This document shows positions 1-64,000 of a stretch of DNA of 64,000 bases, in pieces. Source of the DNA: an uncultured Bacteroidota bacterium (GTDB lineage: Bacteria; Bacteroidota; Bacteroidia; Flavobacteriales; Flavobacteriaceae); the NCBI GenBank assembly GCA_902586905.1, contig CACIJH010000002.1, positions 61,849-125,848 of the forward strand. The letters are read 5' to 3'. Position numbers and translations under genes: made by a program. The first letter of the stretch is position 1. Each line of letters starts with the position of its first letter. The notes beneath the pieces were generated by a model that was not told the origin of the DNA, ran no database searches, and worked only from the letters and a program-made list of their open reading frames with translations.

Positions 1-1568
1 GTGAAACAGGCTCAGGAAAGTCGATTGTGATCGATGCCTTATCTCTCGTTTTGGGTGCTAGAGCAGACTTGTCAGCTGTTCGAGATGCTTCCAAAAAGTG
101 CATCGTCGAAGTTGTATTTGATTTGTCAAAGTCTTCATTTCGCTCAATTTTTGATGAGTTGGAAGTGGATTTTGAAGTTGAAACAATCTTGAGGAGAGAG
201 ATTTTACCCTCTGGAAAATCACGCTCATTTATCAACGACACGCCAGTTCAGCTGGATAAATTGCGATTTCTTGGATCAAAACTTGTTGACTTGCATTCTC
301 AACATCAAACTTCACAATTGGCAAATTCAGCATTTCATTTTGACCTGTTGGATACCTTTTCTGGTGCAATGGATATGAGGTCTGAGTTTCAAGACGCTTT
401 ATCGACAGCAAAACAAATTGAAAAGAAATATCAAGAACTTCTCGAAGCCCAACGAGCGGCTAAGGAGTCTTTTGACTATAACTCATTTCTTTTGGAAGAA
501 TTAAAAGAGTTACAACTGCAAAATGATATGCAATCTACACTAGAAAATGAGCGCAATTTGCTGCAACATGCACATGATATCAAAGAAAGTATTCATCAGA
601 TATTAGAAGTTGCTTCGAATGAAAATATTGGATTGACCGATCAATTAAGTCAATGTAGAATGGGCTTGCAAAAGCTCGAGTCATTTAGTGAACAGTTTCA
701 AAAATTATCTAAACGATTGGACAGCATGTGGTTCGAATGGTCTGATATTCAATCGACTTTAACGACTCTCAACGATGACTTGGCAGTAGATCCTACACGC
801 CTTGAAGTTGTGAATCAAACACTGAGTAAGATTTATGCCCTCCAGCAAAAACACCAAGTTGCTGATGTTGAAGGATTGATGAAAAAAGAACAACAATTGT
901 CAGTGCTTTGCCAAGTGGTTACAGAAGGGGATGATGAGATTAAAATCGAAAAGCAACGTCTTGAAGAGGCAGAGAATATGGCTTGGGATTTATCTAAAAA
1001 ATTGGCTACACTTCGAAGGAATCATGTAAATCAACTAGCAGATGAGCTTTCGACACGTCTCAGAAAACTAGGGATGGAGCACGCTCGTTTTGATTTTCAA
1101 TTAGATACAGAGACAACCCTAAGCACTACAGGATCTGACACCCTCACAGTTTTATTTTCTGCCAATAAAGGTATCGATTTTTCAGAGCTCCGTAAGATAG
1201 CCTCAGGTGGGGAACGCTCGCGAATTATGCTCGTCATCAAGTCGATCCTTGCCAAAAATGACGACTGTCCAACAATGATTTTGGATGAAATCGACACAGG
1301 TGTTTCAGGTGAAATGGCAAAAGCAATGGGTGATTTTATGCGTGAAATCAGTCAACATACACAGTTGATATCCATCACTCACCTACCACAGATTGCTGCA
1401 ATGGGCACTTCGCATATCAAAGTGTATAAAACCACAGATGATGAAACCACTCGCACACGTGTTAAGACATTGGTAGGCGAGGATCGAGTGATTGAAATTG
1501 CGCAAATGATCGATGGAAATCAAATTACGCAAACTGCACGTACGTACGCAGAAAAATTATTGAATTAG
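1..1568 (+). CDS. recN: DNA repair protein RecN, 5'-truncated by the window edge
   Basis: RecN is an SMC-like ATPase of recombinational double-strand break repair. The reading frame is open from base 3, upstream of the GTG at 27 where the ORF track begins. Those first codons spell ETGSGKS, the Walker A motif, so only about 30 N-terminal residues lie outside the window. A long coiled-coil middle follows (roughly residues 130-330 of the visible part). The C-terminal ATPase half has the ABC signature region SGGERSR and the Walker B region MILDEIDTGVSG. A D-loop/H-loop-like SITHLPQIAA comes next. fabI starts 24 bases downstream on the same strand, so the two may be co-transcribed. Identification is firm from the motif order; the true start is not visible. 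Confidence 0.95.
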   Translation, partial: ETGSGKSIVIDALSLVLGARADLSAVRDASKKCIVEVVFDLSKSSFRSIFDELEVDFEVETILRREILPSGKSRSFINDTPVQLDKLRFLGSKLVDLHSQHQTSQLANSAFHFDLLDTFSGAMDMRSEFQDALSTAKQIEKKYQELLEAQRAAKESFDYNSFLLEELKELQLQNDMQSTLENERNLLQHAHDIKESIHQILEVASNENIGLTDQLSQCRMGLQKLESFSEQFQKLSKRLDSMWFEWSDIQSTLTTLNDDLAVDPTRLEVVNQTLSKIYALQQKHQVADVEGLMKKEQQLSVLCQVVTEGDDEIKIEKQRLEEAENMAWDLSKKLATLRRNHVNQLADELSTRLRKLGMEHARFDFQLDTETTLSTTGSDTLTVLFSANKGIDFSELRKIASGGERSRIMLVIKSILAKNDDCPTMILDEIDTGVSGEMAKAMGDFMREISQHTQLISITHLPQIAAMGTSHIKVYKTTDDETTRTRVKTLVGEDRVIEIAQMIDGNQITQTARTYAEKLLN

Positions 1569-1592
1569 TACTATCTTTATCAAAATTTTTTT

Positions 1593-2411
1593 ATGCCTTA
1601 CAACTTACTAAAAGGAAAGAAAGGAATCATATTTGGCGCATTAGATGAAAATTCTATTGCTTGGGAAACTGCCACTCGTGTTCACGAGGAAGGTGGTGAA
1701 TTTGTTTTAACGAATGCACCTGTTGCCATGCGCATGGGCGCAATTAATGACCTTGCCGAGGAAACAAAATCGCAAGTGATTCCAGCAGATGCGACGAGTA
1801 TTGAAGATCTCGAAAGCCTAATTGACCAGTCAATGGAGATTTTAGGAGGTAAGATCGACTTTGTTTTACACTCAATTGGCATGTCAGTCAATGTGCGAAA
1901 AGGAAAGTCATATACTGACCAAAACCACAGCTGGACAGCGAAGGGTTGGGATGTTTCAGCTGGTTCGTTTCACAAGCTCATGCAAGTCTTGTACAAAAAA
2001 GACGCAATGAACGAATGGGGTAGCATTGTTGCCTTGAGTTATGTGGCTGCCCAACGAGTATTTCCCGATTACAATGACATGGCTGATAACAAGGCTTACC
2101 TAGAATCTATTGCGAGAAGTTTTGGCTACTTCTTTGGTAGAGATAAGAAGGTGAGGGTCAACACCATATCACAATCGCCAACGCCTACCACTGCTGGTAA
2201 AGGTGTCAAAGGTTTTGATGGTTTTATCTCTTATGCTGAAAAAATGTCTCCTTTAGGAAACGCAACAGCACTCGATTGCGCAAATTATACGATCACTTTG
2301 TTTTCCGATTTGTCCAAAAGAGTCACATTGCAAAACCTATATAATGATGGTGGTTTTTCAAATATGGGCGTGAGTGATGCTGTGATGGACATGGTTGACA
2401 ATCAAAAGTAA
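1593..2411 (+). CDS. fabI: Enoyl-[acyl-carrier-protein] reductase (NADH)
   Basis: FabI performs the last reduction of each fatty-acid elongation cycle in the type II pathway. The 272-residue length is normal. The N-terminus carries the divergent Rossmann motif of FabI (GIIFGALDENSIAW) instead of the usual SDR TGxxxGxG. HSIGMS lines the NAD site. The catalytic pair has the FabI spacing Y-x6-K, seen as YNDMADNK near residues 160-167, and is followed by SQSPTPTTAGKGVKGFDGF, the substrate-loop region. It follows recN with a 24-base gap. The next gene (YbbR protein) starts 17 bases before its stop if the upstream ATG is used. Family membership is very secure. Confidence 0.96.
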   Translation: MPYNLLKGKKGIIFGALDENSIAWETATRVHEEGGEFVLTNAPVAMRMGAINDLAEETKSQVIPADATSIEDLESLIDQSMEILGGKIDFVLHSIGMSVNVRKGKSYTDQNHSWTAKGWDVSAGSFHKLMQVLYKKDAMNEWGSIVALSYVAAQRVFPDYNDMADNKAYLESIARSFGYFFGRDKKVRVNTISQSPTPTTAGKGVKGFDGFISYAEKMSPLGNATALDCANYTITLFSDLSKRVTLQNLYNDGGFSNMGVSDAVMDMVDNQK

Positions 2412-3378
2412 AATAAATCGATCATTTATGGCTTTATTAAGCGGTCTTACCAAACAGATTGGATCGCTCAAGCAATTGCGTTTAATTACTATATTTTTTC
2501 TGTTTTCCTTTGTTGTTTGGCTGTCTTCGAAAATGTCGGAAACACATACTGCTAGCGTTGAAATCCAGTTTGATTTTAGCAATGAAACTTTTGAAATCTA
2601 TCGTAAGAATAAGGAAATGCAAGCGACTGACTTTATTGTTTCTGGAACAGGTTTTCGTTTGCTTTCTGCTCGATTGATAAAACCAACTGTTTTTCTGTCC
2701 ATGTCGGATGCTCAAATGGATGGAGAGGGGATTTATTTTACCCAACAAGATTTAATTTCATCTGTTGAAGCACAATTTCGAAATGTGTTTCGAGTCAATC
2801 AACTATCACTCAAAAGACTTGATGCCCCATTCATTCAATCTGCATCAAAAAGAGTCCCTGTGCGACTCGATCAGGATTTGATGCCAGCAGATGGTTATGC
2901 GTGGTCAAGTGAACGACAAATTGTGCCAGACTCTCTAACAGTCTTTGGATTGCCTTCACAAGTTGATACTTTGATGTTTGCACTTTTAGATAGTCCAAAG
3001 AACAAGATGTTCAATACTTCCTTCGACCAAAAATTAGCATTAACAACTGATCTACAATCAAATTTTAAATGGAGTCAGACAAAGGTTCGTGTTACGCAAA
3101 ACATCTCTCGCTATACACAAGTTGAACTTCGCCTTCCTGTCGAAGTCATCGACTCTGATGAAAAAGTTGATGTGAGTTTGATTCCCGCATTTGTTTTGGT
3201 CAACCTTCGTGTTCCCATTGAAAGAGTTCGTCAGATCGAGCCATCACAGTTTGTGCTAGGATGCCGATTGCCATCTGATACGACTGCAGAATATCTAGAG
3301 GTTAATTTTGAGAAAATACCTGAGGATATCATGGTTAAAGATATCACACCAAAACAAGTACGTTATTTTTTAGATTGA
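2395..3378 (+). CDS. YbbR-domain (CdaR-like) membrane-anchored protein
   Basis: The 327-residue protein has a short basic N-terminus, one transmembrane helix (ITIFFLFSFVVWLSS, about residues 30-46) and a long extracytoplasmic region of predicted beta structure, as expected of YbbR-repeat proteins. In Firmicutes, YbbR/CdaR regulates a c-di-AMP cyclase; here no cyclase is adjacent, so that role is not implied. The annotated ATG overlaps fabI by 17 bases. An internal ATG at 2428 (MALLSGLT) is an equally plausible start just after the fabI stop. The stop codon overlaps the coaE start by one base (TGATG), so the two are translationally coupled. Assignment rests on architecture and the coaE neighbourhood common in Bacteroidota. 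Confidence 0.7.
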   Translation: MTIKSKINRSFMALLSGLTKQIGSLKQLRLITIFFLFSFVVWLSSKMSETHTASVEIQFDFSNETFEIYRKNKEMQATDFIVSGTGFRLLSARLIKPTVFLSMSDAQMDGEGIYFTQQDLISSVEAQFRNVFRVNQLSLKRLDAPFIQSASKRVPVRLDQDLMPADGYAWSSERQIVPDSLTVFGLPSQVDTLMFALLDSPKNKMFNTSFDQKLALTTDLQSNFKWSQTKVRVTQNISRYTQVELRLPVEVIDSDEKVDVSLIPAFVLVNLRVPIERVRQIEPSQFVLGCRLPSDTTAEYLEVNFEKIPEDIMVKDITPKQVRYFLD

Positions 3379-3971
3379 TGATACAGATCGCAATTACAGG
3401 AAATATGGGATGTGGTAAAACCACAATTTGTCAGATGATGGAGAATGAGGGTATACCTGTTTACTATTCCGATAGTCGTGCAAAACAGTTGATGAATCAA
3501 AATGAATCGTTGATGAGATCAATAAAAGATCGTTTTGGTGAAGAATCCTATCACGATGGTTTACTCAATCGCAAATGGATCGCAAGTATCGTCTTTGACG
3601 ATGCAACTGCTTTAAATGATTTAAACAATTTGGTTCATCCTGTCGTTCAAAAAGACTATTTGAATTGGGTGTCTCAACAAGCAAAGGATATCGTCGCTTA
3701 CGAATCTGCCATACTGATTGAGCATGGGAATCAAGGGAATTTTGATGTTGTGATTTTGGTTCAATGCCCAGAAAATATTCGCTTTGAACGCATCCAAAAA
3801 CGTGATGGCTTGACCTTGGCTGAAGTACAAGCACGCACACGTTTTCAGTGGCCACAGGAAGAAAAAATCAAATATGCTGACCATTTGATTGAAAACACTA
3901 CGCTTGAACAAGCAAAGCAACAACTCAGTTCTGTTATCTCATCGATACGTAAACAATTGCAGAAAGATTAA
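3378..3971 (+). CDS. coaE: Dephospho-CoA kinase
   Basis: CoaE phosphorylates the 3'-hydroxyl of dephospho-CoA in the last step of coenzyme A synthesis. The P-loop is at the extreme N-terminus (GNMGCGKTT). YSDSRAKQLM and LVHPVV match CoaE signature regions, and a LID-like segment with RIQKRDGLTLAE and ARTRFQWPQEEKIKYADHLIEN follows. The 197-residue length is typical. The track starts at a TTG at 3375. The ATG at 3378, which overlaps the YbbR stop as TGATG, is the better start. panB of the same cofactor pathway also lies in this window, but far away. Confidence 0.95.
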   Translation: MIQIAITGNMGCGKTTICQMMENEGIPVYYSDSRAKQLMNQNESLMRSIKDRFGEESYHDGLLNRKWIASIVFDDATALNDLNNLVHPVVQKDYLNWVSQQAKDIVAYESAILIEHGNQGNFDVVILVQCPENIRFERIQKRDGLTLAEVQARTRFQWPQEEKIKYADHLIENTTLEQAKQQLSSVISSIRKQLQKD

Positions 3972-3983
3972 TTATTTTTGAAT

Positions 3984-5558
3984 ATGAATCGTGGATTCTT
4001 TCCGATATTGATTTTCTTGATGACACTTTCCTTGATTGGGATTATTCTCATTCAACGATCATGGATCAATAAAAATGAGAGCAATTTTGAGCGACAGTTT
4101 GTGTTGAGTGTTAGTGCTGCAATTTCAGAGGTTTCTTCTCAAATAAAGGAGCGAGAACTACTTGATTATCTAGCTGCTTATCAAAAAATGATCGATAGTA
4201 TTGGAACGCCAAGATACTCTGAATTGACAGAGGTTTTTGAGTATATCGATCGTAGTCCAGATGCTGATGTTTCCTACTTTATTCAACAAGGAATCATTGA
4301 AGACGATTACAATATCTCTTTGCAAGCCTTCGACTCGTTGAGCAATGATTCTGCACCCATTTTAGATTATCGAAGAATTAAATCACTAACCATAATTGAT
4401 GAAAGTTTTGAGCGAGAACAAGAGAATATGAGCTCAACCGAGCGATTGCAACGAATCGAGCGAATGTCATCAATGGACAAAGCTCGTTATGAAACGATTT
4501 TTATGGATTTTGCTGATACAAAGCCAATTCAAATGAGGATCAATAACCTAGAACTTGAATTGCTGTTGCGTCAGGAATTTCTTCTGAGAGAAATCAGAAT
4601 TCCATTTGAATTTCGCGTTTTTGAAGGTAATCAAGCGACTGTTGTTGGATCTGAAAACTATTTGTCAACACTCAACGAAAGGCAATTTAAAACCCCATTA
4701 TTCATTCGCGATGATGAATCACATCGCTATGAGCTTCGGATTGCATTTCCAGATTTAGATCGTTTCATAGAGGAGTCTGTTTACAACACGCTACTGCTTT
4801 CTTTTTTGTTTACGCTGATTATTTTGGGTGTTTTTGCAGCATCTCTATTTCAGATTTTAAAGCAAAAAAAGATATCAGAAATCAAGTCAGATTTTATCAA
4901 TAATATGACGCATGAGTTTAAAACACCCATTGCAACGATTCATTTGGCACTTGATGCATTGAATAACAAAGGGGTTTTAAATGATTCTAAAACGTTTACT
5001 GGGTATTTAGAGATGATTAGAGACGAGAACAAGCGTTTGCATACCCACGTCGAAAATGTATTGCAGATTTCACAGCTTGAAAAGCGAGAATTGGATTTGG
5101 AAAAACAAAACATCGATCCTCATCTGACCATTCAAAGTGCCCTTGATCATGTTCGTCTCATCATCCAAAATCGTGGTGGACAGTTGATACAGCAATTCTC
5201 AAAAGACCCTGTGCAATTGTTCATTTCTTCAGTTCACATGACAAATGTTTGGGTCAATCTGCTAGACAATGCGATCAAGTATTCAAACGAAAAGCTTGTT
5301 GTTGAGATCAAAACAAACGTAGATGAAAAAGGATTTACTGTCAAAATTAAAGACAAAGGAATCGGAATGACAGCTGCAGTTCGCAAGCGAATATTTGACA
5401 AGTTTTATCGAGAATCGTCTGGTAATATTCACAATGTAAAAGGTCATGGATTAGGACTGGCCTATGTCAAACAAATAATAAAAATGCACTCTGGCACGAT
5501 TTCTGTTTCTAGTGCACCAAACCACGGTAGCACATTCACTGTGTTTTTGCCCTTTTAA
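3984..5558 (+). CDS. Sensor histidine kinase (RprX-type, two transmembrane segments)
   Basis: This is a membrane sensor kinase. A first transmembrane helix (FPILIFLMTLSLIGIIL) is followed by an approximately 240-residue periplasmic sensor region, then a second helix (LLLSFLFTLIILGVFAASLF). The HisKA domain has the phospho-acceptor motif MTHEFKTP. The HATPase_c domain has an N-box (VWVNLLDNAIKYS), a G1 box (KDKGIGMT), an F-box (FDKFYR) and a G2 box (GHGLGLAYVKQII). No HAMP or PAS domain is visible. The ATG at 3984 is preferred over the TTG at 3978. Its response regulator follows 11 bases downstream, so they form a cognate pair. The signal sensed cannot be deduced. Confidence 0.92.
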   Translation: MNRGFFPILIFLMTLSLIGIILIQRSWINKNESNFERQFVLSVSAAISEVSSQIKERELLDYLAAYQKMIDSIGTPRYSELTEVFEYIDRSPDADVSYFIQQGIIEDDYNISLQAFDSLSNDSAPILDYRRIKSLTIIDESFEREQENMSSTERLQRIERMSSMDKARYETIFMDFADTKPIQMRINNLELELLLRQEFLLREIRIPFEFRVFEGNQATVVGSENYLSTLNERQFKTPLFIRDDESHRYELRIAFPDLDRFIEESVYNTLLLSFLFTLIILGVFAASLFQILKQKKISEIKSDFINNMTHEFKTPIATIHLALDALNNKGVLNDSKTFTGYLEMIRDENKRLHTHVENVLQISQLEKRELDLEKQNIDPHLTIQSALDHVRLIIQNRGGQLIQQFSKDPVQLFISSVHMTNVWVNLLDNAIKYSNEKLVVEIKTNVDEKGFTVKIKDKGIGMTAAVRKRIFDKFYRESSGNIHNVKGHGLGLAYVKQIIKMHSGTISVSSAPNHGSTFTVFLPF

Positions 5559-5569
5559 TATAGTCTAAA

Positions 5570-6271
5570 ATGAATACTAGAAATAAACACGTATTGTTAG
5601 TTGAAGACGATTTAAACTTTGGTACAGTGTTGAGAGATTATTTACAGCTAAATGGATATAAAGTTGTACTTGCTCGTAATGGTTTGGAGGGCTTTGAGAA
5701 GTTTAAAAAGAGTGATTTTGATATTTGTGTGTTAGATGTTATGATGCCCTACAAAGATGGTTTTACACTTGCCAAAGAAATTCGCTCAAAAAACAAGTCC
5801 ATTCCCATCGTTTTCCTGACTGCCAAATCGATGAAAGACGATGTGTTGAAAGGCTATAAAATTGGAGCAGATGACTACTTGACAAAGCCATTTGACTCTG
5901 ATATTCTGATGAAAAAGTTGGATGTATTGATTCAGCGCAATGAACAAAATAAAGAAAAATCAAAGCCAAAATCTCGGATTGTCATTGGGGATTTTATCTT
6001 CAACCCTCGCTTGCGAACTTTGACTTATAAAGACGATGAAGCTAGAAGCCTTTCGCCAAAAGAAAATCAGCTGTTATTAATGCTGGTTGAAACCAAAGAT
6101 GACTTACTTTCTAGAAATAAAGCACTGAGCGAAATTTGGAACGACGACAATTATTTCACCTCCAGAAGTATGGATGTGTATGTTGCAAAGTTGCGTAAGT
6201 ATCTGCGAAGCGATTCCAACATTGAGATTGCAAACATTCATGGTGAGGGTTTTCGTTTGATTACTTCTTAA
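5570..6271 (+). CDS. OmpR/PhoB-family response regulator (RprY-type)
   Basis: The receiver domain at residues 7-120 has acidic residues VEDD, the phospho-acceptor Asp in VLDVMMPYKDG, the conserved Thr/Ser region FLTAKS and the Lys of TKPFD. A C-terminal winged-helix DNA-binding domain (about 135-230) includes LSPKENQLL and SRSMDVYVAKLRKYL, the recognition helix region of the OmpR family. It is paired with the kinase immediately upstream. Its stop overlaps the xerD stop on the other strand by a few bases, so the two transcripts converge with no room for a separate terminator. Confidence 0.94.
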   Translation: MNTRNKHVLLVEDDLNFGTVLRDYLQLNGYKVVLARNGLEGFEKFKKSDFDICVLDVMMPYKDGFTLAKEIRSKNKSIPIVFLTAKSMKDDVLKGYKIGADDYLTKPFDSDILMKKLDVLIQRNEQNKEKSKPKSRIVIGDFIFNPRLRTLTYKDDEARSLSPKENQLLLMLVETKDDLLSRNKALSEIWNDDNYFTSRSMDVYVAKLRKYLRSDSNIEIANIHGEGFRLITS

Positions 6272-7155
6272 GACCGAGGATGAAATTGGTTGATTGTTTG
6301 CTGTAAATGTTTATTACTCATATGTAAATAACGTTCTGTGGTCGTGATACTACTATGACCAAGCATTTGTTGAACAGAACTAATGTCAGCTCCATTTTCG
6401 ACAAGGTGTGTTGCAAATGAGTGACGCAAACTGTGTGGACCTATTTTTTTTTGAATGCCTGCAAGTGCTGCAGCTTTTTTCACAATTACAAATATCATAT
6501 TGCGCGTGAGTTTTGTTCTTCTATTGTTGAGAAACAAAACATCACTATGCCCTTTTTTTCCTTCTACTCGAACGGACAGATACTGATTCACAGTTTCTTG
6601 TCCAATCCGACCAATGGGTACAAAACGTTCTTTATCCCCTTTGCCAATAACCTTGACTAAGCCTTCTTTAAAAAATAAATCTGAACAACGCAGATTGACG
6701 AGTTCACTCACTCGCAATCCACATGAGTAAAGCATTTCAAGTATGCACCGATTTCGTATCGACATCGGTTCTTCTCCAACAAAACTATTGATAAGCTCTT
6801 CGACCTCCGAAACAGATAAAGTAACTGGTAGGGTGGTTCCGATTTTAGGAGGCTCTACCAAAGTGACAGGGTTGTTGTCGCGCAAGCCTTCAGTGATAAG
6901 AAAGTCAAAGAACGATCGAAGACCAGAAAGTAAACGAGATTGAGATGAAGGCTTTACTTCTTTGGCAGTCTCATAAATAAACTGAAGCAATTGATCTGAA
7001 TCGACTTTGGTTGGACCAAATTTGATGTTGTGCTTCTCTAAGTATGCAATCAGTTTTTGAACATCAAAAACATAGTTTTCCAATGTATTTTCCGAAAGAC
7101 CTCTTTCAAGAAGTAGATATGATTTAAAAGCTTTGATACTTTCACTCCAATTCAT
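6268..7155 (-). CDS. xerD: Site-specific tyrosine recombinase XerD
   Basis: This is a Xer-type integrase that would resolve chromosome dimers at dif. The N-terminal SAM-like core-binding domain (residues 5-90) begins FKSYLLLERGLSENTLENY. The catalytic domain shows the RKHRHY set: Arg in YSCGLRVSEL, Lys in VIGKGDKER, HSLRH, the second His in MLGHSSITTTERYLH and the nucleophilic Tyr in that same motif. The length (295) equals typical XerD, and the flanking genes are housekeeping, so it is not a phage integrase. XerD rather than XerC is inferred from family resemblance only; Bacteroidota often carry several similar Xer proteins. Confidence 0.85.
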   Translation of the reverse strand: MNWSESIKAFKSYLLLERGLSENTLENYVFDVQKLIAYLEKHNIKFGPTKVDSDQLLQFIYETAKEVKPSSQSRLLSGLRSFFDFLITEGLRDNNPVTLVEPPKIGTTLPVTLSVSEVEELINSFVGEEPMSIRNRCILEMLYSCGLRVSELVNLRCSDLFFKEGLVKVIGKGDKERFVPIGRIGQETVNQYLSVRVEGKKGHSDVLFLNNRRTKLTRNMIFVIVKKAAALAGIQKKIGPHSLRHSFATHLVENGADISSVQQMLGHSSITTTERYLHMSNKHLQQTINQFHPRS

Positions 7156-7206
7156 ATTCGAAGATACATTATATTTACAGCGCCTTTACGTATATTTTGT
7201 AAAAGA

Positions 7207-7632
7207 ATGATGAAGATAGCAATTATAAACGGTCCAAACCTGAACCTATTGGGAAAGCGTGAACCTGAGGTGTATGGTAACAAAGATTTTGATGCTTATT
7301 TTCTTCAACTTCAATCCTCTTTTACAGATGTTTCTTTAACTTATTATCAGTCTAACGTTGAGGGAGAGCTTATCAATGAGATCCAACGTGTGGGTTTTGA
7401 TGTCGATGGCATAATTTTAAACGCTGCGGCCTATACACATACTTCTGTTGGGATAGGGGATGCGATCAAAGCGATTGCAGCGCCAGTGATTGAGGTACAT
7501 ATTTCCAACACTTTCTCTCGTGAAGATTTTCGACATACTTCCTATATTACCCCCAATGCAAAAGGGTTGATCCTTGGATTTGGACTTGATGTTTATCGTT
7601 TGGCGATTGAGAGTTTTTTACCAAAGCTTTAA
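7207..7632 (+). CDS. aroQ: 3-dehydroquinate dehydratase, type II
   Basis: This enzyme dehydrates 3-dehydroquinate in the shikimate pathway through a trans elimination, as a dodecamer. The compact 141-residue protein opens with INGPNLNLLGKREPEVYG, containing the flexible lid with the catalytic Arg and Tyr. NAAAYTHTSVGIGDAI and EVHISNTFSREDFRHTSYI contribute the catalytic His and substrate contacts. It is divergent from xerD across a 51-base spacer holding an imperfect Bacteroidota -7 box (TATATTTTG). Its end overlaps the SDR gene on the other strand by four bases. Confidence 0.95.
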   Translation: MMKIAIINGPNLNLLGKREPEVYGNKDFDAYFLQLQSSFTDVSLTYYQSNVEGELINEIQRVGFDVDGIILNAAAYTHTSVGIGDAIKAIAAPVIEVHISNTFSREDFRHTSYITPNAKGLILGFGLDVYRLAIESFLPKL

Positions 7633-8480
7633 ATCGGTCGATGACGATTTGAACTGGAAAGGGTTTTTCTTACCAACCAATCATTGAGTTTGTCTGGAAA
7701 ATAATAAGCCATTAGTCGGAAGAAAAATTTGTTTTTATGCACAATATATCTCGTTTTTGGTCTTGGGATGGTTATGCACTTGAGGATTAAAGTAGATATT
7801 TTTTCAACGGGTAGGGCATTGCGCTCGGCATTTTCGATCATTCGATCAGCTTTTTTGAGTACGTCATAATAATCTGAATCTTTAAACCTATCCATTTTAT
7901 TTAAATTCTTCTTCCAAATTTCTGTTTTGATTGGACCAGGTTCAATAGCAATGACTTGGATGCCATACTGGCTCAATTCTCTACGATAAACGTCGTTTAT
8001 ACTTTCCAGTGCATGCTTTGAAATAGAGTAAGCGCCATTGAATGGCGAATTGAATAATCCTGAAACTGAGCTGATGTTGATGATACGACCTGCTTGTTTG
8101 TTTGCTTTGGGTTTTAATAATGGCAGAAAAAGGTTTGTTATTCTTCTAACAGACTTGACATTAACGTCGAGTTGCATTTCAAATTCCTCTTCTGTTAAGA
8201 GTTCTAAAGGACCTGGTACTGCAATACCAGCGTTGTTGACCAGTGCTGCTACACGATCACAATTTTCAAAAACAATTCTTGATGCTTTGACAACTTCATC
8301 ATGATTTTGTACATCAAACTGCAGTGGTGTAAATCGAGTTGTATAGATTGACGACAACTCATCAGCATCCTCTTTTTTTCTCACACTTCCATAGATGTAA
8401 TATCCTTTTTGGTGCAGTAAATCAAGTGTTGCCCTACCAATTCCTGTCGAAACTCCTGTAGTAATGATGTTTTTACTCAA
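7629..8480 (-). CDS. Short-chain dehydrogenase/reductase, classical type
   Basis: This is a classical SDR oxidoreductase of 283 residues. The cofactor motif TGVSTGIG is at residues 7-14. NNAG (about 90) and NISSVSG (catalytic Ser) follow, and the Tyr/Lys pair is in YSISK, followed by the GPI loop. The basic residue in the SVRKK segment after beta-2 suggests NADPH preference. The C-terminal 60 residues are longer than in minimal SDRs, as in retinol-dehydrogenase-like or 17-beta-HSD-like members. The substrate cannot be inferred; neighbours (aroQ, lpdA) give no pathway hint. A short AT-rich spacer separates it from lpdA. Confidence 0.85.
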   Translation of the reverse strand: MSKNIITTGVSTGIGRATLDLLHQKGYYIYGSVRKKEDADELSSIYTTRFTPLQFDVQNHDEVVKASRIVFENCDRVAALVNNAGIAVPGPLELLTEEEFEMQLDVNVKSVRRITNLFLPLLKPKANKQAGRIINISSVSGLFNSPFNGAYSISKHALESINDVYRRELSQYGIQVIAIEPGPIKTEIWKKNLNKMDRFKDSDYYDVLKKADRMIENAERNALPVEKISTLILKCITIPRPKTRYIVHKNKFFFRLMAYYFPDKLNDWLVRKTLSSSNRHRPI

Positions 8481-8568
8481 AATTTCTTAATGATTTAAGA
8501 TTATACATAAGAATCAAAAGCCATCCATGGGCTACTTGTTTTTTGTATAATAAAAGCAGTGAGGTGTA

Positions 8569-9960
8569 TTAAATATGTATCACCTCATCATAGGCAGCAG
8601 CAACTGCTTCCATTACCGCCTCACTCATGGTTGGGTGGGGGTGTACTGCTTTTAAAATTTCATGACCAGTTGTTTCGAGCTTTCGTCCAACAACTGCTTC
8701 TGCAATCATATCAGTGACGCCTGCACCAATCATATGGCAGCCAAGCCATTCGCCATATTTGGCATCAAAAATAACTTTTACAAAACCATCGGTATGACCT
8801 CCTGCCTGGGCTTTGCCTGAGGCTGTAAATGGAAATTTACCAACTTTAATTTCGTATCCCTTTTCTTTGGCTTGTTCTTCAGTATAACCAACGGATGCAA
8901 CCTCAGGAAAGCAGTAGGTACAGCCTGGGATATTATTATAATCGATGGGCTCTACATGATGACCTGCAATTTTTTCAACACACAATATCCCTTCTGCAGA
9001 GGCAACATGTGCCAGTGCTTGTCCAGATGTAACATCTCCAATCGCATAGTATCCTGGGACATTTGTTTGATAGAAATCGTCCACCAAAATTTTGTCTCTA
9101 TCTGTGGCAATACCGAGTTCTTCTAGACCTATGTTTTCGATATTTGTTTTGATTCCAACTGCTGACAAAACGATATCAGCAGAAATTTCTTCCTCACCAT
9201 CTTTTGTTTTGATGGTAGCCTTAACACTTTTGCCACTAGTATTTACTTTTGTGACTTCTGCGCTGGTCATAACCTTTATTCCGCTTTTTGTGAAACTTCT
9301 TTCCATTTGTTTTGAAATTTCATCATCTTCAACAGGTATGATTTTAGGCATATACTCAACCAGAGTTACCTCTGTACCCATGGCATTGTAGAAATAGGCA
9401 AACTCAACACCAATCGCACCAGAGCCAACAACAATCAGTTTCTTTGGTTGTTTTGGAAGCGTCATTGCTTCGCGATAGCCGATGACTTTCTTGCCATCTT
9501 GTGGAAGACTTGGGAGTTCTCTAGATCGTGCACCAGTTGCTATTATGACATGATTTGCTTCGTATTCTGTTTCGCTTCCATCTTCACTGGTAACAGCTAC
9601 TTTTTTGCCAGCTTTCAGCGTACCATGTCCCATGATGACTTCAATTTTATTTTTCTTCATCAAAAACTGAACGCCTTTGCTCATTGTGCCAGCAACATTT
9701 CGACTTCGATTGACGACTGCATCGAAATCCTTATCATAATTTTCGATTGTCAAGCCATAGTCATCGGCATGTTTGAGGTAGTTGAATACCTGCGCAGATT
9801 TCAAAAGTGCTTTTGTCGGAATACATCCCCAGTTTAAGCATACACCACCCAAGCTTTCTTTTTCGATTATGGCAGTTTTAAGCCCCAATTGTGATGCTCG
9901 AATGGCAGTAACATATCCACCAGGACCACTTCCTAAAACAATAATATCAAACTTACTCAT
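8569..9960 (-). CDS. lpdA: Dihydrolipoyl dehydrogenase (E3)
   Basis: This flavoprotein reoxidises the lipoyl groups of pyruvate, 2-oxoglutarate and branched-chain dehydrogenase complexes and the glycine cleavage system. The FAD motif GSGPGGYVTAIRASQLG lies at the N-terminus. The redox disulfide is in GGVCLNWGCIPTKALL. The NAD-binding motif GSGAIGVEFAYFYNAMG is near residue 185, and the second FAD motif ends in AIGDV. The His-Glu catalytic dyad is in HPHPTMSEAVMEA near the C-terminus. The length of 463 is standard. No E1/E2 genes are nearby, so it is a stand-alone E3. A TTG-N18-TATTTTTG promoter lies just upstream on the minus strand. Confidence 0.97.
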   Translation of the reverse strand: MSKFDIIVLGSGPGGYVTAIRASQLGLKTAIIEKESLGGVCLNWGCIPTKALLKSAQVFNYLKHADDYGLTIENYDKDFDAVVNRSRNVAGTMSKGVQFLMKKNKIEVIMGHGTLKAGKKVAVTSEDGSETEYEANHVIIATGARSRELPSLPQDGKKVIGYREAMTLPKQPKKLIVVGSGAIGVEFAYFYNAMGTEVTLVEYMPKIIPVEDDEISKQMERSFTKSGIKVMTSAEVTKVNTSGKSVKATIKTKDGEEEISADIVLSAVGIKTNIENIGLEELGIATDRDKILVDDFYQTNVPGYYAIGDVTSGQALAHVASAEGILCVEKIAGHHVEPIDYNNIPGCTYCFPEVASVGYTEEQAKEKGYEIKVGKFPFTASGKAQAGGHTDGFVKVIFDAKYGEWLGCHMIGAGVTDMIAEAVVGRKLETTGHEILKAVHPHPTMSEAVMEAVAAAYDEVIHI

Positions 9961-9977
9961 GTCAAATATTTATTTGG

Positions 9978-10006
9978 CAAAAATACGAAACGAAACATGA
10001 ATTCAA
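9978..10006 (-). promoter_or_regulatory. Predicted lpdA promoter (Bacteroidota -33/-7)
   Basis: On the minus strand a -33 TTG (10006-10004) is followed by 18 bases and the exact -7 consensus TATTTTTG (9985-9978). Transcription would start about 10 bases before the lpdA ATG at 9960. The match to TTG-N17-23-TAnnTTTG is good, but the site is predicted only. Confidence 0.6.
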
Positions 10007-10023
10007 TAGGGAAAATGGAATAA

Positions 10024-10416
10024 CTATGATTTAAAATTTAGGCTTGCCGAGTTTACGCAATATCTTCGTTGGGATGGGGTAGGGCAATCAGGAAAAACAT
10101 GCCCTAGATGACTATCACAGTTCTCACACAAAATTTCAATCCGAATCATGCCATGACTGTGATCGGGTTCATAGCGAATTTTACCATCAATCGAATCGGA
10201 GAAACTCGGCCAACCACAGTTGCTTTCAAACTTGTGATCACTTGCAAAAAGAGGTTCTTTACAGCCTTTACAAACATAGGTGCCATTTTCAAAATGAAGG
10301 TTATACTCTCCTGTATGTGGATACTCTGTTCCCTTTTCTCTCATAACGCGGTAGGACTCTTCATCGAGAATTTCTCTCCATTGGTCTTCAGTTTTTTTAA
10401 AGGGTCGCTTACTCAT
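10024..10416 (-). CDS. msrB: Peptide-methionine (R)-S-oxide reductase, cytoplasmic copy
   Basis: This MsrB repairs the R epimer of methionine sulfoxide. The 130-residue protein has two zinc-binding CxxC pairs (CKGC and CENC), the substrate pocket region CGWPSF and the catalytic RRYCVNSASLNF near the C-terminus. The ORF track begins 23 codons earlier. The ATG at 10416 (MSKRPFKKTEDQW) is preferred because it sits in an ATGAGTAA overlap with the stop of the upstream msrB. No signal peptide is present, so this copy is cytosolic. It is the last gene of a three-gene operon with a second msrB and an alpha/beta hydrolase. Confidence 0.93.
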   Translation of the reverse strand: MSKRPFKKTEDQWREILDEESYRVMREKGTEYPHTGEYNLHFENGTYVCKGCKEPLFASDHKFESNCGWPSFSDSIDGKIRYEPDHSHGMIRIEILCENCDSHLGHVFPDCPTPSQRRYCVNSASLNFKS

Positions 10417-10888
10417 CTGATGCAAAAGATAATGCAACTGAATTGATACAATGTCTCTGTCCAGTTGTTTGGCGAGGGCCATCATTGAAAAGATGCCCTA
10501 AATGACCTCCACAACTAGAACAGATCAGCTCTATTCTTGTATAGCCGAGTTTATTGTCTTTTTTGTAGGAGACAGCCCCCTCAACTGCTCTGTCGAATGC
10601 AGGCCATCCACTTCCAGAATCATATTTATGATCTGAGACGTAAAGTGGGGCTTCACAACCTGCACATTTGTAAACCCCTTCCATGTAGTGGTTGTTGTAT
10701 AAGCCTGAAAAGGGTCTTTCAGTACCAGCCTCACGCAATACATAGTAGGCATTATCGTCAAGCTGTGCTTTCCATTCTGCATCAGTCTTCTGACAAGACA
10801 AATCTTGTGCTGGTGCATTGGGTGTTTTGGGATTTTGCGCGCATGCAATGTGGCTAAAAATCAATAATATAAATAGAATGAATCTCAT
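10409..10888 (-). CDS. msrB: Exported peptide-methionine (R)-S-oxide reductase (MsrB), probable lipoprotein
   Basis: This is a second MsrB of 159 residues with the same zinc pairs (CAGC, CSSC), substrate motif GSGWPAF and catalytic GQRHCINSVALSF. It differs by an N-terminal signal sequence (MRFILFILLIFSHIACAQN). The Cys in HIAC may be lipidated, though the lipobox is imperfect, so secretion to the periplasm is more certain than lipid modification. It overlaps the hydrolase upstream by 4 bases (ATGA) and the cytosolic msrB downstream by 8 bases. The pair thus supplies R-MetO repair on both sides of the inner membrane. Confidence 0.92.
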   Translation of the reverse strand: MRFILFILLIFSHIACAQNPKTPNAPAQDLSCQKTDAEWKAQLDDNAYYVLREAGTERPFSGLYNNHYMEGVYKCAGCEAPLYVSDHKYDSGSGWPAFDRAVEGAVSYKKDNKLGYTRIELICSSCGGHLGHLFNDGPRQTTGQRHCINSVALSFASDE

Positions 10889-11751
10889 GGGTGTTGAAAT
10901 AAGAATTGAATAATGTGTTGAACAGTTTTAGAATCTCTCAATATTCGATGATGCCCAAGACCTGAAGTCAATTTGAGTTGTGAGTTTCGAGCCAAATCAT
11001 GAAGTGTAATGCTACATTCATAGGGTGCCTCTTTGTCATCTTTATCATGTACAATCAACAATGGAATATCGATTTCTTTTATACTCATACTCGACGAATA
11101 TGTTTCAAGTTTTGTGCCAAATTGCTTTTCAACAGTAGTAAACATTCTTTCTGTTATTTTTTCAGAAAAATGAAGTTGTTGTGAGAATCGATAAAAAACC
11201 CCTTTGATCGAATCTCCACTTCCAATGATTGCTGCTGATTGCAGAGGCAAACCATCTTTAATTGCTCGTAACAACGCAAAACTACCCATAGAGTGTGCAA
11301 TGGCAGCATCAAAAGGACTAAATTTTTGATTGATATCCTGAATACAACATGTTAGTTCAAGGACATTTGTTTTGTTTCCAGGCGATTGACCATGAGCAGG
11401 CATATCAAATGTAATGACCTCACAATTTTGTTTTTGCAATTCGTCTGCAAAGGAAAAGAGTTGTGTTCCTCGACCACTCCAACCATGCAGCAATAAGACT
11501 TTCTTTTTCTTGCCACTCAATCTGTAAACTTGAATTTCTTTTTGAATGGAAGAAGCATAAAACTTTATTTGCTCTGCTGCATCACGCATCTGATGCTCTC
11601 GGACAGGCGTTTTGAATCGCTGTGGTCGGAAAAATAAATACAAGGCCACTTTTGTAGCCAACGCATTAGATATGCGTTGCGATAGCCAAACTACAAATCG
11701 TATTGATTTGGGTACACGTACTGCGGGCCTTTGTTTTTTGTTCTTTTTCAT
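10885..11751 (-). CDS. Alpha/beta-fold hydrolase
   Basis: This is a serine hydrolase of the alpha/beta-hydrolase fold, 288 residues long with a basic N-terminal extension of about 75 residues. LLLHGWSGRG forms the oxyanion region. The nucleophile elbow is AHSMGS (about residue 165), a catalytic Asp is in HDKDDKEAP and a catalytic His is in GLGHHRILRD. It is first gene of an operon with two msrB genes through a 4-base overlap, and divergent from the MFS gene. The substrate is unknown. Co-translation with methionine sulfoxide reductases hints at an oxidative-damage context, but this is only inference. It could be considered for the missing MenH step, but nothing specific supports that. Confidence 0.85.
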   Translation of the reverse strand: MKKNKKQRPAVRVPKSIRFVVWLSQRISNALATKVALYLFFRPQRFKTPVREHQMRDAAEQIKFYASSIQKEIQVYRLSGKKKKVLLLHGWSGRGTQLFSFADELQKQNCEVITFDMPAHGQSPGNKTNVLELTCCIQDINQKFSPFDAAIAHSMGSFALLRAIKDGLPLQSAAIIGSGDSIKGVFYRFSQQLHFSEKITERMFTTVEKQFGTKLETYSSSMSIKEIDIPLLIVHDKDDKEAPYECSITLHDLARNSQLKLTSGLGHHRILRDSKTVQHIIQFLFQHP

Positions 11752-11826
11752 TGCAATTCTATAAAGTTAATAAATATTAAAAAGCCAAACACTTTATTTT
11801 CACTATTTTGGTGCTCTAAACTAACA

Positions 11827-13140
11827 ATGTTGCATTTACAAAAAGGGAGTAATACACTCATTCGCGCTTGGGCATCATACGATTGGGCAAATTCAGTTTA
11901 TTTTTTAGTCATCACTTCAACAATATTTCCGATTTACTATGGGTCGTTGTTTGCTGACAGTTTATACATTGAAATCTTTGGTCAGTCATTAAAAAACACG
12001 GCACTTATTAGCTACACGACTTCAGCTGCATTTGCAGTTGTTGCTATTTTATCTCCCATTCTCTCTGGGATAGCAGATTATGTTGGGAATAAAAAATCAT
12101 TTATGAAGTTTTATACCTATGTGGGAGCATTATCCTGTGTTGGTTTGTATTGGTTCGATTTAGACAATATTTACTTTGGCTTGATTTGCTATTTTTTTGC
12201 CTCTGTTGGGGCATGGTTAAGTTGGGTTTTTTACAATTCGTATCTACCAGACATTGCTCATCCTGAACAGATGGACAAAGCAAGTGCTTTGGGTTATTCT
12301 CTTGGTTATGTAGGCAGTGTTTTGTTGTTGGTTGTCAATCTGAGTATGGTTCTCAATCCTAGTTTGTATGGAATTGAGGGCACAGCTTCAGAAGCATCTA
12401 TCAAAGCGATGAAATATTCATTTATCTCAGTAGGAATTTGGTGGATTGCCTTTAGTCAAATTGCCTTTCGGTTTTTACCAAAAAATATTTCCAAAAACCC
12501 TTTGACAAAAAAAGTTATTTTCAATGGATATCGCGAGCTTCGTGATGTTTGGAAAACTTTTTCAAATCATCCGATTCTAAAAAGCTACATCGGTGCTTTT
12601 TTTGTGTTTAGTATGGCAGTTCAAACAGTGATGTTGATTGCAGCCTATTTTGGCGAACAAGAGGTCAACTGGGGGAGCTCAAGTGAAAAGCAAATCGGAC
12701 TGATTGTGAGTATCACCATCATTCAACTCATTGCAATTGTTGGTGCAAACCTCACTGCACGATGTTCAAAACGGTTCGGAAATCTACCTGTTTTAATCAC
12801 CTTGAATTTTATTTGGGTAAGCCTGTGTCTGTATGCATTCTTCGTTCGATCGCCCATCCAATTTTACATTGCAGCTGGGTTTGTTGGGTTGTCTATGGGT
12901 GGAATACAATCTTTGGCTCGATCGACATATTCAAAATTTATCCCAAAAACAGATGATACAGCATCATTCTTTAGCTTTTACAGTACATCACAAATGACTG
13001 GTATTGTCATAGGGATGCTACTCTTTGGCACAATCGACCAAGTCACTGGATCGATGCGAAATTCAATTTTATTTTTTCTATCATTCTTTCTGATTGGTGC
13101 GTTTCTACTTATCCGAATCCACCGAAGAATGACCAACTGA
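11827..13140 (+). CDS. MFS transporter of the UMF1 / Atg22-like family
   Basis: This is a polytopic inner-membrane protein of 437 residues with about 12 hydrophobic segments. The N-terminal signature WASYDWANSVYFLVITSTIFPIYYG is typical of the UMF1 (Atg22-like) MFS family. YNSYLPDIA and the central GGIQSLARSTYSKFIP motif, which follows the sixth to tenth helices, also fit. The track starts 32 codons too early in the intergenic region; MLHLQKGS at 11827 is the natural start. Substrates of bacterial members are poorly known. Eukaryotic Atg22 exports vacuolar amino acids, which should not be transferred here. It converges on the DUF2807 gene. Confidence 0.85.
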   Translation: MLHLQKGSNTLIRAWASYDWANSVYFLVITSTIFPIYYGSLFADSLYIEIFGQSLKNTALISYTTSAAFAVVAILSPILSGIADYVGNKKSFMKFYTYVGALSCVGLYWFDLDNIYFGLICYFFASVGAWLSWVFYNSYLPDIAHPEQMDKASALGYSLGYVGSVLLLVVNLSMVLNPSLYGIEGTASEASIKAMKYSFISVGIWWIAFSQIAFRFLPKNISKNPLTKKVIFNGYRELRDVWKTFSNHPILKSYIGAFFVFSMAVQTVMLIAAYFGEQEVNWGSSSEKQIGLIVSITIIQLIAIVGANLTARCSKRFGNLPVLITLNFIWVSLCLYAFFVRSPIQFYIAAGFVGLSMGGIQSLARSTYSKFIPKTDDTASFFSFYSTSQMTGIVIGMLLFGTIDQVTGSMRNSILFFLSFFLIGAFLLIRIHRRMTN

Positions 13141-13164
13141 GTACTGATGCTTTTTATCTCCAAG

Positions 13165-13854
13165 CTAAGTTGTAATATCAACTTCTTTGGGTTCACCTAC
13201 ATAGGTCACATCAGCAGTTCCATTGATCGATGCATGCAGTTTTTCCGACGAGCAAACACTTGCTTGACATGATCCAACGATTTTTATAAATGATTTTTTT
13301 GATTTCAATTGTTTTGTGTGAAGAATCCCCGAGCCAATGACTTTCCCCTTAATGATTTTACAATTACCGTTTAATTCCACATTTCCAGAACCAGTAATAT
13401 CAACAGATACGTTCTGACTTTCGATGGTAAGACTAATCTCACCTGAGCCCATAAGTTCTAGAAACAAATGTTTTGATTCTACATTGGACGTACTTGAAAC
13501 CTTTGCTGATCCGAGAACATATATTTCGGAAATATCCTTTGTTGTGACTATCAACTGTGTTCTCTCTATTGCATTTCCGAAAAACTTCACATTGTTAGAC
13601 GTGCTCAAAAGGAGCGTATTGTTTTTAACCTCAGTAAATACCTCAGGGATTACATTGGATTCGCCTATAATTTTGATTTCAGAATGATTACCTTTTTTTA
13701 AAATAACATCGAAAGGAGCAGAAATTTCAATCCGATCAAATTTTTGGGTAGTAAGTTGTAAGTTGTCTAAAAGGTTGTTACCTTCAATTGTGTCTTGCCA
13801 TTGTGCAGAGGCAAAAGTGTATGCACAAATAAGTTTAATAAATAAATATTTCAT
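13165..13854 (-). CDS. DUF2807 (GIN-domain) exported protein
   Basis: This 229-residue secreted protein starts with a signal peptide (MKYLFIKLICAYTFASAQ). The rest is a repetitive beta-solenoid-like region in which segments such as MGSGEISL, TGSGNVEL and VIGSGILH recur at roughly 20-residue intervals, the hallmark of the putative auto-transporter adhesin head GIN domain (DUF2807). QKFDRIEISAPFDVILKKG near residue 40 is the typical domain opening. Function in Bacteroidota is not established; surface or periplasmic location is expected. An exact TATATTTG box lies on the minus strand at 13882-13875, about 20 bases before the ATG. Confidence 0.8.
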   Translation of the reverse strand: MKYLFIKLICAYTFASAQWQDTIEGNNLLDNLQLTTQKFDRIEISAPFDVILKKGNHSEIKIIGESNVIPEVFTEVKNNTLLLSTSNNVKFFGNAIERTQLIVTTKDISEIYVLGSAKVSSTSNVESKHLFLELMGSGEISLTIESQNVSVDITGSGNVELNGNCKIIKGKVIGSGILHTKQLKSKKSFIKIVGSCQASVCSSEKLHASINGTADVTYVGEPKEVDITT

Positions 13855-13874
13855 GATTTTAAGATTTGGTTAAT

Positions 13875-13882
13875 CAAATATA
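13875..13882 (-). promoter_or_regulatory. -7 box for the DUF2807 gene
   Basis: TATATTTG on the minus strand matches the Bacteroidota -7 consensus TAnnTTTG exactly and lies 20 bases before the start codon at 13854. No clear TTG lies 17-23 bases upstream, so confidence is limited. Confidence 0.4.
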
Positions 13883-13905
13883 ATAATTATTTATAAAAAT
13901 ATAGT

Positions 13906-13920
13906 TGGCATGGATATTGA
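13906..13920 (+). promoter_or_regulatory. Sigma-54-like -24/-12 element upstream of lon
   Basis: TGGCAT, 5 bases, TTGA lies in the 173-base spacer between the DUF2807 gene and lon, oriented toward lon. The same element (TGGCAT-N5-TTGA) occurs immediately before dnaK. If functional, transcription would begin near 13932, giving a leader of about 96 bases containing two small hairpins. Resemblance to the sigma-54 consensus TGGCAC-N5-TTGC is partial (two mismatches). Confidence 0.4.
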
Positions 13921-13930
13921 ATTCTAATGT

Positions 13931-13966
13931 GCATCATTGCATAAGATGCGATTTCAATGCAAATCG
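13931..13966 (+). promoter_or_regulatory. Two tandem inverted repeats in the lon leader
   Basis: GCATC-N9-GATGC (13931-13949) is followed directly by CGATTT-N6-AAATCG (13949-13966). They begin at the transcription start predicted from the sigma-54-like element. A repeated ACTGAC (13966-13971 and 13976-13981) follows. The stems are short and AU-rich, so the structure is tentative. Confidence 0.3.
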
Positions 13967-14027
13967 ACTGACTTTTACTGACAAATAAATTGAGTAGCAG
14001 TCAAAATGCGACAAAATGACATAATCT

Positions 14028-16484
14028 ATGAGCAAAACAAAATTGATTTCATTAGATAATCTATCATTAGAAGAGTTGGAAGTTGATGCGGAGTTGATTC
14101 CGTTGATGACAACAGACGACGAGGAAGCGATTTCGAAAGAGCCTATCCCAGAAGTGATTCCCATTCTACCACTGCGCAACACTGTGCTGTTTCCTGGCGT
14201 TGTGATTCCAATCACTGCCACGCGTGACAAGTCCATACAACTGATTCGAGATGCCAATGCGTCAAATAAATTGATTGGGGTTGTTGCTCAACTTGATTCC
14301 AAAGTCCAATCTCCAGAACAAAAAGATCTTTATAAAGTCGGTACACTGGCACGTATTCTTCGTGTATTGCAAATGCCTGATGGCAATACAACAATCATTT
14401 TGCAAGGGAAAAAACGTTTTCAAATCGAAAAATTTATAGAATCCCCATCATATATGAAAGCAACAGTGACTGAGTTGCAAGATGTGCGACCAGAGAAGGG
14501 AGACAAAAAATTTGCTGCAGTAATCGATTCAATCAAAGATCTTTCGCTTCAAATCATTTCAGATAGCCCCAATATCCCATCTGAAGCATCTTTTGCAATC
14601 AACAACATAAAAAGTGATTCTTTCTTAGTCAATTTTGTATCCTCTAATATGAGTATGGCAACCATTGACAAACAAGAGATTTTGGAAAGCAACGACCTTC
14701 ACAAACGGGCATTACTCAGTCTGAAACATATGGATGTGGAGTTTCAGAAGCTTTCCTTGAAAAACGAAGTACAATCGAAAGTGCGCAATGATTTAGACCA
14801 GCAACAACGAGAGTATTTTTTACATCAACAGATGAAAGCCATTCAAGAAGAATTGGGGGGATCTTCATCTCATCAGGATGTTGCAGATATGAAAATTCGT
14901 TCTCGTGAGAAAAAGTGGAGTAAAAAAGTAAAATCTCATTTTGAGAAAGAACTTTTAAAGCTTGAACGAATGAATTCTCAAGTCGCAGAGTATGGTGTTC
15001 AAAGAAATTATTTAGAACTGTTGCTCGATTTGCCATGGGACGAATTTTCAAAGGATAATTTTGATTTGAAGCGTGCACAGCGCATTCTCGATAGAGATCA
15101 TTTTGGATTGGAGAAGGTGAAAAAGCGTGTCATTGAGTTTCTGGCAGTATTGAAACTTCGAAACGATATGAAATCACCCATTTTATGTTTGACAGGTCCT
15201 CCTGGCGTTGGGAAAACATCATTGGGTAAATCAATCGCAGAAGCACTAGGTAGAGAATATGTACGAATCTCCCTCGGTGGTATGCGTGATGAAGCAGAAA
15301 TTAGAGGTCATCGAAAAACTTATATTGGTGCAATGCCAGGTCGAATTTTGCAAAATATCAAGAAAGCAGGCACCTCTAATCCGGTCTTTGTTCTCGATGA
15401 AATTGACAAACTGTCTTCAGGTGTGAGTGGCGACCCTTCGTCGGCACTACTTGAGGTGCTTGACCCAGAGCAAAACAGTGAGTTTTATGACAATTTTTTA
15501 GAGTTGGGCTACGATCTTTCAAAAGTTCTATTTATAGCAACTTCGAATACCCTCTCAACCATACAGCCAGCATTGTTGGATCGAATGGAAATTATACAAG
15601 TGAGTGGATATACACTTGAGGAAAAAATTGCCATTGGGAAAAAATACTTGGTTCCAAAGCAAATCAAAGAACATGGATTGACAGCAAATGACATTACAAT
15701 TGGCAAGTCAGTTTTAAAAAAGATGATTTCTGGGTATACTCGTGAGTCGGGTGTTCGAGGTCTTGATAAAACAATTGCGAAGGTGATTCGGAATCGAGCA
15801 AAATCCATCGCAATGGAAGAAACCTTTGAGACATCAGTTGACGCCAAACACATAGAAGATGTTCTTGGTGCTGAAAAGATATCAAAGGCTGCCTATGAAA
15901 ACAATGATGTACCAGGTGTCGTAACAGGTCTCGCTTGGACGCAAATGGGTGGAGATATTCTCTTTATCGAATCTCTGGTTACCATGGGATCAGGTAAGTT
16001 GTCTCTGACAGGAAATTTGGGTAAAGTCATGAAAGAATCTGCCACTATTGCTTTGGAATTTATCAAATCTTATGCAGATCAACTGGGTACAAATGCAGAG
16101 GAACTTAACAAGAGCAACTATCACATTCACGTTCCCGAAGGGGCAACTCCCAAAGATGGACCTAGTGCCGGAATTACGATGCTTACTTCTTTGGTTTCTG
16201 CCATTACAGGGCGCAAAGTGAAAAGTAGAATTGCCATGTCAGGTGAGATTACACTGAGAGGAAAAGTTTTACCTGTGGGTGGTATTAAAGAAAAAATCCT
16301 TGCTGCAAAGCGTGCAAATGTCAAAACCATCATTTTGTGTAGCGAAAACAAAAAAGATGTGGATGAAATCAATCAAAGCTATCTTCGTGGTTTACAATTT
16401 CACTATGTTTCTTCGATGATTGATGTCCTTGATTTTGCATTGACCACTCAGAAAGCAACAAAAGAGCTTCGTAAAATCAAATAA
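14028..16484 (+). CDS. lon: ATP-dependent Lon protease
   Basis: Lon is a cytosolic hexameric AAA+ serine protease for damaged and regulatory proteins. The 818 residues show the N-terminal LON substrate-binding domain (IPILPLRNTVLFPGVVIPI, from about 45), a coiled coil near 245-290 (DQQQREYFLHQQMKAIQEELG) and the AAA+ module. That module has Walker A GPPGVGKTS and Walker B VFVLDEIDK, with a sensor region ATSNTLSTIQPALLDRME. The C-terminal protease domain has the Ser-Lys dyad: Ser in KDGPSAGITM (about 712) and Lys in GGIKEKILAAKRA (about 754). The upstream region carries a TGGCAT-N5-TTGA element shared with dnaK, suggesting common stress control. porQ follows 29 bases downstream. Confidence 0.97.
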   Translation: MSKTKLISLDNLSLEELEVDAELIPLMTTDDEEAISKEPIPEVIPILPLRNTVLFPGVVIPITATRDKSIQLIRDANASNKLIGVVAQLDSKVQSPEQKDLYKVGTLARILRVLQMPDGNTTIILQGKKRFQIEKFIESPSYMKATVTELQDVRPEKGDKKFAAVIDSIKDLSLQIISDSPNIPSEASFAINNIKSDSFLVNFVSSNMSMATIDKQEILESNDLHKRALLSLKHMDVEFQKLSLKNEVQSKVRNDLDQQQREYFLHQQMKAIQEELGGSSSHQDVADMKIRSREKKWSKKVKSHFEKELLKLERMNSQVAEYGVQRNYLELLLDLPWDEFSKDNFDLKRAQRILDRDHFGLEKVKKRVIEFLAVLKLRNDMKSPILCLTGPPGVGKTSLGKSIAEALGREYVRISLGGMRDEAEIRGHRKTYIGAMPGRILQNIKKAGTSNPVFVLDEIDKLSSGVSGDPSSALLEVLDPEQNSEFYDNFLELGYDLSKVLFIATSNTLSTIQPALLDRMEIIQVSGYTLEEKIAIGKKYLVPKQIKEHGLTANDITIGKSVLKKMISGYTRESGVRGLDKTIAKVIRNRAKSIAMEETFETSVDAKHIEDVLGAEKISKAAYENNDVPGVVTGLAWTQMGGDILFIESLVTMGSGKLSLTGNLGKVMKESATIALEFIKSYADQLGTNAEELNKSNYHIHVPEGATPKDGPSAGITMLTSLVSAITGRKVKSRIAMSGEITLRGKVLPVGGIKEKILAAKRANVKTIILCSENKKDVDEINQSYLRGLQFHYVSSMIDVLDFALTTQKATKELRKIK

Positions 16485-16513
16485 TTTTCAATCCAACACG
16501 TTTTATTGACTAT

Positions 16514-17521
16514 ATGAGATTGATTGTTGTTTGCGTTTTTTTGTTTTGTGCATCATTATGTGCGCAAGTAGGAGGGTCAAATACCTATCAGTTTTTAGAT
16601 CTTTTACCCAGTCCAAGACATATGTCTCTTGGCACATGGGTACCAACGCTATCAACTGCTTCAATCCACAGTAGCTTGGCAAACCCTGCACAGGTTTCAG
16701 ATTCGATACGTGGGCAAATCGTGTTTAACTATCAACCTTATTTTGCAGGGATCAATCGAGGCACAGCTGCTGCTGCAATTGCTTTGAATGAATCCAATAC
16801 CATTTTGGTTGATACCCGATTTGTGCATTATGGAACATTTGATGAAAGAGACATTTTTGCTGAGAAAATAGGTGAATTTTCAGGAAATGAAGTGGCCTTG
16901 GGTGTTGCTTATGCCTATACTATTGAATCCAAAAATTTGCGTGTTGGGGCAAGATTAAAGCTGATCAGTTCAACACTAGCTGACTACCAATCTATAGGCT
17001 GGACTGCCGACTTGGGCTTGTATCATGAATCTCAATCGTCTCGTTATCGTTATGCTTTGGTCGCGCGCAATATTGGCTCACAATTCACCACCTACGACAA
17101 TGTAAAGGAAAGCATACCCTTTTCTTTATCTTTTGGCATTTCAAACGAATTAGAGTATTTACCTCTTCGATGGCATTTGTCTCTTGATTATCTTCACAGA
17201 TGGGATCTTGCCTATGTGAACACCAACCAACAGCAAACTGATTTTGAAGGGGAGTTGGTTGATGATTCCCCAACATTTATGGATGAGCTTGTCAGACACC
17301 TTGTATTTGGGGCAGAATTGTTTCCAGATCGTCCATTCTCTATTCAAGTTGGATATAATTTTTTGAGATCTGCAGAACTTTCAATCTCTGAAATTCGTAG
17401 TTTTTCTGGTTTGAGTTTTGGTTTTGGTGTCAATTTGCGAAAATTTAAATTCAACTACAGCCATGCTCGTTTCAGTGCAGCTGGAAATACTAATTTTTTA
17501 GGTCTTACCTTTGTCCCCTAG
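16514..17521 (+). CDS. porQ: Type IX secretion system protein PorQ
   Basis: PorQ is an outer-membrane protein of the type IX secretion machinery found only in Bacteroidota. The 335 residues begin with a Sec signal peptide (MRLIVVCVFLFCASLCAQ), then GGSNTYQFLDLLPSPRHMSLG, which matches the conserved PorQ/PorV-like opening. LANPAQVSD and a series of amphipathic beta strands ending in a typical outer-membrane strand (NTNFLGLTFVP) follow. The length is close to that of Porphyromonas gingivalis PorQ. Its stop abuts the cmk start with no gap. The pairing porQ-cmk recurs in Flavobacteriia, from memory of the family. It implies a functional T9SS elsewhere in the genome. Confidence 0.85.
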   Translation: MRLIVVCVFLFCASLCAQVGGSNTYQFLDLLPSPRHMSLGTWVPTLSTASIHSSLANPAQVSDSIRGQIVFNYQPYFAGINRGTAAAAIALNESNTILVDTRFVHYGTFDERDIFAEKIGEFSGNEVALGVAYAYTIESKNLRVGARLKLISSTLADYQSIGWTADLGLYHESQSSRYRYALVARNIGSQFTTYDNVKESIPFSLSFGISNELEYLPLRWHLSLDYLHRWDLAYVNTNQQQTDFEGELVDDSPTFMDELVRHLVFGAELFPDRPFSIQVGYNFLRSAELSISEIRSFSGLSFGFGVNLRKFKFNYSHARFSAAGNTNFLGLTFVP

Positions 17522-18193
17522 ATGAAGAACATCATTATATCCATCGACGGGGCATCATCAACTGGTAAAAGCTCTTTGGCAAAAGCGCTTGCAAAACACT
17601 ACAGCTTTAAGCATATTGACTCTGGCGCCATGTATCGTGCGCTCACTTTTTATGCTTTACATCATCAACTTATCGACAAAAATCACTTTGATATAGACAC
17701 TCTTGTTTACCATTTGCCAACAATTGAAATTGATTTTTCTACTGATGATTTTGTAACGCTCAATGGCAAAATCATTGAAAATGAAGTACGATCGATGGAA
17801 GTATCCAACTTCGTCAGTATCGTGGCAAAAGAGACTTTATTCAGAAAATTTATGGTCGCTAAGCAAAGAGAGTTAGGAAAAAAAGGAAATGTTGTCATGG
17901 ACGGAAGAGACATCGGCAGTGTTGTTTTTCCTGACGCAACCATCAAATTTTTTATTGAAGCATCGATGGAGGTTAGAGCCAAAAGAAGGTTTGCTGAACT
18001 TACACAGAAAAATATTGATGTTTCTTTATCAGATGTAATTTCCAATATCGAAAACAGAGATCATATTGATTCTAGCAGAGATGATTCTCCTTTAGTTATC
18101 CCAGAGAATGCGATTGTTCTGACCAACAATGAGGATGGTTTATCTCATCTTCTCGAAGTTGCTATTTCCAAAATCGATAGGCTGAATCATTAA
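17522..18193 (+). CDS. cmk: (d)CMP kinase
   Basis: Cytidylate kinase phosphorylates CMP and dCMP to the diphosphates. The P-loop SIDGASSTGKSSLAKALAKHY is at residues 5-25. The CMP-binding region DSGAMYRALT, MDGRDIGSVVFPDA and the LID region RAKRRFAEL with NRDHIDSSRDDSPL are all in the canonical order. The length of 223 is normal. The ATG directly follows the porQ stop, so translation is probably coupled. rpsA follows after a 160-base promoter/leader region; cmk-rpsA order is widespread in bacteria. Confidence 0.96.
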   Translation: MKNIIISIDGASSTGKSSLAKALAKHYSFKHIDSGAMYRALTFYALHHQLIDKNHFDIDTLVYHLPTIEIDFSTDDFVTLNGKIIENEVRSMEVSNFVSIVAKETLFRKFMVAKQRELGKKGNVVMDGRDIGSVVFPDATIKFFIEASMEVRAKRRFAELTQKNIDVSLSDVISNIENRDHIDSSRDDSPLVIPENAIVLTNNEDGLSHLLEVAISKIDRLNH

Positions 18194-18210
18194 TTTTTAT
18201 TGCCCAAATA

Positions 18211-18241
18211 TTTGCTTGTCTATTGAAAAGGGTTAATTTTG
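18211..18241 (+). promoter_or_regulatory. rpsA promoter, canonical Bacteroidota type
   Basis: TTTG (18211-18214), 19 bases, TAATTTTG (18234-18241) is an exact match to the housekeeping sigma consensus of Bacteroidota (-33 TTTG, -7 TAnnTTTG) with optimal spacing. Transcription should start near 18247-18248, giving an unusually long leader of about 106 bases before rpsA. Confidence 0.8.
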
Positions 18242-18247
18242 CCCACC

Positions 18248-18353
18248 CTAAGGGAAACGTTTTGTAGAGAATACCCCTTAGTGTTGTATATGAACCCCTT
18301 TTGTTGTTTGGCGTTTATTCTCTAAAAGCAACAGAATACAAAAACAATTAATC
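18248..18353 (+). promoter_or_regulatory. Structured 5' leader of rpsA, candidate autoregulatory RNA
   Basis: The leader has two perfect complementarities. CTAAGGG (18248-18254) pairs with CCCTTAG (18275-18281). TAGAGAATA (18265-18273) pairs with TATTCTCTA (18316-18324). The first helix encloses one strand of the second, so they would form a pseudoknot or alternate. The interior carries an imperfect direct repeat (CCCCTTAGTGTTGT, then CCCCTTTTGTTGT). S1 represses its own translation in Escherichia coli via its mRNA leader, so ribosomal-protein feedback is the natural hypothesis. No known Rfam family was recognised. Confidence 0.45.
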
Positions 18354-20195
18354 ATGACGAATGATCATGTAAACGAGGAGCCTCAAGTTGAAGACGTAGA
18401 GACCTCAAAAACTACAGAAGAGACAACAGAAGATCAGTCTCCAAAACAATCTCCAGAAGAATTTTTAGAAAATTTTGATTGGCTTTCTTATCAAGAAGCA
18501 GCAGAAGTTGTTGATGAAAAGGAGTATAAAGAATTTGAAAAGCTTGTTCATGAAAATTTTGTGGACACACAGCATACTGATGTAATATCGGGTACAGTCA
18601 CACACATGACTGATCGTGAAGCAATTATTGACATCAATGCAAAATCTGAGGGTGTCATTTCATTAAATGAATTTAGATACAACCCAGACCTAAAGGTTGG
18701 TGACACTGTTGAAGTGATAGTTGATATCAGAGAAGATAAAACAGGACAACTTGTTCTATCCCACCGAAAGGCTCGCGTGATAAAAGCCTGGGATCGTGTG
18801 AACGAAGCACATGACAATGGCGAAGTCGTAACAGGCTTTGTAAAGTGTCGCACTAAAGGTGGTATGATCGTTGACGTATTTGGGATTGAGGCGTTTTTGC
18901 CTGGTTCACAAATCGATGTGAAGCCAATACGTGATTATGATCAGTATGTGAATAAAAACATGGAATTTAAGATTGTCAAAATCAATCATGAGTTCAAAAA
19001 TGTTGTTGTATCTCACAAGGCACTTATCGAGGCAGATATTGAAGAGCAAAAGAAAGAAATCATCTCACAACTCGAAAAAGGACAGGTTCTCGAAGGAGCT
19101 GTCAAAAACATCACTTCTTATGGAGTGTTTATCGATTTGGGTGGTGTTGATGGACTTGTACATATCACAGATTTGTCATGGAATCGAATCAATCATCCAG
19201 GAGAGATTTTAGAAATCGATCAAAAACTGAATGTAGTTATCCTTGATTTTGATGATGATAAATCACGTATCCAATTAGGTGTAAAACAGCTGAGTCAGCA
19301 TCCTTGGGAAGCTCTCAGTGGAGAACTTAAAGAAGGAGATGTGATTGATGGTAAAGTAGCTGTCATTGCTGACTATGGTGCATTTATCGAAGTCGCACCA
19401 GGCGTTGAGGGTCTTGTTCATGTGTCTGAAATGTCATGGAGTACCCACATGCGCTCGGCTCAAGACTTTGTAAAGGTTGGTGACGATGTTAAGGTCTCTA
19501 TTTTATCTCTTGATCGAGAGGAAAGAAAAATGTCTTTGGGAATGAAACAGCTAACGCCAGATCCATGGACAGATATTACCTCCAAATACCCTGTTGGTTC
19601 GAAACACAAAGGGGTGATTAGAAACTTCACAAACTTTGGCGTATTTGTCGAACTTGAAGAAGGAATCGATGGACTCATCTATATTTCTGAATTGTCTTGG
19701 ACCAAAAAGGTAAAGCACCCATCAGAGGTGGTTACTGTTGGTCAGGACTTAGAGGTGGTAGTACTTGAACTTGACGTTGATGGACGAAAACTTAGCTTAG
19801 GTCATAAGCAAGTACAAGAAAACCCTTGGAATAAATATCAAACTGAGTATGCTGAGGGCACAATCATTGAGTCGTCTATTCATGAGCTAGTTGACAAAGG
19901 TGCAACAGTCATTCTCAATGAAGACATCACTGCTTTTGTTCCAAATCGTCATCTTGAAAAAGAGGATGGGAATAAACTCAAAAAAGGAGAGTCAGCAGAA
20001 TTTAAAGTGATTGAATTCAACAAAGATTATAAGCGTGTTGTGCTATCGCATAGTGCTGTTTATAAGGAGATGGAAAAAGAAATCGTGAAAAAATCAAAGA
20101 AGAAAGCTGCCAAAAAGGAAGTTTCTACTTTGGGTGATATTGACGCTCTTGCCAATCTTAAAAAGAAGATGAATGAAGAAGAAAATGAGGATTAA
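18354..20195 (+). CDS. rpsA: 30S ribosomal protein S1
   Basis: S1 binds mRNA on the small subunit. The 613-residue protein has an acidic N-terminal extension (about 75 residues rich in E/D/T) and then consecutive S1 OB-fold repeats. Recognisable repeat cores are GGMIVDVFGIEAFLPGSQ, SYGVFIDLGGVDGLVHITDLSW, DYGAFIEVAPGVEGLVHVSEMSW and NFGVFVELEEGIDGLIYISELSW. A degenerate last repeat is followed by a lysine-rich then acidic tail. This layout and length are usual for Bacteroidota S1. It is preceded by a canonical promoter and structured leader and followed by an intrinsic terminator. Confidence 0.96.
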   Translation: MTNDHVNEEPQVEDVETSKTTEETTEDQSPKQSPEEFLENFDWLSYQEAAEVVDEKEYKEFEKLVHENFVDTQHTDVISGTVTHMTDREAIIDINAKSEGVISLNEFRYNPDLKVGDTVEVIVDIREDKTGQLVLSHRKARVIKAWDRVNEAHDNGEVVTGFVKCRTKGGMIVDVFGIEAFLPGSQIDVKPIRDYDQYVNKNMEFKIVKINHEFKNVVVSHKALIEADIEEQKKEIISQLEKGQVLEGAVKNITSYGVFIDLGGVDGLVHITDLSWNRINHPGEILEIDQKLNVVILDFDDDKSRIQLGVKQLSQHPWEALSGELKEGDVIDGKVAVIADYGAFIEVAPGVEGLVHVSEMSWSTHMRSAQDFVKVGDDVKVSILSLDREERKMSLGMKQLTPDPWTDITSKYPVGSKHKGVIRNFTNFGVFVELEEGIDGLIYISELSWTKKVKHPSEVVTVGQDLEVVVLELDVDGRKLSLGHKQVQENPWNKYQTEYAEGTIIESSIHELVDKGATVILNEDITAFVPNRHLEKEDGNKLKKGESAEFKVIEFNKDYKRVVLSHSAVYKEMEKEIVKKSKKKAAKKEVSTLGDIDALANLKKKMNEEENED

Positions 20196-20220
20196 CTCAA
20201 GTTCTTTTAGCTATCAATAT

Positions 20221-20247
20221 AAAAAGCGCTATTTAGCGCTTTTTTTA
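20221..20247 (+). terminator. Intrinsic terminator between rpsA and leuB
   Basis: AAAAAGCGCT-ATTT-AGCGCTTTTTT forms a GC-cored hairpin flanked by A and T runs, so it can act in both directions on the convergent rpsA and leuB transcripts. The T-run on the plus strand overlaps the leuB stop codon. Confidence 0.88.
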
Positions 20248-21306
20248 TTGGGAAATAATATCACTGATATACGACCCTACATCTGAAGTTGTAGAGTTTT
20301 TATCCGGATATATATCAGGTGTGCCAACGTTGTTGTCGATCGTTTTCTGAACAGCATCACGAATCGCATTTGCTTCATCAACCATATCAAAATGATCGAG
20401 CATCATCGCTGCTGATAGTATGGTTGCAGTTGGGTTGGCGATTCCTTTGCCTTTGCCTTGTGGGAAAGAACCATGTATTGGCTCAAACATCGCATAACGA
20501 TCTCCAATTGAGGCAGATGCCAAAAGACCTATTGATCCTCCAATGACACTCGCTTCATCAGAAATGATATCACCAAATAGATTTCCAGTGAGAATAACAT
20601 CAAACTGTGCAGGGTTCAACACCATTTGCATCGCTGCGTTATCGACAAATAAAAAATCGAGTTCAACATCTTTATATTCGCTGCTGTGAAGATCTGTTAC
20701 AACACTTCTCCAAAGACGAGAAGAGGCAAGGACATTTGCCTTATCAACCAAAGTCAGCTTGTTTTTTCGTTTGCCAGCAGCCTTAAACGCTAGGTGAGCA
20801 ACACTTAAAATTTCTTCTTTGCTATAGGTGCACAAATCAGATGCAACCCCTTTGTCGTTCATCTCTTTTTTTTCACCAAAATAAATCCCCCCTGTCAGCT
20901 CTCTGTAAATCACCAAATCAACACCTTCAATTCGATTTCGTTTCAAGGGAGAACTATCGATCAGACTGTCATATATTGTGACAGGACGTACATTACAAAA
21001 GAGGTTGAATGCTTTACGCAACGCTAACAGCCCTTGTTCTGGTCGTACTTTTGCATTGGGGTCATTGTCATATTTTGGATCACCAATCGCACCAAATAAG
21101 ATCGCATCACTCGACTTACAAATTTCAAGTGTTTTGTCTGGCAATGGATTGCCAGTTTCATCGATAGCAACAGCACCCATCAGGGCATGTTCATATGTGA
21201 AAGAGTGGTGATACTTTTTTGCAACTGCTTCAAGTACTTTTATCGCTTCAGTGATGATCTCTGGGCCAATGCCATCTCCTGCTAAAACAGCAATATTTTT
21301 ATGCAT
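20245..21306 (-). CDS. leuB: 3-isopropylmalate dehydrogenase
   Basis: LeuB oxidatively decarboxylates 3-isopropylmalate to 2-ketoisocaproate. [10 protein letters not shown] lies at the N-terminus. The substrate-binding ERxR-type region and [10 protein letters not shown] (catalytic Tyr) are present, as are [12 protein letters not shown] (catalytic Lys) and the Asp-rich [19 protein letters not shown] metal site. The NAD-binding [18 protein letters not shown] follows. The ATG at 21306 (MHKNIAVL) is chosen because it overlaps the leuD stop by 8 bases (ATGCATAA); the track start at 21321 would add five residues. It is last gene of the leuA-leuC-leuD-leuB operon. Confidence 0.95.
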
Positions 21307-21889
21307 TTTTTTTCCTTTCAAATTCTTCTATCTTGTTCTTGTTGTTGATCAGATAATCAATATCATCATATCCATTGATCAAACAAGTCTTTTTGTAGGT
21401 GTTGATTTCAAAGTCAATGTGAAAATCTATCGATGGAATTTCAACGATTTGCTGTTCCAAATCAATGATAAATTCACATTTTGGATTTTCTTTCATCGCT
21501 TCAAAAATTGTTTGCAGCTGCTCTTCATTTACTTGAATGGGGAGTAAGCCATTGTTCAGGGCATTGCCCTTAAAAATATCTGCAAAGAAGCTTGATATCA
21601 CAACTTTAAAGCCATAATCAGTCAGAGCCCAAGCAGCATGCTCACGACTTGACCCACAACCAAAGTTATTGCCAGCGATAAGTATGGGTCCAGTATAGGT
21701 TGGGTCATTCAAAATAAAATCAGAAATGGGGTTGTTGTTGTTGTCGTATCGCCAGTCACAAAAGAGATTGTCTCCAAAGCCTTTTCGATCTGTTGCCTTT
21801 AGAAATCGAGCAGGAATAATTTGGTCAGTATCCACGTTTTCGATTTCTAGGGGAATGGCTGTTTGTTGTAAACGCGTAAATTTTTCCAT
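21299..21889 (-). CDS. leuD: 3-isopropylmalate dehydratase small subunit
   Basis: LeuD provides the swivel domain of isopropylmalate isomerase, acting with LeuC. The 196 residues contain [15 protein letters not shown] near the N-terminus, [22 protein letters not shown] (the conserved GSSREHA substrate loop) and [20 protein letters not shown]. Its ATG overlaps the leuC stop by one base (TAATG), indicating coupled translation of the two subunits. Confidence 0.96.
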
Positions 21890-23265
21890 TATGGTTGGGT
21901 TATATCGACAATTTTCCCTTCGACGGCAGCAGCAACGGCAGTGAGTGGGCTAGCAAGAATTGTGCGGGCACCAGGGCCTTGACGACCTTCAAAATTTCGA
22001 TTGGATGTTGAAACACAATATTCTCCAGAAGGAATTTTATCATCATTCATCGCCAAACATGCCGAGCAGCCTGGTTGTCGGATCTCAAATCCTGCTTCTT
22101 CAAAAATAGTTCCCAAGCCCTCATCTTGTATTTGTTTTGCAACTTGCTGCGAACCAGGAACAATTAGCGCATTGACATTCTTTGCTTTTTTCTTCCCTTT
22201 GATGTAGTCAGAAGCAACACGAAAATCCTCGATTCTAGAATTCGTACAACTCCCAATAAAGACATAATTGATAGGTAACCCATTGAGTGTATCTCCCTGA
22301 TCAAAGCCCATATAAGCCAATGATTTCTGAAAGGATTCGTTTTGTGAAGATGGAATTTTCTCTTGAACCCCAATACCCATCCCTGGGTTTGTTCCATAGG
22401 TGATCATTGGGCCAATATCATCAGCATCAAACCTGTATTCTTTATCAAAAACAGCATCATTGTCAGACGGTAGGGATTGCCAATGCTTAATCTTTTCTTC
22501 CAACTCCTCTTGAGAGGGGGCAAATTCTCTTCCCTTGATGTAGTCAAAAGTCGTTTGGTCTGGCGCAATCATCCCACCACGAGCACCCATCTCAATACTC
22601 ATATTGCAAACTGTCATACGACCTTCCATACTCATATTTTCAAACACTTCACCAGCGTATTCCACAAAATAGCCCGTTCCTGAATCTGTTCCGAGTTGTG
22701 CAATAATGTAGAGAATGACGTCTTTAGGATGAACACCTTTTTTGAGCTTACCGTTGACTGTAATTCGCATGCTTTTCGGTTTGCTTACCAACAAGCATTG
22801 GCTTGCAAAAACCTGCGCAACTTGACTTGTACCAATCCCAAAAGCAATCGATCCGAAGGCACCATGTGTTGAGGTGTGACTATCTCCACAAACCATCGTC
22901 ATGCCAGGTTGCGTGATGCCCAGCTCAGGACCAATGACGTGCACGATCCCTTGGTAAGGGTGGCCTAGGCCATATAGCTCAATATTGTATTCATCACAAT
23001 TTTTACGCAATCGCGCAACTTGGTTTCTCGACAATTCATCTTTGATAGGTAGGTGTTGGTTGAGCGTTGGGACGTTGTGATCTGCAGTAGCAACAATTTG
23101 TTTTGGTCTAAAGACAGGGATGTTTTTGTCTTTTAACACTGCAAAAGCTTGAGGACTCGTCACTTCGTGTATCAAATGTTTATCGATATAAAGGATATCA
23201 GGACCATCTTCTAGTTGATCGACAACATGGCTGTCCCAAACCTTGTCAAATAGTGTTTTTCCCAT
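21889..23265 (-). CDS. leuC: 3-isopropylmalate dehydratase large subunit
   Basis: LeuC is the [4Fe-4S] aconitase-family subunit of isopropylmalate isomerase, 458 residues. The cluster cysteines are in [14 protein letters not shown] and [12 protein letters not shown]. Other aconitase-family blocks are [23 protein letters not shown] and [18 protein letters not shown]. It lies 14 bases downstream of leuA in the leucine operon and overlaps leuD. The gene itself is complete. Confidence 0.97.
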
Positions 23266-23279
23266 CCTATTTGGTTTGC

Positions 23280-24440
23280 TTATGAGTTCAGATTTGCAAG
23301 ATCAACAATTCCAGGAATATCATCATCATTGATTTCTTTGTGTGTATCTGCAAATTTCAAAAATTGTTCGTACACTTTATCCAGTTGCAACTTGGTAAGT
23401 TCAATGCCAATATTTTTTGCACGATAGGCGAGAGCTGCGCGCCCACTGCGAGCAGTCAAAACAATTGCAGAGGTTTCGACTCCTACGTCATGTGGGTCAA
23501 TGATTTCGTAGGTTTCTCTATTCTTGATGACACCATCCTGATGAATGCCAGAACTGTGAGCAAAGGCATTTGCTCCAACGATTGCTTTGTTGGCTTGCAC
23601 ACTCATCCCCATCGATTCAGAAACCATTTGAGAGGTATCGTACAACAGTTTGGTGTTGATATTTGTATCCAATTGCAAATGAGGATGTTGTCGCATAATC
23701 ATCACCACTTCTTCTAAAGAGGTATTTCCAGCACGTTCCCCAATCCCATTGATGGTGCATTCGATTTGACGCGCACCATTGACAGCACCTGCAATAGAAT
23801 TTGCAGTTGCAAGACCCAAATCATTGTGACAGTGACAAGAAATGATTGCTTTTTCGATCCCCTTTACATTTTCGACTAGATATTTGATTTTTGCTCCATA
23901 GTCCTCTGGTAAGCAATATCCAGTCGTGTCAGGGATGTTCAAAACAGTTGCGCCGGCCTTGATGACCTCTTCACAAACTTTGGCAAGAAAATCATTATCT
24001 GTTCGCCCTGCATCTTCTGCGTAAAACTCTATGTCCTCAACATACTGTTTGGCATGCTTGACAGCTCCAACAGCACGTTCTATAATTTTCTCACGACTCG
24101 AATTAAATTTATGCTTGATATGCGAGTCTGAGGTACCTATTCCTGTATGAATTCTTGGATGCTTTGCATGCTGAAGTGCTTGGGCAGCAACATCGATATC
24201 TTTTTGAACAGCACGTGTTAGACCACATACAGATGCAAACGTAACAACCTTTGAAATTTCTTCAACAGAGTGAAAATCACCAGGACTGGAAATTGGAAAT
24301 CCAGCTTCAATGACATCAACACCCAAATCGTCCAATCGAGTGGCAATATGAAGCTTTTGTTGAGTGTTTAACTTACAACCTGGAACCTGTTCACCATCAC
24401 GCAAAGTGGTGTCAAAAATGTGAACTTTATCTTTTGGCAT
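23280..24440 (-). CDS. leuA: 2-isopropylmalate synthase, short form lacking the regulatory domain
   Basis: LeuA condenses acetyl-CoA with 2-ketoisovalerate, the first committed leucine step. The TIM-barrel catalytic domain begins [15 protein letters not shown]. Metal-binding HCHNDLG and the [26 protein letters not shown] block are intact, as is [11 protein letters not shown]. The protein is 386 residues, so the C-terminal leucine-binding regulatory domain of the 510-520-residue form is absent. This suggests the enzyme lacks classical feedback inhibition. The ATG at 24440 is preferred to the TTG at 24446. It is first gene of the operon, with an AT-rich promoter region shared with the divergent unknown gene. 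A homocitrate or citramalate synthase role is less likely given leuCDB downstream. Confidence 0.9.
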
Positions 24441-24559
24441 AAACAATTATATAACAATTGTATAAAGCAAATTTAAATCAAAAATATGGCTCAAAAAAAT
24501 GTATATTTATGAATTACCAAAATTTAATTTTATATCAATTGACTTTTTGAAATTTATAT

Positions 24560-26104
24560 ATGCGTAATTTCCAAAAAGAGTCTCTTTTTCAGCTGATAAA
24601 ATCTTTATCAAAATCAGAAAAAAGACAGTTTAAACTGTATGCAAATCGATTGCAATCCAATTCGGACACGAAGTTTATTGCTCTTTTCAACCTGTTGGAT
24701 AAAATGAATGTCTATGATGAGCAAAAAATTTTGCAGTCAAAAATTGTGAAACGTGAACAGCTTTCAAATGTAAAAAGTCATTTGTACAAGCAGATTTTAA
24801 TCAATTTGAGATTATCGGCTTCAACAAAAAACAAGAGGCTGCAAATGCGCGAACAACTTGACTATGTGTATATTTTATACAATAAAGGACTCTATGAGCA
24901 AAGTTTACTTTTGCTTCAGCGATTGAAAACACAAGCTGAAAAGTTGGACGACACTGCTTTGGTATCACACGCTGTAGAGTTTGAAAAAGAAGTGCAGACG
25001 CAATACCTATCCAAAACAAGCTTTGATTATGTCGATGAGCTTGTCAATCAATCTTTAGAAAATGCCTCTCATAATCTCACCAAATCAAAGCTATCTAGTT
25101 TGTCCTTAATGCTCCACGCCAAAAATGTGCATTTTGGATATGTGAAGAATGATAAAGAATACAATGAAATCACAAAGTTTTTCGAGTCGCATATCGTTGA
25201 AGTTGATTTGGAAACTGCTGGTCTGTCTGAAGCGTACTGGTATTACAGCTCTTATTTACTGTACAGTATTCTAGTGCAAGATCTTCTTTCGGCATTTAAA
25301 TTTGCAAACAAGCTGATTGAACTTTTCTTCTTGTCTCCAGAGATGATTGCTTTGCATCCAGTATTTTTTATTCGGGGTCATCAATACCTATTTGAAATTT
25401 TATTTTTATTAAAATATCGATCCAAATTCAAAATTGCGTTGGAAAGGTTTGAGTCAACGATATCACTACCTAGCTTTCCGAGCAACCACAACATTTCACC
25501 CTATATTTTTATGGGTAAATACAACAATAAAATCAACTTTCACTTTTTGGAGGGTAGTTTTGAAGAGGCTGTCCCTCTGATTCCTGATGTTTTGGATGGA
25601 TTGGCTCAGCACAGCGATCAGCTCGATCAGCACAATATTATGGTCATGTATTATAAAGTTGCTTGTATTTATTTCGGCGCTGAAAATCATGCAAAATGCA
25701 TCGAATATTTGCAATTTATCATCGATGATAAATCCCTACGAGTTCATCAAGATTTAATGTGTTTTTCGAGGGTGTTAAACGTCGTTGCGCACTATGATGC
25801 AGGCTTAGATTATGAAATTGAAAAGCAAGTAAAACAGACATATAAGTTTTTATTAAAAATGGATGAGCTTCAGTCGGTTCAGATAGAGCTCATTCGATTT
25901 TTGAGGAGTTTAACTGATATCTACCCAAGCGAATTGAAGCAAGCATTTCGCAAACTACACGCGTCATTAAAGAATTTTGAAAATGACCCATATGAAAAGC
26001 GTTCATTTCTATATTTGGACATATTGTCATGGTTAGAGAGTAAAATTGAAAATCGCTCGATAGGGGAGATCATTCGTGAAAAAGCGTCTTTACTCATTCG
26101 TTAG
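24560..26104 (+). CDS. Conserved hypothetical alpha-helical protein
   Basis: I do not recognise a named family. The 514 residues are predicted almost entirely helical, with no signal peptide and no membrane segment. A basic N-terminus (LIKSLSKSEKRQFKLYANR) precedes repeated helical hairpins such as YNKGLYEQSLLLLQRLKTQAEKL and YKVACIYFGAENHAKCIEYL. Their residue pattern resembles TPR repeats, suggesting a cytosolic scaffold or protein-binding role. It is transcribed alone, divergent from leuA, and its TAG overlaps the rluA stop on the other strand by 4 bases. A similar protein occurs in other flavobacteria as far as I recall, but no function is known to me. Confidence 0.75.
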   Translation: MRNFQKESLFQLIKSLSKSEKRQFKLYANRLQSNSDTKFIALFNLLDKMNVYDEQKILQSKIVKREQLSNVKSHLYKQILINLRLSASTKNKRLQMREQLDYVYILYNKGLYEQSLLLLQRLKTQAEKLDDTALVSHAVEFEKEVQTQYLSKTSFDYVDELVNQSLENASHNLTKSKLSSLSLMLHAKNVHFGYVKNDKEYNEITKFFESHIVEVDLETAGLSEAYWYYSSYLLYSILVQDLLSAFKFANKLIELFFLSPEMIALHPVFFIRGHQYLFEILFLLKYRSKFKIALERFESTISLPSFPSNHNISPYIFMGKYNNKINFHFLEGSFEEAVPLIPDVLDGLAQHSDQLDQHNIMVMYYKVACIYFGAENHAKCIEYLQFIIDDKSLRVHQDLMCFSRVLNVVAHYDAGLDYEIEKQVKQTYKFLLKMDELQSVQIELIRFLRSLTDIYPSELKQAFRKLHASLKNFENDPYEKRSFLYLDILSWLESKIENRSIGEIIREKASLLIR

Positions 26105-26769
26105 CTAGCATTCCAAATCACATCATCTGGAGTTGGTGCAAGAAACGTCATCTCTTCCTTTTTTGTTGGATGAATCAAAGTAAGCGAACGAGCATGAAGG
26201 TGAATACTGCCATTTTTGTTGGGTCGTTTGGCGCCATATTTCAAATCCCCTTTGATGTGCAGTCCAACTGCTGCGAGTTGGGCACGAATCTGATGATGTC
26301 TTCCAGTTTCCAGTTCAATGTCTAAAACGTGATATGATTTCAGTTGTTTTACAGAACGATAATGAAGAATAGCCTTCTTTGTATTTGGAGTGTTTTTGGG
26401 GTAGTGAAAAGATTTGTTTTTTGAAGGGTTTTTTCTGAGGTAGTGCTCCAAAGTCGCCTTTGGCTCAGGAGTTCCAGAAACAACTGCTCGATATATTTTT
26501 TTGGGAATTCGTTCTTTAAATTGCTGACTGAGTCGCGAGAGTGCTTTTGAGGTTCTAGCAAGCACAATCACCCCTGTTGTAGGTCTGTCGAGACGATGAA
26601 CTAAACCCAAAAATACCTCCCCAGGCTTTTGATATTTATCTTTGATATATTTCTTTGCAAGATCGAGAAGGGACTTGTCGCCAGTTTTGTCGCCTTGAAC
26701 AAGTAAACCAGCAGTTTTGTTGACAACTAATATATGGTTGTCTTCGTAAATGACAGAAAGTGCTGACAA
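26101..26769 (-). CDS. RluA-family pseudouridine synthase
   Basis: This enzyme converts uridine to pseudouridine in rRNA or tRNA. The catalytic Asp is in GLVHRLDRPTTGVIVLARTSKAL (about residue 62). HYRSVKQLKSYHVLDIELETGRHHQIRAQLA and the C-terminal LHARSLTLIHP block are standard. At 222 residues it is the short form, without an S4 RNA-binding domain. The only plausible start is a TTG at 26769 placed directly after the panB stop (TAATTG), so its translation is probably coupled to panB. The exact RNA target (RluA, RluC, RluD or TruC class) cannot be assigned from sequence alone. Confidence 0.88.
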   Translation of the reverse strand: MSALSVIYEDNHILVVNKTAGLLVQGDKTGDKSLLDLAKKYIKDKYQKPGEVFLGLVHRLDRPTTGVIVLARTSKALSRLSQQFKERIPKKIYRAVVSGTPEPKATLEHYLRKNPSKNKSFHYPKNTPNTKKAILHYRSVKQLKSYHVLDIELETGRHHQIRAQLAAVGLHIKGDLKYGAKRPNKNGSIHLHARSLTLIHPTKKEEMTFLAPTPDDVIWNAS

Positions 26770-27588
26770 TTAGTACTGTTCGTTTTGATTCGGAAAGTCA
26801 ACAGACTTCACGTCTGAAACATATTTTTCAATTGCTTTTTTCATGTCTTCATACAAGTTCATATACCTTCGCAAAAAGCGAGGGTTAAACTCGTTTGTCA
26901 AACCAATAAGATCATGAATGACAAGGACTTGCCCATCCACATCAGCTCCAGCTCCAATGCCAATCACTGGGATAGTTAACTGTTGAGCAACTTGCTTTGC
27001 CAGTTTGGAGGGTATTTTTTCTAAAACCAATGCAAAACAGCCGAGTTCTTCAAGCTTTTTTGCATCAGAAAGAAGCTTTTTTGCCTCTTCTTCTTCCTTA
27101 GCTCGCACAGAATAGGTACCAAATTTATAGATGGATTGGGGTGTGAGACCAAGATGTCCCATGACAGGAATTCCTGCGTTTAGGATTTTGGTGATTGACT
27201 TTTCAATTTCTTTTCCACCTTCCATTTTGACTGCGTGCGAGCCAGATTCTTTCATAATTCTTATCGATGAACGAAGCGCCTCTTGAGAGTCTGATTGATA
27301 GCTGCCAAAAGGCAAATCCACAACAACAAGTGCACGCTTACTGGCTCGCACAACACCTGAGGCATGGTAAATCATTTGGTCAAGAGTGATCGGAACTGTT
27401 GTTTCATGACCTGACATGACATTTGACGCAGAGTCACCAACAAGAATCACATCCACATGAGCAGCATCCACAACAGTCGCCATCGAATAGTCGTATGCAG
27501 TGAGCATAGTGATCTTCTCTTTCGATGCTTTCATCTCAAAGAGACTGTTTGTGGTCACTCTCTTATAATCTTTTACTGACTTTGACAT
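26770..27588 (-). CDS. panB: 3-methyl-2-oxobutanoate hydroxymethyltransferase
   Basis: PanB makes ketopantoate from 2-ketoisovalerate and methylene-tetrahydrofolate in pantothenate synthesis. Diagnostic blocks are [30 protein letters not shown], the Mg-binding [18 protein letters not shown] and GHLGLTPQS, and the catalytic Glu of [31 protein letters not shown] is also present. The length of 272 is normal. It shares the precursor 2-ketoisovalerate with leuA upstream in the same window. An exact TATTTTTG box lies 15 bases before the start; rluA is coupled behind it. Confidence 0.96.
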
Positions 27589-27602
27589 GGCACAAATTTG
27601 CT

Positions 27603-27610
27603 CAAAAATA
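27603..27610 (-). promoter_or_regulatory. -7 box for panB
   Basis: TATTTTTG on the minus strand matches TAnnTTTG exactly. A TTG lies 15 bases further upstream, slightly closer than the usual 17-23. Transcription would begin within about 8 bases of the panB ATG. Confidence 0.45.
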
Positions 27611-27635
27611 CATTATATAGTCGAACAATGCGATA

Positions 27636-27652
27636 ACTGACACCCTGTCAGT
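27636..27652. promoter_or_regulatory. Palindrome ACTGACA-CCC-TGTCAGT upstream of dnaK
   Basis: This is a perfect 7-bp inverted repeat with a 3-base spacer, centred about 20 bases upstream of the TGGCAT-N5-TTGA element of dnaK and lying in the panB/dnaK divergent spacer. The form is that of a dimeric regulator's operator. It is not the HrcA CIRCE sequence (TTAGCACTC-N9-GAGTGCTAA). Confidence 0.5.
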
Positions 27653-27662
27653 ATAAAGTCAA

Positions 27663-27677
27663 TGGCATAGTCATTGA
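27663..27677 (+). promoter_or_regulatory. Sigma-54-like element before dnaK
   Basis: TGGCAT, five bases, TTGA lies 24 bases before the dnaK ATG, and an identical core lies upstream of lon. A degenerate housekeeping -7 box (TAATGTTG, one mismatch) is found at 27680-27687, so a mixed or alternative promoter cannot be excluded. Confidence 0.4.
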
Positions 27678-27700
27678 GTTAATGTTGAAAAAAATTAATC

Positions 27701-29605
27701 ATGAGTAAAATAATCGGTATTGATTTAGGAACAACAAACTCTTGTGTTTCTGTGATGGAAGGAAATGAGCCAGTTGTGATTCCAAATGCAGAAGGAAAAC
27801 GAACAACCCCATCTGTTATTGCTTTTGTCGAAGGCGGTGAAATCAAGGTTGGCGATCCAGCAAAACGACAAGCTGTGACCAATCCAACCAAAACCATTTC
27901 TTCTGTCAAACGATTTATGGGAAATAAGTTTTCTGAATCATCCAAAGAAGTAAAACGAGTTCCATATTCAGTTGTGAAGGGTGACAACAACACCCCACGA
28001 GTTGATATCGATGGTCGTTTGTACACACCCCAAGAGCTTTCGGCAATGATTTTGCAAAAAATGAAGAAAACAGCTGAGGATTATCTAGGACAATCTGTTA
28101 CAGATGCTGTAATCACTGTACCTGCTTATTTCAATGACGCACAACGCCAAGCGACTAAAGAAGCAGGTGAAATTTCGGGATTAAAAGTCCACAGAATCAT
28201 CAACGAACCAACTGCTGCTGCTTTGGCTTATGGTCTTGACAAAGGTGGTAGTGATAAAAAAATAGCAGTATATGACCTCGGTGGTGGTACATTTGATATC
28301 TCTGTTCTCGAGCTAGGGGATGGGGTTTTTGAGGTATTATCAACCAATGGTGATACTCACCTTGGAGGTGATGATTTTGATGAGGTGATTATCGACTGGC
28401 TTGCAGATGATTTTAAGTCTAATGAAGATGTTGATCTTCGCAAAGACCCAATGGCACTTCAGCGATTGAAAGAAGCAGCTGAAAAAGCTAAAATTGAATT
28501 GTCGTCATCAACCCAAACAGAAATCAACTTGCCTTATGTCACAGCAACTGCCTCTGGGCCAAAACACCTTGTACAAACACTGACTAGAGCCAAGTTTGAG
28601 CAGTTGTCTGCTGAATTGGTGAAACGCTCGATGACGCCTGTTAAGAATGCACTTTCCGATGCTGGATTGTCAACAGATGAGATCGACGAGATCATCTTGG
28701 TAGGTGGTTCAACCCGGATTCCAGTGATTCAAGAAGAAGTTGAAAAATTCTTTGGAAAGAAGCCATCAAAAGGGGTAAACCCCGACGAAGTTGTAGCTGT
28801 TGGCGCTGCAATTCAGGGAGGTGTACTCACAGGAGATGTAAAGGACGTCCTATTGTTGGATGTCACACCACTTTCTTTAGGAATTGAAACGATGGGTGGT
28901 GTTCTCACGAAATTAATCGATGCAAACACAACGATTCCTACAAAAAAGTCACAGGTGTTTTCAACAGCTGCTGACAATCAGCCCTCTGTAGAGATTCATG
29001 TTTTGCAAGGCGAGCGTCCAATGGCTGCTGATAATAAGACAATTGGTAGATTTCACTTGGATGGAATCCCACCAGCACCTAGAGGTACGCCGCAAATTGA
29101 GGTGACTTTTGACATCGATGCCAATGGCTTGATTCATGTTACTGCACTCGATAAAGCAACAAACAAATCGCAAGATATTCGTATTGAGGCTTCATCAGGT
29201 TTGACAGAAGAAGAAATCGAAAAGATGAAAAAAGAGGCAGAGGCGAATGCAGATGCAGATAAGAAAGCAAAAGAGCAAGTAGATACGCTCAATAACGCCG
29301 ATGCAATGATCTTCCAAACCGAAAAGCAATTGAAAGAGTTTGGCGATAAGTTGTCAGATGACAAGAAAAAGCCAATTCAGGATGCTTTGGATACCCTTAA
29401 AAAGGCTTATGAGTCGAAGGATGTTGAGGCGATAACTCCTGCATTAGACAGCATCAATGAAGCTTGGAAAAATGCTTCTGAAGAGATGTATAAAGCGCAA
29501 GCCGATCAGGGTGCTTCTGCAGATGGACAAGCAGATGCAGGTGCATCAGCCGGCGAGACCAACGACGAGGATGTTGAGGATGTTGACTTCGAAGAAGTGA
29601 AGTAA
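27701..29605 (+). CDS. dnaK: Molecular chaperone DnaK (Hsp70)
   Basis: DnaK is the cytosolic Hsp70 chaperone. The 634 residues begin with the phosphate-1 motif [38 protein letters not shown] and [13 protein letters not shown] are the other two Hsp70 signatures. The substrate-binding domain starts near 385 ([18 protein letters not shown]), and the helical lid ends in a disordered Ala/Gly/Asp-rich tail closing EDVDFEEVK, the usual DnaK terminus. Neither grpE nor dnaJ is adjacent, so it is monocistronic, with its own palindromic upstream site and a strong terminator. Confidence 0.98.
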
Positions 29606-29633
29606 CTCTTTGCATATCTTGTTTACATAACAT

Positions 29634-29665
29634 AAAAAACGCACTGTTAGCAGTGCGTTTTTTTT
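29634..29665 (+). terminator. dnaK intrinsic terminator
   Basis: AAAAAACGCACTG-TTAG-CAGTGCGTTTTTT forms a 13-bp perfect hairpin with a 4-base loop followed by further T residues. It starts 28 bases after the dnaK stop and is the strongest terminator in the window. Confidence 0.93.
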
Positions 29666-29754
29666 ATTGTGCCAATTGCAATGGAGAAAATCCCTACAGA
29701 TTTGCTCACTATTTATTTCAATACTTGTGCGATTGATTTTGTAATTTTGTGGGG

Positions 29755-29829
29755 ATGAGTAAGCTTCAAAAAATACTGATGAAACAGATTAGAAATATTT
29801 TGATAAAATATAAGTTAAAATTAAAGTGA
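29755..29829 (+). pseudogene. hicA toxin remnant with an internal in-frame deletion
   Basis: This is a 24-codon ORF, MSKLQKILMK followed by QIRNILIKYKLKLK. The first ten residues look like the start of HicA toxins of the MSKLEKLLxKI type. The remainder looks like their C-terminus (VKQVRNIILKYKL). About 50 central residues that contain the dsRBD-like fold and catalytic His (GSHHIF) are missing, so the product cannot be an active mRNA interferase. The stop overlaps the start of the hicB remnant (TGATG), preserving the operon geometry of intact hicAB. An exact TAATTTTG -7 box (29742-29749) lies just upstream. Family assignment is from memory of HicA sequences. Confidence 0.6.
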
Positions 29830-30041
29830 TGAATTATAAATATGAAATTATTATTTATTGGAGCCAAGAAGACGAAGCTTTTATTGCAGAAGTTCCCGAA
29901 TTAGCTGGATGTATGGCTGATGGAGAAACCTAAATAGAGGCTTTAGAAAATGTACAAGTAGTTATTGACGAATGGCTAGAAACTGCAAAGTTGAAAAATC
30001 GACCAATCCCAAAATCAAAGGGTAAGTTGATGTACGCTTGA
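29829..30041 (+). pseudogene. hicB antitoxin, interrupted by an in-frame TAA
   Basis: Translation gives MNYKYEIIIYWSQEDEAFIAEVPELAGC..., then MADGET, a TAA at 29931-29933 (codon 35), then IEALENVQVVIDEWLETAK and RPIPKSKGKLMYA. This is the complete 70-residue HicB fold with one nonsense codon where related proteins have Tyr or Gln (GETYEEAL). It is too short and broken for the ORF track. It follows the hicA remnant with a 1-base overlap. With the toxin deleted there would be no selection to keep the antitoxin, which fits the decay. Confidence 0.8.
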
Positions 30042-30109
30042 AAAAAACGAATGCAACAAAAGGTATAATCAAAAGGCCAGTTCCTCGTAATACTCACATC
30101 TAAAAAGTT

Positions 30110-30529
30110 ATGGATAAATCTACACTTCTCAAAAAAATCAATGATAGAAATCGAGGGACATTGATGCAAACCCTTAAGATTGAATTTACTGACATTGGAG
30201 ATGATTTTTTGATCGCACGTATGCCTGTAACTGCTGCAGTTCATCAGCCAGATGGTGTTTTACATGGTGGTGCTACTGCAGCACTAGCTGAGACAGTTGG
30301 GAGTTCTGCAGCAGCTGTTTTTTGTAATCTAGAAGGGCATATGCTACGAGGAATCGACGTTTCTGCAAAGCACGTGAGAGGTGTACGAACTGGTTATGTG
30401 TACGCTAAAGCAATGCCTCTACACAAGGGCAAAACAATGCAAGTATGGTCAATTGAAATCACTGATGATGAACAGCGATTGGTGTCATCATGTTCATTGA
30501 CAACACTTGTTCTTCCCCTCAAAAAATAA
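30110..30529 (+). CDS. menI: Hotdog-fold thioesterase, probable 1,4-dihydroxy-2-naphthoyl-CoA hydrolase
   Basis: This is a 139-residue PaaI/YdiI-type hotdog thioesterase. The active-site helix VLHGGATAALAETVGSSAA carries the catalytic acidic residue, and HQPDGVLHGG is close to Escherichia coli YdiI (MenI), which hydrolyses DHNA-CoA. ISAKHVRG-like substrate-loop residues and the LVSSCSLTTLVL last strand complete the fold. It is first gene of a contiguous menaquinone cluster and overlaps menF by 40 bases, which strongly favours the DHNA-CoA role over a phenylacetate role. The overlap also makes their translation interdependent. Confidence 0.82.
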   Translation: MDKSTLLKKINDRNRGTLMQTLKIEFTDIGDDFLIARMPVTAAVHQPDGVLHGGATAALAETVGSSAAAVFCNLEGHMLRGIDVSAKHVRGVRTGYVYAKAMPLHKGKTMQVWSIEITDDEQRLVSSCSLTTLVLPLKK

Positions 30530-31560
30530 CCCACTTGACCCAGTTATCATTTTTTGTAGAGATTGAAAAGCACTTAAACAGCAAATTGCCCTTTGTTGTG
30601 TTTCGACATCCAAATGAGACTCGATTGACAGCATTTCTCGATCACAACCAGTTACCCAAACCGAAAACCAAATTTGTTGTCAGTCATTTTGAATCGTCAA
30701 AACATTTTTCAATTTACCCAGATCAAACCCTACATACAGACTTTCGTGTTGATGAAATACCCAGTCAATCAAAACAGCTTGAATGGCATGATTTAGAACA
30801 GAAACAAAAGAATCATACAAGCCTCATTCTCAATGCCATAGGCAGTATGCAACAATCCCATTTGAATAAGGTAGTGTTGGCAACTGCACTCGAGTATAAT
30901 GGATTGTCAAGATCATCAATTGATTATTTTAAAACGATCCTTTCGTCGTACAAAAACACTTTTAACTATCTGCTTTTTCATCCCAAATATGGCCTGTGGA
31001 TGGGTGCAACTCCTGAACGTTTGATTACAATACAACAGTCTCATTTGACGACAATGGCATTGGCTGGTACTCGACCATTAGGTAGCACCTCATGGGGCGA
31101 AAAGGAAAAGGAAGAGCAAGGGTTTGTAGTGAATGAAATTGTAAACACACTACGCAGGTACACATCAAATGCATCGATACATTATGCTGATGCAAAAACC
31201 ATTCGTGCAGGACAGTTGGAACATCTACAAACGACCATCACTGCAGAGCTAACGATTTCTCCTCTCGAAGCAGCCAACGCACTTCATCCCACACCTGCTG
31301 TTGGAGGAGTTCCAAAAGAGATGGCACTTGACTTTATCAAAACCCATGAGCAATTGGATCGATCTCTATATGCTGGCTTTTTGGGGGTGATAGATCAAGA
31401 CCAAACAGACCTATATGTCAACCTACGTTGCATGACAATTCAGGATGACAAGGCTTTGGTATACGTTGGAGGTGGGATTACTGAAAAAAGCAGTCCACAT
31501 GATGAGTGGCAAGAGGTGCTGGAGAAAGCAAACACCATGGGTCGAATTTTGATGAGTTAA
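30490..31560 (+). CDS. menF: Isochorismate synthase
   Basis: MenF isomerises chorismate to isochorismate, the first step of menaquinone synthesis. The C-terminal chorismate-binding domain is clear: LMGATPERLI-like WMGATPERLI, MALAGTRPLG, TIRAGQLEHLQTTITAEL, LHPTPAVGGVPKEMALDFI, RSLYAGFLGV and YVGGGITEKS. The N-terminal part is short and divergent, giving 356 residues, usual for Bacteroidota. The ATG at 30490 lies inside menI. The next candidate is a TTG at 30535 just past the menI stop, so the start is uncertain. Confidence 0.92.
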   Translation: MFIDNTCSSPQKITHLTQLSFFVEIEKHLNSKLPFVVFRHPNETRLTAFLDHNQLPKPKTKFVVSHFESSKHFSIYPDQTLHTDFRVDEIPSQSKQLEWHDLEQKQKNHTSLILNAIGSMQQSHLNKVVLATALEYNGLSRSSIDYFKTILSSYKNTFNYLLFHPKYGLWMGATPERLITIQQSHLTTMALAGTRPLGSTSWGEKEKEEQGFVVNEIVNTLRRYTSNASIHYADAKTIRAGQLEHLQTTITAELTISPLEAANALHPTPAVGGVPKEMALDFIKTHEQLDRSLYAGFLGVIDQDQTDLYVNLRCMTIQDDKALVYVGGGITEKSSPHDEWQEVLEKANTMGRILMS

Positions 31561-31575
31561 CAACTGCGCATTTTG

Positions 31576-31583
31576 TACATTTG
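31576..31583 (+). promoter_or_regulatory. -7 box before menD
   Basis: TACATTTG matches TAnnTTTG exactly and ends 8 bases before the menD ATG, with a TTTTG 24 bases upstream (slightly long spacing). If real, it is an internal promoter giving a nearly leaderless menD message. Confidence 0.35.
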
Positions 31584-31591
31584 CCGTTGCT

Positions 31592-33361
31592 ATGAATCTC
31601 TCTGCAATACCTGTTGTACGCTCGGTTATTCAACAACTACTCAATTATGAGGTTTGTCATGTTGTGATCGCGCCAGGCTCTAGAAGTGCGCCCATCACTG
31701 TTGGGTTGACCACTCATAGTGGGTTCACAACCTATAGCATCGTTGATGAACGCTCTGCAGCTTTCTTTGCTCTTGGGCTTGCACAAAAACTTCAAAAACC
31801 AGTAGCAGTGCTATGTACATCTGGCTCAGCTCTGTTAAACATCTATCCTGCTGTTGCAGAAGCTTATTATAGTCAGTATCCAATTGTGGTGTTGAGTGCC
31901 GATCGACCTACCTACCAAATTGATATTGGAAATGGCCAAACAATAAAGCAACAAGGAGTGTTTTCAAAACATATTGTTTCTGAAGCAGCACTTCTGCAAG
32001 ATGTAACGCACAACCACGCAGCAATCATTGAGAGCAATACCCAGAAGTTAATTGATTCAAAATCAACTCCTAAGGAAATTGAAGGTTCACAACAAGCCAT
32101 TGAAAAGAAAAACAACACTAGACTCGAGGAAGTACTTTCTCAAATGTATTTGTACAATGGTCCTGTTCATATCAACATTCCTTTGGAAGAGCCATTGTAC
32201 GACTTCAATGAAGTGTCAGATTTCACCCCCCAACAACAACAGCAGTTGACTAGCCCTCACACCAAACAGCACAAGGATTTTGAAAAAAAATGGAATACGT
32301 CAAAACGCATTATTATCGTTGTCGGAACAATGCCAGCCAATCGTCTAAACGCAAAGAGTATTTCTTTGTTGGCCAATGACCCTAGAGTTGTTGTTTTGCA
32401 TGAAATCAATTCCAACATCAGTCATGACAACTTCATTGCACATATTGATCGGGTGATCATTCCTATCGAGAAAAAGAAAAATAGTCAAGACATTTTTCAA
32501 TCATTATGCCCTGATCTGTTGGTGACAATGGGAGGGATGGTTGTTTCGAAAAAAATCAAATCACTATTGCGATCCTACACTAGTGTTTTACACTATCATA
32601 TCGGCACAGATCGAGCACTTGATACTTATTATTTGGGTGTGCAACACATCGAGGTTGATCCTAACTCTTTTTTGAGGGGGTTGACACCTATTTCTGATAC
32701 TGAATCGAGTTATCAGCAACAGTGGCTTCAACTGTCTAGGCAAAGAGAGATTGCGCATCAAACATTTTGTCGAAAGTTGCCTTTCAGCGATTTGTATGTG
32801 TTTGATAAAATCATGCGCTCGATTCCTAATAATTATACCATCCAATGGGCTAACAGCTCGCCCATTCGATATGCACAACTGTTTACCAAAGCTGGGGCAT
32901 CTTCCTATTGCAACAGAGGAACAAGTGGAATTGAAGGGAGTATCTCAACAGCAGTGGGAGCATCAGTGGCAAGTGAAACACCAACGCTGATGATCACAGG
33001 TGATTTAAGTTTTTTTTATGACTCAAACGCTTTGTGGAACCAATACATCCCATCCAATTTTCGAGTGATATTAGTGAACAATGGGGGAGGTGGTATTTTT
33101 AGGATATTGCCCAACGCCAAGGAAACACCTGATTTTGAAACATATTTTGAAACAAAACATCGCAGAACAGCCAAATGGATGGCAAAACAATATGGCTTGT
33201 CCTACAAAAGAGTTCGAAGTGGTGTTGGTTTAAGGCTAGCATTGGGTCGATTTTTTTCACCTTCGAGTCGTGGGAAAATATTAGAAATATGCACGCCTTC
33301 CAATTCCAATGATTTAGTTTTACAGGCCTATTTTGATTTTTTGAGCAATCAATCAGATTAA
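31592..33361 (+). CDS. menD: SEPHCHC synthase
   Basis: MenD is the thiamine-diphosphate enzyme that joins 2-oxoglutarate to isochorismate. The N-terminal PYR domain has VIAPGSRSAPITVGL and the catalytic Glu in YSIVDERSAAFFALG. The C-terminal PP domain has ITGDLSFFYDSNALWN through LVNNGGGGIF, the ThDP/Mg binding motif. RGTSGIEGSISTAVGAS is the conserved MenD block. At 589 residues it is complete. A segment of about 45 residues between the PYR domain and the middle domain (NTQKLIDSKSTPKEIEGSQ) looks like a low-conservation insertion. The gene lies 31 bases after menF. Confidence 0.95.
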   Translation: MNLSAIPVVRSVIQQLLNYEVCHVVIAPGSRSAPITVGLTTHSGFTTYSIVDERSAAFFALGLAQKLQKPVAVLCTSGSALLNIYPAVAEAYYSQYPIVVLSADRPTYQIDIGNGQTIKQQGVFSKHIVSEAALLQDVTHNHAAIIESNTQKLIDSKSTPKEIEGSQQAIEKKNNTRLEEVLSQMYLYNGPVHINIPLEEPLYDFNEVSDFTPQQQQQLTSPHTKQHKDFEKKWNTSKRIIIVVGTMPANRLNAKSISLLANDPRVVVLHEINSNISHDNFIAHIDRVIIPIEKKKNSQDIFQSLCPDLLVTMGGMVVSKKIKSLLRSYTSVLHYHIGTDRALDTYYLGVQHIEVDPNSFLRGLTPISDTESSYQQQWLQLSRQREIAHQTFCRKLPFSDLYVFDKIMRSIPNNYTIQWANSSPIRYAQLFTKAGASSYCNRGTSGIEGSISTAVGASVASETPTLMITGDLSFFYDSNALWNQYIPSNFRVILVNNGGGGIFRILPNAKETPDFETYFETKHRRTAKWMAKQYGLSYKRVRSGVGLRLALGRFFSPSSRGKILEICTPSNSNDLVLQAYFDFLSNQSD

Positions 33362-33373
33362 GTCTTAATTTTG
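33340..33373 (+). promoter_or_regulatory. Predicted menB promoter
   Basis: TTTG (33340-33343), 22 bases, TAATTTTG (33366-33373), an exact -7 box 13 bases before the menB ATG. It overlaps the end of menD and suggests that menB onward can be transcribed independently. Confidence 0.6.
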
Positions 33374-33386
33374 TAAAAAAATAAAT

Positions 33387-34205
33387 ATGAAAGCAGTTTG
33401 GAAATCCATAAAAACCTACTCTGATATTTTATTTGAACACTACAATGGGGTTGCAAAAATCACCATCAATCGGCCGGAGGTTTACAATGCATTTCGTCCT
33501 GAGACCAATACACAGATGCTAGATGCCATCGAGATTTGTCGTGAGCGTGACGACATCGATATCGTTCTTTTCACTGGTACTGGCGACAAAGCCTTTTGCA
33601 GTGGTGGTGATCAAAATGTAAAGGGTATTGGGGGTTATATTGGAGATGATGGTGTTCCTCGTTTAAACGTTCTAGATTTGCATAAAAGGATTCGTGAACT
33701 GCCAAAACCTGTCATTGCGATGGTCAATGGTTATGCGATTGGTGGAGGACACGTTCTTCATGTTGTTTGTGACCTAACCATTGCGAGTGAAAACGCTATT
33801 TTTGGTCAGACTGGCCCAAAAGTTGGCAGTTTTGATGGCGGCTTTGGATCTTCTTATTTGGCACGTCATGTGGGTCAAAAAAAGGCACGTGAGATTTGGT
33901 TCTTGTGCAAGCAATACAGTGCCCAAGAAGCTTTGGAAATGGGGTTGGTGAACAGAGTTGTGCCACTGAAAGACCTAGAGTCTGCAACCTTAGAATGGTG
34001 TGATCTCATGCAGCAACGTAGCCCTTTAGCACTTCGAATGATCAAACGTAGTTTAAATGCAGAGTTGGATGGCCAACATGGCTTGATGCAACTCGCTGGA
34101 GATGCAACGCTGTTGTACTACCTTACTGATGAGGCGCAAGAGGGAAAAAATGCCTTTTTGGAAAAGCGTCGCCCTGACTTTGATAAATATCCAAAATTCC
34201 CATAA
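33387..34205 (+). CDS. menB: 1,4-dihydroxy-2-naphthoyl-CoA synthase
   Basis: MenB cyclises o-succinylbenzoyl-CoA in a Dieckmann-type reaction. It is a crotonase-fold protein of 272 residues. The oxyanion-hole blocks are [11 protein letters not shown] and [19 protein letters not shown], and the MenB-specific block is [24 protein letters not shown]. The C-terminus [21 protein letters not shown] is also typical of MenB rather than other crotonases. It lies between menD and menA in the cluster. Confidence 0.96.
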
Positions 34206-34220
34206 TGAACAGCCAGATCT

Positions 34221-35132
34221 GTGAATAAAGTCTCTTTTTTTACTTGGATTAAGGCCGCTCGCTTGCGAACAATTCCTCTTTCTATTTCTGGAATACTTGT
34301 TGGCTCGTCTATCGCATTTCAAAAGAATGAATTTGATTTTGTTGTCTTCGTTTTTGCGATTCTCACAACTGTGAGTTACCAACTTTTGTCCAATTTTGCC
34401 AATGATTATGGGGATGGAGTGAAAGGGACTGACAATTCGTCCAGGCTTGGACCAAAACGAATTCTTCAATCTGGTTTGATCACCAGGGATCAGCTACGCC
34501 AAACAATCCTTTCCATCACTGCTGTTGCTGTTTTGCTCACCATTTTGCTTGTGTATAGCGCCTTTGGATTGAGTCAGACATCACTCACCTTTTTGGGCTT
34601 AGGGTTTTTCGCAATCGTTGCTGCCATTCGATATACGATTGGTTCAAACGCATATGGTTATAAAGGTCTTGGAGATTTATTTGTTTTTCTTTTTTTTGGC
34701 TGTGTGAGTGTTTTTGGGAGTCATTTTTTATACACAAATGAATTTGATCCATCACTGATTTACCTTGCTTTTTCAATTGGCCTGCTTTCTGTTGCTGTTC
34801 TCAATATCAATAATATGCGCGACCGAGTGAACGACAAACAGTTTGGCAAAGCAACTATTGCTGTTCGTTTGGGTGCTAGAAATGTTATGTTTTACCATCT
34901 GTTTTTAGTTACAGTGCCAGTTATTTTGACTGCTACTTATGGTTTTATTTATAATGCTGTTTCGATTGTTGTATTGTCAATCATCATGTTGATCCCTTTA
35001 ATGCTACACCTCAAGGTTGTCTTTCAAAACAAATCAGAGAAATTACTCGATTTAGAGCTTAAAAAAATTGCCCTGCTCACATTTTTCTATGCCATTTTGT
35101 TCAGTGTGTTTTCAATAGTTTTAACAGTATGA
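34221..35132 (+). CDS. menA: 1,4-dihydroxy-2-naphthoate polyprenyltransferase
   Basis: MenA is the integral-membrane UbiA-family enzyme that prenylates DHNA. It has about nine hydrophobic helices. The first Asp-rich motif is NFANDYGDGVKGTDN (about residues 55-70) and the second is NINNMRDRVNDKQFGK (about 193-208). The start is a GTG (34221); an ATG 16 bases upstream runs into a stop after seven codons. It overlaps menC by 4 bases (ATGA). Confidence 0.95.
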   Translation: MNKVSFFTWIKAARLRTIPLSISGILVGSSIAFQKNEFDFVVFVFAILTTVSYQLLSNFANDYGDGVKGTDNSSRLGPKRILQSGLITRDQLRQTILSITAVAVLLTILLVYSAFGLSQTSLTFLGLGFFAIVAAIRYTIGSNAYGYKGLGDLFVFLFFGCVSVFGSHFLYTNEFDPSLIYLAFSIGLLSVAVLNINNMRDRVNDKQFGKATIAVRLGARNVMFYHLFLVTVPVILTATYGFIYNAVSIVVLSIIMLIPLMLHLKVVFQNKSEKLLDLELKKIALLTFFYAILFSVFSIVLTV

Positions 35133-36148
35133 AATTCACTTGGTCAAAGCATAGCCTTGCGTTCAAAATCCCAAGTGGAACATCTAGAGGGGTGTTGAAC
35201 GACAAAGACAGTTGGTTGATTCAAATGACGAGAGATGGAAAAACAGGTATTGGGGAATGCAGCATCATTGAAGGCTTAAGCCCAGAGTCGCCTGAAATTG
35301 TTGAAGATATTTTAGAAGAAATTCCTAGATATATATATAAGGGAAAAGATTTTTTGTTGCAACGCTACAATAGTTCGCCAGCCATGCAGTTTGCGCTTGA
35401 AATGGCTTTCTCAGGTTTGGAGTCGTCACACCCATTACTGCATTTTGACACAGCTTTTGTTCATGACCAACAAATGATTCCAATCAATGGTTTGATATGG
35501 ATAAGTGATGTTGAAAACATGATGACCCAACTCGAACAAAAAATAAGCCTTGGGTTTTCGTGTATTAAAATTAAAGTCGGAGCACTTGATTTTGCATCTG
35601 AATGTAAACTGTTGGCTAGCATACGAAAACGATACAACGAAACGGATGTCGAGCTTCGCGTTGACGCAAATGGTGCTTTTCAAACCAATGAGGTGATGCA
35701 TAAGTTGGAGCAGCTGTCGAAATATAATATTCACTCGATCGAACAGCCAATTGCGCCAGGTCAATGGGATGAAATGGCTGCCATTTGCAATCAATCGCCA
35801 ATTCCCATTGCATTGGATGAAGAACTGATTGGAGTGCATTCTGAAAATAGTAAAGCTGATCTTTTGCAACACATAAAGCCTCAATATATCATTCTCAAAC
35901 CCAGTCTTGTAGGGGGATGGCAAGGAGCAGATCAATGGGTTTCAATTGCCGAAAAACAATCGATTGGGTGGTGGGCAACAAGTGCTTTGGAAAGTAATAT
36001 TGGCTTGAACGCAATTGCACAATGGTTGAGCACCAAAGAAATCTCAATGCCTCAAGGACTTGGAACAGGTGGTCTCTTTACCAACAATATCGATACACCT
36101 TTGTATATTAGAGGGCAACATTTGGGCTTTGATCGCGTTAAACTTTAA
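35129..36148 (+). CDS. menC: o-Succinylbenzoate synthase
   Basis: MenC dehydrates SHCHC to o-succinylbenzoate. It belongs to the enolase superfamily: the catalytic Lys is in CIKIKVGALDF, the metal ligands are in RVDANGAF, SIEQPI and ALDEEL, and the second-barrel Lys is in YIILKPSLVGG. At 339 residues it is complete. It is translationally coupled to menA. Related enzymes include dipeptide epimerases and muconate cycloisomerases, but the cluster context settles the assignment. Confidence 0.93.
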   Translation: MKFTWSKHSLAFKIPSGTSRGVLNDKDSWLIQMTRDGKTGIGECSIIEGLSPESPEIVEDILEEIPRYIYKGKDFLLQRYNSSPAMQFALEMAFSGLESSHPLLHFDTAFVHDQQMIPINGLIWISDVENMMTQLEQKISLGFSCIKIKVGALDFASECKLLASIRKRYNETDVELRVDANGAFQTNEVMHKLEQLSKYNIHSIEQPIAPGQWDEMAAICNQSPIPIALDEELIGVHSENSKADLLQHIKPQYIILKPSLVGGWQGADQWVSIAEKQSIGWWATSALESNIGLNAIAQWLSTKEISMPQGLGTGGLFTNNIDTPLYIRGQHLGFDRVKL

Positions 36149-36165
36149 GACTTTAATTTGAAATA

Positions 36166-37080
36166 ATGTTTTTGGAAAATGCATTTATCGGAAAAACAGA
36201 ACCACTACGTTATATTGGAGGTACATTTATCGTCATCATTGCCTACTTTATCGCATCTATCCCCTTTGGCGTTGCGATCATGATGGAGCTCGGTGCTGAA
36301 AATGTTGCTGGGATGTCAGAGACTGAAATGCTTTCAATTCTCGATCCAAACACCACTCTTTTCTACATTCTTTTGCCTTTTGCAGCTGCTTTTTTTATGC
36401 TGCTCTTGGTTGTTCGCTATATCCATAACCTACCCATAAAATTTCTAGTCACAAGTCGCAATTCTTTCGATTGGAAACGTGTGTTTTTTTCATTTGGACT
36501 TATTGCAGCATTGGCAACGATCTCAGTTATAGTGGATCAATACACCTCGCCAGAAGACTATGTTTGGAACTATGACCCCAACAAGTTTTGGGGCCTTGTT
36601 CTCATCGCAGTGATCATGATACCACTGCAAACAACTGCCGAGGAGTTGCTCATGAGAGGTTATTTATTTCAGGGAATAGGGGTTGCCTTTAGAAATCGTC
36701 TTGCTCCGTTGTTGATTACATCCATATCATTTGGACTTCTTCACGCTTTCAACCCCGAGGTTGAAAAATTGGGTAATGGACTCATTTTAGCATATATCAT
36801 AACTGGTCTGTTTGTAGGTATGATTACACTGCTCGACGAAGGTTTAGAGCTTTCTATTGGCTTCCATGCTGCTAATAATCTGATTATTGCTTTACTCGTC
36901 ACTGCTGACTGGACAGCTTTCCAAACAAACTCTATTTACAAAGATGTTTCAGACCCTGTTTTAGTTGAATTTATTGTTATGCCCTTGATTCTCTATGGCT
37001 TGGTGCTGTTTATTTTTTCTAGGAAATACAAATGGCATTCTTGGACATCCAAACTCGCTGGTCCTGTTACAAAAGAATGA
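36166..37080 (+). CDS. CPBP-family intramembrane glutamic endopeptidase
   Basis: This is an Rce1/Abi-type membrane protein of 304 residues with about eight helices. Motif 1 is EELLMRGYLFQGI (the EExxxR catalytic pair and general base), motif 2 is FGLLHAFN and motif 3 is GFHAANN. CPBP proteins include prenyl-protein-type proteases and bacteriocin immunity proteins. Here it is wedged between menC and menE with a 4-base overlap to menE, so it is co-translated with menaquinone genes. A link to prenyl-lipid metabolism is tempting but unproven. Confidence 0.88.
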   Translation: MFLENAFIGKTEPLRYIGGTFIVIIAYFIASIPFGVAIMMELGAENVAGMSETEMLSILDPNTTLFYILLPFAAAFFMLLLVVRYIHNLPIKFLVTSRNSFDWKRVFFSFGLIAALATISVIVDQYTSPEDYVWNYDPNKFWGLVLIAVIMIPLQTTAEELLMRGYLFQGIGVAFRNRLAPLLITSISFGLLHAFNPEVEKLGNGLILAYIITGLFVGMITLLDEGLELSIGFHAANNLIIALLVTADWTAFQTNSIYKDVSDPVLVEFIVMPLILYGLVLFIFSRKYKWHSWTSKLAGPVTKE

Positions 37081-38129
37081 TCATGCATGCTGATTTTCGT
37101 CTCGATGGGATTTCTTATAATCGTGACAGTCTGTTGTCCTTTTCTCATGTGCTTTGCAATGCAAAAAATGAACATCAAATCGAACTGGGTGAATTTCTCA
37201 TAGAATGGTTATCCGATAGCCCTGATATCAAACTCCAAACCAGTGGATCGACAGGAAAGCCAACTGAAATCATCGCACAAAAATCGATGTTGGCTGCCTC
37301 TGCCATGACAACCATAAACACCTTAGGACTCCTACCAACCCAAAAGGCTCTTTTATGCCTACCAATGCGCTATATCGCAGGGAAGATGATGCTGATTCGA
37401 GCGCTTTTGGCTGGCTTATGGATTGATGTTGTAAAACCCTCTTCAACCCTTAGTTCTTCTTCAAATACCTATGATTTTACTGCAATGACCCCTCATCAGT
37501 TGGAAAATTCAATTGCACATTTAGATCGTTTTAAACAAGTGATTGTAGGAGGTGCTCCTGTAGATGATCATTTGCGAAGGGCAGTGAAAGGGCACGCCAG
37601 TACAATTTACGCAACCTTCGGAATGACAGAGACTTACAGTCATATTGCTCTTCAAAACCTAAGCCGAGAAGAAGAGCATTATACTGCTGTTGCACAGGTA
37701 AAGTTTTCAAAACAAGGCGATAACTTGGTGATTCATGCCCCTCATATTGGTATTGAAAAACTCATCACGACTGACTGTGTGGATTTGATATCACCTACCA
37801 AATTTGTTTGGAAGGGGAGGAGTGATTTTGTGATTAATTCTGGGGGAATTAAACTGCATCCTGAGCAGATTGAGAAACAGCTATCATCAGTCATTTCGAC
37901 TCCTTTTTTTGTGTTTGGATTACCAGATCAACAATTGGGTGAATCCTTGTCTATTGTATTTGAAGGCCATATCCCTGATGAGGCTAAATCAATGATTTTG
38001 AAACTCGAGACACTTCGCAAATACGAGATACCAAAAAATTATTTTGTACTTTCGAAGTTCGTACGTTTAAACGGAAAAATCCAACGCAAATTAACTCTTC
38101 AATCAATCGATTTTAATGAAGTTCAATAA
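37077..38129 (+). CDS. menE: o-Succinylbenzoate-CoA ligase, compact form
   Basis: MenE adenylates o-succinylbenzoate and transfers it to CoA. It is an ANL-superfamily enzyme: the P-loop QTSGSTGKPTEI is near residue 55, then TFGMTETYSHIA, a KFVWKGRSDFVINSGG A8 hinge and the C-terminal NGKIQRK with the catalytic Lys. At 350 residues it lacks roughly the first 100 residues of the usual 450-490-residue ligase. The ATG at 37077, overlapping the CPBP stop as ATGA, replaces the track start 15 codons upstream. Confidence 0.88.
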   Translation: MIMHADFRLDGISYNRDSLLSFSHVLCNAKNEHQIELGEFLIEWLSDSPDIKLQTSGSTGKPTEIIAQKSMLAASAMTTINTLGLLPTQKALLCLPMRYIAGKMMLIRALLAGLWIDVVKPSSTLSSSSNTYDFTAMTPHQLENSIAHLDRFKQVIVGGAPVDDHLRRAVKGHASTIYATFGMTETYSHIALQNLSREEEHYTAVAQVKFSKQGDNLVIHAPHIGIEKLITTDCVDLISPTKFVWKGRSDFVINSGGIKLHPEQIEKQLSSVISTPFFVFGLPDQQLGESLSIVFEGHIPDEAKSMILKLETLRKYEIPKNYFVLSKFVRLNGKIQRKLTLQSIDFNEVQ

Positions 38130-38295
38130 AAATGTAATTTTTGCTATTGCGTCTCTGATACTAACGGTCATTGGCATCGTTATTATCCTATTGGGTGCAA
38201 TAAAGTATCCTGAATATATCTATTGGTCAAGTTTAACAGGGATTGGTTTTATCGCTGTTGGGTGGGCGTTTAATGCGCTCAAAGGAAGGGTTTAA
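38116..38295 (+). CDS. Small membrane protein, 59 residues
   Basis: This ORF is below the track's length limit. It begins [20 protein letters not shown] and ends [10 protein letters not shown]. Two hydrophobic segments ([23 protein letters not shown] and [15 protein letters not shown]) predict a two-helix inner-membrane protein with a positive N-terminus. Its ATG lies inside the end of menE (14-base overlap) and its stop overlaps the fumC stop on the other strand. It probably belongs to the men operon. No family recognised. Confidence 0.65.
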
Positions 38296-39683
38296 CCCCC
38301 AATCATATCTTCGGGGCGAACCCATTGATCAAACTCCTCAGCTGACAGATAACCTGTAGCAATCGCTGCATCGCGAAGTGATGTGCCTTCTTCATGTGCT
38401 TTTTGTGCAATCTCAGCTGCTTTGTAATATCCAATTTTTGTGTTTAAAGCTGTAACCAGCATCAACGAGTTGTCAACAAGCTTGTTGATTACATCAATAT
38501 TTGGTTTGATCCCTTGTGCACAATGCTGGTCGAAGCTCACCACTGCATCTGCGAGTAAACGAGCAGATTGTAGAAGATTGTTTGCAATGAGAGGTTTGAA
38601 TACATTTAGTTCAAAATGTCCTTGCGCACCTCCAAAGGCAACAGCAACATCATTACCAATAACCTGTGCACAAACCATAGTCAAGGCTTCACATTGGGTA
38701 GGGTTGACCTTCCCTGGCATAATTGAACTACCTGGTTCATTGGCAGGAATCGACAATTCGCCAATGCCTGAGCGTGGGCCACTTGACATCACTCGAATGT
38801 CATGTGCAATTTTGTTCAATGACACTGCAACTTGACGCAAAGCACCATGCGTTTCTACAAAAGCATCATGACTTGCCAATGCTTCAAATTTATTTGGTGC
38901 TGTGACAAATGGATGCCCTGTAAATTCAGCAATATATGATGCTACTCGTTCAGCATAACCCTTGGGAGCATTGATGCCAGTACCAACTGCAGTCCCACCC
39001 AATGCTAGTTCTGCTAGGTGAGGCAAGCTGTTTTCAATGGCTTTGATGCCATACCCAATTTGTGCAACATAGCCAGAGAACTCTTGCCCAAGACTCAGGG
39101 GGGTAGCATCCATCATATGCGTACGACCGGCTTTGATCACATTCTCAAACTCTTTCGATTTTTGAGAAAGTGTTTTTTTGAGTTGATGTAATGCTGGTAG
39201 TGTGTTTTCAACAATCAGTTTATAGGCTGCAATATGCATTCCTGTTGGAAAGGTGTCATTGGAGGACTGCGACTTGTTTACATCATCATTTGGATGCAGT
39301 GTTTTTTCGCCTTCACCCAAAGAGTGACCTGCCAACACATGGCCACGATTCGCGATTACTTCATTCACATTCATATTCGACTGCGTGCCTGAGCCTGTTT
39401 GCCATATCACAAGTGGAAATTGGTCGTCATGCTTGCCTTCGAGGATTTCATCGCACACGCGAGCAATGATGTCTCGCTTGTCATCTTCCAGCACGCCAAG
39501 TTCAGCATTGGTATATGCAGCAGCCTTTTTGAGGTACGCAAATCCATAAATCAATTCGATGGGCATTGACCCTGGATTTCCGATTTTAAAATTGTTTCTT
39601 GAACGCTCAGTTTGTGCCCCCCAATACTTGTCGGCAGGGACTTTTACAACTCCTAAAGTGTCTTTTTCGGCTCGGAATGACAT
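38292..39683 (-). CDS. fumC: Fumarate hydratase, class II
   Basis: FumC is the iron-independent TCA-cycle fumarase. The 463 residues include the substrate site blocks [33 protein letters not shown] and [17 protein letters not shown], and the superfamily signature [16 protein letters not shown] with the catalytic Ser loop. The ATG at 39683 ([11 protein letters not shown]) is chosen over the track's start 12 codons upstream, which lies in promoter-like sequence. An exact TACCTTTG box is 18 bases upstream on the minus strand. Confidence 0.95.
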
Positions 39684-39700
39684 GGAAATAAAACTTTGTA

Positions 39701-39708
39701 CAAAGGTA
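39701..39708 (-). promoter_or_regulatory. -7 box for fumC
   Basis: TACCTTTG on the minus strand matches TAnnTTTG exactly; the nearest TTG is 24 bases upstream, a little distant. It lies 18 bases before the chosen fumC ATG and within the longer track ORF, supporting the shorter start. Confidence 0.45.
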
Positions 39709-39741
39709 ACAAAAATCAAATGCTGTTTTTATCAACCTTTC

Positions 39742-39772
39742 TTGTGTGCATCAAACTTTCTAAATAAATTTG
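39742..39772 (+). promoter_or_regulatory. Promoter for the 54-residue membrane protein
   Basis: TTG (39742-39744), 20 bases, TAAATTTG (39765-39772), an exact Bacteroidota promoter with near-optimal spacing, 20 bases before the ATG at 39793. It supports this short ORF being a real gene. Confidence 0.65.
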
Positions 39773-39792
39773 CACCTAACAAACAGCATGCT

Positions 39793-39957
39793 ATGTTTAC
39801 TTTTGAACAGTATCTTGGATTTATTCTCTTTCTAACCATCCTCACAATTGGATTTTGGCTGATGATTTTCCTCATTGGTTTTGTTATTCCCTACTGGTTG
39901 AGTGGAAACCTTATCGAATGGTTTAAAGAAAGAAAAAAGGCAAAGCAATCAGAGTAG
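39793..39957 (+). CDS. Small membrane protein, 54 residues
   Basis: The track ORF starts far upstream inside antisense fumC; the real start is MFTFEQYLGF at 39793. One long hydrophobic stretch (FILFLTILTIGFWLMIFLIGFVIPYWL) is followed by an amphipathic, strongly basic tail (EWFKERKKAKQSE). A single-pass or hairpin inner-membrane microprotein with a cytoplasmic basic tail is expected. It has its own promoter and ends 2 bases before the stop of the convergent TonB receptor gene. No family recognised. Confidence 0.6.
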   Translation: MFTFEQYLGFILFLTILTIGFWLMIFLIGFVIPYWLSGNLIEWFKERKKAKQSE

Positions 39958-39958
39958 C

Positions 39959-42400
39959 CTAGAACTCAAAGTCTCCAAAACTTTCTTGCCCATACGACCC
40001 TCTTCCTCTTCGCTGTTTATTTTTATCTTGTCTAAATCGGTATGTAAACGTAATGGTATAGGTGGGCTCACGCCTTTGATATAGCCCCTCGGTTACTGCC
40101 ACAGGAGTTGTTGTTTGATAGTCGTATTTTGCTGTGTTAAACAAATCGCTAAATCTTAAGTTGATCGATGCATTATCATTTAAGATTTCTTTACTCAAGG
40201 CCAAATCTGTATATAAAAACCCTTTACTCTTCCCAAATGCTGACTCGTTTGGACCTCTGTAACGTACAGATAATTGTGACTGAATCGCAAATGGCAAACG
40301 ATAGGAGTTACTCAAATTTCCAGACCAACTGGTGTTATCATAATCATACGAGATACCCATATAACTACCTTCTTCTATGCGTTTGTAGAAGTTGACACTT
40401 GCATAGGTACGCATACCTTTGATCAGTCGTAAAGAAGTATTAAACTCGACGCCAATTTGTTCGTTTGTACCCAAATTGATTGGAAGTCGACGAATGACAG
40501 GCGTTTCGATCCCATTGACAAACACAGTTTCGTCTGTGACAATTGCAACTCGACTGACAGCATCTGTTGTTTTGCGATAATAGACAGAACTATTCAGCGT
40601 AACTTTTTTAAACTGTTTGATGTAGCCAATGTCAACCCCATTCGAATAACTAGGATCGAGTTCTGGATTTCCTTGAAAATAACTGGTTTTACTCGATCTA
40701 GACTGAAAAGGATTCAGAGTCCAAGCATTTGGACGAGAGATTCTTCGATTGTACCCTAGCGTAACGCTTGCTGTTGGATTGATTTCCCAACCCAAATTAA
40801 GCGTTGGAAAAAAATCATTATAGGTTTTATTGTTGATGGGTGCATCAGAGTCCAGCTGCTCAACTAATATGCCAGTATTTTCAAAACGCAATCCTAAGAG
40901 AAATGAAAAGGCATTGAACTTTTTACCATATTGGGTGTATAGTGCATGCACCTCTTGCTCAAAGTCAAGGGTATTTGACAGATTGGTATCGATGGTTGCA
41001 GTATTGTTTTCATCAAAGATTTTCACCTCATAATCGATAGCTCTTTTGTTGTCAGTACCTCGATATCCGGCTTCAAATTGGGTATCTTTATTTATGGGAT
41101 AAACATAATCGACTTGCACCAAACTTCGCTCTTGATTTTCTAAAGTAGTATTGATTTCGCTATCATCTGATCGCATACCATTTTCAAAAAATGATTCGAT
41201 GTCAGAAATTTCTGTTTCATCGTTGTTTTCAGTTTGGAAGGTAGCTGTTAGTTGATGTCCTTTTTCGTTAAACTTATGCTCAAAATCAATATTGAGTTGG
41301 TTGCTGTCTTCTTTATCATTTTCATTTTCAAAACGATTGGTCAGTAACACCCCATCAGTTTTATACTGCGATTGTTCGTTGATTGTTTGGTCATCCCCAT
41401 CTCGTTCGTTTGTAAAATAACTCAATGTTACAGAAGACTTTTTAGTCATTTGAAAATCCATTCCAAAATTGAGATTAAAACCCTGTCTTCTTCGATTAAA
41501 AAAGCGCTCCTCAACATATCTCTCAACCGACTCGAGAGGTGTTGTGTAATTATTGTCTTGCAAGGCACGACCTTTGTTGGTGCGATCGCTGTATCCCGAA
41601 TTGGTAAAAAAGTTAAACTTCCCTTTGCGATAGTTTAGATTTGCAGATCCATTATAGGTCTCATTTTTACCAGCAGAGAGGTTAAAAACACCATTTAGTC
41701 CTTTCAAAAACCTTTTGGCAAGAATGATGTTTATGATCCCTGTTGTTCCTTCGGCTTGATAACGAGCAGATGGCGAGGTGATTACCTCTACTTTTTCGAT
41801 TGATTCTGCTGGCAATCTTGTCAATGCTTCCACACCTCCAAACCCAATAAGACCAGATGGTTTTCCATCGACCAGTATGCGCACGTTGTTGTTGCCTCGA
41901 AGCTCTATGTTCCCATCGATATCAACAGAAACAGAAGGCACATTCTCTAAAACGTCTGACACTGTTCCCCCGCTAATAAGGTTGTTTTTGGCAACATTGT
42001 AAACTCGCTTATCCAAACGAATTTCAACCTCTGCACTTTGACCAACGAGGTCAACTCCCTCAAGAGATTCGACAGATGAAACCAAAGCAATGGCTCCTAT
42101 GTTGATGGTATTATTATAAGCTTTTAAATCAGTCGTAAGATTCTCAAAACCAATGTATTCAAACTTTAGAGTGTAGCTGTTTGGTGCTAATTTGAATTTA
42201 AAATCGCCATTGTCATCAGTAATTCCTCCATTGACTAAAACACCTTCTGCATCAAACGCTGAAACTGTAGCGTAGGGGAGAGACGTTTTACTATCAGCGT
42301 CGACAACTTTGCCACTCATCACGATTTGACGTGATTGACCATAGCTGGAGAATGAAAAGCAATAAAAGATAACTGTTAAAATAATTAACCGATGTGTCAT
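39959..42400 (-). CDS. TonB-dependent receptor-like outer-membrane beta-barrel protein
   Basis: This is an outer-membrane protein of 813 residues. After a signal peptide (MTHRLIILTVIFYCFSFSSYGQ) comes a carboxypeptidase-D-regulatory-like beta sandwich (GKVVDADSKTSLPYATVSAF). Next is a plug domain with VSDVLENVPSVSVDIDGNIELRG, NVRILVDGKPSG and SARYQAEGTTGIINIIL. The remainder is a large beta-barrel of the outer-membrane beta-barrel family 3 type. The ligand is unknown; it is not part of a SusC/SusD pair. It is the last gene of a minus-strand run prfB-HAD-receptor with a 1-base gap to the HAD gene. Confidence 0.88.
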   Translation of the reverse strand: MTHRLIILTVIFYCFSFSSYGQSRQIVMSGKVVDADSKTSLPYATVSAFDAEGVLVNGGITDDNGDFKFKLAPNSYTLKFEYIGFENLTTDLKAYNNTINIGAIALVSSVESLEGVDLVGQSAEVEIRLDKRVYNVAKNNLISGGTVSDVLENVPSVSVDIDGNIELRGNNNVRILVDGKPSGLIGFGGVEALTRLPAESIEKVEVITSPSARYQAEGTTGIINIILAKRFLKGLNGVFNLSAGKNETYNGSANLNYRKGKFNFFTNSGYSDRTNKGRALQDNNYTTPLESVERYVEERFFNRRRQGFNLNFGMDFQMTKKSSVTLSYFTNERDGDDQTINEQSQYKTDGVLLTNRFENENDKEDSNQLNIDFEHKFNEKGHQLTATFQTENNDETEISDIESFFENGMRSDDSEINTTLENQERSLVQVDYVYPINKDTQFEAGYRGTDNKRAIDYEVKIFDENNTATIDTNLSNTLDFEQEVHALYTQYGKKFNAFSFLLGLRFENTGILVEQLDSDAPINNKTYNDFFPTLNLGWEINPTASVTLGYNRRISRPNAWTLNPFQSRSSKTSYFQGNPELDPSYSNGVDIGYIKQFKKVTLNSSVYYRKTTDAVSRVAIVTDETVFVNGIETPVIRRLPINLGTNEQIGVEFNTSLRLIKGMRTYASVNFYKRIEEGSYMGISYDYDNTSWSGNLSNSYRLPFAIQSQLSVRYRGPNESAFGKSKGFLYTDLALSKEILNDNASINLRFSDLFNTAKYDYQTTTPVAVTEGLYQRREPTYTITFTYRFRQDKNKQRRGRGSYGQESFGDFEF

Positions 42401-42401
42401 G

Positions 42402-43010
42402 TTAGATATCTATTTTTAGTTTTAGTAGTTCTTTTTGTAATTGTTTGTGATTTGAAACGTGTATCCCCTCAAAGCCTAAAGCCACAGCAGCTTCGACATT
42501 ATCAGCGCGATCATCGATGAAAACGCAATCGGCTGCTTTCAATTGATACCTCTCCAATAATAGTTTATAGATAGCAGGGTCTGGTTTTTTTAGTTTTTCA
42601 TCACCTGAAACGACAATACCCTCAAACCAAGACAGGAAAGGAAATTTTTGAAGCGCAACGGGAAAAGTTTCGCCACTCCAGTTTGTAAGCGCATAAATCG
42701 AATAATCGGGCGATTGATGTAGCTTTTTCAAAATCTCTACAGTGCCAGTGAGTTCATAACCAAGCATTTGCTCCCATTCGCCATAATACATTCTGATCAG
42801 GCGTTCATGTGCTGGAAACACTGCAACTCTCTCTTCAGTTGCTTTGCTTAAGGGGTATCCGGCATCTTGATTCTCATTCCATTCCGAGGTACAAATCTCC
42901 TCGAAAAACCAATTCATTTTTTCGCGATCTCCACAAAACTCTTTCAGGAAAACATATTCAGGGTTCCAATCAATTAAAACGCCTCCGAGGTCAAATACAA
43001 TTGTTTTCAT
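42402..43010 (-). CDS. HAD-family hydrolase, YihX / haloacid-dehalogenase type
   Basis: This is a 202-residue HAD phosphatase-like protein. Motif I is [11 protein letters not shown], in which the second Asp of DxD is replaced by Gly as in the YihX and haloacid dehalogenase subgroup. Motif II is YALTNWS, the motif III Lys is in [10 protein letters not shown] and motif IV is [10 protein letters not shown] helical cap occupies residues 15-85. Small sugar-phosphates such as glucose-1-phosphate are substrates of YihX, but the substrate here is unproven. It overlaps prfB by 4 bases. Confidence 0.85.
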
Positions 43011-44111
43011 AAGTCATTTGATTTAGGTTGTTGATTCATCATTAAATAAGATTTGAGAAAAGGGTCTAGACCTCCGTCCAAAACAGAACTAACATCACTA
43101 GTTTCGTAGGAACTTCTCACATCTTTTATCATTTTATAGGGTTGCATCACATAGTTTCGTATCTGTGATCCCCATTCGATTTTCATTTTGCTTGCTTCAA
43201 TTGCATCTCTTGTTTTTCTTTTGTTTTGAAGCTCAATTTCATAGAGTTGTGATCGCAGCATTTGCATGGCTCTCTCTCTGTTTTCGTGTTGTGATCTTGT
43301 TTCAGAACAACTGATTTGTATGCCTGTGGGCTTGTGGGTGAGTTGCACCTTTGTTTCTACCTTATTGACGTGCTGCCCACCAGCACCACTCGAACGAGCA
43401 GTTGTGATTTGTATATCTGCAGGATTGATGTCAATTTCAATCGAGTCATCAACCAAAGGGTAAACATATACTGACGCAAAACTTGTATGTCTTTTTGCAT
43501 TGCTGTCAAATGGAGAAATCCGTACAAGCCTATGCACACCATTTTCTCCTTTGAGCCAACCAAATGCATAATCACCATTGCACTCGAGAGTAACTGTTTT
43601 GATGCCAGCAACATCACCTTCTTGCAAATTGAGTTCTCTGACTTTATAGCCATGTTTCTCTGCCCACATCATATACATTCGCATCAGCATTGATGCCCAG
43701 TCGCAACTCTCTGTGCCACCTGCACCAGCGGTAATTTGCAATACTGCAGAAAAGGAATCGCCTTCTTCGGAAAGCATGTTTTTGAATTCCAAATCTTCGA
43801 CAAAACGTTTTGTTTCAGCATATAAAGTGTTGAGTTCCTCTGTCACATCATCTCCACTTTTGGAAAATTCAAGTAACACAGATAAATCATCAATTTTTGA
43901 TGAAAGACGAGCAAGATCCTCAAGCCATTGTTTTTTGGGTTGAAGAGCACGTATATAAGTCTCTGCTGCAGTGGTATCGTCCCAAAAGTCGGGTGCAAGT
44001 GTTTTTTCCTCTTTGTTCTGAACCTCTATTGTTAGCGAATCCACGTCAAAGGGACCTCCTTAACGCATCCAGGCGATCTTTAAGCTCTGCAAATATCTCT
44101 GCTGTTAGCAT
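43007..44111 (-). CDS. prfB: Peptide chain release factor 2, expressed through a programmed +1 frameshift
   Basis: RF2 terminates at UGA and UAA. The track gives only a 345-residue ORF from a GTG at 44044. The true start is the ATG at 44111, opening a 21-codon frame ([21 protein letters not shown]) that ends at TGA (44048-44046) within AGGAGGTCCCTTTGAC. The internal Shine-Dalgarno-like AGGAGG, CTT slippery codon and TGA-C context are the canonical RF2 recoding site. Skipping the T joins this to DVDSLTIE and yields 367 residues. The GGQ motif ([10 protein letters not shown]) and the RF2-specific SPF tripeptide ([16 protein letters not shown]) are present. RF2 scarcity increases frameshifting, so the gene is autoregulated. 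Confidence 0.95.
44039..44066 (-). other. RF2 +1 programmed frameshift site
   Basis: Minus-strand AGG AGG TCC CTT TGA C: an SD-like AGGAGG three bases before CTT, followed by the in-frame TGA with a C at the fourth position. Established for Escherichia coli RF2, where SD pairing and slow UGA decoding drive a +1 slip from CUU to UUU. In a genome that rarely uses SD sequences for initiation, its preservation is notable. Confidence 0.93.
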
Positions 44112-44124
44112 CACATTTTTTTTT

Positions 44125-44132
44125 CAAATATA
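44125..44132 (-). promoter_or_regulatory. -7 box for prfB
   Basis: TATATTTG on the minus strand, exact TAnnTTTG, ending 13 bases before the corrected prfB ATG at 44111. Its position independently supports the frameshifted upstream start. Confidence 0.55.
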
Positions 44133-44238
44133 TACAATCTTAAACCCAAAATGATGAAAACAATATACATTTTGTTTTACCCTCTTTAAACAAGAGTTTA
44201 AGCCACCTCTGATTTTTCTTAAAACCATTAAAATTCTG

Positions 44239-44246
44239 TAAATTTG
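44239..44246 (+). promoter_or_regulatory. -7 box for the cysteine-synthase-like gene
   Basis: TAAATTTG, exact TAnnTTTG, 34 bases before the ATG at 44281. No TTG is found at 17-23 bases upstream; the corresponding position reads TTTTCTT. Confidence 0.4.
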
Positions 44247-44280
44247 TCCTCAAATTAAAAAAGCCCATAATTCATTACTT

Positions 44281-45327
44281 ATGACAAAAAAGGTAATAGA
44301 GGCGCACAACAGTGTATTGGACTTGGTTGGCAACACGCCAATTATAAAACTCAATAAGACTGTTGATGGCTTTTTGGGAAGCTACTATGCAAAAGCTGAA
44401 TTTGCCAACCCAGGTCACTCGAACAAAGATCGAATTGCACTACACATAATCGAAGAAGCAGAACGAAAAAACATCCTGAAACCTGGCGATACCATCATCG
44501 AAACAACTTCCGGAAACACTGGTTTTAGCATTGCGATGGCAAGTATCATCAAAGGGTATAAATGTATTTTAGCTGTTTCCTCCAAATCATCCCCAGATAA
44601 GATTGATATGCTCAGAGCAATGGGTGCCACTGTATATGTGTGCCCAGGTCATATGAAGGCCGACGACCCTCGCTCATATTATCAAGTCGCAAAACGACTG
44701 CACAGCGAAATCAAGGGATCTGTGTATATCAATCAGTACTTTAACGAATTGAATACTGATGCACATTTCCGAACCACTGGCCCTGAAATATGGGAACAAA
44801 CTGCTGGTCAGATTACCCATCTGGTGGCAGCAAGTGGAACAGGAGGTACAATTTCTGGCATTGGAAGGTTTTTGAAATCAAAAAACCCAAACATCAAAAT
44901 CATCGGAGTTGATGCCTATGGATCAGTATTAAAGAAGTTTCATGAAACATCTGAGTTTGATGAAAATGAAATATACCCTTATAGAATAGAAGGTTTAGGT
45001 AAAAACCTGATTCCTTCCACCACCCATTTTGAATACATCGATCACTTTGAAAAAGTAACAGATGAAGAGAGTGCACATACTGCAAGAGAAATCACCAAAA
45101 AAGAAGGAATTTTTGTTGGATACACATCTGGCGCAGCAATGCAAGCAACGCGACAGCTAAATCAACAACAGTTGTTTTTTGACAAAAACAGTGTTGTGGT
45201 CATTATTTTTTGTGATCATGGATCGAGGTATATGAGCAAAATTTACAGTGATCAATGGATGAAAGAACAAGGGTTTTTTGATGCAAACCATTTGCAAGAT
45301 GAAACCGCAATTGAATATATCAAATAA
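44281..45327 (+). CDS. PLP-dependent cysteine synthase / cystathionine beta-synthase family enzyme, candidate cysteate synthase
   Basis: This is a fold-type II PLP enzyme of 348 residues. The PLP Lys is in NPGHSNKDRIALHI, the substrate loop is TTSGNTGFS and the phosphate loop is AASGTGGTISGIG. EGLGKNLIPST and DDPRSYYQVAKRL resemble cystathionine beta-synthase more than CysK. The C-terminal CBS regulatory pair is absent. Cysteine synthase or CBS activity is the conservative reading. Because an alpha-oxoamine synthase follows 33 bases downstream, formation of cysteate for sulfonolipids is a reasonable alternative. Sequence alone does not decide between them. Confidence 0.8.
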   Translation: MTKKVIEAHNSVLDLVGNTPIIKLNKTVDGFLGSYYAKAEFANPGHSNKDRIALHIIEEAERKNILKPGDTIIETTSGNTGFSIAMASIIKGYKCILAVSSKSSPDKIDMLRAMGATVYVCPGHMKADDPRSYYQVAKRLHSEIKGSVYINQYFNELNTDAHFRTTGPEIWEQTAGQITHLVAASGTGGTISGIGRFLKSKNPNIKIIGVDAYGSVLKKFHETSEFDENEIYPYRIEGLGKNLIPSTTHFEYIDHFEKVTDEESAHTAREITKKEGIFVGYTSGAAMQATRQLNQQQLFFDKNSVVVIIFCDHGSRYMSKIYSDQWMKEQGFFDANHLQDETAIEYIK

Positions 45328-45360
45328 GAACACTAAATTGTATAGCTTAATAACAAAACA

Positions 45361-46623
45361 ATGAACAACGATATTTTTGACCGAATGCGCGCCAACAGAG
45401 GTCCACTAGGAAAGTGGTCTGAGGTTGCAGAGGGCTATTTTGCTTTCCCAAAACTTGAAGGCCCGATTGGCAATCGCATGTTATTTCAGGGCAAAGAGGT
45501 GATTACGTGGAGTGTAAACGATTATCTAGGTCTTGCAAATCATCCCGACGTACGAAAAGTCGATGCTGAGGCAGCTGAAGAATATGGTTCTGCATATCCT
45601 ATGGGTGCTCGCTTGATGTCTGGTCACACAAGCGCACACGAACAATTGCAAAACGAATTGGCTGCTTTTGTCAACAAAGAAGCTGCATATCTTTTAAACT
45701 TTGGGTATCAAGGAATCCTCTCAACGATTGATTCACTCGTGTCAAAAAACGACGTTATCGTCTATGATGTCGATGCGCATGCTTGTATCGTAGATGGTGT
45801 TCGGCTTCATTTGGGAAAACGTTTTACGTTTAAGCACAATGACATCGAAAGTCTTGAGAAAAACTTGGGTCGTGCGACGAGAGTTGTTCAGGAAACAGGT
45901 GGAGGTATACTTGTGATATCTGAGGGTGTCTTTGGCATGCGAGGTGAGCAAGGTCGATTGCGAGAAATCGTTGCTTTAAAAGAAAAATATAACTTCCGAC
46001 TGCTGGTTGATGATGCCCATGGTTTTGGGACACTAGGGCACACAGGTGCAGGGGCAGGTGAGGAGCAAGGTGTTCAAGATGATATCGATGTATATTTTGC
46101 CACCTTTGCCAAGTCAATGGCAAGTACAGGCGCATTTATTGCAGCAGATAAAGATATCATTGATTATCTCAAATACAATATGCGATCGCAGATGTTTGCA
46201 AAATCACTTCAGATGGTACTTGTCAAAGGTGCCTTAAAGCGTTTGGAGATGCTGCGTTCGATGCCAGAACTCAAAGCAAACCTCTGGAAGAATGTACATG
46301 CGTTGCAAACTGGTCTGAGAGAAAAAGGCTTTGATTTAGGATCAACACAGAGTTGTGTAACCCCTGTTTATCTGAAAGGGAGTGTTCCTGAAGCAATGGT
46401 TTTAGTCAAAGACCTTAGAGAAAACTTTGGTATTTTCTGTTCAATCGTTGTGTATCCAGTGATTCCCAAAGGATTGATTTTATTGCGATTGATTCCGACA
46501 GCTTCCCACACACTAGAGGATGTTGAAGAAACACTCAATGCATTCTCAACAATCAGAGATCGATTGAATGATGGTTTGTACAAGCGTCTTTCTTCGAAGT
46601 TTACTGCTGAAGTAGGCGTATAG
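45361..46623 (+). CDS. Alpha-oxoamine synthase (serine palmitoyltransferase-like; candidate cysteate acyltransferase)
   Basis: This is a fold-type I PLP enzyme of 420 residues in the family of serine palmitoyltransferase, KBL and BioF. TWSVNDYLGLANHP opens the core. SGHTSAHEQLQNELAAF, the DAHACIVDG PLP-stacking His and LLVDDAHGFGTLGHTGAG are canonical, and the PLP Lys is in FATFAKSMASTGAF (about residue 245). A PMGARLMSG block differs from the GTGCAGSR typical of true serine palmitoyltransferase. In Flavobacterium johnsoniae an enzyme of this family is the cysteate-fatty acyl transferase that makes capnine. The neighbouring cysteine-synthase-like gene supports that role here, but serine cannot be excluded as substrate. 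Confidence 0.78.
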   Translation: MNNDIFDRMRANRGPLGKWSEVAEGYFAFPKLEGPIGNRMLFQGKEVITWSVNDYLGLANHPDVRKVDAEAAEEYGSAYPMGARLMSGHTSAHEQLQNELAAFVNKEAAYLLNFGYQGILSTIDSLVSKNDVIVYDVDAHACIVDGVRLHLGKRFTFKHNDIESLEKNLGRATRVVQETGGGILVISEGVFGMRGEQGRLREIVALKEKYNFRLLVDDAHGFGTLGHTGAGAGEEQGVQDDIDVYFATFAKSMASTGAFIAADKDIIDYLKYNMRSQMFAKSLQMVLVKGALKRLEMLRSMPELKANLWKNVHALQTGLREKGFDLGSTQSCVTPVYLKGSVPEAMVLVKDLRENFGIFCSIVVYPVIPKGLILLRLIPTASHTLEDVEETLNAFSTIRDRLNDGLYKRLSSKFTAEVGV

Positions 46624-46625
46624 CA

Positions 46626-47594
46626 CTACTCTTGATCAATCATCACGACTGTTTCTCCCTTGTCATTGATATAACCACGTGGCATGGCGACAGTGTTGAA
46701 GTGTATGACTACCTTGCCATCTTTGTCAAGGCCAATAACACCACCATCACCCCCTTGGTTTTTGAGTTTTTCCATCAATGTATGATAGCCAGCTTCATCG
46801 AGAGTTGAAGTACCATATTTTACTTGTGCAGCAATATCATAGGTTGCTACATTTCGTATAAAATACTCTCCATGACCTGTTGCAGACAAGCCGCCAACAC
46901 CATTTTCGGCATAGGTTCCAGCACCGATTACAGGTACATCCCCAACACGTCCAAATCGTTTATTGTTCATACCACCTGTTGAAGTGCCAGCTGCTATATT
47001 CCCATTTTTATCGATGGCAACAGCACCAACAGTCCCAAATTTTTTATTGTTTTCATGCAAGTCCTCAATATGTTCATTATATCGATCTTCATTGTAGAAA
47101 TAACTCTGTGGAACTGTTTCCATGCCATGTGCTACTGCAAACTCTTCAGCACCCTTACCAATCAAAAACACATGTGGGGAATGCTCCATCACAGCAATAG
47201 CGGTATCAATGGGGTTTTTGATATTCGTCAGTCCAGCGACTGCTCCAGCTTGAACATTTTCACCATTCATGATAGAGGCATCCAACTCATGGGTTCCAGC
47301 AGAGGTGAATACAGAGCCCTTTCCAGCGTTGAAATGAGTAGAGTCTTCCAAGATGTTGATGGCAATTTGAACTGCCTCAACACTTGTGCCACCATTTGCT
47401 AAGTGTTCATTACTTTTTTGAAGTGATTTTTCGATTGTTGCTCTAATTTCTTTTTCCTGTTGTTCAGTCATGTCATCAGTTGTAACATAGCCAGCACCCC
47501 CGTGCACAATAACCGAAGCAGTGGGTTTGGGATTCGGATTATGACAAGCAATCGTAAAAACGAGGAGTAAAAGGAATAGCGTAGGTCTTTGCAT
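46626..47594 (-). CDS. Isoaspartyl peptidase / L-asparaginase, exported
   Basis: This is an Ntn-hydrolase of the plant-type asparaginase family. VIVHGGAG opens the alpha subunit and GGTSVEAVQIAINILED follows. The autoproteolytic nucleophile is the Thr of KKFGTVGAVAID (about residue 185), and GTSTGGMNNKRFGRVGD and SATGHGEYFIR are substrate blocks. The ATG at 47594 begins a signal peptide (MQRPTLFLLLLVFTIAC), probably a lipoprotein; the track start 16 codons earlier is rejected for that reason. It converges on the oxoamine synthase gene with only two bases between stops. It degrades isoaspartyl dipeptides and asparagine. Confidence 0.88.
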   Translation of the reverse strand: MQRPTLFLLLLVFTIACHNPNPKPTASVIVHGGAGYVTTDDMTEQQEKEIRATIEKSLQKSNEHLANGGTSVEAVQIAINILEDSTHFNAGKGSVFTSAGTHELDASIMNGENVQAGAVAGLTNIKNPIDTAIAVMEHSPHVFLIGKGAEEFAVAHGMETVPQSYFYNEDRYNEHIEDLHENNKKFGTVGAVAIDKNGNIAAGTSTGGMNNKRFGRVGDVPVIGAGTYAENGVGGLSATGHGEYFIRNVATYDIAAQVKYGTSTLDEAGYHTLMEKLKNQGGDGGVIGLDKDGKVVIHFNTVAMPRGYINDKGETVVMIDQE

Positions 47595-47739
47595 AATTTT
47601 GGTTTTAGATGAACTAAAATAAAATTTATCTTGTGAAGTCAAAGGTTGAGGAGCATATTTTTTTAAAACTTATGATGGAACTCAAATACTCGAAATAGTG
47701 ATCCAAGCTTTCCTTTCGTTATAATTCATTTTAATTTCC

Positions 47740-47747
47740 TAATTTTG
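47740..47747 (+). promoter_or_regulatory. -7 box of the pyrR-pyrB operon
   Basis: TAATTTTG, exact TAnnTTTG, 15 bases before the pyrR ATG, so the leader is about 9 bases. This leaves no room for a PyrR-binding attenuator between promoter and gene. Confidence 0.55.
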
Positions 47748-47762
47748 CGCAAATAATATTGG

Positions 47763-48311
47763 ATGAGTAATCGATTATTCCTCGATACTAAAGAAATTCA
47801 AATCATCCTTAATCGCCTAGCCTGTCAGCTGCGCGAAAAACACCAAGATTTTTCAAATTCCATTCTCATAGGCATACAGCCAAGGGGTGCTGTTTTAGTC
47901 AAGCGGCTTCTATCCATTCTTGAACAAGAAGATCATTTGGAAGCGATTGAACATGGCTTTCTTGACATTACATTTTTTAGAGATGACTTTAGGCGATCAG
48001 AAAAAGTGTTATCTGCCAACAAAAACTTGATGGATGTCTCGGTCGAAAACAAAAAAGTGGTTCTCATTGATGATGTGTTGTACACAGGTCGCAGTGTGCG
48101 AGCTGCTTTGACAGCCATCGATTCATATGGTCGCCCATCTGAGATCGAATTACTCACACTCATCGACAGGCGATTTTCGCGTCATTTACCCATACAGCCC
48201 GACTATTTGGGTCGGCAGGTTGATGCCATTGCAGATGAGAAAGTCCTTGTGCATTGGCAAGAGGAGCAAGGAGAAGATGAAGTATATATCATAAATAAGA
48301 CAAATGAGTAA
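47763..48311 (+). CDS. pyrR: PyrR bifunctional regulator / uracil phosphoribosyltransferase
   Basis: This 182-residue type I phosphoribosyltransferase-fold protein contains SILIGIQPRGAVLVKRL and the PRPP-binding loop VVLIDDVLYTGRSVRAAL. LIDRRFSRHLPIQPDYLGRQVDA is the PyrR-specific C-terminal block. In Firmicutes PyrR binds pyr mRNA leaders to cause attenuation. Here the predicted leader is too short for that, so UMP salvage may be its main role. It overlaps pyrB by 8 bases (ATGAGTAA). Confidence 0.93.
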   Translation: MSNRLFLDTKEIQIILNRLACQLREKHQDFSNSILIGIQPRGAVLVKRLLSILEQEDHLEAIEHGFLDITFFRDDFRRSEKVLSANKNLMDVSVENKKVVLIDDVLYTGRSVRAALTAIDSYGRPSEIELLTLIDRRFSRHLPIQPDYLGRQVDAIADEKVLVHWQEEQGEDEVYIINKTNE

Positions 48312-49233
48312 GTTAAGTGTTTCGCACTTATTGGGAATCAAATATCTGACAGATGCTGATATTGAACTCATTTTTGAAACCTCTTCGCACTTCAAAGAAG
48401 TGATCAATCGACCGATTAAGAAGGTGCCTTCTCTTAGAGATGTAACGATTGCCAATTTGTTTTTTGAAAACAGCACAAGAACAAAACTATCATTTGAGCT
48501 CGCACAGAAGCGACTTTCAGCAGATGTGATTAATTTTTCTGCCTCAAATTCATCTGTTAAAAAAGGAGAATCTTTGATTGATACTGTCAACAATATCCTT
48601 TCGATGAAAGTGGATATGGTTGTCATGCGTCATCCAAACCCAGGTGCTGCGATGTTCTTGTCCAAACAAGTGAGCGCCAGTATTATCAATGCAGGTGATG
48701 GTGCTCATGAACACCCAACACAAGCACTTTTAGATTGTTTTTCGATTCGTGAAAAATTGAGAGAAATCAAAGGTAAAAAAGTAGTGATTATAGGGGATAT
48801 ACTGCATTCTAGGGTTGCCTTATCAAATATCTTTGCACTCAAAAAACTGGGTGCTGAGGTTATGGTTTGTGGGCCACTCACTTTGATTCCCAAGCATATT
48901 GATTCATTGGGCATCAGAGTTGAAACCAACTTGGAAAAAGCCCTTCAATGGGCAGATGTTGCCAATGTACTACGTGTGCAATTCGAGCGAATGAAAGCGA
49001 GTTTCTTTCCATCCAATCGTGAGTATGCCATGCAGTATGGTATAACAAAGAAAGTATTGGAAAAGGTAGATAAAGAACTTTTGATCATGCATCCAGGGCC
49101 TATCAATCGAGGGGTTGAAATTTCCTCTGACGTAGCGGACTCTGAAAACGCAATTATCCTTGATCAAGTCCAAAACGGGGTTGCTGTTCGAATGGCAATT
49201 TTGTACCTTTTGGCGAGTAAAATTGAGCAATGA
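48304..49233 (+). CDS. pyrB: Aspartate carbamoyltransferase catalytic subunit
   Basis: PyrB commits carbamoyl phosphate and aspartate to pyrimidine synthesis. The carbamoyl-phosphate motif is FFENSTRTKLSFE, and the 80s-type loop SSVKKGESLIDT follows. MRHPNPGA, GDGAHEHPTQALLDCF, IGDILHSRVALSN and LIMHPGPINRGVE cover both domains. At 309 residues it is complete. No pyrI regulatory subunit follows; instead a STAS-like gene overlaps its end by 4 bases. Confidence 0.96.
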   Translation: MSKLSVSHLLGIKYLTDADIELIFETSSHFKEVINRPIKKVPSLRDVTIANLFFENSTRTKLSFELAQKRLSADVINFSASNSSVKKGESLIDTVNNILSMKVDMVVMRHPNPGAAMFLSKQVSASIINAGDGAHEHPTQALLDCFSIREKLREIKGKKVVIIGDILHSRVALSNIFALKKLGAEVMVCGPLTLIPKHIDSLGIRVETNLEKALQWADVANVLRVQFERMKASFFPSNREYAMQYGITKKVLEKVDKELLIMHPGPINRGVEISSDVADSENAIILDQVQNGVAVRMAILYLLASKIEQ

Positions 49234-49571
49234 TTTTTGATATTCAAGACAATACTGTAACCATTACTTGTGAGCATTCAGATACAATTGGACGCTCTTT
49301 TCGTGATGAAATCAAACGCAAATACAAAAACTTTTCTTCTAAAAATATAATCTTGGATTTAAGCCCAATGAAGAATGTGTTGTCAAAGCACATCAAGGAT
49401 TTTGTTGAATTGGCTATTTATCATAAAGAATTCAACAAAAAGACTTTTGTTGTTGTGACTGGCTCTATTGCGCTAAAGCTCCTTCCTGATGGGATCAATG
49501 TTGTTCCAACGATAAATGAAGCCTTTGACACGATTGAAATTGAAGACATTGAACGTGATTTAGGATACTGA
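49230..49571 (+). CDS. Small STAS-like protein
   Basis: This 113-residue soluble protein of alternating strands and helices includes SKNIILDLSPMKNVLSKHIKDFVEL. Its pattern resembles the central beta strand and helix of anti-sigma-factor-antagonist (STAS) domains, but the phospho-acceptor Ser position is unclear. It is locked between pyrB (4-base overlap) and rnz (1-base overlap), so it is part of the operon. No function is assigned. Confidence 0.65.
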   Translation: MIFDIQDNTVTITCEHSDTIGRSFRDEIKRKYKNFSSKNIILDLSPMKNVLSKHIKDFVELAIYHKEFNKKTFVVVTGSIALKLLPDGINVVPTINEAFDTIEIEDIERDLGY

Positions 49572-50476
49572 TGAAACTCACAATACTCGGTTGTCATTCG
49601 GCCACTCCTCACGCCAATAAAGCGCCTACAGCACAACTGCTAGCAACAAATAAACATCTGTTTTTGATCGATTGTGGAGAGGGAACTCAAGTGCTTCTAC
49701 GCAAGGAGAAAGTCAAGTTTGCTCACATCAAGCATATATTTATCTCACATCTACATGGCGATCATTTTTATGGTCTTCCAGGGTTAATTTCAACTTTTCG
49801 TCTTTTGGGTCGTGAAGCACCCCTGCATATTTATGGGCCAAAAGGGATTAAAGACGCAATTACTTTACTGCTCAAACTGGCAAACTCATGGACAAATTAC
49901 CCCCTTCACTTCCACGAGTTAACAGAAAAATCATCTGTTTGTCTACTTGCAGAGGATGAAATAGAGGTACATACCATTCCACTGAAACATCGTGTGTATA
50001 CCAACGGGTTTTTATTTCGAGAAACCCCAAAAGATCGAAAAATCAACGCTGAGGCTGTCGAAGAACATCAAATTGACCAAAGTCAAATGCGCAATCTAAA
50101 AGAAGGAAAAGACGTGATCAATACACAGGGTAAAACCATTGCAAACCAAGAGCTTACGTATGATCCACGACCCCCAAAATCATATGCTTTTTGTAGTGAT
50201 ACTGCCTATCATCCAGAGATGATTGATCAAATCGAGCAGGTAGATGTCTTATACCATGAGGCAACTTTTTTGAACGATCATCAAGAGTTGGCGCAGAAAA
50301 CCTTTCATTCAACAGCGCAGCAAGCTGCTCAAATTGCAAAGGATGCCCATGTCAAACATCTAATTCTAGGACATTACTCATCTCGATACAAAGATTTGAC
50401 GCAATTCCTTTCTGAAGCAGCTGAGATTTTCCCCCATGTCGATCTTTCATATGATGGATATTCGTTAGAGTTTTAA
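49571..50476 (+). CDS. rnz: Ribonuclease Z (tRNase Z)
   Basis: tRNase Z removes the 3' trailer of tRNA precursors. It is a metallo-beta-lactamase-fold endonuclease of 301 residues. The first residues MKLTILGCHSATPHANKAPTAQLL are typical; the zinc motif is FISHLHGDHFYGLPGLISTFRLLGR. The exosite region falls in the middle, YAFCSDTAY provides the bridging Asp, YHEATFL follows, and the final HLILGHYSSRY gives the last zinc His. It overlaps the STAS-like gene by one base. Confidence 0.95.
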   Translation: MKLTILGCHSATPHANKAPTAQLLATNKHLFLIDCGEGTQVLLRKEKVKFAHIKHIFISHLHGDHFYGLPGLISTFRLLGREAPLHIYGPKGIKDAITLLLKLANSWTNYPLHFHELTEKSSVCLLAEDEIEVHTIPLKHRVYTNGFLFRETPKDRKINAEAVEEHQIDQSQMRNLKEGKDVINTQGKTIANQELTYDPRPPKSYAFCSDTAYHPEMIDQIEQVDVLYHEATFLNDHQELAQKTFHSTAQQAAQIAKDAHVKHLILGHYSSRYKDLTQFLSEAAEIFPHVDLSYDGYSLEF

Positions 50477-50496
50477 TGATTTTGTACATTCACAAC

Positions 50497-50504
50497 TAAA
50501 TTTG
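50497..50504 (+). promoter_or_regulatory. -7 box at the pdxH start
   Basis: TAAATTTG, exact TAnnTTTG, ending 5 bases before the pdxH ATG at 50510. The predicted transcription start would fall on or next to the start codon, implying a leaderless message. No good -33 TTG spacing. Confidence 0.35.
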
Positions 50505-50509
50505 CATTG

Positions 50510-51148
50510 ATGGATCTCTCCGATTTTAGAAAACAGTACACTAAAGGGCAGTTGCTCGCGTCTGAAGTCCCACCAAATCCGATCATTCTTTTTAGGGATT
50601 GGTTTGACGAGGTTCAAAGCAAAGGGAAGGCACAAGAAACCAATGCAATGACTCTAAGCACTCAGCAGCCAGATGGTGGTGTTGCATCGCGTGTTGTACT
50701 ATTGAAAGAAGTGTCTGATGAGGGTTTTGTTTTTTATACCAACTACAACAGTTCTAAGGGGCAATCGATTGAACATAACAATCAGGTATGTCTCTCATTT
50801 TTTTGGCAGAGTATGGAGCGTCAGGTCATCATTCAGGGAACAGCTACAAAATTATCACCAGAGGCATCTGACCAATACTTTCAATCTCGCCCTAGGGGTA
50901 GCCAATTGGGGGCTCATGTATCGAATCAGAGTGAGGTGATTGAAAGCAGATCTACACTTGAAAATAGGTTAAAATCCTTAGAGAATCAGTATAAAAATCA
51001 GCCCATTCCTAGGCCAACACACTGGGGAGGATATGTCGTTTCTCCTCATTCGATTGAATTTTGGCAAGGGCGCACAAACCGACTACATGATCGCTTGGTG
51101 TATAAACAAAAATCATCCACTTGGGTCATCAAACGCCTGTCGCCATGA
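50510..51148 (+). CDS. pdxH: Pyridoxamine 5'-phosphate oxidase
   Basis: PdxH oxidises PNP/PMP to PLP using FMN. The 212 residues carry NAMTLSTQQPDGGVASRVVLLKEVSDEGFVFYTNYNSSKG (FMN and substrate region), RQVIIQGTA, SRPRGSQLGAHVS and the C-terminal signature EFWQGRTNRLHDR. The ATG at 50510 replaces the TTG at 50507 in the track. It heads a run with sixA, ppk and ppx, each overlapping or abutting the previous gene. Confidence 0.95.
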   Translation: MDLSDFRKQYTKGQLLASEVPPNPIILFRDWFDEVQSKGKAQETNAMTLSTQQPDGGVASRVVLLKEVSDEGFVFYTNYNSSKGQSIEHNNQVCLSFFWQSMERQVIIQGTATKLSPEASDQYFQSRPRGSQLGAHVSNQSEVIESRSTLENRLKSLENQYKNQPIPRPTHWGGYVVSPHSIEFWQGRTNRLHDRLVYKQKSSTWVIKRLSP

Positions 51149-51627
51149 AAACATGGATCATGGTTCGACACGCCAAATCCTCATGGGCCTTAGATGTACC
51201 AGATCGTGAACGTCCAATATCCGATCGTGGGGTTCGAGATGCGACATTGGTGGGTAGAGAACTCAATAAGCATAAGCTGCATATCGAACAGGTTTTTAGC
51301 AGTCCAGCCAAACGGGCTTTCGACACCTCTTTGTTGATGGTTGCAGAACTGGGACTATCCACCGAAGAAATTCAAATCGAAGAAGAACTCGATGATTTTC
51401 ATGGTGCGCAAGTACTTGATTTTGTTCTCAAATTGCCTGATGAACTCGACACTGTGATGTCATTTGGACATAACTATGCTTGTACATATATCGCCCAAAC
51501 GTTGGGTAATTTTTCAAAATCTAAAATCCCCACTGCGACTGCTGTTATTTTTCATTTTGATGTATCTTCGTGGTCGAAAGTAGAACAGTGTGACTGCACT
51601 GTTATTCGTCCAAAATCATTGCGTTAG
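51145..51627 (+). CDS. sixA: SixA-type phosphohistidine phosphatase
   Basis: This is a short histidine-phosphatase-superfamily protein of 160 residues. The catalytic RHA motif is MVRHAKSSWA, and PISDRGVRDA, SSPAKRAFDT and SFGHNYACT (second catalytic His) are in order. The ATG at 51145 overlaps the pdxH stop as ATGA; the track start eight codons earlier is not used. In Escherichia coli SixA dephosphorylates phosphotransfer proteins. Here it is placed just before ppk, which suggests phosphate-related coupling, by inference only. Confidence 0.88.
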   Translation: MKTWIMVRHAKSSWALDVPDRERPISDRGVRDATLVGRELNKHKLHIEQVFSSPAKRAFDTSLLMVAELGLSTEEIQIEEELDDFHGAQVLDFVLKLPDELDTVMSFGHNYACTYIAQTLGNFSKSKIPTATAVIFHFDVSSWSKVEQCDCTVIRPKSLR

Positions 51628-53691
51628 ATGTCACAAAATCATTTTGTCAATAGAGAAATCAGTTGGTTAGACTTCAATGCACGTGTGTTGCAAGAAGCGC
51701 AGGATGAGAATGTTCCACTGATTGAGCGACTGCGATTTGTTGGTATTTTTTCGAACAACTTGGATGAATTTTATAAAGTTCGCTATGCCACAGTGAAGAG
51801 GATTGCTAGGCTAGAAGAAGCTAAAAATAAGGTGTTTGGCGATCGACCTGCAGAAATATTACTAAAAGAAATTACGAGCAAAACCATTGCGCTTCAAAAG
51901 CAAAGTTTGGAGACACTTAACAATTTGCACGCTACCCTTGAACAGGAAAACATCTTTATCCTCAATGAGGATCAAATCAATGAAGAACAACAGCGTTTTA
52001 TCAACACCTATTTTTCACAAGAGGTGGGACCATCTCTGGTTACATTGATGCTAAACAATATCCAATCGATTTCTAGAATAAAAGACAGCAATGCTTTTTT
52101 GGCCATTCGCATGGCGCTCGACGCTAAAAAGCACCCATTTCTCGACCCCATACAATTTGCATTGATTGAAATCCCTTCATCCCTCAAACGATTTGTTGTT
52201 TTACCTTCTGTAGATGGCAAAACCCAACTGATGCTACTCGATGACCTTATTCGCACACAGTTGTCGACAATTTTTGATGTTTTTCAGCACAATAGTATTG
52301 AGGCACATATGGTCAAATTTAGTCGAGATGCCGAACTTGATTTTGATGATGATTTGTCGAAAAGTTATATAGAGAAAGTAGCCGAGAGTGTGAAGGATCG
52401 TTCACATGGAGAAGCAGTTCGTTTTGTCTATGATCAAGAAATAGCAGACGACACTCTCTCACTGTTGATCGATCGTCTCGATATCGATAATCGTGACAGT
52501 GTCATCCCTGGAGGGCGATATCACAATCGAAGAGACTATATCAAGTTTCCGGATTTGGGTAGGTCTGATTTAAAGTATCAAACACAAGAACCACTGCCGA
52601 TTGTAGATTTTGATTTGCACAAGAGTTTGTTTTCACAAATTGCACTCAAAGATCGATTGATGTTCACTCCTTATCATTCGTTTTCTTATCTGGTTAAATT
52701 TCTTCGAGAGGCAGCAATTGATCCAAATGTTAAGAGTATATCAATAACCATTTATCGCCTTTCCAAACTATCCAATGTTGCAAGTGCCTTGATTCAAGCA
52801 GCTCGAAATGGCAAACGTGTCACTGTTCAGATTGAGTTGCAAGCACGCTTTGATGAAGCGGCCAATATCGGATATGCAGAGGAAATGAAGAAGGAGGGCA
52901 TAAAACTTATTTTTGGTGTTCCTGGGCTCAAGGTCCACTCCAAAATCTGTGTTGTTCATCGCATTGAAGGGGATACTCTCAAGCGCTATGGTTTTATCAG
53001 CACTGGGAATTTTAATGAGGATACTGCCAAAATCTATACAGATTACACACTGTTTACTTCTCATCAGCCAATTTTAAAGGAAGTGGATAAAGTCTTTCGA
53101 TTTTTGGAAGCCAGTTATAAAATCAACAAATACAAGCATCTTGTGGTATCGCCACACTCAACTTCTTCGTTTTTTACATCGCTTATTGAACAAGAAATCG
53201 CTCATGTGAAACAGGGCAAAAAAGGGCTCATTAAACTGAAAATGAACAGCTTAACAAACTATAACATCATCGAAAAGTTATATGATGCAAGTCAGGCAGG
53301 GGTACAGATTCAACTCATTGTTAGAGGTGTTTGCTGTCTTATACCAGGGGTGAAAGGCATGAGTGAAAACATAGAAACCATCAGTGTTGTCGATAAGTTT
53401 TTGGAGCACACACGCTTGATGGTTTTCGAAAATGATGGCGACCCTTTGGTCTATCTTTCCTCTGCTGATTGGATGACACGCAACCTAGACAATCGTGTTG
53501 AGGTGTCTTGCCCAATTTATGATCCTGATATCAAGCAAGACCTGTTGGACACCTTCTCGATTACTTGGAATGATAATGTAAAAGCACGCTTGTTGAACAG
53601 TGGGGAACCCAATGTGTATAAAAAATCAAGTGCCCAGCAGTCACGAACGCAAATCGATTTGTATAACCATTACAAAAACAAACTCTCTTGA
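51628..53691 (+). CDS. ppk1: Polyphosphate kinase 1
   Basis: PPK1 synthesises inorganic polyphosphate from ATP at the membrane. The 687 residues have the N-terminal domain opening FVNREISWLDFNARVLQEAQDENVPLIERLRFVGIFSNNLDEFYKVR. Two phospholipase-D-like catalytic domains follow: LKVHSKICVVHR holds the autophosphorylated His and FLEHTRLMVFEN the second His. TPYHSFSYLVKFLREAA and DNRVEVSCPIYD are further PPK1 blocks. It abuts the sixA stop and overlaps ppx by 4 bases, pairing polyphosphate synthesis and degradation. Confidence 0.96.
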   Translation: MSQNHFVNREISWLDFNARVLQEAQDENVPLIERLRFVGIFSNNLDEFYKVRYATVKRIARLEEAKNKVFGDRPAEILLKEITSKTIALQKQSLETLNNLHATLEQENIFILNEDQINEEQQRFINTYFSQEVGPSLVTLMLNNIQSISRIKDSNAFLAIRMALDAKKHPFLDPIQFALIEIPSSLKRFVVLPSVDGKTQLMLLDDLIRTQLSTIFDVFQHNSIEAHMVKFSRDAELDFDDDLSKSYIEKVAESVKDRSHGEAVRFVYDQEIADDTLSLLIDRLDIDNRDSVIPGGRYHNRRDYIKFPDLGRSDLKYQTQEPLPIVDFDLHKSLFSQIALKDRLMFTPYHSFSYLVKFLREAAIDPNVKSISITIYRLSKLSNVASALIQAARNGKRVTVQIELQARFDEAANIGYAEEMKKEGIKLIFGVPGLKVHSKICVVHRIEGDTLKRYGFISTGNFNEDTAKIYTDYTLFTSHQPILKEVDKVFRFLEASYKINKYKHLVVSPHSTSSFFTSLIEQEIAHVKQGKKGLIKLKMNSLTNYNIIEKLYDASQAGVQIQLIVRGVCCLIPGVKGMSENIETISVVDKFLEHTRLMVFENDGDPLVYLSSADWMTRNLDNRVEVSCPIYDPDIKQDLLDTFSITWNDNVKARLLNSGEPNVYKKSSAQQSRTQIDLYNHYKNKLS

Positions 53692-54575
53692 AGGTTAAAA
53701 AATATGCTGCGATAGATGTTGGGTCCAATGCCATTCGGTTGTTGATCATGAATATCATTAAGCGTAAAAATGAAGAACCCTTATTTACAAAAAGCGCGAT
53801 GGTTCGTGCGCCCATTCGCTTGGGTTCAGATTCGTTTGTGCTAGGTGAGATTTCGCCTAAAAAGAAAAAACGAATGATAGATTCCATCAAGGCATTTAAG
53901 CTATTGATGAAAGTTCATAAGGTTGATCGTTATTTGGCCTATGCAACTTCGGCCTTACGAGAGGCAAATAATGGGATGCAGATCACAGCTGAAATCCAGA
54001 AAAAAACAGGGGTTAAGATTGAAATTATCGATGGCCATCGAGAGGCAGAAGTCATTGCTTCAACAGACTTGTATAAGGTTGTTCGACCAGATCAAAACTA
54101 CTTGTTTATCGATGTTGGTGGTGGGAGTACTGAGTTGACAGTTTATAGTCATGGAAAGATTGTTGTTTCAAAATCCTTTAAAATCGGTACAGTGCGATTG
54201 TTAAAGAAAATGGTGGACAAAAAAGTTTGGGAATCCTATAAAAGTTGGATCATCAAAAACACTTCTGATTATGATGAGATGTCAGTTCTTGGCTCTGGAG
54301 GTACGATCAACTCCTTGTTTAAGCTGTCGGGCAATAGTTTTGGGGAGCCATTATCGTTTGACTTTATCAAGGAGAAGTACAAGACCCTTCAATCGATGAC
54401 CCCCAAGCAGATGATGGTTGATTTTCGGTTTAACGCTGATCGTGCAGATGTAATCGAACAAGCAACAAAGATATACCTAGAGGGAATGAAGCACTCCAAA
54501 TCCTCTGTGATTCACGTACCCAAAGTCGGACTTGCCGATGGGATGGTAAAGTTGTTGTATAAGGAGAAAGGGTAG
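53688..54575 (+). CDS. ppx: Ppx/GppA phosphatase (exopolyphosphatase), compact form
   Basis: This ASKHA-fold phosphatase hydrolyses polyphosphate termini or pppGpp. The 295 residues contain AAIDVGSNAIRLLI, ATSALREANNG, IDGHREAEVIAS, LFIDVGGGSTELTVY and VLGSGGTINSL, the family's phosphate and adenine-loop motifs. The C-terminal HD-like domain of longer Ppx proteins is missing. The start is a TTG overlapping the ppk stop as TTGA; no ATG lies nearby. Operon context favours polyphosphate over pppGpp. Confidence 0.88.
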   Translation: MKVKKYAAIDVGSNAIRLLIMNIIKRKNEEPLFTKSAMVRAPIRLGSDSFVLGEISPKKKKRMIDSIKAFKLLMKVHKVDRYLAYATSALREANNGMQITAEIQKKTGVKIEIIDGHREAEVIASTDLYKVVRPDQNYLFIDVGGGSTELTVYSHGKIVVSKSFKIGTVRLLKKMVDKKVWESYKSWIIKNTSDYDEMSVLGSGGTINSLFKLSGNSFGEPLSFDFIKEKYKTLQSMTPKQMMVDFRFNADRADVIEQATKIYLEGMKHSKSSVIHVPKVGLADGMVKLLYKEKG

Positions 54576-54582
54576 GGGTTGT

Positions 54583-54608
54583 TTTTGTTGAGACATTGTT
54601 CAACAAAA
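54583..54608. repeat. Inverted repeat between ppx and miaE
   Basis: TTTTGTTGA (54583-54591), 8-base loop, TCAACAAAA (54600-54608): a perfect 9-bp inverted repeat just after the ppx stop, between convergent genes. It is AT-rich and not followed by a clean T-run, so at best a weak bidirectional terminator. Confidence 0.4.
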
Positions 54609-54655
54609 TTCTTGTTTCTCAACTTTGTCCAAAAAACTATTACTGAGTTTATGCG

Positions 54656-55238
54656 TCACCCATGCATCGTTTCTTTAGTGCCAAAGCTTTTGATCAATTC
54701 CCCTTCAAAGGCGAGTAGAGCTTTCCATTTTTGATCGGTTTTTTCTCGTCCGCCGTAGGTACGCGCAAACTGTAAAAAACATAGTGTAGTGATTCGCCTC
54801 GCTGATCATCAGCTTTTTGTAAAAACGAGCCAACTGTTTGTCTTCCAACTTCTCTGAAAGCAATCGAAAACGCTCACAACTACGCGCCTCAATCAATGCC
54901 GCATAAAGCAACTTATGCACCAAATGATCCTCTCGACTACCTCCCTTTGGGAAAAACTGCATCAATCGATTCACATATTCATCCTTACGCTCTCGTCCTA
55001 AGGCAAAGCCTCGCTCAATCAAAAGATAATGCACCATTTTAAAATGACTCATTTCCTCAGCAACCAAATCTATCATGGCTTGTACCAGTTCGGTTTTTTC
55101 TGGATAGCCAATGATAAAAGAAATGGCTGTACTTGCTGCCTTTTGTTCGCAATAGGCATGATCAACCAATATTTCTTCGATGTTTTTTTCAACAATATCC
55201 ACCCAGCGAGGGTCGGTTGGGAGCTGTAGTCCTAGAAT
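54656..55238 (-). pseudogene. miaE: miaE (tRNA 2-methylthio-N6-isopentenyladenosine hydroxylase), frameshifted and lacking a standard start
   Basis: MiaE is a diiron enzyme that hydroxylates ms2i6A37 of tRNA. Homology extends both ways beyond the 165-residue track ORF. Upstream, in frame, are LGLQLPTDPRWVDIVEKN codons preceded by ATT (55238) where ATG is expected. Downstream, after the T6 run in ATGTTTTTTACAG (54779-54774), the other frame continues as FLQFARTYGGREKTDQKW and ends TKETMHG. Removing one T restores a 193-residue protein, the usual MiaE length. Diiron ligands (EEMSHF, EARSCERF, EANHY) are intact. A decayed gene or a sequencing error in the homopolymer are both possible. The dnaX stop lies just upstream. 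Confidence 0.85.
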
Positions 55239-55243
55239 GATGT

Positions 55244-56962
55244 TTAATTTAAATCCAAATCAAATTCCTTTCGAATATCATCAACCACAGGGTTGATTTT
55301 AACCAGTTGTTCGTATTTGTCCTTTGGCGTATAGATATAGTTTTTTTGCTCTTCTTCATTCACTTGAATCACAAGTGTCAGCAAATCATTTTTTAGTTCA
55401 TCCCCCAAGGCTTCCAACACCTTTGCTTTTTCGCTTTCAAGCTCTACTTTGTTGGTTTTGTTTGGAAAATTGAGATGAATTTCTGTTTTATTCTTTAATC
55501 TGGGGATATCAAGGTTTAAAAGTGCAGCTAGGTTATACTCACCTTCAGATTCCAGCTTGGAAGACAATTGCTTCCATGCAGCTTCCAAACGCTCTTGCCC
55601 AACTTGTTGATCTCTTATGCTTTTTCCATTCGAAGGTTGATTGGCCTTTATGCTTTTTTGAATGGCGATACTGGAGAGAGACAAGCCCGAAACCCCTTTT
55701 GGCTTGATGTTCAGCTCGATGGGCTTTTCGTCAACTTGCTTGTCAGTCGTCGTGGGGCTTTCGACTTCGGTATGCGCTGGTGTTGTTACTTCTTCAACGA
55801 CAATCGCAGGTTTTTCTTCAACAACTGCTTGCTTTTCTTCTGTTATTGTTGGTTTTTGTTCTCTTTTTGTTGGAGGCTTGATGTAGGGTTTACTCTTTTT
55901 TTTTTCGTCAGTAGCAGATGCGATTTGCATCAAACAGAGTTCGACGTGTAGCCGTTGATTTTTTGAACTCTTATAACTCAGGTCACAAGCATTTGCCAAA
56001 GCAATTGACTTTTCAAGAAAATCGAGTGATGCTGTTTCCGATTGTTCCAAAAACTTCTTCTTGGTTGCTTCTCCAACTTCCAACAATTCAACAGTATCCT
56101 TATGCCTACACATCCACAAGTCACGCAAATGACTTGCAAGACCAACAATAAAATGATGTCCATCAAACCCCTTTGATAAGATTTTATCAAAAGACAAAAT
56201 AACTTCTCGAATATTCCCTTCGATCAAGTCTTTGGTGATATGCAAATAGGTGTCAAAATCGAGTATACTCAGGTTGACCGAAACGTGTTGGGCAGTGATG
56301 GTTTCATTGGAAAAACTGACAATCCGATCAAAGATAGAGAGGGCATCTCTCATGGCACCATCGGCTTTTTGTGCAATCAAATGAAGTGCTTCTTCTTCAG
56401 CCTTAATACCTTCACTTTCAGCTATTTTTTGGAGATAGTTTTTTGCATCAGTCACGCTAATACGCTTAAAATCATAGATTTGGCAGCGTGAAAGTATAGT
56501 GGGGATAATTTTGTGTTTTTCTGTTGTTGCCAGTATAAAAATGGCATGTGCAGGAGGTTCTTCCAAGGTTTTCAAAAACGCGTTGAAGGCAGCTTGTGAA
56601 AGCATATGAACCTCATCGATGATATAAACTTTGTAGTCTCCAACTTGTGGGGGGATACGTACCTGATCGATTAGATTTCGAATGTCCTCTACAGAGTTGT
56701 TGGATGCAGCATCTAACTCAAAAATATTGAAGGCAAAATTGTTGTCATCAGCGCTCTCATCGTTTTTGGAATTGATCTTTTTGGCAAGGATTCTCGCACA
56801 GGTTGTTTTGCCCACGCCTCGAGGTCCACAAAACAACAGGGCTTGTGCAAGATGGTCAGTTGCAATTGCATTATCAAGTGTTTTGGTAATAGACTCTTGA
56901 CCAACAACATCTTCAAACCGCTGCGGGCGATATTTTAATGCCGATACCACAAAAGGTTCCAT
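55244..56962 (-). CDS. dnaX: DNA polymerase III subunit tau/gamma
   Basis: DnaX is the clamp-loader ATPase. The 572 residues have AAA+ motifs: Walker A CGPRGVGKTT, Walker B YIIDEVHMLS and sensor-1 LATTEKHKIIPTILSRCQ with the Arg finger region SRCQ. Domain III ends near residue 345. The Cys4 zinc knuckle between Walker A and ELDAASNNSVEDIRNL is replaced by a Cys-free acidic segment (NSKNDESADDNN). A Pro/Lys/Glu-rich linker follows, then a C-terminal tau-like domain. At codons 353-356 an A10 run ends in A AAA AAG; in the -1 frame GAG TAA follows at once, giving a 357-residue gamma-like product. It is divergent from rnpB. Confidence 0.95.
   Translation of the reverse strand: MEPFVVSALKYRPQRFEDVVGQESITKTLDNAIATDHLAQALLFCGPRGVGKTTCARILAKKINSKNDESADDNNFAFNIFELDAASNNSVEDIRNLIDQVRIPPQVGDYKVYIIDEVHMLSQAAFNAFLKTLEEPPAHAIFILATTEKHKIIPTILSRCQIYDFKRISVTDAKNYLQKIAESEGIKAEEEALHLIAQKADGAMRDALSIFDRIVSFSNETITAQHVSVNLSILDFDTYLHITKDLIEGNIREVILSFDKILSKGFDGHHFIVGLASHLRDLWMCRHKDTVELLEVGEATKKKFLEQSETASLDFLEKSIALANACDLSYKSSKNQRLHVELCLMQIASATDEKKKSKPYIKPPTKREQKPTITEEKQAVVEEKPAIVVEEVTTPAHTEVESPTTTDKQVDEKPIELNIKPKGVSGLSLSSIAIQKSIKANQPSNGKSIRDQQVGQERLEAAWKQLSSKLESEGEYNLAALLNLDIPRLKNKTEIHLNFPNKTNKVELESEKAKVLEALGDELKNDLLTLVIQVNEEEQKNYIYTPKDKYEQLVKINPVVDDIRKEFDLDLN
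55890..55905 (-). other. dnaX slippery site (A10; A AAA AAG AGT AA)
   Basis: On the coding strand GAC GAA AAA AAA AAG AGT AAA: ten consecutive A (55905-55896) including the zero-frame heptamer A AAA AAG. A -1 slip reads GAG TAA and ends the chain with Lys-Glu. The +1 frame also stops, 18 codons later. The site falls just after clamp-loader domain III. Escherichia coli dnaX uses the same heptamer followed by AGTGA to make gamma, and Thermus uses a long A run with transcriptional slippage. Confidence 0.7.
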
Positions 56963-57033
56963 AGAAACAAATATATCAAAACCACCTGGATTTACACTTG
57001 CTTGGGCGATGTGTTTATCAACGACAAAACTTG

Positions 57034-57041
57034 TACTTTTG
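57034..57041 (+). promoter_or_regulatory. -7 box of rnpB
   Basis: TACTTTTG, exact TAnnTTTG, ends 5 bases before the first paired base of P1 of the RNase P RNA, exactly where a promoter for a mature-ended RNA should be. No clear -33 TTG. Confidence 0.6.
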
Positions 57042-57043
57042 CA

Positions 57044-57330
57044 CGGCAGGCCACCTTACCGCTGCACGCAAGTGTAGAGGAAAGTCCGGACACCATAGCG
57101 CAGTATAGCGGGTAACGCCCGTCGTCCGCCGAGCGGATAGGACAAGTGCAACAGAAAGAAAGTACAGTTCGGCTGTAGTGAAATCAGGTAAACTCTATAC
57201 GGTGAAACGTCAAGTAAACCAGCGTTTGAAAGAAGCGCTCTTGAGCTGGTGGGTAGACGGCTAGAGCCCAACAGCAATGTTGGGTCCAGATCAATGGTAA
57301 GGCACGACAGAATCCGGCTTATGGCCTGCT
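57044..57330 (+). ncRNA. rnpB: RNase P catalytic RNA
   Basis: This is the bacterial RNase P ribozyme, which matures tRNA 5' ends. P1 is formed by GCAGGCCA (57046-57053) and TGGCCTGC (57322-57329). The universally conserved 5' P4 region is GAGGAAAGTCCGGACACC and its 3' partner lies in CACGACAGAATCCGGCTTATGG. Internal conserved elements AACAGAAAG, GGTGAAACG and GTAAACC are present. A T7 run immediately after P1 (57330-57336) serves as terminator. The ORF track only shows a shadow ORF here. It is divergent from dnaX and convergent with the broken VOC gene. Confidence 0.96.
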
Positions 57331-57334
57331 TTTT

Positions 57335-57754
57335 TTATTTGTTTGTAGGCCCCATTAGATCGCTAAAAAAGTCATCATTTGCTTCCCACAATTCAATTGC
57401 ATTGCCCTCAGGATCCAAAATATGAACAAACTTACCATAAGGATAACTCGATATTTCATCGATGATTTCTGTTCCTACTTCACGCAAGTAATCAACTGTC
57501 TTTTCGATGTTTTCAACCCTAAAATTGATCATAAAATCTTTTTTTGAAGGCTAAAAATAATCTGTATCATTTTTAAATACCGACCATAAGAAATATTGAA
57601 TTTTATCTGGGTTTTTGGCATTCCTGAATTCAAAGGAAGAACCATATGGATTGAGGTTAAAACTCAAATGTTTTCTATACCATTCGCGAAGTCGACTCGA
57701 TTTTTTGGCTTTAAAAAAGATACCGCCTACGCCAATAACTTTGGGTGTAAACAT
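57335..57754 (-). pseudogene. VOC-family (glyoxalase-like) protein interrupted by an in-frame TAG
   Basis: Two track ORFs (67 and 65 residues) lie in the same frame. The first, MFTPKVIGVGGIFFKAKK..., ends at a TAG (57553-57551) after NDTDYF. Reading through gives PSKKDF and MINFRVENIEKTVDYLREVG, finishing with KFVHILDPEGNAIELWE. Together they form a complete vicinal-oxygen-chelate protein of about 139 codons with both beta-alpha-beta-beta-beta halves. The TAG most simply replaces AAG or CAG (YFKPSKKDF in relatives, from memory). Internal re-initiation at the ATG at 57532 would give only a half-domain. It is a recent nonsense mutation or sequence error. Confidence 0.82.
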
Positions 57755-57783
57755 GGGACTTGGTTTTTATAAAGATAAAAAAA

Positions 57784-58395
57784 TTATAAGGATTTCAATA
57801 GGGTAACAGTCTTTGGCCCTTCGTTAAAAAGCAAATCGAAAATACTCAAGTTGGGTATAAAACCATTTTTATCACTAAAGACTTGGGTGTATTCAAAATT
57901 TATGTCAGGTTGATGGTTCTTTGCATGAATCAGATGTCTTAGATCATCATATTGACTTTCCTTTTCATAGATGGTTGTTGTTTCGACTGGCGTTGGGACT
58001 TGTAACAATTCACTAATCGTTTTGATGATTTCGTTGTTAAAATCGATGAGCGAGTCATAAGTATTTTGATAAAGTGGTGCAATATCATCTTCATAATATT
58101 CAAAAAATGGGGATGATTGATATGCTGTTTTGATGGATAGCCAATGGTTTCTTTGCCAGGGAAATGTGTTGGCAATCGATACATCCTTATATTTTTGATG
58201 ACCATCATACCCAAGGTGTTGGATCGGGATACTCAGCATCAGCTTTCCATTCGCAGCGTGGATTTCCATGCGATTCCGATAGGTTTGTTTTTGATAGTTA
58301 TCTTCGACTTCCCAGACAATTGTTTGTTCCTTACAAATCGGAATCCAATGCGAAATTGGTCCAGCATAGGCAATCGGAAGTAGGGTATGGGTCAT
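57784..58395 (-). CDS. WbqC-family protein
   Basis: This 203-residue soluble protein matches the WbqC family: a start of LLPIAYAGPISHWIPICKEQTIVWEVEDNYQKQTYRNR, LSIPI, DVSIANTFPWQRNHWLSIKTAYQSSPFFEYYEDD and a C-terminal NLSIFDLLFNEGP. Some family members sit in polysaccharide loci, but biochemical function is not established. It overlaps lepB by 4 bases and is the last gene of the parA-to-wbqC operon. Confidence 0.82.
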   Translation of the reverse strand: MTHTLLPIAYAGPISHWIPICKEQTIVWEVEDNYQKQTYRNRMEIHAANGKLMLSIPIQHLGYDGHQKYKDVSIANTFPWQRNHWLSIKTAYQSSPFFEYYEDDIAPLYQNTYDSLIDFNNEIIKTISELLQVPTPVETTTIYEKESQYDDLRHLIHAKNHQPDINFEYTQVFSDKNGFIPNLSIFDLLFNEGPKTVTLLKSL

Positions 58396-60089
58396 TTTGC
58401 TTTAAGTCGCTTTCGAATGCGAACAAAAATTTGATAGGCAACTATAGCTGCCAGGAAGTGCCAGCGATAGGATACAGGCTCACCATCACCATTGGTTGTG
58501 GTAAATACCCGATTCCATCGGATTTTCATATTCGATAATCCATCGTTTATTCCATCGATACTCATCCAAATGAAAATCGGCTTACCAACAATGTGGTCTG
58601 CTGGAACAAAGCCCCAAAAACGACTGTCTTCCGAACGATGACGATTATCTCCCATCATCCAATAATAATCCTGTGCAAAGGTGTATTCATTGACAGGTTC
58701 ACCATCAATCAATATCATACCATTTTCGTAGAAGAGTGTTTTCTGCTCATAATCTCGAATCAACTTTCGATACAAGGCAATGTTGTTTTTTGTCAATTGA
58801 ACAGTTACACCTTCTTTGGGCATGACAATTGGGCCAAAATTATCCTCGTTCCAATTGTAGCGAATATCATTTGGGAAAAAGTTAGTGTTATAGGTTTTTT
58901 GCTTGTTGATGTTGCGCACCAGACTATCAAAACTGACTTCATTTTTAACTTTTTCTGCTTCATCTAGCGTGAGGAAAATTGTTTTTCGAGTTTCTCTTAG
59001 CTCTGTTACTCGCAGGCGATATCTGCGAATGAGATCTGCTGGAATTCCTTTTGCTTGTGAAATCGCAATGAGGTTATCTCCTTGTCGAATGACATTGATA
59101 TTGTTTGCATATAGGGCATTGAGTTGTTGTTGATTGATGTTGTTTTCAATGCGAAAACGCCTCTTTAAATCTGTGATTCCTGATTTTATAAGTTCTCGCG
59201 ACGAAATCCCTTTACTGCTGTAAGCAGTGTAGCCATACAATGGTTTTGCACGATCGGGGAGTTGTGTTCGTTCGCCATTGATATGAATAATCCCATCAAT
59301 GATTTCCAACGTATCTCCTGGGATTGCCACACAACGTTTGACATAGTTTGATTTTTTATCAATGGGTTTATCGACCCGTGCTTCTTTCTTAAAAAACTGT
59401 CGCACAGTATCTGCAGGCCAACTAAACACAACAATTTCATTTCGCTTGATGCGTTGCAGCTTTGGCAATCGCATATAGGGGAGCTGTGGATTTTTGAGAT
59501 AGGATCGCACGCGCGCTAGGGGTATGGTGTCATGCACCATTGGGAATGAAATCGCTGTTTGGGGCACTCTGGCACCATAATGATACTTACTGACAAATAA
59601 AAAATCACCTGTCAGTAATGTTTTTTCCAACGAACCAGTGGGAATGATATAAGGTTGTATGAGGTATGTGTGAACAAAAGTTGCAATGATCACAGCAAAC
59701 AAAATGGAACTAAACCATTCTCCAAAAGCCGTTTTTGGCTTTAAATTTCTATCGCTGATATACGTAAGTCGATCATCGTAATTGAACCTGTACAGATAAA
59801 GTCCAAGGGTTACAATGACAAGAAAGGTGTCTAGCGTACTTCTTCTGCCAAAACTTCTGGCGGTTTCAACCCAAACGACAGGGAAAATGATCAAATTGAT
59901 GATTGGCATAAAAAACATCACCACCCACCACATGGGTCGATTGATGATTTTCATCAATATCAATGCATTATAAATCGGTATGGCTGCTTGCCAAGCTTTG
60001 AATCCTGCTCGCTGATACAACTTCCATGTTCCAAAAAAGTGAGCACCTTGAATGCAGAGAATAAAAAGAAGCCATTGTGCGAATGTCAT
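58392..60089 (-). CDS. lepB: Signal peptidase I, large Bacteroidota form
   Basis: SPase I removes signal peptides from exported proteins. At 565 residues it is much larger than the usual 180-330. The N-terminal 100 residues form several membrane helices (FAQWLLFILCIQG, WWVVMFFMPIINLIIFPVVW, TFLVIVTLGLYLY). The SPase domain follows a further helix: the catalytic Ser is in PTGSLEKTLLTGDFL, the Lys in NYVKRCVAIPGDTLEI and box E is WMMGDNRHRSEDSRFWG. About 220 residues are inserted between the Lys box and box E, mostly helical and hydrophilic. It lies 30 bases after dapB. Confidence 0.93.
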   Translation of the reverse strand: MTFAQWLLFILCIQGAHFFGTWKLYQRAGFKAWQAAIPIYNALILMKIINRPMWWVVMFFMPIINLIIFPVVWVETARSFGRRSTLDTFLVIVTLGLYLYRFNYDDRLTYISDRNLKPKTAFGEWFSSILFAVIIATFVHTYLIQPYIIPTGSLEKTLLTGDFLFVSKYHYGARVPQTAISFPMVHDTIPLARVRSYLKNPQLPYMRLPKLQRIKRNEIVVFSWPADTVRQFFKKEARVDKPIDKKSNYVKRCVAIPGDTLEIIDGIIHINGERTQLPDRAKPLYGYTAYSSKGISSRELIKSGITDLKRRFRIENNINQQQLNALYANNINVIRQGDNLIAISQAKGIPADLIRRYRLRVTELRETRKTIFLTLDEAEKVKNEVSFDSLVRNINKQKTYNTNFFPNDIRYNWNEDNFGPIVMPKEGVTVQLTKNNIALYRKLIRDYEQKTLFYENGMILIDGEPVNEYTFAQDYYWMMGDNRHRSEDSRFWGFVPADHIVGKPIFIWMSIDGINDGLSNMKIRWNRVFTTTNGDGEPVSYRWHFLAAIVAYQIFVRIRKRLKAK

Positions 60090-60119
60090 AATTAAATGAG
60101 TTTATTGAGTAAACATATA

Positions 60120-60806
60120 TTACAATTGCAGTACGTCTTGCATGTTAAATATACCCTTTTTCCCTAGAATCCATTCAGCAGCAACAACAGCGCCCAAGGC
60201 AAATCCATGACGATTGTGAGCAGTGTGAGTGATGGATATTTCGTCTATTTCAGAATGATGGGTAACAGTGTGTGTGCCAGGCACATCATCCTTTCGAATG
60301 GCACTAATCGGAATGCCCTCACCCTGATCTTCTTTCAAATGCCATTTTTGATCTGGCGATACTCCTTCGGCGAGTGTAATCGCTGTGCCACTGGGTTTAT
60401 CAATTTTTTTGGTGTGATGTATTTCTTCAATGGAAACATCATAGTGAGGATGTTTTGCCATCATTGTTGCCAATTTTTTGTTGAGTTCAAAAAATAAGTT
60501 TACACCCAGGCTAAAGTTAGAAGCAAAAATAAATGCACCATTGTTTTCTTTGCATAGCGATTCGATATCCCCCAACTGATCTAGCCAGCCTGTTGTGCCA
60601 CAGATGACAGGGATTCCTCTTTTCAGGGCATCACTGATGTTTTTGTATGCTGCGCTGGGTACACTGAAATTGATTGCGACATCTGCCATATAGGACTTAT
60701 TTTCATTGTCTTTGTCAATTTTAGCAACAATGGTATGTCCCCTTTCCACTGCAATTTTTTCGATTGCTTTCCCCATACGGCCATACCCTAGTAGTGCGAT
60801 TTTCAT
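60120..60806 (-). CDS. dapB: 4-Hydroxy-tetrahydrodipicolinate reductase
   Basis: DapB acts in lysine and diaminopimelate synthesis, giving meso-DAP for peptidoglycan. The nucleotide-binding GYGRMGKAIE is at the N-terminus. CGTTGW, SNFSLGVNLFFEL and the catalytic VSIEEIHHTKKIDKPSGTA (His pair and Lys) define the family, with THTAHNRHGFALGAV near the end. At 228 residues it is slightly shorter than the Escherichia coli enzyme, as is common in Bacteroidota. It is in the parA-parB-DUF5683 operon. Confidence 0.95.
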   Translation of the reverse strand: MKIALLGYGRMGKAIEKIAVERGHTIVAKIDKDNENKSYMADVAINFSVPSAAYKNISDALKRGIPVICGTTGWLDQLGDIESLCKENNGAFIFASNFSLGVNLFFELNKKLATMMAKHPHYDVSIEEIHHTKKIDKPSGTAITLAEGVSPDQKWHLKEDQGEGIPISAIRKDDVPGTHTVTHHSEIDEISITHTAHNRHGFALGAVVAAEWILGKKGIFNMQDVLQL

Positions 60807-60815
60807 TTGACAAAT

Positions 60816-61355
60816 TTAAAAATTGAAATTAAGACTAACACCAATATGATGATCAGCCACAACTGAGTGGTAATCTATATATGGTTTAAGACTCAAATTT
60901 TGATTGAGATTATACTGTTTGAGGTGTGCATCGATATTGGCATCAAGGATGTTGAGAAAATAGGTGCCAATGATGAACAGCATCGATTGATCTCTGTACT
61001 GCTTATAAAAATTCATACCATCTACCAATCGATCATTGTCGAGGATAATGCCTTGAAATTTATCGTCGTTAAACCCTGCCAATCTTCTTTTATAAGCATT
61101 TCTATATTGCCTAAATTTAATATTGTTGAGATCATAGAAATAAATCGAAGCACCAATTCCCCCATACACTAGGGGGAGCTTCCAGTATCGCTTGTTATAG
61201 ATTTGTCCCAAACCTGGAAAAACAGCAGAATAAAAAGCAGCCCTTGAAGGTCGAAGAGGGTCATATTCCTTTTCACTAAAGATAGCCAACTCTTGTTTTT
61301 GTCCATAAGTGGCAAAAGAAAGAAGTATAATCAATAGTGTGAGTTTACGAATCAC
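60816..61355 (-). CDS. DUF5683-domain envelope protein
   Basis: This 179-residue protein has a signal peptide (MIRKLTLLIILLSFATYGQ). The DUF5683 core contains AAFYSAVFPGLGQIYNKRYWKLPLVYGGIGASIYFY, a pair of membrane-associated segments with the PGxGQxY motif. A third hydrophobic segment (SMLFIIGTYFLNILDANIDAHL) follows, and the C-terminus ends in Phe (GVSLNFNF) like an outer-membrane strand. Function is unknown; it is repeatedly found beside parB in Bacteroidota. It overlaps the parB end by 11 bases. Confidence 0.82.
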   Translation of the reverse strand: MIRKLTLLIILLSFATYGQKQELAIFSEKEYDPLRPSRAAFYSAVFPGLGQIYNKRYWKLPLVYGGIGASIYFYDLNNIKFRQYRNAYKRRLAGFNDDKFQGIILDNDRLVDGMNFYKQYRDQSMLFIIGTYFLNILDANIDAHLKQYNLNQNLSLKPYIDYHSVVADHHIGVSLNFNF

Positions 61356-62220
61356 TTTGGAGTCGTTTGGTCAGGGCTTTAAATTCTTTTTTGGAAGAAA
61401 ATGGAACGACAATTTGCCCACCTCCAGAGGAGTTGAGTTGAATTCGCACTTTCTCACCAAATATATTTTTATAGAAAGCGATTTTACCTTCTACATATGG
61501 GTTGGACGCTGGCGTTTTTTTGGTTGGTGTAGAAGCATCTGTTTTTACAAGCTTTTCAGTGGCACGCACAGACAAGCCTTTGGCTAGGATTTGTTCGTAG
61601 ATGCTCAGTTGTTTACTTCGCTCCTCAACAGAGATCAGCGCTCGCCCATGACCCATTGAAATAAATCCATCACGTATACCTGTTTGTATGATTGGATCGA
61701 GGCGAAGGAGTCGGATATAATTTGTAATTGTGGAGCGTTTTTTTCCAACACGTTCACTCAATTCCTCTTGCGTCAGTTCAATTTCATCGATCAATCGTTG
61801 ATAGGAGAGTGCGATCTCAATTGGATCTAGGTCTTCACGTTGGATGTTTTCCACCAAAGCCATTTCCAGCGACTCCTGGTCGTCGGCTATACGAATGAAA
61901 GAAGGGATTGTTTGTAACCCAACACTTTTGGCAGCTCTCAAACGCCTTTCACCAGAGACAAGTTGAAAATTATCGTTTTCAATTTTTCGAACTGTAATTG
62001 GCTGAATCACACCAAGTGCCTGAATTGATTTTGCTAGATCTTCAATTGATTCTTCGTTAAAGTTTGTTCTTGGCTGAAATGGATTGACTTCGACTTTTTC
62101 AAGTGGAAGTTCAATTACATTTCCAATAATTTCTTCTTTGCTTGCTGCAGATTTTTCTGAGTCGTCTAACAATGCAGACAACCCACGACCGAGTGCTTGG
62201 CGCTTATTTGCTTTTGCCAT
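61345..62220 (-). CDS. parB: Chromosome-partitioning protein ParB
   Basis: ParB binds parS sites and spreads as a CTP-dependent clamp for origin segregation. The N-terminal motif is KRQALGRGLSALLDD. The CTPase core holds NPFQPRTNF and VSGERRLRAAKSVGL with VENIQREDLDPIE. The helix-turn-helix lies in TQEELSERVGKKRSTITNYIRLLRL. A C-terminal dimerisation domain closes the protein, with a Lys/Ser/Thr linker. It is 291 residues, overlapping parA by 17 bases. No parS palindrome was found in this window. Confidence 0.96.
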   Translation of the reverse strand: MAKANKRQALGRGLSALLDDSEKSAASKEEIIGNVIELPLEKVEVNPFQPRTNFNEESIEDLAKSIQALGVIQPITVRKIENDNFQLVSGERRLRAAKSVGLQTIPSFIRIADDQESLEMALVENIQREDLDPIEIALSYQRLIDEIELTQEELSERVGKKRSTITNYIRLLRLDPIIQTGIRDGFISMGHGRALISVEERSKQLSIYEQILAKGLSVRATEKLVKTDASTPTKKTPASNPYVEGKIAFYKNIFGEKVRIQLNSSGGGQIVVPFSSKKEFKALTKRLQSDS

Positions 62221-62986
62221 TTAACTTGTTTTTTTCAATGACTTCATGGGCTAAATTTAAGTAATTTTCAGCACCTTTACTTGTACTGTCATAATCTAAA
62301 ATAGATTCCCCATAACTAGGTGCTTCACCAATTTTTACATTCCTTTGAATAATGGTGTTAAAGACCATTTCGTGGAAGTGTTTTTTGACTTCATCCACGA
62401 CTTGGTTTGAGAGTCGTAGTCTGGAGTCGTACATGGTGAGGAGCATCCCTTCAATTTCTAAATTTTTATTGTGAATACGTTGCACACTCTTAATTGTGTT
62501 GAGTAGCTTTCCTAGACCCTCCAAAGCGAAGTATTCACATTGAATAGGGATCAAAACAGAGTCTGATGTCGTGAGAGCGTTGAGTGTGAGAAGCCCAAGA
62601 GATGGCGCGCAATCGATGATCACAAAATCGTATTGTGAACGAACATCTTCCAGTGCTTGAAAAAGCATGTATTCTCTGTTTGGCTTGTCAACAAGTTCGA
62701 TTTCAACAGCAACCAAGTCGATGTGTGCAGGTACGATATCAACATTGATCGCAGGAACTGTCGTCGTCGCTTCGCTTAGTGGAATAGAGTGTCCGAGTAA
62801 TTGATAGGTTCCTTTGCTTTGTTTTTCAACATCAAGACCAAGCCCAGAAGTGGCATTTGCCTGAGGATCGGCATCAATAAGCAATACTTTTTTTTCTAAA
62901 ACACCTAGACTAGCTGCAAGATTGACTGCAGTTGTTGTTTTTCCAACGCCACCTTTTTGATTCGCAACAGCAATGATTTTTCCCAT
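62204..62986 (-). CDS. parA: Chromosome-partitioning ATPase ParA (Soj)
   Basis: This deviant-Walker P-loop ATPase partners ParB. KIIAVANQKGGVGKTTTAVNLAASLG holds the signature Lys and P-loop. LLIDADPQANATSGLG is the switch region, VIIDCAPSLGLLTLNAL is Walker B, and IQCEYFALEGLGKLLNTI follows. The ATG at 62986 is preferred to the track start three codons upstream. It is first gene of a six-gene operon (parA, parB, DUF5683, dapB, lepB, wbqC). Confidence 0.96.
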   Translation of the reverse strand: MGKIIAVANQKGGVGKTTTAVNLAASLGVLEKKVLLIDADPQANATSGLGLDVEKQSKGTYQLLGHSIPLSEATTTVPAINVDIVPAHIDLVAVEIELVDKPNREYMLFQALEDVRSQYDFVIIDCAPSLGLLTLNALTTSDSVLIPIQCEYFALEGLGKLLNTIKSVQRIHNKNLEIEGMLLTMYDSRLRLSNQVVDEVKKHFHEMVFNTIIQRNVKIGEAPSYGESILDYDSTSKGAENYLNLAHEVIEKNKLNGKSK

Positions 62987-63058
62987 GAGGCACATTCTAA
63001 AACTGTATCTAAAAATACAATATCGCTGCGTTTAAAGGCACTTTAAAAAGCAAAAAAA

Positions 63059-63934
63059 TTACTTTTTTTTCAACATTGCTTTTTTGAGTATCGACCAGAG
63101 TGCTTTTGGGATTTTGTCAAGCATATTAAATTGCCCTGCTCCTTTGAGCCACTCACCACCATCCAGCACAATCACTTCTCCATTGAGGTATGCCCCAAAA
63201 TCCGAAACCATGTAGGCTGCTAGGTTGGCCAACTCTTGATGATCACCCACACGACCGAGGGGTACTTTTTTGGAAGGATCAAACTTTTTCACCAATGGCC
63301 CAGGCAATAATCGATCCCAAGCCCCTTTGGTGGGGAATGGACCAGGTGCTATGGCGTTGAAACGCATACCATATTTTGACCATTCGACTGCCAATGAGCG
63401 TGTCATGGCCATGACACCTGCTTTTGCAGTTGCAGATGGCACAACATAGCCAGAGCCTGTGAAGGCATAGGTGGTTATGATGTTCAACACATTGACGTTC
63501 TTTTGTTTTGTTTTGATCCAGTGTTTACCAAAAACCATCGTACAGTTTTTTGTTCCCTTGAGCACGATATCTACAATAGTATCAAAGGCGTTACTAGACA
63601 GGTTTTCGGTAGGGGAGATAAAGTTCCCAGCTGCGTTGTTTAGAAGCACATCAATTGGACCAAAATGATCGGTGACCTGTTGGTGCATTTGTTCTACTTG
63701 CTCGTAATGTCTCACATCACAAGCAACTGCAAAACACTCACCACCAGTCGATTCGCTTAACTCCTTGGCTGTTGCTTCAAGTTTTTCGATCTTCCGTGAA
63801 GTGATCGCTACCTTTGCGCCAAGCTCCAAAAAATATGAAGTCATCGCTTTTCCTAGGCCACTTCCGCCACCTGTTACTACAATAACTTTTCCTGCTAAAC
63901 TCCCATCTCGGAGCATTTTATCGGTATGTGTCAT
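63059..63934 (-). CDS. SDR-family oxidoreductase, 2,4-dienoyl-CoA reductase (DECR) type
   Basis: This is a 291-residue SDR resembling eukaryotic mitochondrial/peroxisomal 2,4-dienoyl-CoA reductases. The cofactor motif is VTGGGSGLGKAM, with SRKIEKLE after beta-2 suggesting NADPH. NNAAGNFISP follows, and TTYAFTGSGYVVPSATAKAGV replaces the normal YxxxK block, with the active Tyr upstream in TTY as in DECR. FNAIAPGPFPTKGA and VLDGGEWLKGAGQF complete the match. It probably allows beta-oxidation of unsaturated fatty acids. It stands alone, 72 bases from parA; no other fatty-acid oxidation genes are nearby. Confidence 0.85.
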   Translation of the reverse strand: MTHTDKMLRDGSLAGKVIVVTGGGSGLGKAMTSYFLELGAKVAITSRKIEKLEATAKELSESTGGECFAVACDVRHYEQVEQMHQQVTDHFGPIDVLLNNAAGNFISPTENLSSNAFDTIVDIVLKGTKNCTMVFGKHWIKTKQKNVNVLNIITTYAFTGSGYVVPSATAKAGVMAMTRSLAVEWSKYGMRFNAIAPGPFPTKGAWDRLLPGPLVKKFDPSKKVPLGRVGDHQELANLAAYMVSDFGAYLNGEVIVLDGGEWLKGAGQFNMLDKIPKALWSILKKAMLKKK

Positions 63935-64000
63935 AGGGTTAAAAATACAATTTTTAAGAGGAAGTTTTTACGCTATCCCTAAATTCGACAATGAATATAT

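Follow-up and report, generated by a model that had tools for sequence, protein, structure and literature searches.

The dnaX gene of an uncultured member of the Flavobacteriaceae carries ten consecutive adenines on its coding strand, at the border between the part common to the gamma and tau proteins and the linker specific to tau. The in vivo relevance of gamma, the short clamp-loader subunit, is an old matter of debate. The question raised by this locus is whether the A10 run is a programmed site from which one gene yields both proteins, and whether RNA polymerase or the ribosome would be responsible for the change of frame. The window is the whole stretch of 64,000 nucleotides that was analysed.

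Two precedents are described in passages of PMC1088944 and PMC5009743: -1 ribosomal frameshifting is established for dnaX of Escherichia coli, and transcriptional slippage occurs on an A9 run in dnaX of Thermus thermophilus (Larsen et al. 2000). Genes in which dnaX is divided into two ORFs at an A10 run were found with GeneTack in 2013 (17 genes from 12 genera, including Chlorobi; PMC3711429); all have a -1 frameshift at the DNA level, and transcriptional realignment was proposed. The same paper gives values from E. coli reporters for another gene family, with a shift of 10% at 7 A, 40% at 9 A and 63% at 11 A. Slippage and frameshifting in dnaX are already known, as are two-ORF genes with A10. 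In the open-licence literature, PMC3711429 was the only relevant source on dnaX slippage or frameshifting in Bacteroidetes, Bacteroidota or Flavobacterium, and no report was found of a phylum-wide extent, of three tau frames, of repeated movement of the frame or of losses in Bacteroidales. The phylum-wide extent, the moving tau frame and the loss of the run in some Bacteroidales appear to be new.

The A10 run of the window

The features of the gene are the following.

55244..56962, minus strand: dnaX, with the zero-frame product tau of 572 aa (ORF, NCBIfam and Pfam)
55906..56962, minus strand: ATPase domains and domain III, common to tau and gamma, ending just before the run (Pfam PF12169)
55896..55905, minus strand: A10 run, the putative slippery site, with codons GAA AAA AAA AAG (sequence; a T run on the forward strand)
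55890..55895, minus strand: GAG TAA in the -1 frame, Glu then stop, the predicted end of gamma (1 codon to the stop)
55244..55889, minus strand: tau-specific linker and C-terminal region, read only if the frame is kept (217 open codons)

The ORF matches the NCBIfam model TIGR02397 (dnaX_nterm) with 379 bits for a cut-off of 250, and PRK14971 with 671 bits, just below the cut-off of 685 bits. Pfam matches are DNA_pol3_delta2, DNAX_ATPase_lid and DNA_pol3_gamma3, and the match to domain III (PF12169) covers residues 231-358. The part common to gamma and tau is 64-84% identical to that of family and order members. The ORF directly downstream of dnaX (54705-55202, minus strand) looks by eye like a tRNA hydroxylase of the MiaE type.

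The sequence at positions 55887-55910 of the minus strand reads GAC GAA AAA AAA AAG AGT AAA CCC, and both A_AAA_AAA and A_AAA_AAG are found in the zero frame within the run. Past the run, 217 codons precede the stop in the zero frame, 1 in the -1 frame and 17 in the +1 frame, the +1 closure coming late by comparison with most relatives (median 5). The predicted gamma has 357 aa and the C-terminus KKKE; a -1 shift of the ribosome and an mRNA with one additional A would both lead to this same protein. Recomputation confirmed what the earlier note had read from the DNA, namely the A10 sequence with its coordinates and frame, its location just after clamp-loader domain III (the Pfam match ends at residue 358), the quick stops in both alternative frames and the product of 357 residues ending in Lys-Glu.

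The homopolymer by itself is unremarkable, and the real evidence is its conservation. In the window, A9 has 4 matches where shuffling leads to an expectation of 11.4, indicating that, if anything, the window avoids long runs. A pattern search followed by inspection of every site found eight runs of at least A10 in the assembly (1.35 Mb, about 70% complete). That of dnaX is the only one on the sense strand within a gene, the others being intergenic or just ahead of a start codon.

A run of at least nine A is conserved across most of the phylum

The survey drew on dnaX of named genomes and of relatives at the level of genus, family, order, class and phylum; once duplicates had been taken out, it comprised 280 distinct sites. 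Close to the end of domain III, the longest A run has at least nine bases in 231 of the 280 genes and at most seven in the other 49, and A8 was not found at this site in any of them. The 231 runs consist of 35 A9, 175 A10, 18 A11 and 3 longer ones. Control windows of the same size from the N-terminal region of these genes (n = 560) reached A8 at most, these being conserved-domain sequence and thus an imperfect match for a linker. In the evenly spread class and phylum draws taken alone, the run has at least nine A in 133 of 171 genes, and it is found in all 41 genomes analysed from the order and family of the window.

All 539 whole codons lying inside the runs are AAA, whereas 29% of the Lys codons in the N-terminal domains of the same genes are AAG (log10 p about -110). 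The run is also retained in loci of 60-68% GC, and the flanking columns are nearly without information, except for the two bases that bound the run. The exclusive use of AAA, the retention in GC-rich loci and the uninformative flanks therefore argue for selection on the nucleotides. The survey shows that a run of at least nine A is selected across the phylum, whatever its codon phase and whatever the frame of tau. The run exceeds both chance and what the protein would need, as expected for slippage of the Thermus type. The interruption of the Lys codons by AAG, which the earlier note had named as evidence to the contrary, was not found in any of the runs, and the conservation of the run and of the -1 stop that it had proposed to look for was borne out, the -1 frame being closed early in most genes with tau in the zero frame (see below).

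Presence or absence of the run requires at least 25 changes on the tree. The four named Bacteroidaceae and Prevotellaceae all lack it (A3-A7). Bacteroidales loci without it are L275, L248, L269, L274, L267 and L252, and four families outside the class, from the phylum draw, also lack it (f73, f79, f81 and f85). Two sister genomes of one genus (G130 and G094; L094/L117) have near-identical sites, with A10 at L104 and A7 at L117; the difference could stem from the loss of one Lys codon or from a homopolymer error in the single-contig assembly. In G039, a genome of symbiont size (0.3 Mb) from the order of the window, the DnaX open frame (C1:272548-273558) has only 346 codons; no tau C-terminal match is present among the matches listed, and the protein is apparently of gamma length only.

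Codon phase and the frame of tau

The run occurs in all three codon phases (151, 53 and 27 genes) and is followed by G in 106, by C in 64 and by T in 61. Past the run, the tau part is found in the zero frame of 161 genes, the -1 frame of 64 and the +1 frame of 6. In the 70 genes of the latter two groups, about 30% of those bearing a run, a zero-frame stop occurs a few codons past the run, and the region matching the tau-specific part is intact in another frame. In these reversed genes the template frame is that of gamma, and tau would need the slip. The tau/gamma arrangement proposed in the earlier note thus holds for the 161 genes with tau in the zero frame and is inverted in the reversed ones. 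The two-ORF dnaX genes found with GeneTack have the same arrangement as the 64 relatives with tau in the -1 frame; unlike them, the window has tau in the template frame, and the survey finds all three frames, and the site itself in most of the phylum.

The frame of tau has switched at least 37 times on a FastTree tree of the part common to gamma and tau, compared with 62-64 switches for shuffled labels (first three shuffles). Homopolymers are error-prone and many of the genomes are metagenome assemblies, so that the frame break of the reversed genes could be attributed to sequencing or assembly errors in the run, or the tau part could be a separate gene with its own start. One gene with tau in the +1 frame (L233, A9) is indeed compatible with a miscount of one base. 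As a general account, this explanation is very improbable. A10 makes up 51 of the 64 genes with tau in the -1 frame and 120 of the 161 in the zero frame; run length is therefore independent of the frame, and errors in it cannot account for the switch. Isolate genomes alone require 11 switches. Within one genus, the switch goes together with the deletion of a few bases outside the run (L312 tctagcaac, L064 tagcaac; also L320); among the relatives checked for the +1 arrangement, the genus of G231 was informative. With regard to a separate start, the first ATG in the tau frame of reversed genes lies a median of 94 codons past the run, whereas a conserved (Y/F)IIP(P/A) motif is present a few codons past the run, in whichever frame tau uses. 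The distant ATG and the early in-frame motif therefore indicate that tau of the reversed genes is read through the run. Between close pairs of reversed genes, substitutions in the tau frame are mostly at third codon positions, and this frame is evidently under constraint at the protein level.

It is rather likely that the dnaX site of Bacteroidota acts as a frame-neutral joint. Transcription of the run would supply all three frames and nearby indels would be tolerated, so that tau would have drifted from frame to frame at least 37 times while A10 stayed constant, with selection acting on the presence of both products and not on the choice of the one that the template encodes. The repeated movement of tau would then be a natural experiment in which a slippage site frees a gene from a fixed frame, and the loss of the run in some Bacteroidales would mark a change in how, or whether, gamma is made. 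Annotation is expected to show dnaX as two broken pieces for roughly one in four of the genes surveyed.

Transcriptional slippage and ribosomal frameshifting

The A10 run is probably a programmed slippage site from which two DnaX proteins are made, with RNA polymerase slipping on the run. The polymerase would generate mRNAs with 10 A's and others with A's added or lost. Those with 10 or 10+3n A's would encode tau, one extra A would bring the ribosome into the frame with a stop one codon on, and hence lead to gamma, and one A lost or two gained would result in the 17-codon tail. The commonest slip is presumed to be the insertion of one A, which would also account for the -1 frame being the first to close and the one in which most reversed genes have tau. 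For the organism of the window, slippage, its rate and a functional gamma are inferred.

The window resembles Thermus dnaX in its uninterrupted A run, in having tau in the template frame and in the nearby stops in both other frames, an arrangement in which any slip other than by triplets would give a short product. It has A10 where Thermus has A9, in either case an A/T homopolymer of at least nine in the coding sequence, and its slippage is predicted from sequence. Of its stops, at 1 and 17 codons, that of the +1 frame is the looser. In 84% of the genes with zero-frame tau a stop follows within 2 codons in the -1 frame (null 21%), and in 92% of them one follows within 10 codons in the +1 frame (null 47%; p = 3e-24). 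Both frames are closed within 10 codons in 92% of relatives, for a null of 27%. Only slippage that matters in both directions would lead one to expect closure of the +1 frame.

The junction of E. coli K-12 dnaX, GCAAAAAAGAGTGA, is alike to that of the window. Both have A_AAA_AAG followed in the -1 frame by a Glu codon and a stop, and the pair of products is similar. The earlier note had the site reproducing the E. coli arrangement. This applies to the junction and to the genus of the window, where the heptamer A_AAA_AAG and the following stop are present in 10/10 genes, every run is in phase 1 (or equivalent) with G as the next base, and the -1 frame is closed at the same position in 10/10, as gag, gga or gac and then a stop. 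It does not extend to the phylum, where the run is free of phase and G, C or T may follow. The window also differs from E. coli in having A10 instead of A6, in the closure of the +1 frame across its relatives, and in the stimulators. No Shine-Dalgarno-like stimulator was found at about 10 nt in the upstream sequence of the window, GCATCTGCTACTGACG, in agreement with the earlier note, and no conserved one across genes, as such a motif occurs within 20 nt upstream of the run in 18 of 229. An upstream GGAG that directly adjoins the run in many Flavobacteriaceae was rejected as a candidate Shine-Dalgarno stimulator: its spacing is wrong, it encodes a conserved Gly-Glu, and the genus of the window lacks it. 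No stable stem-loop was found downstream in the window, the 40 nt past the run folding with z = -0.2, whereas the E. coli control (40 nt) gave -19.4 kcal/mol and z = -2.2. The mean z over 229 genes was -0.23, compared with -0.10 for control stretches (p = 0.04), a weak signal that was judged too small to matter.

Two further explanations were weighed against slippage. Gamma could be made by programmed -1 ribosomal frameshifting on A_AAA_AAG as in E. coli, the longer run being incidental or adding slipperiness. The nearly identical junction (A_AAA_AAG AGT TAA-type), the heptamer retained throughout the genus and the preference for the -1 frame, which is the first to close and carries tau in 64 of the 70 reversed genes, are all expected from it, and the conserved heptamer, the bias of 64 to 6 and the late +1 closure of the window speak against slippage as the sole reading. 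Frameshifting alone would nevertheless predict an unclosed +1 frame, seven bases in one phase, G after the in-phase heptamer and probably stimulators. The runs have nine A or more and never eight, whereas frameshifting needs seven; G follows 71 of 146 runs with an in-phase heptamer and 35 of 85 others (p = 0.34); and the six genes with tau in the +1 frame are out of reach for a -1 shift. Transcriptional slippage, which the earlier note had suggested as the main mechanism, therefore fits better, with its run of at least nine in any phase, both frames closed and no conserved stimulator. Frameshifting as the source of gamma is unlikely, and in the genus of the window -1 ribosomal slippage on A_AAA_AAG may possibly contribute. 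The run could also be nothing but a Lys-rich linker encoded by AAA in an AT-rich genome, with tau as the only product. The window is AT-rich and several A9 runs are expected in it by chance, and as 49 genes lack the run it is not essential to DnaX. That such a linker would suffice is hardly credible, as long A runs are rarer than chance and dnaX has the sole sense-strand A10 within a gene, GC-rich relatives retain A10 uninterrupted by AAG, and 70 genes require a change of frame for tau to be read at all.

Comparative genomics strongly supports the proposal of the earlier note that one dnaX would yield both tau and gamma through this site. The persistence of A10 across the phylum, despite the general avoidance of runs and also in GC-rich genomes, suggests that both forms have long been under selection, and culturable flavobacteria are ready experimental systems. 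The longest runs are those of L008 and L324 (A14), L265 (A13) and L291 and L313 (A12); tau is in the zero frame in the two A14 and the two A12 genes, and in the -1 frame in L265.
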